Positions 1 to 34,447 of a stretch of 34,447 bases of DNA are shown here, piece after piece. The stretch spans positions 1 through 34,447 of the forward strand of contig JACWAD010000007.1 of the NCBI GenBank assembly GCA_014874175.1, in the 5' to 3' direction. Numbering within the stretch: the first letter of the stretch is position 1; every line of letters begins with the position of its first letter. Under the pieces are notes generated by a model that was given only the letters and a program-made list of their open reading frames with translations, had not been told where the DNA came from and made no database searches. Source of the DNA: Thermoleophilia bacterium. Lineage in GTDB: Bacteria > Actinomycetota > Thermoleophilia > BMS3ABIN01. A program made the position numbers and the translations under genes.

Positions 1-129
1 CAGGTTGCCAGCGTCATTCCGCCGACGATCGTCAAGGAAGAGGCGCCAGTGGAAGAGGTGGAAGAAGAAGCTGCTGCCGGGGTAGAGGCCGAAGCGGCGC
101 CGGCGACGGAAGGCGGCGAGGAATCATAA
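1..129 (+). CDS. rplY: 50S ribosomal protein L25/Ctc family, C-terminal tail (5' truncated by window)
   Basis: Frame 1 reads QVASVIPPTIVKEEAPVEEVEEEAAAGVEAEAAPATEGGEES*. The acidic Ala/Glu tail and position directly before pth-mfd match the ctc-pth-mfd order known in Firmicutes. Confidence 0.7.
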   Translation, partial: QVASVIPPTIVKEEAPVEEVEEEAAAGVEAEAAPATEGGEES

Positions 130-133
130 CGGG

Positions 134-706
134 ATGCATCTAGTTGTCGGCCTGGGCAACCCGGGCGAGGAGTATGCGTTTACCCGCCATAACGTCGGCT
201 TCATGGTTGCGGAGCGCTTCCGCCGGGTTCACGGCCTGGTGCGGCTGCGCCGGCGTTACGGCGGCCGTTACTGTGAAGGAAGCGCCGGCGGCCGCCGTGT
301 CGCCGTGCTCATGCCCTTGACATTTATGAACAGTTCCGGCGAAGCGGTTGCCGAAGCCGCCTCCTCCAAGCATATTGCCATTGTTAAAATCACCGTCATC
401 CACGATGATCTCGATTTCCCCCTCGGCGTGGTCAGGGTCAGGAGCGGGGGCGGCAGCGGCGGCCACAAGGGGCTAGAGAGCATTGCCGCCAGGCTGGGCA
501 CGCAGGGCTTTAACCGCGTCCGGGTTGGAATTGGCCGCCCCCCGGATACGGAAGCAGATGTAAGCGATTTTGTTCTTTCCCCTTTTGACCCTGATGAGGC
601 AGGTCTTGAGCCTGCTATTGACAAGGCGGTGGGATGTGTCAACGCCATTGTCCAGGAAGGAATCGAAGCGGCCATGGGGCGCTGTAACCGGCGGGAGCCG
701 GAATAA
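134..706 (+). CDS. pth: peptidyl-tRNA hydrolase
   Basis: MHLVVGLGNPGEEYAFTRHNVGFMV, PLTFMNSSGEAV and HDDLDFPLGVVRVRSGGGSGGHKGLESI are Pth signatures. Confidence 0.97.
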   Translation: MHLVVGLGNPGEEYAFTRHNVGFMVAERFRRVHGLVRLRRRYGGRYCEGSAGGRRVAVLMPLTFMNSSGEAVAEAASSKHIAIVKITVIHDDLDFPLGVVRVRSGGGSGGHKGLESIAARLGTQGFNRVRVGIGRPPDTEADVSDFVLSPFDPDEAGLEPAIDKAVGCVNAIVQEGIEAAMGRCNRREPE

Positions 707-717
707 ACAAGTTGCCC

Positions 718-773
718 GGTTTCCTGTTTTCGGTTTCCTGTTTTTGGTTAACCTCTTTTTGTTGATCTTGAAG
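718..773. repeat. degenerate heptanucleotide array between pth and mfd
   Basis: GGTTTCC TGTTTTC GGTTTCC TGTTTTT GGTTAAC CTCTTTT TGTTGAT CTTGAAG. Confidence 0.65.
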
Positions 774-781
774 TTTTTCCC

Positions 782-3700
782 ATGCCGATTACCGATTACA
801 TTTCTTCCTATGAACCGTACCGGCGGCTGGTTTCAGCGCTCATGGCAGGCGGCCAGCGGGCTTACGCGGCCCCTTCCTTCCAGGGATATTTACTGGCGGC
901 CCTGGCGGCCGACCTTAAGCCGGGGGGAACGCTGCTGGTGGCGGCTGCCGACGCGGCGGCAGCCGTGCGCCTGGCCGCGGAGCTGAAGGTTTATGCTGGC
1001 GCACTGGTCTTGCGCCTGCCGTCACGGGGTGTGGCGCGCGGCAGCGCCCTTAAGCCATCGCGACAGACGGTGGGTCTCAGGCACGAGGCGCTGGCCGGCC
1101 TCCGGGAGGGCGCGCCTTTAATCGTCGTCGCTGATATCGCCGCCCTCATGGAGCGGGAGCTTGACGCAAAGTCGTGGCCGCAGCCGTTTGCCCTGACAAC
1201 CTCTTCAGGCGCCGGTTTTGATCATGTCGTTGAGCGGCTGGCTGGGATGGGCTACGAGCGCCTGGACCAGGTCGAGGATCCGGGCCAGTTTTCGGTGCGG
1301 GGCGGCATCATTGACGTTTTTCCCACAGGCGCCGCCGCCCCCTTGCGGCTGGAGTTCTGGGGAGAGCAGCTTGAGTCGATGCGCCGCTTCTCCCCTTACA
1401 CGCAAAGGTCGCTGGCGGACGAAGAGAAAGTGACCGTTTTTGCCGCGGCTGAGCCGGGGCCGGTGGCCGGCGGCGGGCTCCTCGACGCCGAAAAAAACAT
1501 CTGGCTTTGTCGCCTGGATCCCGGCCTGGCGGCAGATTCGACTTCATCTTTTTGGGATGAGGCCTCGGATCAGCTGGGCGAAGAAAAAGCCTCCGGTTAT
1601 TATCTGCGCCCCCGGGAGCTGGAAGGGAAGCTTGCCGGCGCCCGCCTGACCCTGGAGAGCCTGCCTTCCGATCAGCCCCATCGCTTCCCGGTCTCCGGCA
1701 TTGATTTTAGCTGCCAGAAGATGGACGAGGCAGCCCGCGTTCTGGATAGCCTCATCTCTGAAGAATTCCGGGTATTTGTCTGCTTTGCCACGGAGGGAGC
1801 GGCCAGGCGCGCCGCACACGGGCTGGCGGAAAAAGCGGCGCTGCTGGCTCCGGGCCTGCGCCAGCCGGAGGGGCCGGGCGCCTGGCTTACCGTGGCGCCG
1901 CCGCCGGCGGGGTTTGTCAGCCGCGAGCTGAAACTGGCAGTGGTGCCTGAGAAGGCTCTGCTCAGGCCGGGCCGCAGCGCCCGCAGCCAGCAACTCGCCC
2001 TGGGGGGCCGTGCCGTGCTTTCCTTCCGGGAGCTGACAGGCGGCGATTTTGTTGTCCACCAGGACCACGGCATCGGCATTTTTGACTCTATCCAGACCCG
2101 GACCGTCGCCGGGGTCACCAGGGATTACCTGCTCCTGCGCTTCCGCGACGATGACCGCCTGTTCGTGCCTCAGGAGCAAATCTCGCGGGTTTCGCGCTAC
2201 GTGGGCGCCGGCGCCGGCGCTCCCCCCTTAAACAAGCTGGGAGGCCGCGCCTGGGAGCTGGCGCGCTCTCGCGCCCGCAGCGCCGCCCGCGAGATGGCCG
2301 GCGAGCTGCTTCAGCTCTACGCCCTCAGGCAAAGCCTGCCTGGACACGCCTTCGGGCCTGACAACGAGTGGCAGATGGAGCTGGAAGCGGATTTTCCTTT
2401 CACGGAAACCGATGACCAGGCTGCCGCCATTTCAGACGTCAAGGATGATATGGAAGAACCTCATCCCATGGACCGGCTTATCTGTGGCGATGTCGGCTAC
2501 GGAAAGACAGAGGTGGCGCTGAGGGCGGCGTTCAAGGCAACCTCCCAGGGCAGGCAGGTGCTGCTGCTGGCGCCGACAACCATCCTGGCCCTGCAGCACT
2601 TCAACACCTTCAGCGACCGTATTCGCAAATTTCCCATAAACGTGGAAATGATATCCCGTTTCCGGTCTGCCGCCAGGAGCCGCCGCCTCGCCGCGGATTT
2701 TCGCGAGGGCAGGATCGATATCCTGATTGGCACACACAGGCTGCTTTCCGCCGACATCCAGCCCCGCCGGCTGGGGCTGGTCATCATAGATGAAGAGCAG
2801 CGGTTTGGCGTCGGCCAGAAAGAGGCGCTCAGGCAGCTGAGGCTCAAGGTCGATGTGCTCAGCCTTTCGGCGACCCCGATTCCGCGCACGCTGCAGATGT
2901 CCCTTTCCGGGCTCCGCGACATCAGTATCATGGAAACTCCGCCACCCGGACGTAATCCGATCCGCACCTACGTCGGCGATTATGACCAGGACCTGGCCGG
3001 TGAAGCGATCAGGCGGGAGGTTGGCCGCGGCGGCCAGGTCTTTTTTCTCCACAACCGCGTCCAGACAATCGAGGCCAGAGCCAGCGAGCTTAGGGCGCTT
3101 TTCCCGCAGGTGCGGTTCCTGGTCGCCCACGGGCAGATGCCTGAAGGGCGGCTGGAGGCGGTCATGGCTGCTTTCTTGAGCCGGGAGGCGGATGTGCTGG
3201 TTTGTACCTCGATTATTGAAAGCGGTCTCGATATCCCCAGCGTAAATACCCTGATTGTGGATCACGCCCAGAGGCTGGGGCTGGCGCAACTTTACCAGAT
3301 CCGGGGACGCATCGGCCGCTCCCCCGTGCCGGCGCACGCCTACCTGTTCTACCCGGCCGGAGAGGCGCCCACGCCAGAGGCAATGGCGCGGCTCTCGACT
3401 CTTAGCGATAACACGGAGCTGGGCTCGGGATTCAGGATTGCCATGCGCGACCTGGAGATCCGCGGCGCCGGCAATCTGCTCGGCCAGGAGCAGTCGGGCC
3501 ATGTGGCTGCAGTCGGTTTTGAGATGTATTGCGATTTGATCAGAAGCGCGGTGGCGGCTTTGCAGAACAAGCCGCTGGAAGAACAACGGATAGTCAGGGT
3601 TGACATCGATGTAGACGCATTTATTCCGGCTTCCTACATTCCCTTTGAGGCAGCTAGGATTGACGTCCATCACCGCATTGCCGCCGCCTGTGACGAGGAG

Positions 3701-4039
3701 GAGCTAAAGGAGCTTCGCCTGGAGCTGGGGGACCGTTTCGGCGAGCCTCCGGACGTGGTGTATAATCTACTGGATATGCAGGTAATTCGCTTGCGCGCCG
3801 CCGTGATGGGAGCGGCTTCGGTTTCATTCCGGCGCGGCCGCCTTCAGCTCGGAGGGATAAGGCTTGACCCAGGCCAAAGGGGGGCACTGGAAGGAACGGG
3901 TCTGGAGACGGCCTTCAGCCCGCTGAGGCAGGCGCTGACGGTATGGCTCCGGGCAGAGGCGGGCGAGGGCGTTTCTGTTGTAAAACAAACACTTGATGCT
4001 ATAATTGGTAGTCTTTTTACACCTCTATCAAAGCTCTAG
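782..4039 (+). CDS. mfd: transcription-repair coupling factor Mfd
   Basis: 1085 aa; CarD-like RID (GDFVVHQDHGIGIF), helicase motifs MDRLICGDVGYGKTEVALRAAF, DEEQRFGVGQKE, SATPIPRTLQMSLSGLRDISIMETPP, QIRGRIGRS. Confidence 0.98.
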   Translation: MPITDYISSYEPYRRLVSALMAGGQRAYAAPSFQGYLLAALAADLKPGGTLLVAAADAAAAVRLAAELKVYAGALVLRLPSRGVARGSALKPSRQTVGLRHEALAGLREGAPLIVVADIAALMERELDAKSWPQPFALTTSSGAGFDHVVERLAGMGYERLDQVEDPGQFSVRGGIIDVFPTGAAAPLRLEFWGEQLESMRRFSPYTQRSLADEEKVTVFAAAEPGPVAGGGLLDAEKNIWLCRLDPGLAADSTSSFWDEASDQLGEEKASGYYLRPRELEGKLAGARLTLESLPSDQPHRFPVSGIDFSCQKMDEAARVLDSLISEEFRVFVCFATEGAARRAAHGLAEKAALLAPGLRQPEGPGAWLTVAPPPAGFVSRELKLAVVPEKALLRPGRSARSQQLALGGRAVLSFRELTGGDFVVHQDHGIGIFDSIQTRTVAGVTRDYLLLRFRDDDRLFVPQEQISRVSRYVGAGAGAPPLNKLGGRAWELARSRARSAAREMAGELLQLYALRQSLPGHAFGPDNEWQMELEADFPFTETDDQAAAISDVKDDMEEPHPMDRLICGDVGYGKTEVALRAAFKATSQGRQVLLLAPTTILALQHFNTFSDRIRKFPINVEMISRFRSAARSRRLAADFREGRIDILIGTHRLLSADIQPRRLGLVIIDEEQRFGVGQKEALRQLRLKVDVLSLSATPIPRTLQMSLSGLRDISIMETPPPGRNPIRTYVGDYDQDLAGEAIRREVGRGGQVFFLHNRVQTIEARASELRALFPQVRFLVAHGQMPEGRLEAVMAAFLSREADVLVCTSIIESGLDIPSVNTLIVDHAQRLGLAQLYQIRGRIGRSPVPAHAYLFYPAGEAPTPEAMARLSTLSDNTELGSGFRIAMRDLEIRGAGNLLGQEQSGHVAAVGFEMYCDLIRSAVAALQNKPLEEQRIVRVDIDVDAFIPASYIPFEAARIDVHHRIAAACDEEELKELRLELGDRFGEPPDVVYNLLDMQVIRLRAAVMGAASVSFRRGRLQLGGIRLDPGQRGALEGTGLETAFSPLRQALTVWLRAEAGEGVSVVKQTLDAIIGSLFTPLSKL

Positions 4040-4057
4040 CCACAGGGGAGATCATTA

Positions 4058-5122
4058 ATGTTAAAGAAACTTTTTTTTGTCGCCGTGATCCTGTCGGCGG
4101 CCATTGTTTGGGCCGGCTGCGGCGGGTTGCCGAAAAGCGCGGTGGCGGAGGTAAACGGGAAGGTAATAACCAAGGAGGACCTTGACAACAAGATCGGGGA
4201 TTTAAAGGCGCAGTACGGCTCCCAGGGAGGATTTCCCCAGCAGGGCACTCCCGAGTACACCCGGTTCGAGAAGCAGGTGGTGGACGAGCTGGTCACAGAG
4301 GAAGTCATCTGGTTCGAGGCCGACAAGATGGGGCTCACCGTCAGTGAGGGCGATGTCAACAAGCAGGTCGACCAGATCAAGCAGTCGGCCGGCGGCGAGC
4401 AGCAGTTCCAGCAGGCGCTGGCGCAGCAGAACATGTCGCTTGACCGTCTTAAGGACAACATCCGCAAGGGCCTTCTTTACCAGAAAGTATTCAACCAGGT
4501 AACCAAGAATGTTCCCCAGGTCAGCGACGCCAAGGCGCAGGCTTTCTATAATCAGAACAAGTCTGACCCGCAGTTCCAGAAGCCGGAGACGCGGCACGTG
4601 CGCCACATCCTGGTCGCCGACCAGGCTACCGCCCGGAAGATAAAGGCCCAGCTTGCCGCAGGGGCCGATTTCGCGGCGCTGGCCAAGCAGTACTCCACCG
4701 ACACCAGCACCAAGGACAAGGGAGGCGACCTGGGCGACGTCCCCAGCCAGAACAGCGGTTTTGTGCCCGAGTTCGAGCAGGCGATGGACAAGCTGGGCCC
4801 GGGCCAGATCTCTGATCCGGTGCACACCCAGTTCGGCTGGGACATCATCCAGGTGCTGTCCGTTGAGCCGGCGGGCCAGGAGACCTTTGCCCAGGCCAAG
4901 GACCAGATCAAGAGCCAGCTGCTTCAGAACAACCAGCAGCAGGCTTTCCTGAAGTGGCTTGATGGGGTCAAGAAAAATTACAGCATAACTTACGCGGACC
5001 AGTACAACCCGACGATTTCCACGCCGGCGCCGGCGGGCACGGCGCCTGCGGCCGGCGCCACTGCTCCGGCCGGCGCAGCGGCTCCGGCGCCGGCAGCCAC
5101 GACACCGGCGCCGAAGCCTTAA
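4058..5122 (+). CDS. PrsA/SurA-like peptidylprolyl isomerase lipoprotein (copy 1), Ala/Pro-rich C-terminal tail
   Basis: Lipobox-like IVWAGC; parvulin core RHVRHILVADQATARKIKAQLAAGADFAALAKQYSTDTSTKDKGGDLGD; tail TPAPAGTAPAAGATAPAGAAAPAPAATTPAPKP. Confidence 0.9.
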   Translation: MLKKLFFVAVILSAAIVWAGCGGLPKSAVAEVNGKVITKEDLDNKIGDLKAQYGSQGGFPQQGTPEYTRFEKQVVDELVTEEVIWFEADKMGLTVSEGDVNKQVDQIKQSAGGEQQFQQALAQQNMSLDRLKDNIRKGLLYQKVFNQVTKNVPQVSDAKAQAFYNQNKSDPQFQKPETRHVRHILVADQATARKIKAQLAAGADFAALAKQYSTDTSTKDKGGDLGDVPSQNSGFVPEFEQAMDKLGPGQISDPVHTQFGWDIIQVLSVEPAGQETFAQAKDQIKSQLLQNNQQQAFLKWLDGVKKNYSITYADQYNPTISTPAPAGTAPAAGATAPAGAAAPAPAATTPAPKP

Positions 5123-5151
5123 GGGGAGGCTCAAGCAGGCATCGTTCCCAG

Positions 5152-6156
5152 ATGACCGGTATTGTGTCCAGAAAGGCGTTAATAAACAAAATCGTGTTGG
5201 CGGCGCTGGCGGCGCTGGCGCTGGTCTGGGTCCTGTCCGGCTGTGGCGAAGCGGTTGTTGCCAGCGTCAACGGCCAGAACATTGCCAAGTCCGCGCTTGA
5301 CCGGGAGATCAAGTTCAGGCTGGGCTCAAAGGCGGGCGATCCGGGCTCGCAGCAGTACAAGTCTGCCGAGCAGCAGATGACCGACGTCCTGGTCGTGCAG
5401 AAAATCATCAACGCCGAGGCGCAGAAGCGGGGCATAAGCATCAGTGACGCCGAGATCAACAGCGCTTACAGCCAGGAGCAGCAGGCCACCGGCGGCGCCG
5501 ACAAGCTGAAGAGCAGGATGAGCGACGCCGGCGTCAGCAGGGACCAGCTCAACGACATGCTCCGGGACGACCTCTATTTCCAGAAGCTCTTCGCGGCGGT
5601 AACCAAAAGCGTGCCCCAGGTGACTGACGCTGAGGCGCAGGCTTACTATAACCAGCACAAAACTGACGGCACCTTCAACAAGCCGGAGACGCGGCATGTG
5701 CGCCACATCCTGGTGGCTGATCAGAAAACAGCCCAGAGCATCAAGGACCAACTTGACCGCGGCGCCGATTTCGCAGCCCTGGCCAAGAAGTATTCCACCG
5801 ATGCCAGCACCAAGGACAACGGGGGCGACCTGGGCGATTACCCCAGCCAGAACAGCGGCCTCGCTCCCGCGTTCGAGCAGGCGATGGACAAGCTGGGCCC
5901 GGGACAGACCTCCGGCCCGGTGCAAACCCAGTACGGCTGGCACATCATCCGGGTTGACTCCATCTCCCCCCCCGGGCTGCAGCCTTTTGACCAGGTCAAG
6001 GATGATCTGAAGCGCAGCCTCCTCCTGGAGCGGCAGCGCGGCGTTTTTGACAAGTGGCTGGCCGACACGCGCTCAAAGTACAAAATTAGCTATTCGCCGG
6101 GTTATGAGCCCGCCGCCACCCAGAAAGTGGGGGCCGGTTCTTCCACTCAGCCGTAG
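5152..6156 (+). CDS. PrsA/SurA-like peptidylprolyl isomerase lipoprotein (copy 2)
   Basis: Lipobox-like WVLSGC; parvulin core RHVRHILVADQKTAQSIKDQLDRGADFAALAKKYSTDASTKDNGGDLGD; close paralogue of the preceding gene. Confidence 0.9.
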   Translation: MTGIVSRKALINKIVLAALAALALVWVLSGCGEAVVASVNGQNIAKSALDREIKFRLGSKAGDPGSQQYKSAEQQMTDVLVVQKIINAEAQKRGISISDAEINSAYSQEQQATGGADKLKSRMSDAGVSRDQLNDMLRDDLYFQKLFAAVTKSVPQVTDAEAQAYYNQHKTDGTFNKPETRHVRHILVADQKTAQSIKDQLDRGADFAALAKKYSTDASTKDNGGDLGDYPSQNSGLAPAFEQAMDKLGPGQTSGPVQTQYGWHIIRVDSISPPGLQPFDQVKDDLKRSLLLERQRGVFDKWLADTRSKYKISYSPGYEPAATQKVGAGSSTQP

Positions 6157-6173
6157 CCACCGGAGGCTGAGCT

Positions 6174-7001
6174 TTGCCGGCTTCAGAACTTCCGCAAGAC
6201 TCAGAGCTCGCGGAAGCATTGCTTGAACTGGACCGGCTGGTGCGCCGCCTCAGGCGGGAGTGCCCCTGGGACCGCGAGCAGGATGTCGACGATATCGTCG
6301 GCTATGCCCTCGAAGAAACCTACGAGCTGATTGACGCTGCCCATGCCGGCGACGGCACAGCTGTTGCCGGTGAGCTGGGAGACCTTTTATTTCACATATT
6401 CTTTCTCTCGTCGTTGGCGCAGGAGCGCGGCTGGGGCGGACTTGTCCGTGTGGCGCGGTCAGTGGCGCGCAAGCTGATCCTTCGCCATCCGCATGTCTTC
6501 GCAGGCGAGCACGCCGGCTCGCCCGAGGAAGTTGTCAGGCGCTGGGAAGAAATCAAGCGCGATGACGAAGGCCGCCAGGGAATATTTCATGACGCGCCTG
6601 CCTCCCTGCCGGCGGCGCTTCTGGCCAGGCGGCTGCAGGGGCGGGCCGCTGCTGTAGGTTTCGACTGGCAGAAGCCGGAGCCGGTGATTGCCAAGATTGA
6701 TGAAGAGCTCGCCGAGCTTAAAGAGGAGCTGGCCGCCGAGCCCTCGGCAGCGAAAGGCAGGAGCAAGCGCGGCCCAGGCACCGGCGTCTATCACGAAGTC
6801 GGCGACCTCCTTTTCGCAGCTGTCAACCTGGCCCGCAAGCTTGATGTTGATCCCGAGCTTGCATTAAGAAGCGCGGCTCTCCGGTTCCAGGAGCGAGTGG
6901 AGGCAGCCGCCTCCCTGGCGGCGGCTGCCGGAGAAGATTTCAGCCACCTGCCCCAGGAGCGCCAGGAAGAGTATTACCAGCTGGCAAAACGCGGCTGGTA
7001 G
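6174..7001 (+). CDS. mazG: MazG-family nucleotide pyrophosphohydrolase (TTG start)
   Basis: CPWDREQDVDDIVGYALEETYELIDA, GELGDLLFHIFF and a second MazG-like domain with EVGDLLFAAVNLARKL. Confidence 0.93.
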   Translation: MPASELPQDSELAEALLELDRLVRRLRRECPWDREQDVDDIVGYALEETYELIDAAHAGDGTAVAGELGDLLFHIFFLSSLAQERGWGGLVRVARSVARKLILRHPHVFAGEHAGSPEEVVRRWEEIKRDDEGRQGIFHDAPASLPAALLARRLQGRAAAVGFDWQKPEPVIAKIDEELAELKEELAAEPSAAKGRSKRGPGTGVYHEVGDLLFAAVNLARKLDVDPELALRSAALRFQERVEAAASLAAAAGEDFSHLPQERQEEYYQLAKRGW

Positions 7002-8333
<1,332 letters not shown>

Positions 8334-8497
8334 CCTACCCGCAGGGAGCTGCGCCCGGCAGTTCGCGGTGAGTTCCAGGTTGCCAAACTTGATGTGCCGG
8401 GCTGTTTGTTGTCAGCTCTCCGGTGCATTGAGAACGTCTGTACGGCCTTGCCCGGCTAGGCCGGGCGGGGAGGAAATTACAGGAAGGGAGGTGTTAA

Positions 8498-8833
8498 ATG
8501 GCGGCAAGTGACATGTCGGAAGTGACAGATGCTGATTTTGACGCTGAAGTAATCCAGTCCGGCATCCCTGTTCTGGTTGATTTTTGGGCAGAATGGTGCG
8601 CACCCTGCCGGATGGTTGCTCCGGTGCTGGAGGAGTTGGCGGACGAGTTTTCAGGACGGCTGAAGGTTGTGAAACTTAATGTCGACGCCAACCGCGAGAC
8701 GGCCACGAAGTATGACATCATGAGCATACCCACGGTGATTTTGTTTAACAAAGGGGAGGTTGTCAAGCAAGTGGTTGGCGCCCTTCCCAAGGAATCCCTG
8801 ATCAGAGAGCTTGACCTGGGTGAAGAAATATAA
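8498..8833 (+). CDS. trxA: thioredoxin
   Basis: [24 protein letters not shown] (WCxPC active site) and [16 protein letters not shown] aagggaggtg before ATG. Confidence 0.96.
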
Positions 8834-8839
8834 TAAACC

Positions 8840-8895
8840 GAGATCCGAAACGCGAAGCGTTAAATCCTTAATACGGACATCGGAGTTTGGAAAAA
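8840..8895. repeat. possible weak heptad array after trxA
   Basis: GAGATCC GAAACGC GAAGCGT TAAATCC TTAATAC GGACATC GGAGTTT GGAAAAA; periodicity weaker than at the other loci. Confidence 0.35.
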
Positions 8896-8939
8896 TAAAA
8901 AAATGAATCCAATTACAGTGTTTGCTGTTTCGTGAAAGA

Positions 8940-8983
8940 TGTGGGGCGGCGGACCGCGGGAACCGCGGGCCGCCGCCCCCACA
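8940..8983 (+). terminator. very GC-rich nested hairpin downstream of trxA (possible terminator)
   Basis: tgtggggcggcgga-ccgcgg-gaa-ccgcgg-gccgccgcccccaca: inner ccgcgg/ccgcgg stem with outer stem containing one bulged C; no clear U-tract. Confidence 0.5.
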
Positions 8984-8988
8984 AACAT

Positions 8989-9107
8989 GTTTCCAGTTTC
9001 TGGTATCTAGCTTCCGGTTAATCCGTCATCCGACATCTACCATCCACCATCCGGGCTTTCGGGTTTATCCAAAATACAGCGTCCAAAGTCCAGTATCCGG
9101 TTTCAGG
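8989..9107. repeat. degenerate heptanucleotide array, 17 in-phase units
   Basis: GTTTCCA GTTTCTG GTATCTA GCTTCCG GTTAATC CGTCATC CGACATC TACCATC CACCATC CGGGCTT TCGGGTT TATCCAA AATACAG CGTCCAA AGTCCAG TATCCGG TTTCAGG. Confidence 0.8.
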
Positions 9108-9612
9108 CATTTCGCTGCCAGGCTCCGTAGGCCGCCGCCGCCATCCACAGCAGCTTCCAGACGCCGCCTATGGCGATAACGTAATCAACAGTCGGCGATG
9201 ACAGGCCATAAACAGCAAAACCTTTCAAGAAGAAAGGAAACAGTATCCCCAGGGCGGCGCAGGCAGACGCCCAGGCAGCCAGGCGCAGGTCGCGAAAACG
9301 GCCGCTGGCGCGCGAGACAGCTTCGCCAACGCCAGCTCCCAGGCCAAAGGCGATGATTATGGCAAAAAAACTAAGAGCGGAGACAAACAAACCAAACATA
9401 AAGCCGCCGATGGCGGCGGCGGCCAGTCCGATGATGACCGTCAGGACGAGCCGGTCCGGCTTCAGCCGTACCAGGGAAGAGCGGGGCATCTTGGCGCAAT
9501 TGGGGCACTTGGCAGCCACAGGGGTCTCAACCATGCAGTCCGGACAGATAGGGGCGCCGCAGGCGCTGCAAGTAACAAGTGTCTCTACGGAAGGGTGGTT
9601 TACACAGTACAT
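9103..9612 (-). CDS. B-box-like zinc-finger membrane protein, function unknown
   Basis: MYCVNHPSVETLVTCSACGAPICPDCMVETPVAAKCPNC followed by several hydrophobic segments. Start placed at the MYC methionine (9612) because the listed upstream extension is encoded by heptad repeat. Confidence 0.75.
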   Translation of the reverse strand: MYCVNHPSVETLVTCSACGAPICPDCMVETPVAAKCPNCAKMPRSSLVRLKPDRLVLTVIIGLAAAAIGGFMFGLFVSALSFFAIIIAFGLGAGVGEAVSRASGRFRDLRLAAWASACAALGILFPFFLKGFAVYGLSSPTVDYVIAIGGVWKLLWMAAAAYGAWQRNA

Positions 9613-9627
9613 GTTAAACCGGGCATC

Positions 9628-9655
9628 GGATTTTAGATATTGGACAATGGATAAG
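9628..9655. repeat. short heptad array upstream of the B-box-like gene
   Basis: GGATTTT AGATATT GGACAAT GGATAAG. Confidence 0.5.
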
Positions 9656-9861
9656 ACCAATTCGCTCAGGAAAGGCTCCGCGAAGGGATGACGGTTGCCT
9701 AAGCCAGTTGGATGATCAGTAAATTTAATAAATCAGGAACCATAATAATTATACAACACGGTTGGTTTGCTTCAAATTCCGTGAAAGACGAGGGATTTTA
9801 TTTCCCGTCGCGGAGCCCGTGCCAGGCGTTAGCGCAGAACTCCTTCGGATGATGTAGGGTT

Positions 9862-9900
9862 TTCATGAAACATTAAACGTTCAGAGCTAAACGTTGTTTC
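9862..9900. repeat. ACGTTTAA-type heptad repeat overlapping the 3' end of the activase gene
   Basis: tgaaacattaaacgttcagagctaaacgttgtttcg; contains the activase stop codon (tta at 9873-9875). Confidence 0.65.
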
Positions 9901-10925
9901 GTTTTTCTGCCGGCGCTGTCCTGAAGCTCCCATTTGCCGCAGCGCCCTCCCCAGCGCGCCAGCGTCTTGCCTTCAACCTTGATCCGTACCACCTCGCAGG
10001 TATTTGAGCAGCCGTCGCAGACAAACGTCGAAGTGTCGTAATTGAGATCGGTTACCTCGAATCCCTTGAAGTTGGTCTCCCCCGGCCCCAGCTCCTGCTC
10101 CAGCGCCAGGATGGCGCTGCCGATGGCTCCCATCACATGGTAGTATGCGGGCACGACCACGTTCACTCCCAACTCGGCCTCAAAAGCGCGCTTCATGCCG
10201 GCGTTGGCGGCTACGCCCCCCTGGAATACCATCGGCTCCAGCAGCTCCTTGCCCTTGGAAAGGTTGTTGAGGTAATTGCGGGCCAGCGCGTGGCAAAGGC
10301 CGTAGATAATGTCTTCCACCCTGGCCCCCACCTGCTGCTTGTGTATCATGTCCGATTCAGCAAACACAGAGCAGCGGCCGGCAATGTGGGCCGGGCTGTC
10401 GGACTTCAGGGCATAGCCGCCAAACTCCTCGATCGGTATTCCCAGCCGCGTAGACTGGTGGTCAAGAAAAGAGCCGGTGCCGGCGGCGCAGACGGAGTTC
10501 ATGGCGAAATCGGTGACCACGCCGTCGCGCAGGATGATAAGCTTGGAGTCCTGGCCGCCGACCTCCAGCACTGTGTTGACATCCGGAACTACCTGTGATG
10601 CAGCGACTGCGTGGGCGGTAATCTCATTCTTGACAATGTCGGCGCCGACAATGACGCCTGTCAGGTGGCGGGCGCTGCCGGTAGTGCCAACGCCGCGAAT
10701 CTCTACGTCCCGGCCGGCCATCTCTGCGGTAAGCTCCCTGAGCCCCTCCTGGACCGCCCTGATCGGCTGTCCCTGGGTGCGCCGGTAGATAGCGCTCAGG
10801 ACTCTGGCTTGCTCATCCAGGATCACCAGGTTTGTGCTCACTGAACCAACGTCTATACCGAGATAACCGGGTTTTTTCTCCATCTGGTTCATCTCCATCG
10901 CAATCAAACTGCCTTTGCCTTGCAT
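9873..10925 (-). CDS. BadF/BadG/BcrA/HgdC-type (2-hydroxy)acyl-CoA dehydratase activase, ATPase
   Basis: GYLGIDVGSVSTNLVILDE, EVGGQDSKLIIL, CAAGTGSFLDHQSTRLGI and VFQGGVAANAGMKRAFE are ASKHA activase motifs. Confidence 0.93.
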   Translation of the reverse strand: MQGKGSLIAMEMNQMEKKPGYLGIDVGSVSTNLVILDEQARVLSAIYRRTQGQPIRAVQEGLRELTAEMAGRDVEIRGVGTTGSARHLTGVIVGADIVKNEITAHAVAASQVVPDVNTVLEVGGQDSKLIILRDGVVTDFAMNSVCAAGTGSFLDHQSTRLGIPIEEFGGYALKSDSPAHIAGRCSVFAESDMIHKQQVGARVEDIIYGLCHALARNYLNNLSKGKELLEPMVFQGGVAANAGMKRAFEAELGVNVVVPAYYHVMGAIGSAILALEQELGPGETNFKGFEVTDLNYDTSTFVCDGCSNTCEVVRIKVEGKTLARWGGRCGKWELQDSAGRKTKQRLALNV

Positions 10926-12082
10926 TCGTGGCAGAGCGTCTCCGGCTCCCTGTTTTGCATTTTTGCTCCCTCGATGGCAGAGACGGCGCCGCCGTTGCGC
11001 CGCGCCCAGAGCAGATCGACAAACGCCTCCAAGCGGGTTACCATGCCGGCCCGCCCCGTCTGCTCATCAAACGTGAGCGTGAGCACGGGGATATCGTGTT
11101 TCTGCTGCAGCATCGGCAGGATGCTGGCAGCGATGTTTTCCGGCATGCAGCCAAACGGGAGCAACTGGATAACGCCGTCAAAGCCGCGCTCGGCAAACAG
11201 CACTGTGTTGCCGATTGTCTCCCGGCCTTCGCCGCCGACGTTGTGGCTTAAAAAGGGCGCCGCCTTTTCCTCGATCATGCGCTTGGGAAAACCGAAAATC
11301 TTGTTATCGCGCCGGGGTGCAATCCAGTCAGTCACCCAGACGCACCTTTCCAGGTAAACGCCCATGTTGCCAAGGATATCCTCCAGATCAAAATTGCTGA
11401 ACGGCTCCAGCAGCAGGTAGAACTCGCCCACAATGCCAACCTTGAGCACGTCCCGCTCCCGTTCCTGGTCAACCGATTCGATCAGCCCCAGGCTTTCCCG
11501 CGCCGCCGCTTCTATCTCCGCGGCCGTTACCGCCGCCGCCAGCATTTTCTCCGCCTGTTTCAGCGCCCGGCGGGTATCGCCGCAGTTCGCTTCGTAGGCC
11601 CGCACCATCAGCGCCCGCTTGCGCAATTGGTCAAAGGCGCGGCCCTTGGCAAAAGACACCTTCAGGATCTTCCACAGGCGGCGGATGCTCAGCCCCGCCG
11701 ACAGTGACGCAAAACTCCTGTAGAAGGCCCAGGCGCCGTCGCTGAAAGGCTCCAGCATCATGAAGTCAAACTCATAGCCCAGGTCGCGCAAAATGCGCTC
11801 CTCGACTATGCCATAGTAGCCGAACCGGCAGGGGCCGTGCCCGCCGGCCATCGCTATAGTGTTGGCTCCTTTATCCAGGGCCTGGATGAAATTGCCCAAG
11901 TTGATCTTAAGCGGCAGGCAGGCGAATTCGGGGCCGTGCTTGATGCCCAGCTCAAGCGTTTTCGTCGATGATTTGGGCGGCTTGATGTACTCGACTCCAA
12001 GGCGGCCGAAGAGGTCGTCGAGAAGCAGGTGCAGATTGCCCATGTGCGGGGTTGTGATCTTGATCTGGTCCGGCGGCCTCAT
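10904..12082 (-). CDS. activase-associated DUF2229/HgdB-like protein
   Basis: PHMGNLHLLLDDLFGRLGVEYI, CLPLKINLGNFIQALDKGANTIAMAGGHGPCRFGYYG, TLTFDEQTGRAGMVTRLEAFVDLLW; overlaps the activase gene by 22 nt. Confidence 0.8.
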   Translation of the reverse strand: MRPPDQIKITTPHMGNLHLLLDDLFGRLGVEYIKPPKSSTKTLELGIKHGPEFACLPLKINLGNFIQALDKGANTIAMAGGHGPCRFGYYGIVEERILRDLGYEFDFMMLEPFSDGAWAFYRSFASLSAGLSIRRLWKILKVSFAKGRAFDQLRKRALMVRAYEANCGDTRRALKQAEKMLAAAVTAAEIEAAARESLGLIESVDQERERDVLKVGIVGEFYLLLEPFSNFDLEDILGNMGVYLERCVWVTDWIAPRRDNKIFGFPKRMIEEKAAPFLSHNVGGEGRETIGNTVLFAERGFDGVIQLLPFGCMPENIAASILPMLQQKHDIPVLTLTFDEQTGRAGMVTRLEAFVDLLWARRNGGAVSAIEGAKMQNREPETLCHECKAKAV

Positions 12083-13107
12083 GCCACAGCCACCTTCTTC
12101 CTTCGCATCAGCATGTCAACGAACGCCTCGATGCGAGTGACAAGGCCGGCTTCGCCGCTGTGTTCGTCGATTGTGAGCGACATGAGCGGCACCTTGTACT
12201 GCCGGGCGCGGTGCTCGATCAGCACCTGGATGAGGGAATCGGGGCCGCAGGCAAACGCCAGCACGTAAATGACGCCGTCCACCAGCCCCGTTTCCGTCCA
12301 GTGGTTGATGGCGCCAATTATATCTTTCTCAAAGCTCCAGTAAAGCTGCTTGGGAACGTCGGTTGCCGCCTCCATCAAAATGTGGTGGTCTGTCATTTCC
12401 GGCACTATCAGGTCCACGCCCATCTCCTCGAGGCGGGCGATCAGGTTTTGGGTAATGTAGCCGTCGTAAATATTGTAAGGATGTCCCAGCAGCCCCACGC
12501 GCTGGCCGCCTGAGCTCGGCGGCCGCCAGCGGGGTTTGTTGAGTCTGCTTAATGGAAGCAGGTCAACAGGCCTGCGGCCGGCGGCAAGGCTTTCCTGGTA
12601 GCGGCGCTGGGCCAACGCAGCCGCATCCAGGGCCGCCACCGCGCCCAGCCTGCCCAGGCCAAATTCCCGCCTGGCGAAACTGATCAGCTCCCGTTTGAAC
12701 TCTCCCGGTTTTTCCCGCTGGTTAAGCCGCGGCGTCAGCAGCGGCGGCAGGCCCATCCTGCTGGCGGCTGCGGCAATCATGTCCGGCAGGCCGAGGAACT
12801 TGGGGCAGGTGTAGGCCCTCTCCTCAACACTGACAACCCGGGGGACGAACAGGGCGTCGACCTTGTCTTTCAGGGCGGCGCAATGCCCGTAAAATGCCTT
12901 GACCGGGACGCACAGCTCGTTCTCGGCGATCTCGACGCCGCCGGACAGAATCTTTTTGTTGGTCATGGGAGAGGTTTCCACTTCCAGGCCCAGCCCGGTG
13001 AGAAATGTTTTCCAGAAAGGAAGGTATTTGTAATAAAGCAGCGATCTGGGAATGCCTACGCGCATTGGCTTTTTTGTTATTGCGGTTGCCTGCACGGCAA
13101 GATGCAA
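12079..13107 (-). CDS. acyl-CoA dehydratase activase-related protein (DUF2229-like)
   Basis: MRVGIPRSLLYYKYLPFWKTFLTGLGLEVETSPMTNKKILSGGVEIAENELCVPVKAFYGH, LTIDEHSGEAGLVTRIEAFVDML; 4-nt overlap with the next gene. Confidence 0.83.
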   Translation of the reverse strand: MHLAVQATAITKKPMRVGIPRSLLYYKYLPFWKTFLTGLGLEVETSPMTNKKILSGGVEIAENELCVPVKAFYGHCAALKDKVDALFVPRVVSVEERAYTCPKFLGLPDMIAAAASRMGLPPLLTPRLNQREKPGEFKRELISFARREFGLGRLGAVAALDAAALAQRRYQESLAAGRRPVDLLPLSRLNKPRWRPPSSGGQRVGLLGHPYNIYDGYITQNLIARLEEMGVDLIVPEMTDHHILMEAATDVPKQLYWSFEKDIIGAINHWTETGLVDGVIYVLAFACGPDSLIQVLIEHRARQYKVPLMSLTIDEHSGEAGLVTRIEAFVDMLMRRKKVAVA

Positions 13108-13330
13108 AAATACGCCGGAGTCATGTTTAAAAGACTTCCCTTTTTCATGCGCATTTAACCTGTAGCATTAGCAGCGCTGAAAAGTTTCCAGGTTCAGAAT
13201 TTACCTCAAAAGCATTTACTGACGTTCTGAGCAACGAAACCCGTTTAAGACAGGCTCACGTGATACTACGTGATTTGGCCAAAGTTGGCAAATATCCTTT
13301 CCCGTTACACGCTCCCGCCGCCCGGCGGCC

Positions 13331-14437
13331 TTACCTGAATTCCCCTTCCATTCTTCTGATGCTCTCGCGCTTGACCTGCTTTAAGTTAAGCCCCTCCCTG
13401 AGCAGGAAGGCGCTGCCAACGCCCAGGCCAATCGATCCCTCGATTGCTTGCAGGCCGACGGAGAAGGCGAGCGCAGTGGATTCACTGATGCATTTGAAAT
13501 CGGGAAGGCATTGCTGGCCTGCCGGCGCCGATCCGTATGCGATCGCAAGCGGAATGACGGTTGCCAACTGGAAGATGCCCACGTTTCCCGGAGTCGCCGG
13601 CAGGGCTCCGGCCACATTGATCAGGATGAGCAGGAGCAGTGCGCCCAGAAAACCCGTGAACCCGAGATGAAAGGCGTTGAGCGAGAGGTAGACGGCTGTA
13701 AGTTGAGACATCCACGACGCCGAGGTGGCGCAAAGGATGGCAAGGACCCGGCCTGGGCTGCGCAAGACCTGCTGGCCTTCGCTAAAGCGGGCCAGTATCC
13801 CTTTCAGGTGCGTCACCTGTTTTTTCCACCGGGAATGATGCGCCTGTTGGCTGGCCTCGGCGGCGCTCTGGGTGATGCTTTCCCGCTTTGCTTCCAGCAG
13901 AACCAGCGCCGCGGCAAAAAACGCCGCCACGGCCAGCAGGACGATCGCGCCCCTGTTCGCCCAGCCCGGCAGGTTCATCCTTGTCACTCCGTAAATGATG
14001 ATCATCGCCATTATGAAGCCGTCAAAGACGCGCTCCAGCACAATTGTGCCAAATACGGTCGAGCGGGAGACCCGATGGCCGTCCAGCGACTGGCGCCTGC
14101 TGATAACATACGCCCTGGCCAGCTCGCCAATGCGTGCGGGCACCAGCGCATTTACCAGGAAGCCGATCATGAGCGCCGAAGTCAGGTCGCCCCAGTGAGC
14201 CTTTGCGTTCCTGAAGCTGAAATCAAAGATGATTTTCCAGCTGACAACCTTGAGCAGGATCGAAGACAGGTTTGCGAGGATGGCCAGCCCCACAAACAGC
14301 CAGGACACGCCGGCAAACGTAGAGAGAAGCTGGCTGTAATTCACCCGCTTCCAGAGGGCGTAGACAAGAATAGCCAGCAGGATCAGCAGCAGCCAGTGGC
14401 GGATCCAGAAGCGGATTATTTTTTTTACCGCGTTCAA
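13331..14437 (-). CDS. YbhN/UPF0104 (lysylphosphatidylglycerol synthase TM-like) integral membrane protein
   Basis: Multiple TM segments; ALVPARIGELARAYVISRR and GALPATPGNVGIFQLATVIPLA are typical of the UPF0104 family. Confidence 0.85.
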   Translation of the reverse strand: MNAVKKIIRFWIRHWLLLILLAILVYALWKRVNYSQLLSTFAGVSWLFVGLAILANLSSILLKVVSWKIIFDFSFRNAKAHWGDLTSALMIGFLVNALVPARIGELARAYVISRRQSLDGHRVSRSTVFGTIVLERVFDGFIMAMIIIYGVTRMNLPGWANRGAIVLLAVAAFFAAALVLLEAKRESITQSAAEASQQAHHSRWKKQVTHLKGILARFSEGQQVLRSPGRVLAILCATSASWMSQLTAVYLSLNAFHLGFTGFLGALLLLILINVAGALPATPGNVGIFQLATVIPLAIAYGSAPAGQQCLPDFKCISESTALAFSVGLQAIEGSIGLGVGSAFLLREGLNLKQVKRESIRRMEGEFR

Positions 14438-15255
14438 TGGGCGTTCGCTTCATGCATCATTTCTTCCACCGTTACAAAAGCGAGGCCGCGGCTGCGGGCA
14501 AGGCTGATAATATGCGGCAACGCCGCCACAGTCTGGGAGCGATCTTCTTCCTGGGCGCCCCGCCAACCGTCATGAAGGAGGAGAATGCTGCCCGGCTTGA
14601 GCAGCTCGGCGGTCCGGGATACTATTGTGTCCACGCCGGGCGCGGCCGTGTCCCAAACTCCCCTGGTCCAGCCCGTGACGCGGTAGCCGGCGCCGGTTGC
14701 GGCGCGGTGGGCCGCCGGGCTCAGCCAGCCGTGGGGGGCCCGAAAAAGGTGCGCGGGATCCTTGACGCCGGCAGCCGCAAGCGCCTGGGCCGCCAGTTTT
14801 AGCTGGAGAGTAATCTGCCAGGAGCGGGCCCACATGAGAATATCATGGTCCATGCCGTGGCTCGCAACCCGGTGCCCTTCCGCTTCCATCCTCAGGACGG
14901 CCTCAGGATAGCGGAGTGCGTTCTCCCCCAGCACGAAAAACGTTGCCGGCACGCCCTCCTGCTTCAGAACGTCAAGAACCTGACCGGTAAAAGGAGGGCG
15001 GGGTCCGTCGTCAAAGGTAAGCGCGACCGAGCTTAAGTCCTGTCTGCCGCGGTAAAACACTTGCCCCCTCAGCGGGAAATTTGGCACCAGGAATGAATAA
15101 AGAAGCAAGGCATCGGCCGCCCCGCCTCCCAAAAGCGCCGCTGCCGCCAGCCGGCGGCTCCCCCGCCGCCAGAACAGGCGCGCCGCGCCGGCCTGGCCCA
15201 GCGCTGCCCCGCCGGCCAGAGCGGCCAGAGCCGACAGGGCCTCCCTTTTAGTCAT
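14434..15255 (-). CDS. polysaccharide deacetylase (CE4/NodB-like)
   Basis: VALTFDDGPRPPFTGQVLDVLKQEGVPATFFVLGENA, EGHRVASHGMDHD, LFRAPHGWLSP, ILLLHDGW. Confidence 0.92.
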   Translation of the reverse strand: MTKREALSALAALAGGAALGQAGAARLFWRRGSRRLAAAALLGGGAADALLLYSFLVPNFPLRGQVFYRGRQDLSSVALTFDDGPRPPFTGQVLDVLKQEGVPATFFVLGENALRYPEAVLRMEAEGHRVASHGMDHDILMWARSWQITLQLKLAAQALAAAGVKDPAHLFRAPHGWLSPAAHRAATGAGYRVTGWTRGVWDTAAPGVDTIVSRTAELLKPGSILLLHDGWRGAQEEDRSQTVAALPHIISLARSRGLAFVTVEEMMHEANAH

Positions 15256-16441
15256 TCAATGCAAAGACCATCTCGGCCGGGGCGGCCGCAGCTTTGGTTT
15301 CAAATTCGTCGCCCCGGTTTTGCAGCTTCAGGTAAAGCGCCTCTACCTGCGCGGCAACAAGATCCCAGGAGTATTTGGCCAGCACCGTTTGCCGTCCGGC
15401 GCGGCCCATTTGCAGGCGCAAATCAGGGTCCCCCAGGAGCCTGAGCAGGGCCTCCGCAAAAGCCGCAGGCTCTTTTTCCCCCACCAGGATTCCCTGCTTT
15501 CCGTCTTGCATCACCATGCGGTAGCCATTGATATTTGATGCCACAATTGGTTTTGCCGATGACATTGCCTCCAGCAGCACTACGCCAAAGGAAGCCTTTG
15601 TGCAGGGGCTGCAGAAGATATGGGCCGAAGAGTAAAAGTTGGGGCGGCCGCCATTGACCAGTCCTGCGAAATGAATGTCCCTGGCCAGCTTCTTGCTCGC
15701 CAGGGAGCGGTAATAGGGTCTGAGCGGCCCGTCGCCGACAACTATCAGGCGGCAGTTATCAAACCTGGACTTGACAATCTTGAATGCTTCTATCATTGTG
15801 CGCAGCCCGTTGCGGGGGTCAAAGCGGCCCACGAACAGGAGGTTGAGCTTGCCGTCATCAAAATCGGAGATTGCCGGCGCGTCGGGGCTGAAATAATCGG
15901 GGTCCACGCCGTTGGGAATGATGTTGTAATCAGTCTTGAAGTAGCGGGACAGCGCGTCTACGCAGGCCTGGGAGACGACGATCTTCGCGTCCATCATGTC
16001 CATGTGCCGGGCGGCCTTTTTTTGCAGCCAGGCATAGCCGCGGCTGCGGTCAAAATATGTATGAAAGGTGCCCACTGTCACGGGGGCGTTTGACCGGCGC
16101 AGTGCCACTACCGGCAGGATGGGAGTCAGCGGCGAGTGGGCGTGAATGACATCGAACCGCTCCTTTTCAAAAAAACCGCCCAGATCCGCCCCCAGCCGCT
16201 TCCCAACAGTGATGCGGGCAATGGAGCCGTTTGAATAAATGGGAATCCCCTTGCCAAACCTGACAACAGGAAAGACAACAGATCCATGGGGATAATGGTG
16301 ATGTTTGCGCGGCCTGAGGTTGTGCGTGATCACAGTGACCTCATGGCCCCGCTTGCTCAAGGCGACGGCAAGGTTATGGACATGCTCCGTGATTCCCCCG
16401 AGCAGGGGGTAATAATATTCTGATACGAAGGCGACTTTCAT
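15248..16441 (-). CDS. GT4-family glycosyltransferase
   Basis: MKVAFVSEYYYPLLGGITEHVHNLAVALSKRGHEVTVIT, VIPNGVD, LLFVGRFDPRNGL, FCSPCTKASFGVVLLEAMSSAKPIVAS. Confidence 0.93.
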   Translation of the reverse strand: MKVAFVSEYYYPLLGGITEHVHNLAVALSKRGHEVTVITHNLRPRKHHHYPHGSVVFPVVRFGKGIPIYSNGSIARITVGKRLGADLGGFFEKERFDVIHAHSPLTPILPVVALRRSNAPVTVGTFHTYFDRSRGYAWLQKKAARHMDMMDAKIVVSQACVDALSRYFKTDYNIIPNGVDPDYFSPDAPAISDFDDGKLNLLFVGRFDPRNGLRTMIEAFKIVKSRFDNCRLIVVGDGPLRPYYRSLASKKLARDIHFAGLVNGGRPNFYSSAHIFCSPCTKASFGVVLLEAMSSAKPIVASNINGYRMVMQDGKQGILVGEKEPAAFAEALLRLLGDPDLRLQMGRAGRQTVLAKYSWDLVAAQVEALYLKLQNRGDEFETKAAAAPAEMVFALND

Positions 16442-16670
16442 ATATCGTTAGCCAAGGTTGAAAGATCTTGAAATCCCGTTACGGTGCCCCGAAGGCCCAC
16501 CCGGGTGAATTACCGTCAGAATCTTACTATAATCGCGGCACTTTTTGCCACCGCCAAAACCATCGTTTATGCAACTATTCCCGCTACGTTGTTTTTCTAT
16601 TCGACGCAGCCCGAAAGAACCCCCTTTGTTCGCCTGCCCCCTGTCTTGGTCCGCAATGGCCTGATTGGTG

Positions 16671-16676
16671 TATAAT
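16671..16676 (+). promoter_or_regulatory. candidate -10 element upstream of the fmdB-like gene
   Basis: TATAAT in ggtgTATAATttcaagg; no good -35 at 17 nt (TTGGTC lies 19 nt upstream). Confidence 0.35.
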
Positions 16677-16828
16677 TTCAAGGTTGGCTGACTGGTTTTA
16701 TCCGGCAGGCTGCTTCCCCGCCGCTTTGAAATTTTGATGACCATTCACGGGAAACATGTTGCTGGCAGGGGCTTGCCGGGATAAATCCTGGCCGTTTCCC
16801 TTTTGGCGAAAGGAGGATTGACAACAAG

Positions 16829-17098
16829 TTGCCTATTTACGAATACCGGTGCCTTAAATGCGGGCACCAGTTTGAGAAGCTTCAGAGCATTTCCGAAGAC
16901 GCGGTAAAGAAATGCGAAAAATGCGGCTCCCGGGTCACCCGCCTCTTTCACCCAGTCGCCGTTCATTTTAAGGGTAGCGGGTTTTACTCAACAGATTACG
17001 GCAGGCGTTCCGCATCCAAGAGGTCGTCTGAAGAAAAACCGAAGAAGAAAGAAAGCAAGGAACCCGGGAAGAAGGCCGCCGCCGGCTCCTCAGAATGA
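16829..17098 (+). CDS. FmdB-family zinc-ribbon protein with Lys/Glu-rich tail (TTG start)
   Basis: MPIYEYRCLKCGHQFEKLQSISEDAVKKCEKCGSRVTRLFHPV; SD aaaggagga upstream. Confidence 0.92.
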   Translation: MPIYEYRCLKCGHQFEKLQSISEDAVKKCEKCGSRVTRLFHPVAVHFKGSGFYSTDYGRRSASKRSSEEKPKKKESKEPGKKAAAGSSE

Positions 17099-17105
17099 CA
17101 AATCA

Positions 17106-17146
17106 CTGCCCGTCCTGAGCTAATAGGATGAGCAGTAACTTTTATT
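17106..17146 (+). terminator. candidate Rho-independent terminator after the fmdB-like gene
   Basis: ctgcccgtcct-gagctaat-aggatgagcag (11 positions, one mismatch, one G.U) followed by taacttttatt. Confidence 0.6.
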
Positions 17147-17178
17147 GACGGGTTCTTTAGTCACCGGGCGGCAGTTTC

Positions 17179-18000
17179 TTGCATATTCTGGTCACAAATG
17201 ATGATGGAATCGAATCAGCCGGCCTGTTTGCCGTCAAGCAGGCCCTGGACGGCTGCGGCCGGGTGGCCGTGATCGCTCCTGACCAGAACCGCAGCGCCAT
17301 TGGCCGTGGCATCACCGTGGGCCAGTCGCTGAATGTGGTGGAAGTCCCGTTTCCGGACGGCAGCAGCGGATTTTCCGTAGACGGCACACCCGTTGATTGC
17401 GTCCGCCTGGCGGCGCTCGGCTTTCTGGGGTGGCGGCCTGATATTGTTGTCTCCGGCATTAACCTGGGGCCAAACCTGGGTGATGACATCACTTATTCCG
17501 GCACCGTTGCCGCAGCGTTTGAGGGCATCATGCTGGGCCTGCCTGCGATTGCCGTTTCCATCGAGCGGCCTGGAGGATGGCGGTCATCGAATGGCGAGGG
17601 CCGCTTCTGCTTCGGGCCGGCGGCGGCGTTCACGGCCCGGATGGCAAGAAAAATCGAGGAGAACAACCTTCCCGGCACGATCCTGCTAAACGTCAACGCC
17701 CCCAATCTCCCCGCCGGCAAGCTAAACGGCGCCGAGGTCACCCGTTTGGGAAAGCGCATATACAGGGACCAGCTGGTGGAAGAAACTGGAGGCAGCGGGC
17801 CGGCGGGAGGCCGCCGCTTCCTGATTCATGGAGACGACCCTTCCTATCATGAAGAGGAAGGCACCGATTTCCACGCGCTCAGTCAGAAAAAAATATCAGT
17901 GACGCCTATTCATTTCGCCCTCACCAATCTGAGCGGCATGGAGATTATCCGCAACTGGGACCTGAATGGACTGGTCGCAGCCGGACCGGAAGCAAATTGA
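17179..18000 (+). CDS. surE: 5'/3'-nucleotidase SurE (TTG start)
   Basis: HILVTNDDGIESAG, APDQNRSAIGRGIT, VDGTPVDCVRLA, VSGINLGPNLGDDITYSGTVAAAFEG. Confidence 0.96.
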   Translation: MHILVTNDDGIESAGLFAVKQALDGCGRVAVIAPDQNRSAIGRGITVGQSLNVVEVPFPDGSSGFSVDGTPVDCVRLAALGFLGWRPDIVVSGINLGPNLGDDITYSGTVAAAFEGIMLGLPAIAVSIERPGGWRSSNGEGRFCFGPAAAFTARMARKIEENNLPGTILLNVNAPNLPAGKLNGAEVTRLGKRIYRDQLVEETGGSGPAGGRRFLIHGDDPSYHEEEGTDFHALSQKKISVTPIHFALTNLSGMEIIRNWDLNGLVAAGPEAN

Positions 18001-18007
18001 GGTGTTT

Positions 18008-18670
18008 TTGAACGCCGCCAACAAGTGCTTTCGCGCCTTCCTTTTTGACCTTGACGGCACCATTGTAGACACCATTGACCTGATCCGGGAGTCTTTCCGT
18101 CACGCCAGCCGCGAGGTGCTGGGACGGCAGCTTCCCGACGAGGTCCTGATGGCAAATGTAGGCCAGCCGCTGATGACGCAGATGGAGAAGCTGGGCGCGG
18201 AGAGGGCCCGGCAGCTGTACGAAACATACCGCCGTTTTAACCACAGCCATCATGACGAGCTCATCCGCCCTTACGCGGGAGTTGAGGACCTGCTCAAAGA
18301 ACTGGTCTTGCGGGGAGCCCGCCTGGGAATTGTCACTTCTAAAAGCCGCGACACTGTCAATATGGCCTTCCGCTCCATACCGGTTGAGTCATATTTTGAA
18401 ACGGTGGTCGCGGCCGATGACACCGATTTTCACAAACCTCATCCGCAGCCGCTAATGCTGGCTATGCGGCGGATGGACGCAGCGCCTGATGAATCAGTTT
18501 ATATTGGCGACAGCCCCTTTGACATTAAAGCCGGGCAGGCCGCCGGCATCAGAACGGCCGCTGTGGGCTGGGGCATCTTTGCGCCCCAGCGCCTGAAAGA
18601 GCTGGAGCCGGACTTCTATTTTGAAAAGCCGGATGAGATACTTGATCTTTGCCCTCCGGGAAAAGGCTAG
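18008..18670 (+). CDS. HAD-superfamily hydrolase (PpaX/Gph-like phosphatase)
   Basis: AFLFDLDGTIVDTIDLI, LGIVTSKSRDTV, YIGDSPFDIKAGQAAGI. Start placed at TTG 18008 after gaggtg rather than 17966. Confidence 0.88.
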   Translation: MNAANKCFRAFLFDLDGTIVDTIDLIRESFRHASREVLGRQLPDEVLMANVGQPLMTQMEKLGAERARQLYETYRRFNHSHHDELIRPYAGVEDLLKELVLRGARLGIVTSKSRDTVNMAFRSIPVESYFETVVAADDTDFHKPHPQPLMLAMRRMDAAPDESVYIGDSPFDIKAGQAAGIRTAAVGWGIFAPQRLKELEPDFYFEKPDEILDLCPPGKG

Positions 18671-18691
18671 TTCCGGGTTGGTGAAACAACA

Positions 18692-20269
18692 ATGAACGAA
18701 ACGCACTCCGCAGGCAAGGTGTTTTTAATCGGCGCCGGTCCGGGTGATCCGGGGCTGTTTACGCTCCGTGGAGTTCAGTGCCTGAAGGCGGCCGGCGTGG
18801 TGGTCTACGATTACCTCGCCAGCCAGGACCTGCTTGCCTATGCGGCTGAGGGCGCCGAACTGATCTATGTGGGAAAGAAGGGCGGCGACCATACGATGCA
18901 GCAGGAAGATATCAACCGGCTGCTGGTGGAGAAAGGGCTGGCGGGCAGGGTGGTGGCGCGGCTGAAAGGCGGCGATTCGTTCATCTTTGGCCGTGGCGGC
19001 GAGGAGGCGCTCGCGCTGCACCAGGCCGGGGTTCCCTTCGAGGTTGTCCCGGGCATTTCCTCGGCTTATGCGGTTCCCGCTTACGCCGGCATTCCTGTCA
19101 CCCACCGCGGCCTGACAACCGATGTCACTTTCATTACCGGCCATGAAGATCCCACCAAGGCCGAATCCAATATCAAATGGGATAAAATATCAACGGGAGT
19201 CGGCACGCTGGTTTTCCTGATGGGAGTCAGGAATCTGCCATACATTGTTGAGAACCTGCTGGAAAACGGGCGGCCCGCCGCCACGCCGGTGGCGCTTGTG
19301 CGCTGGGGCACGACCCCGCGGCAGGAAACGCTGACCGGCACCCTGTCCAGCATTGTTGAGTTGGTCAGGGAACGGGGCTTCAAGGCGCCGGCGATCACAA
19401 TTGTTGGCGAAGTCGTGTCGCTGCGTGAGCAGCTGCGCTGGTTTGAAAACCGGCCCCTGTTCGGCAGGCGCATTGTGGTCACCCGCTCCAGGGACCAGGC
19501 CAGTGACCTGGTGCGGGCGCTCAAGGAAGCAGGGGCGCTGCCAGTGGAGTTTCCCACCATCAGGGTGGCGCCGCCTGAGTGCGGCTACACCGGGCTTGAC
19601 GGCGCCATCGGCAGGATCGTATCCAGGGGCGGCCCGGCCTTTGACTGGATCTTGTTTACGAGCGTCAATGGCGTGAAGAGTTTTTTCCAGCGCCTGGAGC
19701 ATCAGGGTGATATCCGCGACCTGAAGGGGATCAGCCTGGGAGCCATTGGTCCGGCGACGGCGGCTGAGCTTGAGCGCCGGGGGCTTAGGCTTGACTTTGT
19801 TCCTTCCGAATACCGCGCCGAGGCTGTTGTCGCGGGGCTGCTTGAGCTGGGCGTAAGCAATCGGCGCGTGCTCATTCCCCGGGCCCGCGAGGCGCGTGAA
19901 GTGCTGCCACAGGAATTGAGCGCCGCCGGCGCCGAGGTTGAGGTTGTCACAGCCTACGAGACGGTTCTGGAGCAAGCGGGCGTCCCAGAGATGAAGCGTA
20001 TGCTCAAGGACGGAGAAATTGATATCATTACTTTTACAAGCTCATCCACGGTTAAAAACTTCGTAGCGCTCCTCGATGGACTTGATTTTGCCGGCCTGCC
20101 GGCAGTGACCGTTGCCTGCATCGGGCCGGTGACGGCGAAAACTGCTAATGGGCTCGGCCTGCGCGTCGATATCGTGGCTCAGAAGTTTACGATTCCAGGC
20201 CTGGTGCAGGCGCTTGCTGCCTGGGCCGCCGCCGGCGGCAGGCGCCGGGGAAAGAAAGATAAGGCATGA
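18692..20269 (+). CDS. cobA-hemD: fused uroporphyrinogen-III C-methyltransferase / uroporphyrinogen-III synthase
   Basis: N-terminal GKVFLIGAGPGDPGLFTLRG, VARLKGGDSFIFGRGGEEA, VPGISSAYAVPAYAGIPVTHRG (SUMT); C-terminal RRIVVTRSRDQASDLVRALKEAGA, AIGPATAAELERRGL, ITFTSSSTVKNFVALL (HemD). Confidence 0.95.
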   Translation: MNETHSAGKVFLIGAGPGDPGLFTLRGVQCLKAAGVVVYDYLASQDLLAYAAEGAELIYVGKKGGDHTMQQEDINRLLVEKGLAGRVVARLKGGDSFIFGRGGEEALALHQAGVPFEVVPGISSAYAVPAYAGIPVTHRGLTTDVTFITGHEDPTKAESNIKWDKISTGVGTLVFLMGVRNLPYIVENLLENGRPAATPVALVRWGTTPRQETLTGTLSSIVELVRERGFKAPAITIVGEVVSLREQLRWFENRPLFGRRIVVTRSRDQASDLVRALKEAGALPVEFPTIRVAPPECGYTGLDGAIGRIVSRGGPAFDWILFTSVNGVKSFFQRLEHQGDIRDLKGISLGAIGPATAAELERRGLRLDFVPSEYRAEAVVAGLLELGVSNRRVLIPRAREAREVLPQELSAAGAEVEVVTAYETVLEQAGVPEMKRMLKDGEIDIITFTSSSTVKNFVALLDGLDFAGLPAVTVACIGPVTAKTANGLGLRVDIVAQKFTIPGLVQALAAWAAAGGRRRGKKDKA

Positions 20270-21468
20270 TTGATATTACCCGTCTTTATTGCGACCGGGA
20301 TACCCCTGCGGACTCCCTCCGTTACGGCCACGGCCACAAAGGCAAGGAAATGCCGGGAACGCCATACATTCCCCGCTGGACCAAGTCCGCGGCCGAGCGC
20401 CGGCCCGTAGTTGCCTGGAACACCAGCCGCACCTGCAACCTCAAGTGCGTTCACTGCTATACGGATTCGGAAGCCAGGAAGTACGAAGGCGAGCTCAGCA
20501 CGGAAGAGGGAATGGCGCTGATTGAAGACCTGGCCCGCTTCCAGATTCCGGCGCTGCTCTTCTCCGGTGGCGAGCCCCTGATGCGCAAGGACCTCTTCGA
20601 GCTGGCTTCCCACGCGGTATCCCTCGGCATCAGGCCGACGCTCTCCACCAACGGCACCCTCATTTCTCCGGAAGTGGCACGGCGGATCAAGGACCTCGGT
20701 TTTACCTATGTCGGCATCAGCCTGGACGGCATTGGCGACATCAATGACGCCTTCCGGGGCCAAAAAGGCGCCTTTTCCAGGGCGATGAGCGGTTTCCGCA
20801 ACTGCAAGGAAGTGGGGCAGCGGGTGGGCCTGCGCCTGACGCTGACGCGCCACAATTACACCGATCTGAGCCGGATCTTCGATTTCATCGAGGCGGAAGG
20901 GATTGACCGGGCATGTTTCTACCATCTTGTCTACTCGGGCCGGGGCAAGGAAAGCGACGATCTGACCCACGAGGAGACCCGCGACGCCCTGGACATCATT
21001 CTGGCGCGCACCAGGGACATGCACGACCGCGGCCTGGAGAAGGACATCCTTACCGTTGACAATCATGTCGACGGCATTTACCTGTACATGAAGCTGCTGG
21101 GCGAGGCGCCCGAGCGCGCAGAGGCGGTGATGCGGCTGCTTGAGTGGAACGGCGGCGGCATGTACAGCTCCGGCGTCGGCTTTGGCGATATTGACTTTTT
21201 GGGCAATGTGCACCCGGACCAGTTCTGGATGCATCACAGCTTTGGCAATGTGCGCGAGCGCCCCTTCAGCGAGATATGGATGGACACCTCCGACCCGCTG
21301 ATGGCGGGGCTGAAAGACAGGGCCGGCCACATCCACGGCCGCTGCCGCCGGTGCAGGTGGTTTGGCGCCTGCGGCGGCGCCCTGCGCGTGCGCGCCGACC
21401 TGGTCTACAACGATCCCTGGGCGCCCGACCCCGCCTGCTATCTGATGGATGATGAAATTAACGTTTAA
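20266..21468 (+). CDS. ahbC: radical SAM protein AhbC/NirJ1-like (12,18-didecarboxysiroheme deacetylase)
   Basis: MIDITRLYCDRDTPADSLRYGH N-terminus, VAWNTSRTCNLKCVHCYTDS (CX3CX2C), LFSGGEPLMRKDLF, C-terminal CRRCRWFGACGG cluster; next to ahbD/A/B and cobA-hemD. Confidence 0.9.
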   Translation: MIDITRLYCDRDTPADSLRYGHGHKGKEMPGTPYIPRWTKSAAERRPVVAWNTSRTCNLKCVHCYTDSEARKYEGELSTEEGMALIEDLARFQIPALLFSGGEPLMRKDLFELASHAVSLGIRPTLSTNGTLISPEVARRIKDLGFTYVGISLDGIGDINDAFRGQKGAFSRAMSGFRNCKEVGQRVGLRLTLTRHNYTDLSRIFDFIEAEGIDRACFYHLVYSGRGKESDDLTHEETRDALDIILARTRDMHDRGLEKDILTVDNHVDGIYLYMKLLGEAPERAEAVMRLLEWNGGGMYSSGVGFGDIDFLGNVHPDQFWMHHSFGNVRERPFSEIWMDTSDPLMAGLKDRAGHIHGRCRRCRWFGACGGALRVRADLVYNDPWAPDPACYLMDDEINV

Positions 21469-21545
21469 CGTTTCATGTTTAACTTTTCACGCCAAAACCG
21501 TTCCCGCCACGATAAGCATGGAGCGTTAAACGTGAAACGTTCACC
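21461..21545. repeat. ACGTTTMAYG-type heptad repeats in inverted orientation (17-bp stem) at the ahbC/ahbD junction
   Basis: AACGTTTCATGTTTAAC (21467-21483) and GTTAAACGTGAAACGTT (21525-21541) pair over 17 positions with one G.U. Confidence 0.8.
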
Positions 21546-22668
21546 GGAGAATTTGCATACTCACGCCGGTCATGCTCGCCATCCCGGCGGCAAGCCGGGG
21601 GAGGCGCCCGCGCTCCGCCTGGTCGCGTGGGAGGTCACCCGCCGGTGCAACCTCTCCTGCCGCCACTGCCGCGCCGCCGCCAACAAAGGGCCATATCCCG
21701 GCGAGCTGTCAACGGAAAAATGCCTCAGCGTTATTGATGAAATTGCAGAAACGGGCAGCCCGATTGTAATCCTCACCGGAGGCGATCCGATGATGCGGGA
21801 AAACGTCTGCGAGATAGCCCGCTATGGCACGGAAAAGGGCTTGAAAATGGTGATGTCGCCCTGCGGCACGCTGCTTGACGCAGGGAGCGCCAGGCGGCTG
21901 AAGGAAGCCGGGATCGACCGCATCTCGCTAAGCATCGACGGCGCCACCGCCGGGACCCATGACGATTTCCGCCGGGTGGAGGGCGCCTTCGATGAAGTCA
22001 TGAAGGGAATCGCCGCGGCCAAAAATGCCGGCATCGAGTTCCAGGTTAACACAACTGTGACCAAAGTTAACTTGGCCGAGTTGCCGGACATCCTAAAGCT
22101 TGCCATCGACCTGGGGGCGGCGGCCTTCCACCCCTTCCTGCTTGTGCCCACCGGCCGCGGCAAAGAGCTGGCCGACCAGGAGCTTTCGCCGGCGCAGTAT
22201 GAAGAGACGCTTAATTGGGTCTACGACCAGCGGGGCAAGCTGCCGCTTAATTTCAAGCCTACCTGCGCCCCCCATTATTACCGCATCCTCCGGCAGCGCG
22301 CCCATGCCGACGGCGAGCGCGTCACCGTAAAGACGCACGGCATGGACGCCGTCAGCAAGGGCTGCCTCGGCGGCCAGGGGTTTTGCTTTATCTCTTACCG
22401 GGGCGAGGTAAGGATTTGTGGTTTTCTCGATGTCAGTTGTGGCGACTTAAAAGAGCAGAGTTTTGGCGATGTCTGGCAGAGCTCGCCGGTTTTCCGGCAG
22501 ATGCGGGACCTGGACTCCTATCACGGCCGCTGCGGTTACTGCGAGTACCGCCGTTTTTGCGGCGGCTGCCGAGCCCGCGCCTACGAGGTCACGGGAGACT
22601 ACCTCGCGGAAGAGCCTTTCTGCGTCTATCAGCCGAAGGCTAAGAAACGGATGGTGGATGGTGGATAG
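21475..22668 (+). CDS. ahbD: radical SAM protein AhbD/NirJ2-like (heme synthase of the alternative pathway); start uncertain
   Basis: LVAWEVTRRCNLSCRHCRAAA, ILTGGDPMMRENV, SLSIDGATAGTHDDFRRVEGAF, C-terminal SPASM-like CGYCEYRRFCGGCRARAY. The first ~20 codons of the ORF lie in repeat sequence. Confidence 0.88.
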   Translation: MFNFSRQNRSRHDKHGALNVKRSPENLHTHAGHARHPGGKPGEAPALRLVAWEVTRRCNLSCRHCRAAANKGPYPGELSTEKCLSVIDEIAETGSPIVILTGGDPMMRENVCEIARYGTEKGLKMVMSPCGTLLDAGSARRLKEAGIDRISLSIDGATAGTHDDFRRVEGAFDEVMKGIAAAKNAGIEFQVNTTVTKVNLAELPDILKLAIDLGAAAFHPFLLVPTGRGKELADQELSPAQYEETLNWVYDQRGKLPLNFKPTCAPHYYRILRQRAHADGERVTVKTHGMDAVSKGCLGGQGFCFISYRGEVRICGFLDVSCGDLKEQSFGDVWQSSPVFRQMRDLDSYHGRCGYCEYRRFCGGCRARAYEVTGDYLAEEPFCVYQPKAKKRMVDGG

Positions 22669-22669
22669 A
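22649..22669. repeat. heptad repeat GGATGGT GGATGGT GGATAGA containing the ahbD stop codon
   Basis: Three in-phase heptads; TAG at 22666-22668. Confidence 0.6.
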
Positions 22670-22725
22670 ATCAAAACCACCAAATAGCTTTACAGGCAGA
22701 AAATCAGCCAACGGTTTTTTAGAAC

Positions 22726-23208
22726 TTGAAACTTGAAACTGTCTTTTTGGACGCCACCGACAAAAAACTGATAACTTTGATCCAGGCCGACTTCCCGATA
22801 ACGGACCGCCCCTACGCCGCCATCGGCGAGAAGCTGGGCGTCTTGGAGGAGGAAGTTATCAGGAGGATCAGAGCCATCATGGAGTCGGGGGAGATCCGCC
22901 GCCTGGGAGCCTCCTTTGACTCGCGACAGCTTGGTTACACCAGCACACTCTGCGCCGCGCACGTGCCGCCGGAAAAACTTGAGACGGCGGTGGCGGCGAT
23001 CAACTCCTATCATAATGTCACACATAATTACGAGCGCAACCATTACTACAATGTCTGGTTTACGGTAATCGCGCCCAGCCGCCTCCGCATCGGCGAGATT
23101 CTAGGCGAGATCGAGGAGCGCGCCGGCATCGGGCCCATCCTGGACCTGCCGGCAACGCGACTGTTCAAGATCCAGGTTGACCTGCCGGTATTAGAAAATG
23201 ACGAATGA
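22726..23208 (+). CDS. ahbA: siroheme decarboxylase subunit, Lrp/AsnC-like (AhbA type)
   Basis: DKKLITLIQADFPITDRPYAAIGEKLG, IRRLGASFDSRQLGYTSTLCAAHV, VTHNYERNHYYNVWFTVIA. Confidence 0.87.
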   Translation: MKLETVFLDATDKKLITLIQADFPITDRPYAAIGEKLGVLEEEVIRRIRAIMESGEIRRLGASFDSRQLGYTSTLCAAHVPPEKLETAVAAINSYHNVTHNYERNHYYNVWFTVIAPSRLRIGEILGEIEERAGIGPILDLPATRLFKIQVDLPVLENDE

Positions 23209-23210
23209 TC

Positions 23211-23279
23211 AAGACGTTTCACGTTTAACGTAATGGAAGGGGTTTACATGAAACGTGAGACGTTAAACGTTAAACGGTC
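23211..23279. repeat. inverted ACGTTT-type heptad repeats at the ahbA/ahbB junction
   Basis: CGTTTCACGTTTAACGT (23215-23231) versus ACGTTAAACGTTAAACG (23260-23276): 16/17 complementary. Confidence 0.75.
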
Positions 23280-23300
23280 CTGTTGGGGGTCGAGACCCGC

Positions 23301-23798
23301 ATGATGCAATCGCGTATGGTTGATAAAGAATTTAACAAGCGGGAGCGGCAGCTGGTGCGGCTGCTCCAGGAAAGCATTCCCTTGACTCCGCGGCCGTTTG
23401 CCGATCTTGCCGCTCAGGCCGGCATGGAGCCGGAAGAAGTGCTGGCCAGGGTGGCGGAGTGGAAAAAGGACGGCACGATCCGCCGATTCGGGGCGATGGT
23501 GCGGCACCAGCGCCTGGGATACACCGCCAATGCCATGAGCGCCTGGGACGTTCCCGATGAGCGGGCGGATGAGGTCGGACGGATCCTGGCGGCGGCTGAC
23601 GAGGTGAGTCACTGTTATCAGCGCCCGCGGGCGGAAAAATGGAATGTCAACCTCTTTGCCATGATTCACGGCGCCAGCCCCGGGGAATGCGAGCAGGTCG
23701 CGGCTAGGCTGTCAGCGCAGATCGGAATAGAAAAATATGGTCTTCTTTTCAGCAGCCGCGAGTTTAAGAAAATCAGCATGAAGTATTTCATTGAATAA
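23301..23798 (+). CDS. ahbB: siroheme decarboxylase subunit, Lrp/AsnC-like (AhbB type)
   Basis: RQLVRLLQESIPLTPRPFADLAAQAGM, IRRFGAMVRHQRLGYTANAMSAWDV, VSHCYQRPRAEKWNVNLFAMIHG. Confidence 0.88.
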   Translation: MMQSRMVDKEFNKRERQLVRLLQESIPLTPRPFADLAAQAGMEPEEVLARVAEWKKDGTIRRFGAMVRHQRLGYTANAMSAWDVPDERADEVGRILAAADEVSHCYQRPRAEKWNVNLFAMIHGASPGECEQVAARLSAQIGIEKYGLLFSSREFKKISMKYFIE

Positions 23799-24152
23799 TT
23801 ACCGGGGCGGGTATTGGCTGTCGCCTGTCCAAGCGAAAAACTGCATTTGAATTTCTAAAAGATGAGGCGCATAATGATCAAGGTTCTTTTATTCCTCAAG
23901 TTGAGAAAAAGAACTACCGAACAAGGGTTCGCAGCCGCAGCAGCGGAACAAATCAGCGGTCGGGTGGGGAACATTGTTCATCAGCGTCACGGGTTAAGAA
24001 TATGACAGCACGTTTTTGTGTTTCCTGGGAGATGCGGCAGCGTTTGCTGCCTGCAGGTCCCTCGTTGCAATCGGCGTTTGCGCATGCTCTATCCTGTACC
24101 GCCCGCAGGCGCCGCGCCGCATTCCTGCGGGCGCCCATTTCCGGTTAGCTCC

Positions 24153-25355
24153 TTGCAAGAAGCAAATTCTGAAAATATCGCCGCGCTGCCCAAAGAGGTC
24201 TCCAAGCCCCAGGTCTCGGTGGGGAAAAGGATATTCCATTTTCTCATCTCCATGAAGCTGGCGCTGACGCTGCTGTTTGTCATCGCCATCCTCTCGGTGA
24301 TCGGCACCATCCTGCCGCAGGGGCAGGATGTCTGGCAATCGGACTGGCCCAAAAGCCCCTTATTTGATTTCTATAACACACTCGGCCTTTTCAGCATGTA
24401 CTATTCGTGGTGGTTCCTGTCGGTGCTGGGACTGCTTGTCCTCAGCCTCTTCGCCTGCATCTTTAACCGCCTGCCCACCACCGTCAAGCACGTCTTCAAG
24501 CCCAGGATTGACGTCAAGGACGCTTTTGTCGCCAACCAGCCGATGGCCGGGTCTTTTGCCGGCGGCAGCGGCAGCGTCGAGGCCGCCACCGAGGTCTTGC
24601 GCCGCCATCATTACCGCGTCAAGACGGGCAAGAAGGGGTCGATGCTGGCTCAGAAAGGCCGCTACTCCAGCCTGGCTTCAGTTACCTTCCATCTCAGTTT
24701 CCTGTTTATTGCCGCCGGCGCCGTTCTGGGCGGCCTGCTTGGCTTTGATTACCAGCTCTCCCTTCCAAACGGGCAGCTTGTCAACGTTCCTCAGTCAAAC
24801 ATGCAGGTTGAGAGCCATCGTTTCGACATGCAGTTTGTCGGCAAGGCCCTGCTTGATGACGGCCGCACGGTGCAGGTGAGGCAGCTGATGGACGGAACTG
24901 TAGTCAGGGACATCAATGACGGCGGCAATATCGTCGGCGCGCCCTTTGACCTGCGTCCTTCCCTGTACTCCACCGACCTGGAGGTTTTTCAGAACGGGAA
25001 ATCGATCCAGAGAAAGACAATCCAGGTGAACGACCCGCTCGAGCTAAATGGCATTAATTTTTACCAGGCAAGTTTCAACCAGAGCAGCGACGGCAACGTG
25101 GTGTCGGTCCTGGAAGTGAATCACTATCCGGGCAAGACACTGGTTTATATTGGCGCTTTCCTGATGATGGGGTCGATCACGCTGGCGCTTTATTTCCCGC
25201 ACCGGCGAATCTGGCTGAAAACAGGCAATTCCGGCCAGCTGCTGGTCGGGGGCCGGACAAACCGGTCCAAGTTTGGATTCAAGCGCGATTTTGAACGCAT
25301 AGCAACTGACATTAAACTTAGAATTGGGCAGGAGGCCGGGGCTGATGGTAGTTAA
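24153..25355 (+). CDS. resB: cytochrome c biogenesis protein ResB/Ccs1 family (start uncertain)
   Basis: FLISMKLALTLLFVIAILSVIGTILPQ, YYSWWFLSVLGLLVLSLFACIFNRLP, LNGINFYQASF. The listed extension back to 24018 lacks family similarity. Confidence 0.87.
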   Translation: MQEANSENIAALPKEVSKPQVSVGKRIFHFLISMKLALTLLFVIAILSVIGTILPQGQDVWQSDWPKSPLFDFYNTLGLFSMYYSWWFLSVLGLLVLSLFACIFNRLPTTVKHVFKPRIDVKDAFVANQPMAGSFAGGSGSVEAATEVLRRHHYRVKTGKKGSMLAQKGRYSSLASVTFHLSFLFIAAGAVLGGLLGFDYQLSLPNGQLVNVPQSNMQVESHRFDMQFVGKALLDDGRTVQVRQLMDGTVVRDINDGGNIVGAPFDLRPSLYSTDLEVFQNGKSIQRKTIQVNDPLELNGINFYQASFNQSSDGNVVSVLEVNHYPGKTLVYIGAFLMMGSITLALYFPHRRIWLKTGNSGQLLVGGRTNRSKFGFKRDFERIATDIKLRIGQEAGADGS

Positions 25356-26406
25356 GCTCGAGGAAATTTTATTCATAGTTACCGTACTCACGTACCTGGC
25401 GGCCAGCGGCGTCTACATCTGGCATCTGATCTCGAACAGCAGGAGGGCCGGCCAGTTGGGGACAATGCTGCTGGTGCTGGGCCTGTTTGCCCACACAATG
25501 GCGCTGATATTCCGCTGGGTCGATTCCGGCCATGCTCCCATGTCCGACTCGTACGAGTCACTGGCCGTGTTCAGCTGGGGCATAGTTCTCTTTTACCTGA
25601 TCATGGAGAGGGTCTATGCGATCCGGGCCGCCGGCGCCGTCGTGGTTCCCACAGCCTTTATCATTGCCAGCATCGCCCTGGTGCTGAACAAGGGGCCAAA
25701 TCCGCTGGTGCCGGCGCTGCAGAGTTACTGGCTCTGGATCCACGTTTCCATTGCCATGCTTTCCTACGGTTTCTTTGCGCTGGCCTTTGGGGCCGGGTTC
25801 TTTTACATCGTCCAGGAGCACCTGCTTAAAAAGCATTACCAGAACGTGGTAATCGCCTTTATGATCATGCTCGCCGTGATTGGCCTGGGAGTCGGCCTCT
25901 GGCTGGGCTTCGGGGTCTGGGCTCACCCGCTCGACATCGTTGACCCGGTCACAAAGGAGCATTCGAACCAGTATTCCAATGCCGACATCCTCAAGATAAT
26001 CGGTGGCGGCGTCATCGGCCTGGTGGTCGGCATCGTGCTCGGTTTTCTGGCCGGCAAAGGCGCCTCGCGGCCGGGATTTGCCAGGCGCCTGCCTTCTCTT
26101 GACGTCCTGGATGAAGTCAGCTACAGGGCGATTGCTTTTGGCTTTCCGATGGTCACAATAGGCATCATCACCGGCGCCATCTGGGCTGACAAGGCCTGGG
26201 GCCGCTACTGGTCCTGGGACCCCAAGGAAACCTGGTCGTTGATAACTTGGCTGTTCTATGGTGCCTACCTGCACACGCGCCTCACCTGGGGATGGCGCGG
26301 ACGCCATTCCGCGGTGATTGCAGTGCTTGGCATCGTTATTGTGCTGTTTACCTACCTTGGGGTTAACTACCTGCTGTCAGGCCTGCATTCGTACGCATCC
26401 GCGTAG
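25345..26406 (+). CDS. ccsB: cytochrome c biogenesis protein CcsB/CcsA (ResC) family
   Basis: Tryptophan-rich heme-handling motif WADKAWGRYWSWDPKETWSLITWLFYGAYLHTRLTWGWRG; polytopic; start after caggagg. Confidence 0.92.
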   Translation: MVVKLEEILFIVTVLTYLAASGVYIWHLISNSRRAGQLGTMLLVLGLFAHTMALIFRWVDSGHAPMSDSYESLAVFSWGIVLFYLIMERVYAIRAAGAVVVPTAFIIASIALVLNKGPNPLVPALQSYWLWIHVSIAMLSYGFFALAFGAGFFYIVQEHLLKKHYQNVVIAFMIMLAVIGLGVGLWLGFGVWAHPLDIVDPVTKEHSNQYSNADILKIIGGGVIGLVVGIVLGFLAGKGASRPGFARRLPSLDVLDEVSYRAIAFGFPMVTIGIITGAIWADKAWGRYWSWDPKETWSLITWLFYGAYLHTRLTWGWRGRHSAVIAVLGIVIVLFTYLGVNYLLSGLHSYASA

Positions 26407-26415
26407 GAAGGACCC

Positions 26416-27048
26416 ATGCCTCTTTATCCCGTCAACCTCAAGGTAGGCGGACGCCTCTGCGTCATCATCGGCGGGGGGCGGGTAGCGCTGCGCAAAACCG
26501 AGGGGCTGCTGGAATGTGAGGCCGAGGTTAAAGTGATTGCACCGGCGCTGGATGACGGATTCAAGGGCCTCCGCGGGCGGTTTGAATACGTGGCCCGGCC
26601 ATACCGCTGGGGGGACCTGGACGGTGCTTTTCTGGCGATAGCGGCAACAGACGACGAGACCACCAATCGCGCCGTTGAGGAAGAGGCGCATGGCAGGCAC
26701 ATGCTCCTTAATGTCGTGGACAGGCCGGAGCAGTGCAATTTTTATGTCCCCTCGGTCGTCCGGCGGGGAGAGTTGATGATTACTGTGTCCACCGGCGGGG
26801 GGCTGCCCGCCCTCTCCCGCAGGCTGCGGCAGCAGCTCGAGGGGCAGTTTCCCGGGGAGTGGGGGCGGGCGCTGGAGCTCTGGGGAAAGGCGCGCCAGCG
26901 GGTGCTGGCCCACGTCCGGGATGAGGAAAAGAAGCAGAAGTGCCTGACCGAGCTGGCGGCGCTGGACCTGGCTGGGGCTCTTAAAGCCGGCGGCGAGTTG
27001 GCCGCCCAGGCGGAGATCGACAAATGCATCTCGCCGTACTTGGCATAA
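26416..27048 (+). CDS. sirC: precorrin-2 dehydrogenase / sirohydrochlorin ferrochelatase-like (CysG N-terminal/Met8 family)
   Basis: LYPVNLKVGGRLCVIIGGGRVALRKTEGLLECEAEVKVIAP, NVVDRPEQCNFYVPSVVRRGELMITVSTGGGLPALSRRLRQQLE. Confidence 0.92.
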   Translation: MPLYPVNLKVGGRLCVIIGGGRVALRKTEGLLECEAEVKVIAPALDDGFKGLRGRFEYVARPYRWGDLDGAFLAIAATDDETTNRAVEEEAHGRHMLLNVVDRPEQCNFYVPSVVRRGELMITVSTGGGLPALSRRLRQQLEGQFPGEWGRALELWGKARQRVLAHVRDEEKKQKCLTELAALDLAGALKAGGELAAQAEIDKCISPYLA

Positions 27049-28352
27049 ACCACAAGACAGCTCCCGTAGAGCTGCGCGAGAAAGTTGCCTTAAGCGAGGA
27101 GAAATGCGGGGCGCTCTCCCGGCGGTTGCTTGATGGAAACGGCGTGCTCGAGGTAGTTCCGCTTTCCACGTGCAACCGCACGGAAGTTTACGTGGTGGCC
27201 TCGCGGCCGGAAGCCGGCCAGAAAGAGGTTCTGGCGGCGCTGGCCAGGCAGGGCGGCGTCTCCGCCGCCGAGCTGGAGGAGTGCTCGTATTTTCACCAGG
27301 GGGAAAGCGCGGTGCGGCATCTCTACCGGGTGGCCGGCAGTCTTGACTCCATGGTCGTGGGCGAAGCCCAGATAATGGGCCAGATCAAGGACGCCTACCG
27401 CCTGGCGCACAAGCAGGAAAGCACCAGCGTGCTTCTGAACCGGCTGTTCAGGCATGCTCTGGAAGTAGGCAAGCGCATCAGGACCGAGACCGCGATTGGC
27501 GAGAACCCTGTCTCCGTGTCCTCAGTGGCTGTCGAGATGGCCAAGAAAGTGTTTGAGAACCTGGAAGGGAAGGCAGTCCTGCTGCTGGGCGCAGGCAAGA
27601 TGAGCGAGCTTACCGCCACTCATCTGCTTTCGCAGGGAATCGCCAGGATATTTGTCGGCAACCGCACGCTCAGCCGCGCCGAGGCGCTGGCGGAAAAATT
27701 CAACGGCCAGGCTATTCCCTACGATGACCTGACTGATTATCTGCCCCTGGCCGACATCGTCATCAGCTCCACCGGCTCCCCCCATTACGTCCTCCGAAAG
27801 GGAGAAGTGGAGGGCGCCCTGCGCCGCCGCCACAACCTTCCGATCTTCTTTATTGATATAGCGGTTCCCCGTGACATTGATCCCGGGGTCAACGACGTCA
27901 ACAATGCCTTCCTCTTTGATATCGATGACTTGCAGGAGGTGGCGTGCGCCAACGCCGTCGCCCGCAAAAAGGAAGCGGAAAAGGCGGAGAAGATTATCAG
28001 CCAGGAGGTTGATAATTTCAGCCAGTGGCTAGCCAGCCTGGACGTGGTGCCGACAATCACGGCTCTCAGGCAGATGGCCGAGGAAATCAGGCAGGTGGAG
28101 GTGGCCAGGGCGCTGGCCCGCTTTGACGGCGAGCTCTCCGAGAAAGACAGAAAGCGCGTAGAGGCGATGGCCGCCGGCATCGTCAACAAGATTTTGCACG
28201 AACCGACCATCGAACTGAAGCGTGCCTCGAATGAGCGCGGCGGTTACCTTTATGTGGAATCAATGCGGCGCCTGTTCAGGCTGAACGGCCAAAAGAAAAT
28301 TGAAACGGGAGAGGACCCGAAGCTGCGCCAAATGGAGAAAGATGAGCACTGA
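27024..28352 (+). CDS. hemA: glutamyl-tRNA reductase
   Basis: MHLAVLGINHKTAPVELREKVAL, LSTCNRTEVYVV, VVGEAQIMGQIKDAY, IDIAVPRDIDPGV; overlaps sirC by 25 nt. Confidence 0.97.
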   Translation: MHLAVLGINHKTAPVELREKVALSEEKCGALSRRLLDGNGVLEVVPLSTCNRTEVYVVASRPEAGQKEVLAALARQGGVSAAELEECSYFHQGESAVRHLYRVAGSLDSMVVGEAQIMGQIKDAYRLAHKQESTSVLLNRLFRHALEVGKRIRTETAIGENPVSVSSVAVEMAKKVFENLEGKAVLLLGAGKMSELTATHLLSQGIARIFVGNRTLSRAEALAEKFNGQAIPYDDLTDYLPLADIVISSTGSPHYVLRKGEVEGALRRRHNLPIFFIDIAVPRDIDPGVNDVNNAFLFDIDDLQEVACANAVARKKEAEKAEKIISQEVDNFSQWLASLDVVPTITALRQMAEEIRQVEVARALARFDGELSEKDRKRVEAMAAGIVNKILHEPTIELKRASNERGGYLYVESMRRLFRLNGQKKIETGEDPKLRQMEKDEH

Positions 28353-29307
28353 CCGCGCCCGGGGCGTGGTAATCGGCACCCGCGGCAGTGAGCTGGCTAT
28401 GTTTCAGGCGCGCCAGGTGGCCTGGACGCTGCAAAGAAACAACATTGGCCTTTCGGTCAGGATCAGGAAGATAACGACCTCCGGCGACAAGATTCTGGAT
28501 TCGCCGCTGGCCAGGATCGGCGACAAGGGACTCTTTGTCAAGGAGATTGAGGCAGCCCTGCTTGCGGGCGAGATTGACCTCGCCGTCCACAGCGCCAAGG
28601 ACCTGCCCACTGTTCTGCCTAGCGGCCTCGTTGTCGGCGCTTTTGGCCGCCGCGAGGATCCCCGCGATGTTTTCATCGGCGGCGCCCGCAGCCTCAGGGG
28701 CATCCCTGCCGGAGGCAAGGTTGGCACCAGCAGCCTCCGGCGCCGCTCGCAGCTGCTGTCACTGAGGCCCGACCTGGACATCGTTGACATAAGAGGAAAT
28801 GTTGACACCAGAATCAGGAAGATAGAGGAGCAGGGGCTCGACGGCACCATCCTGGCTGCTGCCGGCGTCAAGAGGCTTGAGAAAGAAGGACAGATAGCCT
28901 TTCATTTTTCCTTCGAGGAGCTGTTGCCGGCAGTCGGGCAGGGCGTAATCGCCATCGAGGTGCGAAGTGACGACACCCCCGCCGGCCAGCTGACCCGCGC
29001 ATTTAATGATGAAGACTCTGCCGCCTGCGTGCGCACCGAGCGGGCGCTGATGCGCTGGCTGGAGGGCGGTTGCCAGGTGCCTATTGGTGCCCATGCGCAG
29101 GTTGACGGCGGCAGGCTGACCCTGAGGGCTTTCCTCGGCTCCCTGGACGGGGCCAGCGCCGTGCGCGACTTTATCGAGGGGTCCGCCCGGGATGCCGGGC
29201 AGTTGGGCGAAGCCCTGGCGGAAAGGATGCACGCAAACGGGGGTGCGGAGATACTGGCGGCTGTGCGCGAGGCCAACGAGGGCGATGGCACGGGCTACTG
29301 GACGTAG
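28342..29307 (+). CDS. hemC: hydroxymethylbilane synthase
   Basis: VVIGTRGSELAMFQARQV, AVHSAKDLPT, GTSSLRRRSQLLSLRPDL, AVGQGVIAIEVR, EGGCQVPIGAHA; ATG 28342 after atggagaaag rather than 28300. Confidence 0.97.
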   Translation: MSTDRARGVVIGTRGSELAMFQARQVAWTLQRNNIGLSVRIRKITTSGDKILDSPLARIGDKGLFVKEIEAALLAGEIDLAVHSAKDLPTVLPSGLVVGAFGRREDPRDVFIGGARSLRGIPAGGKVGTSSLRRRSQLLSLRPDLDIVDIRGNVDTRIRKIEEQGLDGTILAAAGVKRLEKEGQIAFHFSFEELLPAVGQGVIAIEVRSDDTPAGQLTRAFNDEDSAACVRTERALMRWLEGGCQVPIGAHAQVDGGRLTLRAFLGSLDGASAVRDFIEGSARDAGQLGEALAERMHANGGAEILAAVREANEGDGTGYWT

Positions 29308-29313
29308 AGGTTG

Positions 29314-29353
29314 TAACGTTGTTTCACGTTTGACGTTTCACGTTAACGTGAAA
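29314..29353. repeat. ACGTTT-type heptad repeat ending in an 18-bp perfect palindrome
   Basis: gtttcacgtttgacgTTTCACGTTAACGTGAAA; palindrome at 29336-29353. Confidence 0.8.
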
Positions 29354-29377
29354 AAATATCTTCTCAATCCGTGAAAG

Positions 29378-29416
29378 AACGCAGGGAGCGATCCGTCCCG
29401 GATCGCTCCCTGCGTT
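29378..29416. terminator. strong bidirectional terminator-like hairpin (18-bp perfect stem, 3-nt loop)
   Basis: aacgcagggagcgatccg-tcc-cggatcgctccctgcgtt, followed by t(aaa) on the plus strand and ctttc on the minus strand; lies between convergent hemC and the 40-aa ORF. Confidence 0.8.
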
Positions 29417-29472
29417 TAAATAACAGCATTGCAAGCATGCCAATACTCTCTACCGCCGTGTGTTGCCCCTGC

Positions 29473-29595
29473 CTACGGCGCCGGCGGCACAGTAACGCTA
29501 CAGGACCAGTTAGAGCACTCAAAAGTGAGCTGCTTCAAGTTGTCATGCTTGGACAGCTCCGGCTTCTGGTAGACAGCCTTTACCTGCTTATCCAT
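29473..29595 (-). CDS. 40-aa putative RiPP-like precursor or small peptide (not in the supplied ORF track)
   Basis: MDKQVKAVYQKPELSKHDNLKQLTFECSNWSCSVTVPPAP*; SD gaagggaggaacagaATG; leader-like YxKPxL...LxxLT and Cys/Trp/Pro-containing C-terminus. Confidence 0.7.
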   Translation of the reverse strand: MDKQVKAVYQKPELSKHDNLKQLTFECSNWSCSVTVPPAP

Positions 29596-29661
29596 TCTGT
29601 TCCTCCCTTCAACCCTGTCAAAACTTTCCCAGCCCCCCGGGCTGATGCCCGAATGTAGAGG

Positions 29662-29690
29662 AACATATCACGGCATCCTGGTTTTGACAA
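29662..29690 (-). promoter_or_regulatory. sigma-A-like promoter for the 40-aa ORF
   Basis: Minus strand TTGTCA-(17 nt aaaccaggatgccgtga)-TATGTT, about 70 nt upstream of the ATG at 29595. Confidence 0.55.
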
Positions 29691-29727
29691 GCGTTTTATT
29701 TTCTAAGTCAGATTAAAATAGTCATAA

Positions 29728-30219
29728 TTAAGAGCCGCCATCCGGGCAGTGCCTGACTGCCAGCCTTACGGCCTCGGCGGGGGTTGACGCCGGAATGATT
29801 CCAGCGGGGGTTTCACCATTCCGGCTGATTTCCCATCCGCCCAGCATGATCACTGTGCGGCCGCATTTGAGCGAAAGACCGATCTCTGACAGGGTGCCGG
29901 ACCCGCCGCCGATGGCGATCACGACGTCCCCGCTGGCGGCGATGGCCAGGTTGCGGGCATGGCCGATGCCGGTGAGGATGCGCAGGTCGAGCCAGGCGTT
30001 GGCCCCGCTGCTGTCCAGCCCGGGCAGGATGCCGATCGTAGTTCCGCCTGCGCTTTTTGCTCCCCGGCAGGCGGCTTCCATGACTCCGCCCATGCCCCCG
30101 CAGACAAGAACCGCGCCGGCGGCGCCGATCAGGCGACCCGTTTCGCCAGCCAACCTGGCAGTTCCCTGGTCAGAGCAGCTCGCTCCGATGACTGAAATGT
30201 AATAGCGGTTACCGGACAT
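29728..30219 (-). CDS. TIGR00725/SLOG (LOG-like Rossmann) family protein
   Basis: YYISVIGASCSDQGTARLAGETGRLIGAAGAVLVCGGMGGVMEAACRGAKSAGGTTIGILPG, VVIAIGGGSGTLSEIGLSLKCGRTVIML. Confidence 0.85.
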   Translation of the reverse strand: MSGNRYYISVIGASCSDQGTARLAGETGRLIGAAGAVLVCGGMGGVMEAACRGAKSAGGTTIGILPGLDSSGANAWLDLRILTGIGHARNLAIAASGDVVIAIGGGSGTLSEIGLSLKCGRTVIMLGGWEISRNGETPAGIIPASTPAEAVRLAVRHCPDGGS

Positions 30220-30241
30220 TGGATATAAACCGGAAACGTTT

Positions 30242-32470
30242 TTACATCATTCTTTTCAGAATCTCAATAGCCGCACTTTTGCTAAGCGGCTCGTTCAGGT
30301 TGCCGCACTTGGGCGACTGGATGCAGGATGGGCAGCCCGATTCGCAGGGGCAGCAGGAGATGAGTCTATGTGCGTCCCTGACCAGTTCCTCAAACCTGTC
30401 AAAACCGGAGCGGCTGATGCCGACCCCGCCAGGGTGGCCGTCGTAGACAAAAATCGTCGCACCCCCCGTCTGCCAGTGCATCTCGGTTGACAGGCCGCCG
30501 ATGTCCCAGCGGTCGCACATGGCAAACAGCGGCAGCAGGGCTATCAGCCCGTGCTCGGCGGCGTGCAGGCCGCCGGCCAGGTCGCGGGGCCCGGCGGCGG
30601 CAATCGCTTCAGGCAGCGTCAGCCAGAAGCCCTCGGTGGGAAAGTTCTGCTGCGGCAGGTCCAGCGGCACTGTCTCCAGAACCTGGTTGTCGGCCAGCAG
30701 TTTTTTCTGGTAGGCCGTAACCTGCTCGGAAACCAGCAGCCTCCCGAACGAAATGCCGATGTTTCCGGCAGGCCGCTTCAGCGTGCGAGAGGCGATCTCG
30801 ACGAGCACTTCCTTTTTTGGCTGCGTGTAAAAATCGGTAATCACCCGGCGGACCAGCGCCGTGCGGCCCTCCAGGTCAAGCAGCCCGACCTGGTAGGTCT
30901 CGCCCAGATGCAGGTAAATGGCGCCCGGATGGACGAAAACAAAGGCGCGCTCCGCTTCCACCCGGCCCAGAACATTGCCAGTCTCTTCCTCAACGATAGT
31001 GAACGAGTCCGGCGATGCCGAGCGCAGCGAGACGGCTGCCGCCGGGAAATCGGGGCGCGTGAGCAGGTAGCGTCCTTTTTTCTGTCTCAGCTCGCCGCCG
31101 GCTTCGAGGGCTTTCATGGCGGGAATCATCCCAGGTCCAAAGAACTTTTCATCCCCACGGTCAAGCGGCGCTTCGAAAGCTGCCGAAAGCAGGTGGCCGG
31201 CAAAGATCTGCTCGCTGCTGAAATCAAGGATGGCGGATTCCACATCGCGCTCGAGCAGCTGGTTGGGGTGCGCCATGAAAAACTGGTCCAGCGCGTCCAG
31301 CCCGGCAACAAATACGGCCAGGCTCTCTCCGCTGCCACGGCCTGCCCGGCCCCACTGCTGCCAGAGGCTGGCCACGGTGCCGGGAAAGCCTGCTGAGATG
31401 ACGGCGTCTACGCCGCCCACGTCAATGCCCAACTCCAGGGCGCTGGTGGAAGCGACGCCCAGCAGGCGCCCATCGAACAGGCCCTGCTCGATCTCTCGCC
31501 GCTGGCCCGGTGTATATCCGCCACGGTAGGGTGCAATCCTCTCAGCCAGCCCCGGGCTGGCTTCAAGCTGCTGGGACGCATACTTGTAAATAAGTTCTGC
31601 CGACTTGCGGGTGCGGGCAAAGACAATCGTGCGCGCCTGCCGCCGGAGAAGGTCGGCAAACAGGGCCGCCGCCTCCGCCAGGACGCTCTTGCGAATCCCC
31701 AACGCCTTGTCCACAACAGGCGGGTTCCAAAAGACAATCTGGCGCTCTCCCCGCGCGGAGCCGTCCATGGCCACCAGCTCGAAATCCAGGCCGGCAAGCG
31801 AGCTGGCCAGCCGGCCCGGATTTGCGATGGTTGCCGTTGTCAGAAGAAACTGCGGCCGGCTCCCATAGATGGCGCAGATGCGCCTGAGCCGCCTGATGAC
31901 GTTGGCGACGTGGGAGCCAAAGACGCCCCGGTAGGAATGAGCCTCGTCAATTACCACGAACTTCAGGTTGAAGAAGAAATCCCGCCAGGCGCCGTGATGG
32001 GGAAGGATGCCCATATGCAGCATGTCCGGATTGGTCAGGATGATATTGGCCCGCTTTCTGATCTGGGGCCGCTGTCCGGCGGGAGTATCCCCGTCGTAAA
32101 TAGCCGGCCGCGCAAACGGCAGCATAAGCGCCTGCAGCTTGCGCACCTGGTCCTGGCTGAGCGCCTTGGTGGGGTAAAGATATAAGGACCGCCCGTGGCC
32201 TTCCCGGGCCAGCGCGTCCAGCACCGGCAGGTTAAAGCAGAGCGATTTGCCGCTGGCGCTGGGCGTGGTGATGACAGCGTTCTTACCGTCCCGGGCCAGC
32301 TCAAAGGCGTGCAGCTGGTGGCTGTAAAGGCGGCGGATGCCGGTCCCCGCTAGCGCGTCTTTCACGCTTGCGGACAGGTTGGCGGGCATTTCCCTGAAGT
32401 CGCCTTCCCGGCCCGCCTGGTGGCTAACGGCGGCAATCTGGGGATAATTTTCCGGGTTCAGGCGGGTCAT
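30242..32470 (-). CDS. DEAD/DEAH-box helicase with DUF1998 zinc-binding C-terminus (MrfA/YprA-like)
   Basis: LYSHQLHAFELARDGKNAVITTPSASGKSLCFNLP, VIDEAHSYRGVFGSHVANVIRRL, WQQWGRAGRGS, C-terminal CCPCESGCPSCIQSPKCGN. Confidence 0.9.
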   Translation of the reverse strand: MTRLNPENYPQIAAVSHQAGREGDFREMPANLSASVKDALAGTGIRRLYSHQLHAFELARDGKNAVITTPSASGKSLCFNLPVLDALAREGHGRSLYLYPTKALSQDQVRKLQALMLPFARPAIYDGDTPAGQRPQIRKRANIILTNPDMLHMGILPHHGAWRDFFFNLKFVVIDEAHSYRGVFGSHVANVIRRLRRICAIYGSRPQFLLTTATIANPGRLASSLAGLDFELVAMDGSARGERQIVFWNPPVVDKALGIRKSVLAEAAALFADLLRRQARTIVFARTRKSAELIYKYASQQLEASPGLAERIAPYRGGYTPGQRREIEQGLFDGRLLGVASTSALELGIDVGGVDAVISAGFPGTVASLWQQWGRAGRGSGESLAVFVAGLDALDQFFMAHPNQLLERDVESAILDFSSEQIFAGHLLSAAFEAPLDRGDEKFFGPGMIPAMKALEAGGELRQKKGRYLLTRPDFPAAAVSLRSASPDSFTIVEEETGNVLGRVEAERAFVFVHPGAIYLHLGETYQVGLLDLEGRTALVRRVITDFYTQPKKEVLVEIASRTLKRPAGNIGISFGRLLVSEQVTAYQKKLLADNQVLETVPLDLPQQNFPTEGFWLTLPEAIAAAGPRDLAGGLHAAEHGLIALLPLFAMCDRWDIGGLSTEMHWQTGGATIFVYDGHPGGVGISRSGFDRFEELVRDAHRLISCCPCESGCPSCIQSPKCGNLNEPLSKSAAIEILKRMM

Positions 32471-32573
32471 GGGATATTCTATCCCAGCGCGGCTGGCTTT
32501 GATAAAAAAGCCTTCGGGTACGGCAGGCCGGCACTTATGAAAAAATGCCCCGCCCGCGCGGCTGCTAAGTTTA

Positions 32574-32939
32574 TTACTCGGTGGTCTTTACATCGCCAAC
32601 CGGCGCGGCTGCGTCCTTGCTCTCCTGGATCTCGTCCAGGCGGTCGTTGAAAGCCGCAGCGATATGCCCCACCTGCTCAGATATGAACCGGTGCACATCT
32701 ATGGCGGTGGGCAGCGTTGCGATCTGCCTCTCGATGTCTTCCAGGATTGCCTGCAGCCGGTTGCAGCTGTTAGCCAGTTTCTCGCATCCCGCCGTCGAGA
32801 TGGCAGATTCGCAGTAGGGGCAGCTGACGCCTTTCTCGCTTTTTAGGGATGATTCCTCGACCCAGATGTAAGTGAAGCACTCCGGACAGGTGGCCCAGTA
32901 AATAACTGGACGCCGCCCCCCCCGGGGACTGCTGTTCAT
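32574..32939 (-). CDS. small zinc-ribbon/helical protein of unknown function
   Basis: CPECFTYIWVEESSLKSEKGVSCPYCESAI (two CxxC) followed by a predicted helical region. Confidence 0.55.
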   Translation of the reverse strand: MNSSPRGGRRPVIYWATCPECFTYIWVEESSLKSEKGVSCPYCESAISTAGCEKLANSCNRLQAILEDIERQIATLPTAIDVHRFISEQVGHIAAAFNDRLDEIQESKDAAAPVGDVKTTE

Positions 32940-33067
32940 TTCAACCCCCTGCCAGTGGTTGTTTCATATCAAGTGTAACACTTTCCAAAAGGATTGGAAG
33001 AGTTCCTTGTCGCATGTCAATGTTTACATCGGCGCCTGACGGGCAAAAGAGAGAAAAATTGATCATT

Positions 33068-33157
33068 TGTCATTTTGAGCCGGTTCAGTGGCGAAGATAC
33101 TATGAAAATGGATTCTTTGGCTTTGCCTCAGGATGACAGGCATTCGGGATGACAGGC
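33068..33157. repeat. interspersed imperfect inverted repeat (TGTCATTtTGAG...CTCAggATGACA type)
   Basis: TGTCATTTTGAGCC...GGCGAAGATAC...GATTCTTTGGC...CCTCAGGATGACA, followed by a second gggatgacaggca. Confidence 0.6.
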
Positions 33158-33194
33158 AATTGGCAAACAGATATTGATTGAGGGGTGAGCGCAA

Positions 33195-33551
33195 ATGGAA
33201 AACAGGAAATCGTCTCGTCAGGGGTTTGGCGCCGTGCTGGTTGCTTTTCTGGCAGGAAACGTCCTGGGCGCGGCACTGGCGCTGCTGGCTGCCCCCCGCC
33301 GGGGCAGCGAGACGCGGAGGGCAATCTCCGGGGCCAACCGCGGCATGGCCTCAGCCGGCCGTAAAGTTTATGGCACAGGCAGAGGAGCAGCGCTAAAGAC
33401 CTCGCAAACGGCGCGGCGGGCAGGCGGCGCCGGCGCCAGGTTATGGGGGCTTTTGCCGGGGCAGGGGATGCGCAGGCGCTGCCAGCCTCAACAAGAAGCC
33501 GCAGGGCCGGAAGGGCACAGGCAGCAGGAAGCAGGCAGGCGGGCGGCATAA
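33195..33551 (+). CDS. YtxH-like small membrane-anchored protein
   Basis: GFGAVLVAFLAGNVLGAALALLAAPRRGSETRR (TM followed by AP.sG motif); SD gaggggtgag. Confidence 0.6.
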   Translation: MENRKSSRQGFGAVLVAFLAGNVLGAALALLAAPRRGSETRRAISGANRGMASAGRKVYGTGRGAALKTSQTARRAGGAGARLWGLLPGQGMRRRCQPQQEAAGPEGHRQQEAGRRAA

Positions 33552-33757
33552 ACACGTCAGAGTTTTTCCGGGGTACGGAGAAGAGATTTCCCTTAAAAGA
33601 AAATGTAATATTTTCAGAGGATTCCCCGAGCGATTCCCGTCTGCAGCCATGCGGGGCATTTGACAAAGCTCCTGCTATTTCAATAATTTAGTTCATTTTT
33701 TCACAATATGCCCTGCCGCGAAGCCAGTAAAAATTATTAAACTGGTTTTATTAAGTA

Positions 33758-33786
33758 TTGACATTTGTATAATTCCGCCGTACAAT
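33758..33786 (+). promoter_or_regulatory. near-consensus sigma-A promoter upstream of the cytochrome gene
   Basis: TTGACA-(17 nt tttgtataattccgccg)-TACAAT. Confidence 0.75.
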
Positions 33787-33901
33787 ACTCCCCAGGGTAG
33801 ATAGAGTTGCAGCCAAGCGGGTTTCCACGGCGGACGTTCGAGCGGAAGCGGATTGTTGAAAGCGTCACACAGCATCGATTTTTTAACGTGCACATAACCT
33901 C

Positions 33902-34039
33902 ATAGCCAGGCTCCCTCTCAAGGGAGCACCCCGCGCTGCAGGACGGCCGCGACTCCTTTGTGGCTATAATGCCTGCGTTTCTTTTTGTCCCGGTTTAAAA
34001 CCGGTGCGCCATAAGGGCGCCGGCATATAGTGCTGCCGG
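33902..34039 (+). other. structured leader or ncRNA candidate
   Basis: Outer stem atagcca/tggctat (33902-33908/33961-33967) enclosing gctccct-ctca-agggagc (33910-33927), then ccggtt-taa-aaccgg, gcgcc-ataag-ggcgc and ccggca-N8-tgccgg hairpins. Confidence 0.45.
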
Positions 34040-34041
34040 AT

Positions 34042-34071
34042 TGTGATTATGTTCACGTGATTGATTTCACG
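34042..34071 (+). promoter_or_regulatory. tandem overlapping CRP/FNR-family-like palindromes
   Basis: TGTGA-ttatgt-TCACG (34042-34057) and CGTGA-ttgatt-TCACG (34056-34071), both 5-6-5. Confidence 0.5.
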
Positions 34072-34126
34072 TATCTTCACTAATCCGCAGTTTTAACTTT
34101 AAGCCGAAAGGAGGTGTAACGACTAA

Positions 34127-34447
34127 ATGCGAGGGATAACTAACAAGATGAAGGGTAAGTACATGCGAAAGATAGCCCTAGTAACGCTGATTGCGCTTCC
34201 GGTTGTTTTGTTGCTGGCATTCGCGACCTCGGCTTATGCTCAGGTTGATCCGCTTAGCGGTGTCGCCATCGGAGCCTACACGCCAGGCAGCGGTCTGGTT
34301 TCCGGCCAGCTCAACAACAGCAATGGCGACGTTGCTCCGCACGGCAATTACAGCCTGCTGGATCCAAGCGCGGCCTATGCCGCCAGCGCGCAGTATGGCG
34401 CCAATCAGAACGCGACTGATTTCTGCCTCCAGTGCCATATGGTGCAC
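34127..34447 (+). CDS. secreted c-type cytochrome, N-terminal fragment (3' truncated by window)
   Basis: MRGITNKMKGKYMRKIALVTLIALPVVLLLAFATSAYAQVDPL...NATDFCLQCHMVH: signal peptide plus CXXCH; SD aaaggaggtg. The plus strand stays open to the window end. Confidence 0.8.
   Translation, partial: MRGITNKMKGKYMRKIALVTLIALPVVLLLAFATSAYAQVDPLSGVAIGAYTPGSGLVSGQLNNSNGDVAPHGNYSLLDPSAAYAASAQYGANQNATDFCLQCHMVH

Follow-up and report, generated by a model that had tools for sequence, protein, structure and literature searches.

The heptad arrays of the window

The window, the whole 34,447-nt stretch of DNA that was analysed, belongs to a 1.78-Mb genome in 107 contigs (G000) from an uncultured actinobacterial lineage. 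The heptad array at 8989-9107 has on its left mfd and, nearer by, enolase, trxA and a G+C-rich hairpin, and on its right znr, encoding a zinc-ribbon/membrane-like protein (9103..9660, minus strand), followed by a gene for a BadF/HgdC-type ATPase. The hairpin (8941..8985, plus strand) is long and near-perfect and stands 3' of trxA, immediately left of the array; from its sequence it is a probable trxA terminator, and a similar sequence occurs at a contig end of the congener G002. The true start of znr is probably at 9614, and directly upstream of this likely ATG (9612-9614) lies an oppositely oriented array (9615..9653, minus strand; GGATTTTAGATATTGGACAATGGAT on the plus strand), which places znr between two arrays. 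G002 carries an array at the position matching 9615..9653.

A scan of the window gave further heptads, all on the plus strand: an array at 707..752 (CCGGTTTCCTGTTTT...), units of the TTAACGT/TTTCATG type at 21458..21491, GGATGGT units at 22649..22668 that overlap the ORF 21475-22668 at its 3' end, and more at 29314..29354 (GTTTCACGTTTGACGTTTCACG). Inverted arms of AACGTGA type (CGTTTCACGTTTAACG ... CGTTAAACGTTAAACGG) make up an array of about 70 bp at 23209..23282, which is absent from G002, where the corresponding spacer is 4 bp.

Periodicity and composite structure

The 7-bp periodicity proposed for 8989-9107 in the first-pass annotation is significant. Identity at lag 7 reaches 0.56, compared with 0.255 for dinucleotide shuffles (z 7.3), and lags 14 and 21 give smaller peaks; the best lag-7 segment of the intergenic space 8834-9107 scores 23.8, a value reached by none of 5,000 dinucleotide shuffles (maximum 15.0); periods from 4 to 21 other than 7 score at most 9.8 in the same test. 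The description of this stretch as 17 in-phase heptads in a single run was too strong, however, since every stretch of 119 bp divides into 17 heptads and the TCC core moves within the heptad from offset 3 (8992, 9013) to offset 5 (9022-9050) and then to offset 2 (9068-9096). These two changes of register, which rule out one phase-locked array, mark 8989-9107 as three joined blocks, and identity at successive multiples of 7 falls (0.56, 0.43, 0.37, 0.31) as expected of a composite.

One block of the stretch is of GTTTCC type, and the other two are copies of a recurring ATCC element, placed in tandem 14 bp apart. Block 1 (8989..9017, plus strand; GTTTCCA GTTTCTG GTATCTA GCTTCCG) has a lag-7 identity of 0.64 and is missing from the orthologous place in G001 and G002. 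Block 2 (9017..9056, plus strand) is the first ATCC element, GTTA-ATCCGTC-ATCCGAC-ATCTACC-ATCCACC-ATCC-GGGC, with five units. Block 3 (9056..9107, plus strand) is the second, also with five units, CTTTCGGGTTT-ATCCAAA-ATACAGC-GTCCAAA-GTCCAGT-ATCC-GGTTTCAGG. It takes in the stop codon (9103-9105) of the znr ORF on the minus strand, in agreement with the earlier remark that the array runs up to the stop of the flanking gene, and orthologous arrays at the same gene end have four units in G001 and five in G002.

Heptads in the genome, the genus and the phylum

The beat of seven is a property of intergenic DNA in this genome. In 307 kb of sample, intergenic lag-7 identity is 0.279 against a background near 0.255, with an excess at 14 and 21 as well, and coding DNA has no lag-7 excess beyond its 3-bp period. 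Sampled stretches comprised 532 kb of G000, 792 kb of G001 and 11-205 kb of other genomes; gene boundaries were set by a simple longest-ORF rule, so the intergenic sets include some small genes and RNA genes. G000 has 48 intergenic period-7 segments in its 532 kb against 0-2 for periods 5, 8, 10, 11, 13, 16, 17, 19 and 20 (the 22 found at period 14 being a harmonic of 7), and G001 has 55 against 0-6 at the other non-multiple periods tested. Other loci of the genome carry similar arrays; the two outcomes that the first-pass annotation had named as counting against it, lack of significant periodicity and lack of such arrays elsewhere, both failed to appear. The units fall into the classes ATCCANN, GTTTCCN, AGTTCCA/GTTCAAA, ATTCCGC, CGTTTAA/CGTTTCA and GGGTTCC.

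Heptad arrays are present in four of the five congeners of G000. The pattern (TCCNNNN)3TCC has 103 matches in G000 and 168, 109, 48 and 34 in its congeners G001, G002, G003 and G005, and none in the fifth congener, G004; elsewhere in the family, G008, which belongs to another genus, gives 101 and each remaining genome 0-8. A period-8 control pattern had no match in any heptad-rich genome. With a stricter pattern, a draw of 247 phylum genomes that left out the other array-rich genomes gave frequent matches only in G000 (79) and G002 (64); the others had at most 8, mostly microsatellites of identical units. Perfect long arrays do occur in the genus, as in the CCGGGTT array of about 17 units in G001 (L220:5375-5497) and the long TCCGGGT arrays of G002 and G003.

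The ATCC element

ATCC units make up a discrete, sharply bordered element that is dispersed among loci and has the structure (GGGTTTN)1-3-(ATCCANN)3-4-ATCC-GNTTTTA. Among 86 intergenic copies in G000 and G001, 15, 29, 39 and 3 have three, four, five and six units, so that five is the mode. The upstream border is GGGTTTN, often repeated; downstream, G stands at +1 in 89% and is followed by any base and then by T in 61, 86 and 76% (86% at +4). Border information is near background past about -13 and +7. The core is conserved within the units, a conservation that is partly ascertained because the unit search requires RTCY. At the variable NN positions, units of one element resemble each other more (0.50-0.57) than units of different elements do (0.35), but neighbouring units match no better than they do once the order is shuffled (0.599 vs 0.618). 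These arrays are not ordinary perfect microsatellites with identical units and open-ended copy number, being degenerate and confined to 3-6 units. Selection on particular array positions finds no support either, since a motif-free test by neutral duplication-mutation simulation fits the phase variation of 61 arrays (mean p 0.51).

The elements tend to sit behind genes. For 51 of 76 the closest gene end is a 3' end, the right border lies a median of 15.5 bp from the neighbouring gene and the left border 88 bp, and at whichever gene end is closest the sense strand is usually the one that reads GGAT. In 15% of elements the GGAT strand has a strong sigma-70-like promoter at a distance of 130 bp or less, a proportion in which some tandem elements have one promoter in common, so that the independent count is lower, and to which G001 contributes most cases; control intergenic windows have 2.2%, and the other side of the elements 1.2%. 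Promoter spacing and spacer sequence are alike between cases (e.g. TTGACAAATAGAAAATAATCGTTATAAT). No adjoining sigma-70-like promoter was seen at the array in the window.

Near-identical strong promoters (TTGACAAATAGAAAATAA..TATAAT) stand beside heptad arrays at L220, L216 and L228 of G001 and at L046 of G000; possibly they were dispersed along with the arrays.

Inverted pairs in a sister genus

In G008, of the sister genus, facing arrays of the form GCGGAT(NNTGGAT)n - centre - (ATCCANN)nATCCGC make inverted-repeat elements of about 110 bp. The centre is exactly 44 nt long in 8 of 13 pairs and 42-45 nt in 10 of 13, with differing centre sequences, and the pairs fold into long hairpins. At one locus tRNA genes flank the copies, and a second locus carries a tandem triple of 160 bp. 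A genome-wide pattern search found the G008 arrays clustered on certain contigs, the sample stretches being almost free of them. One inverted pair, with arms about 49 nt apart, is present in G007, and paired arrays are a minority in G000 and G001. In the window's genus the arms mostly remain single, tandem (as at 8989-9107) or in loosely spaced inverted pairs.

No consistent target-site duplication was found around the 13 G008 elements. The two arms of one element resemble each other no more than arms taken from different elements do (0.754 vs 0.772, p 0.87); they therefore do not look like recent paired copies, and no arm co-evolution is seen. The RAYT/Y1 transposase (PF01797) had no match in G000, G001, G003 or G005, which speaks against mobilisation by RAYT, and templating by a reverse transcriptase was rejected in the absence of PF00078 from the heptad-bearing genomes.

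The heptad-free congener G004 has five Y1 transposase genes (PF01797), a family that has no member in four of the genus's five heptad-bearing genomes, among them G000.

Orthologous sites and the reversal of znr

Comparison of array length between relatives, which the first-pass annotation had suggested, revealed changes by whole units at a small number of sites. The znr 3'-end array has five units in G000, four in G001 and five in G002, and G003 and G005 have no array there. At about a dozen other orthologous sites arrays are kept with changed unit content and sometimes changed unit number (3 vs 5, 5 vs 4), or are decayed or absent; one site has switched class from ATCC to TTCC and another has the opposite array orientation.

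Enolase, trxA and znr are co-directional, with badF convergent on znr, in every relative whose neighbourhood lies on one contig. In G000, znr is reversed with respect to all relatives examined and is flanked by the oppositely oriented arrays, either through a single-gene inversion or as an artefact of the MAG assembly. The promoter region of znr seems to have been carried along with the gene, which would put the breakpoints outside the inner arrays.

Interpretation

The evidence tips towards the array in the window being an instance of a dispersed intergenic heptad family, MITE/REPIN-like in its spread, STRR-like in its makeup and turning over in steps of 7 bp. Arms would be copied into further intergenic positions, in most cases close to the 3' end of a gene, where harm is small, a dispersal suggested by the shared vocabulary, the borders, the narrow size and the differences in presence and absence. 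Once resident, an array may gain or lose whole 7-bp units and mutate, so that beat and borders persist through changes of content; the turnover itself is seen as differences between congeners, and slippage or recombination would be its mechanism. The minority of arrays that adjoin sigma-70-like promoters may have been co-opted, to judge from this association. The window array is most readily understood as one of these elements, sited at the znr 3' end, with a function that is at most putative. Block 1 and the classes AGTTCCA, ATTCCGC and CGTTTAA may be only candidate members of the ATCC-element family. Against dispersal stand the missing target-site duplications in G008, the searches for RAYT and reverse transcriptase, which turned up no mobilising enzyme, the own arms that are not extra alike and the per-array variation, whose fit to a neutral model of duplication and mutation would also follow from local slippage by itself.

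Local slippage is indeed the core of the strongest rival, in which the arrays are STRR-like degenerate microsatellites that grow in place by 7-bp polymerase slippage and decay by point mutation, with no dispersal. The perfect long arrays of G001, G002 and G003, the whole-unit differences between orthologous arrays and the fit of the simulation all agree with it, and the abundance of heptamers has been tied to a polymerase-footprint idea, at least as Mrazek 2007 is cited in PMC4679880 and PMC4692102. We nevertheless regard it as unlikely, if a serious contender: one vocabulary and the same borders are common to many loci, the units are confined to 3-6 with a mode of five, adjacent units are no more alike than shuffled ones and the G008 centres are near-constant at 44 nt. 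Purely local slippage is disfavoured, since it accounts for the length steps and the perfect long arrays but not for the shared borders and size.

The dispersed-family reading has a bolder extension, to which we give only slender credence: the arrays could be the arms of a hitherto undescribed class of small element, mobile or regulatory, read in 7-bp register by a putative DNA-binding protein or transposase, with the heptad classes as sub-families.

Doubtful is the proposal, made by analogy with the ParB-like omega protein, that the array is a binding site for a protein reading 7-bp direct repeats cooperatively, as a regulator or to organise the chromosome. The parS sites of pSM19035 to which omega binds are contiguous 7-bp direct repeats of which at least four are needed for function (PMC9499535), and a heptad-reading protein would be a possible explanation for the 3-6 contiguous units of the elements. 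The RTCC core is kept (in part by ascertainment) while NN varies, position is retained at orthologous sites despite NN turnover, and strong promoters adjoin about 15% of elements. Yet the nearest feature is mostly a gene 3' end and not a promoter, phase variation is compatible with neutrality and one congener has no pattern match at all. The omega family (PF07764) gave no match in a search in which the control genomes gave none either. Omega itself reads WATCACW units at plasmid promoters, whereas any protein that reads the ATCC arrays would be putative.

An RNA element in 3' UTRs, with GGAUNNU repeats that sequester a GGA-binding regulator (CsrA, for example) or fold into a structure, is highly improbable. 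It would suit the sense orientation of the GGAT strand and the hairpins of G008; however, CsrA (PF02599) had no match in 19 family genomes in a search with positive controls, neither strand of the window array folds better than its shuffles (z 0.19 and 0.02), and the window has no Rfam match. That the inverted arrays around znr are recombination sites which drove its inversion in G000 is hardly tenable: znr is reversed and sits between them, but the apparent breakpoints lie outside the inner arrays, the reversal may be a misassembly, and arrays are not enriched at synteny breaks (1/9 vs 15/90 and 2/14 vs 16/91; Fisher p 1.0), which also disposes of them as rearrangement hot spots.

Relation to known systems

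REPINs and MITEs are short dispersed inverted-repeat elements that occur as singlets and as inverted pairs near gene 3' ends. The G008 pairs have the same plan of inverted arms around a spacer; they differ in that the arms are heptad arrays, and the lineage differs in having no RAYT in four heptad-bearing genomes and no target-site duplication in evidence.

Heptanucleotide arrays are already known in cyanobacteria, Geobacter, Beggiatoaceae and Xanthomonas. The first-pass comparison with the STRRs of heterocystous cyanobacteria holds in kind, for G000 too has degenerate, lineage-restricted tandem 7-bp units in intergenic space at many loci, and fails for the supposed phase-lock over 17 units. 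STRRs, including the heptads of the P6b stem of the Nostoc trnL intron (Class I TDNGATT and Class II NNTGAGT), likewise have several unit classes, class replacement at a site and length change by units (PMC4476775). They differ in sequence and phylum, the present lineage being actinobacterial with units other than those published in the part of the STRR literature drawn on; the P6b heptads form a stem inside an intron, whereas here the array is a bordered element of 3-6 units with an inverted-pair form. The degenerate heptads with a recurrent 7-bp beat described at first sight were rightly seen, while the composite nature of the stretch, the bordered dispersed ATCC element and the inverted-repeat arms had been overlooked.

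The TAACTGA direct repeats of marine Beggiatoaceae are also abundant intergenic heptamer sets, with few copies per set and a sporadic distribution (PMC4679880), but theirs is a single exact heptamer just 5' of start codons, and the present units are degenerate, of several classes and mostly near gene 3' ends. Gmet_H4 of Geobacter metallireducens consists of dispersed short arrays of four heptanucleotide units (49 copies, GGACCGG); it has another unit and genic copies too, and its description in the part of PMC2700814 consulted reports neither border motifs nor an inverted-pair form. The GGGAATC and GGGGA(T/C)T heptamers of Xanthomonas and Nostoc are intergenic, vary in length among close relatives and include some inverted pairs (PMC4692102); their unit forms G-quadruplexes, and the ATCC element is without a comparable G-run.

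What sets this lineage apart is the bordered, degenerate element of 3-6 units, its appearance as inverted pairs in a sister genus and the presence side by side of several heptad classes. A lineage that combines array-bearing and array-free congeners with several classes, a bordered element of narrow size and inverted pairs allows slippage, transposition and protein recognition to be told apart by comparison. It is a case for studying why many bacterial repeat families are built on seven bases, how degenerate arrays keep this unit, and how such families spread and are kept up.

Other observations

A family of peptides of about 40 residues with a conserved terminal ECxxWxCSVTVPPxP is encoded in the window at about 29400-29640 (minus strand) and at L101, L102 and L116, as well as at L229 of G001; by their sequence these are possible precursor peptides of a modified-peptide pathway. 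At L047 (about 1492-1832; contig C24 of G000), an intergenic sequence resembles a cobalamin riboswitch and is a candidate by appearance.

Follow-up and report, generated by a model that had tools for sequence, protein, structure and literature searches.

A dispersed, multicopy peptide family of one Thermoleophilia family as candidate precursor of a non-lasso RiPP matured in trans

Introduction

Is the unlisted 40-codon frame on the minus strand of a Thermoleophilia contig a gene, and if so, what kind of peptide does it specify and which enzymes could act on it? The window analysed here is the whole 34,447-nt stretch of contig JACWAD010000007.1. A preliminary description of this DNA presented the frame as a gene that looks like an orphan RiPP precursor, and that reading as a whole is partly supported. 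The points beyond it are a multicopy peptide family, an HprK/PqqD/B2 cassette elsewhere in the genome, a fixed core, and a placement of peptide genes next to genes for secreted proteins. The source organisms are uncultured Actinomycetota of a single family, represented by metagenome-assembled genomes (MAGs).

The peptide gene and its signals

The frame occupies 29473-29595 on the minus strand, stop codon included, and its product is MDKQVKAVYQKPELSKHDNLKQLTFECSNWSCSVTVPPAP; the frame, sequence and coordinates given earlier are exact. Comparison with paralogues and family copies shows the 40-aa gene to be real and subject to purifying selection. Its status is far beyond chance because it has matches within its own genome, pN/pS values of 0.13-0.34, and copies in all 18 other genomes of the family. 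Counterparts of the window copy adjoin the same hemC, LOG and helicase genes in four congeners, and these relatives carry no frameshifts. Over 29 motif-anchored codons, pN/pS is 0.13-0.20 against the same-locus counterparts and 0.29-0.34 against two more distant copies beside LOG or helicase genes. A dispersed non-coding DNA repeat is ruled out, since synonymous sites are far more divergent than nonsynonymous ones and the flanks differ. The resemblance to the Ogr/Delta zinc finger (PF04606) was also set aside, as the peptide scores 16.8 bits, under the curated cut-off of 26.3 bits.

A Shine-Dalgarno sequence, GGGAGG, lies at 29602-29607 (minus strand) as described, with a spacer that measures 6 nt rather than the 7 nt first given. 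The promoter-like TTGTCA-17-TATGTT at 29662-29690 (minus strand) is likewise present; as a consensus match only, it agrees at 9 of 12 positions and has an extended TG. The 2-kb region holds three such sites where 0.4 are expected, and the second overlaps the start codon. The downstream hairpin at 29378-29416 (minus strand) is stable, with 18 bp, -38.6 kcal/mol and z = -6.5. It is terminator-like; its U-tract is poor, and the hairpin is not among the calls of a consensus terminator scan. It may serve both hemC and the peptide gene because it lies between these two convergent genes. Rfam gave no match anywhere in the window.

The window also contains, at 18692-29307, genes that resemble an alternative (ahb-type) heme pathway, cytochrome c biogenesis and hemA/hemC, judging from translations and the preliminary description. 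The ahbC/ahbD pair had been named as the only radical SAM genes of the window, and it has no visible link to the peptide. A radical-SAM product of ahbC/ahbD was rejected, as these were assigned as heme enzymes and nothing links them to the peptide.

A multicopy family confined to one lineage

The peptide is not an orphan as first proposed: its own genome has about 10 copies. At E <= 10, ten places match in this genome (1.78 Mb in 107 contigs), the window copy plus nine paralogues on other contigs, which are 38-83% identical; eight are strong and the weakest has E = 0.08. The homologues that had been called for exist throughout the family, with full-length relatives in 19 of the 19 Thermoleophilia MAGs searched. 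Copy number ranges from 4 to 12 per genome, and each of the 18 other genomes carries at least four matches. By contrast, no match occurs in 41 genomes that represent other families of the class. A phylum-wide sample of 398 genomes has full-length matches in its seven family members only. A scan of 85,462 species gave 76 loci, nearly all of them in MAGs labelled Thermoleophilia, Actinomycetes, Actinobacteria or Gaiellales. One locus is labelled Dehalococcoidia; its sample also yielded a Thermoleophilia bin, so mis-binning is possible.

Leader and core

Residues 1-25 (29521-29595, minus strand) form the predicted leader, with Tyr9 (-17), Pro12 (-14), Leu14 (-12), Thr24 (-2) and Phe25 (-1) numbered from the predicted cleavage site. 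The preliminary description likened it to RRE-recognised leaders of the YxxPxL...T type, and the register, YxxPxL at -17 to -12 and Thr at -2, equals that of Bsf-type lasso precursors and the lasso rule of Thr at -2 (PMC10368454). Alanine at -17, -14 or -12 left Bsf processing hardly changed (PMC10368454); therefore, the leader motif alone is no proof of use. The predicted core, ECSNWSCSVTVPPAP (29476-29520, minus strand), contains Cys2, Trp5, Cys7 and Ser8.

Both parts are strongly conserved. With Thr set at -2, the 99 distinct relatives retain Tyr-17 in 97, Leu-12 in 94, Asn-7 in 96 and Phe-1 in 89, and the core keeps Cys2 in 91, Cys7 in 98 and Ser8 in all 99. The search pattern demanded Pro-14, Thr-2 and Trp5, so constancy at these positions carries no independent weight; it left Ser8 and Asn-7 free. 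The core follows a near-invariant pattern, ECxxWxCSVxVPPxP, in which position 9 is mostly Val and position 3 is Pro, Ser or Ala. The core had been judged unfit for a lasso peptide, and this stands, as neither Asp nor Glu occurs at its positions 7-9. A minority of paralogues retain the leader and the TF....W.CS block and replace VPPxP with acidic or Ser/Asp-rich tails. Divergent copies at L268:6757, L269:6799, L271:6814 and 7212, L272:6506, L014:6642 and L015:1743 retain the leader and TF....W.CS or a close variant, and end in Asp/Ser-rich or His/Asp stretches instead of VPPxP.

A candidate cassette on another contig

As noted before, there is no maturase gene within the window. The genome encodes two PqqD-type RREs, and one of them belongs to a cassette on contig C83 in the order HprK-like kinase (K2), PqqD-type RRE, lasso-type B2 peptidase. 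The genome thus holds both an RRE (B1) and a B2 leader peptidase, as lasso systems do. The RRE scores 70.8 bits against PqqD (cut-off 23.4), and the B2 protein only just passes NF033537 with 36.2 bits (cut-off 33); its peptidase motifs are kept. The solved structures nearest to this RRE are the lasso RREs TbiB1, PbaB1 and TfuB1, together with LppB of the system for linear polyphosphorylated peptides (LPP). LppB holds the YxxP motif through Asn33 and Asp70 (PMC13381572), and the equivalent residues here are Asn and Asp, both kept.

The cassette is conserved among genomes with the peptide. B2 is present in 16 of the 19 family genomes versus 3 of 41 others, and went undetected in G005 (92% complete), G012 (69%) and G018 (78%). 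K2 adjoins B2 in 14 of the 16; it lies on the same contig about 20 kb away in G003 and was not found in G015. A simple pattern recovers the HprK-like His and P-loop motif from 16 of 18 kinase sequences. Behind B2, relatives usually encode a DUF2079 membrane protein, and the surroundings contain glycosyltransferase-like genes. In nine genomes, the neighbourhood of the cassette yielded no YxxPxL...T precursor. The link between peptide and cassette rests on motif, exclusion and co-distribution, because no peptide copy lies beside RRE/B2.

Secreted-protein neighbours and the K1 block

Orientation and spacing behind genes for secreted proteins are strikingly constant. In 27 of 39 peptides, a same-strand gene for a secreted protein with domain A2 ends 32-113 nt upstream; the 39 are those with sufficient upstream sequence, in stretches chosen around peptides and kinases and not at random. 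Genome-wide, among the matches listed, at least 44 of 114 peptides lie behind a gene with the domain, with a spacing of 38-114 nt in 43, and only two cases show another arrangement of domain gene and peptide. The upstream proteins are large and of rhodanese, parallel beta-helix/NosD, BNR or unknown type. The main exception to this placement is the window copy with its same-locus relatives, and many A2 copies have no peptide behind them.

A2 is a C-terminal, Ig-like domain of about 106 residues common to these secreted proteins. All 19 family genomes have 11-39 matches each, and at E <= 1e-8 there are none in the 391 other genomes of the phylum sample. The sequence pattern of this lineage-restricted domain is ..YWASLSDY..LSV..TLKYNVPxGV..YTYP. 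The proteins scanned gave no Pfam match to the domain. AlphaFold2 models it confidently as a beta-sandwich (pLDDT 96.1); searches of the PDB by profile and with Foldseek returned only weak generic matches (best Foldseek E 3.2e-3), so no function is read from the fold. The full-length peptide, the A2 domain and the kinases share one distribution, occurring in 7 of the 398 phylum genomes and in no others of that sample. A single lineage can make several traits co-distribute in the absence of a functional link, and such co-distribution says little for an interaction.

K1, the second HprK-like kinase, is encoded on contig C86 in a block of secreted protein, peptide, lipoprotein, K1, secreted protein and peptide. 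K1 and peptide copies lie close together on the same contig in most family genomes. All 10 lipoproteins examined have a core-like C-terminus, for example GWDSGGIEIVVPPSP or GGIPITVPGAP. Of 575 ORFs with a length of 100 aa or more, the corresponding pattern picks out the ten lipoproteins, one peptide-copy ORF and four others. The pattern was drawn up after viewing the lipoproteins, so the likeness is a lead and not a test. The lipoproteins between peptide and K1 (L009:12322-12963, L123:9564-10121, L134:1958-2509 and seven others) have a Gly-rich linker followed by a tail of the form W..GGIxIxVPPxP.

Comparison with known systems

On sequence grounds, the closest known system is LPP, and the peptide is neither an LPP nor a lasso peptide. 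LPP, described in 2026 as restricted to Bacillota, combines an RRE with an HprK kinase and has no cyclase (PMC13381572). The two systems share a YxxP leader, a discrete PqqD-type RRE, an HprK-like kinase, the lack of a cyclase, and a frequent location near polysaccharide genes, which here applies to the cassette in relatives. They differ in that LPP has a signal-peptidase-I-like leader peptidase instead of a lasso-type B2; here, a signal-peptidase-like gene occurs with another, radical-SAM cassette. LPP precursors lie in the cluster and have variable cores, whereas the copies here are dispersed and the core is fixed. The LPP phosphosite is Ser3; phosphorylation at that site is unlikely here because position 3 is Pro, Ser or Ala.

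Phosphorylated lasso peptides of the paeninodin type (BsfA/K/B1/B2, PMC10368454) share the Y-17/P-14/L-12 register and also have a key residue at -2, normally Thr but Ile in BsfA. An HprK-like kinase and the division of B1 and B2 into separate proteins are further common traits. In contrast to them, the present system has no cyclase, no Asp/Glu at 7-9, many dispersed copies and a fixed core. SynChlorMet and HPr-rel-A cassettes (TIGR04249, TIGR04248, TIGR04352) also pair an HprK-related kinase with a PqqD-like protein; however, all scores here are far under the family cut-offs, and the assigned cassette has no radical SAM gene. Prochlorosins resemble this family in having many precursors that are mostly unlinked to the maturase. 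Their cores are hypervariable and lanthionine-bridged, unlike the almost fixed core found here. Dispersed copies, a fixed core and the placement behind secreted-protein genes are the new features.

Maturation in trans and its alternatives

We consider it probable that the peptide is the precursor of a non-lasso RiPP matured in trans by the C83-type cassette. Maturation in trans had been raised in the preliminary description and appears the best reading, with the candidate cassette on another contig. The near-invariant core speaks against a RiPP, as it is unlike secreted antibiotics. It is unlikely that the peptide is an unmodified small protein inside the cell, with the RRE or some other partner as its binding target, which for instance helps the secreted proteins to fold or acts as their translation-coupled partner. 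The core hardly varies, and the examined copies have no adjoining maturase except the K1 kinase, which fits such a protein. This account leaves unexplained the exact lasso-leader register including Thr-2, as well as a conserved RRE+B2 cassette that has no precursor of its own, and divergent paralogues retain the leader and WxCS while the remainder changes.

That the peptide is instead a lasso precursor with an aberrant ring, closed in trans by an asparagine-synthetase-like enzyme, is hardly credible and already contradicted. B1, B2 and the HprK-like kinase are of lasso type, and the genome encodes two AsnB homologues, one lacking the N-terminal Cys. Yet the ring has no acceptor at positions 7-9, which are Cys (98/99), Ser (99/99) and mostly Val; the homologues reach 281 and 252 bits versus a lasso-cyclase cut-off of 525 and score best as other amidotransferases; and G002 (98% complete), with 11 peptides, B2 and kinases, has no AsnB-type match better than 2.7e-6. 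The AsnB homologue on contig C25 is ruled out as a hidden cyclase by its far sub-cut-off score.

It is also very unlikely that the peptide is a substrate of the second RRE cassette (HprK, PqqD, radical SAM and signal-peptidase-like genes), with a radical-SAM crosslink at Cys or Trp. This cassette exists in the family, and the core offers two Cys and one Trp; however, the cassette is adjoined by precursors of its own, which fall into two other types and differ in their leaders, and its ORFs look broken in the genome studied here. It resembles LPP plus a radical SAM gene and is found at L261:3608-6866, L263:3438-7095, L259:2731-6024 and L262:5679-8620; at L049:5455-7722, in the own genome, the RRE and radical SAM ORFs look frameshifted. 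Its precursors are of the types MKKEYxAPxLRxVKINEPLAYACNVYN...GTWSGCNLxTDxHxxC and YxEPxIERVPLVxEEAVLxNCKCVxPQIxGPPxGWCSGxFQxSCSxVGS.

Proposed mechanism and significance

If maturation in trans by the C83-type cassette is correct, the RRE would bind Tyr-17, Pro-14 and Leu-12 of every copy, wherever it is encoded. An HprK-like kinase might phosphorylate a core residue, for which the invariant Ser8 is the best candidate; against this choice, the sites modified by known kinases of this kind are Ser3 or a C-terminal Ser and not position 8. B2 would cut after Thr-Phe and remove the leader. The product would be a linear peptide of about 15 residues, E-C-x-x-W-x-C-S-V-x-V-P-P-x-P, perhaps closed by a Cys2-Cys7 disulfide. 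More tentatively, it could act extracellularly with the secreted proteins as a ligand, cap or surface tag, and the window copy could be a stand-alone source of the same peptide. We propose a role as a surface partner rather than an antibiotic because the core is fixed, the peptide genes are linked to those for secreted proteins, and the lipoprotein tail resembles the core. A bolder version is doubtful: that one conserved, lasso-type-processed phosphopeptide from dispersed genes would be the dedicated partner of the secreted proteins through their Ig-like domain in surface attachment or assembly, that it would constitute a new RiPP class, and that the kinase-linked lipoprotein tail would compete for or mimic the same site.

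RiPP mining mostly searches beside maturases; many precursors here lie far from theirs and hence are invisible to it. The core is conserved like a housekeeping part and does not vary as a weapon would. Should the association with secreted proteins prove functional, it would suggest a use of RRE/B2/HprK chemistry in cell-surface biology and would bear on the question of phosphopeptide purpose raised in the LPP paper.

Related leaders in another family

In the 398-genome sample, five genomes of another family, f12, match the leader part only, and two further genomes give marginal partial matches. The f12 matches are short ORFs, often in tandem, for example MEKDERKDYQKPELTEHENLDEVTKGNGPGPSEQL. 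The f12 loci (L161, L162, L163, L175 and L176) have the same leader, ..YQKPELxEHENLxEVTKG.., followed by tiny unrelated cores, and several of these short ORFs adjoin radical SAM-like genes.
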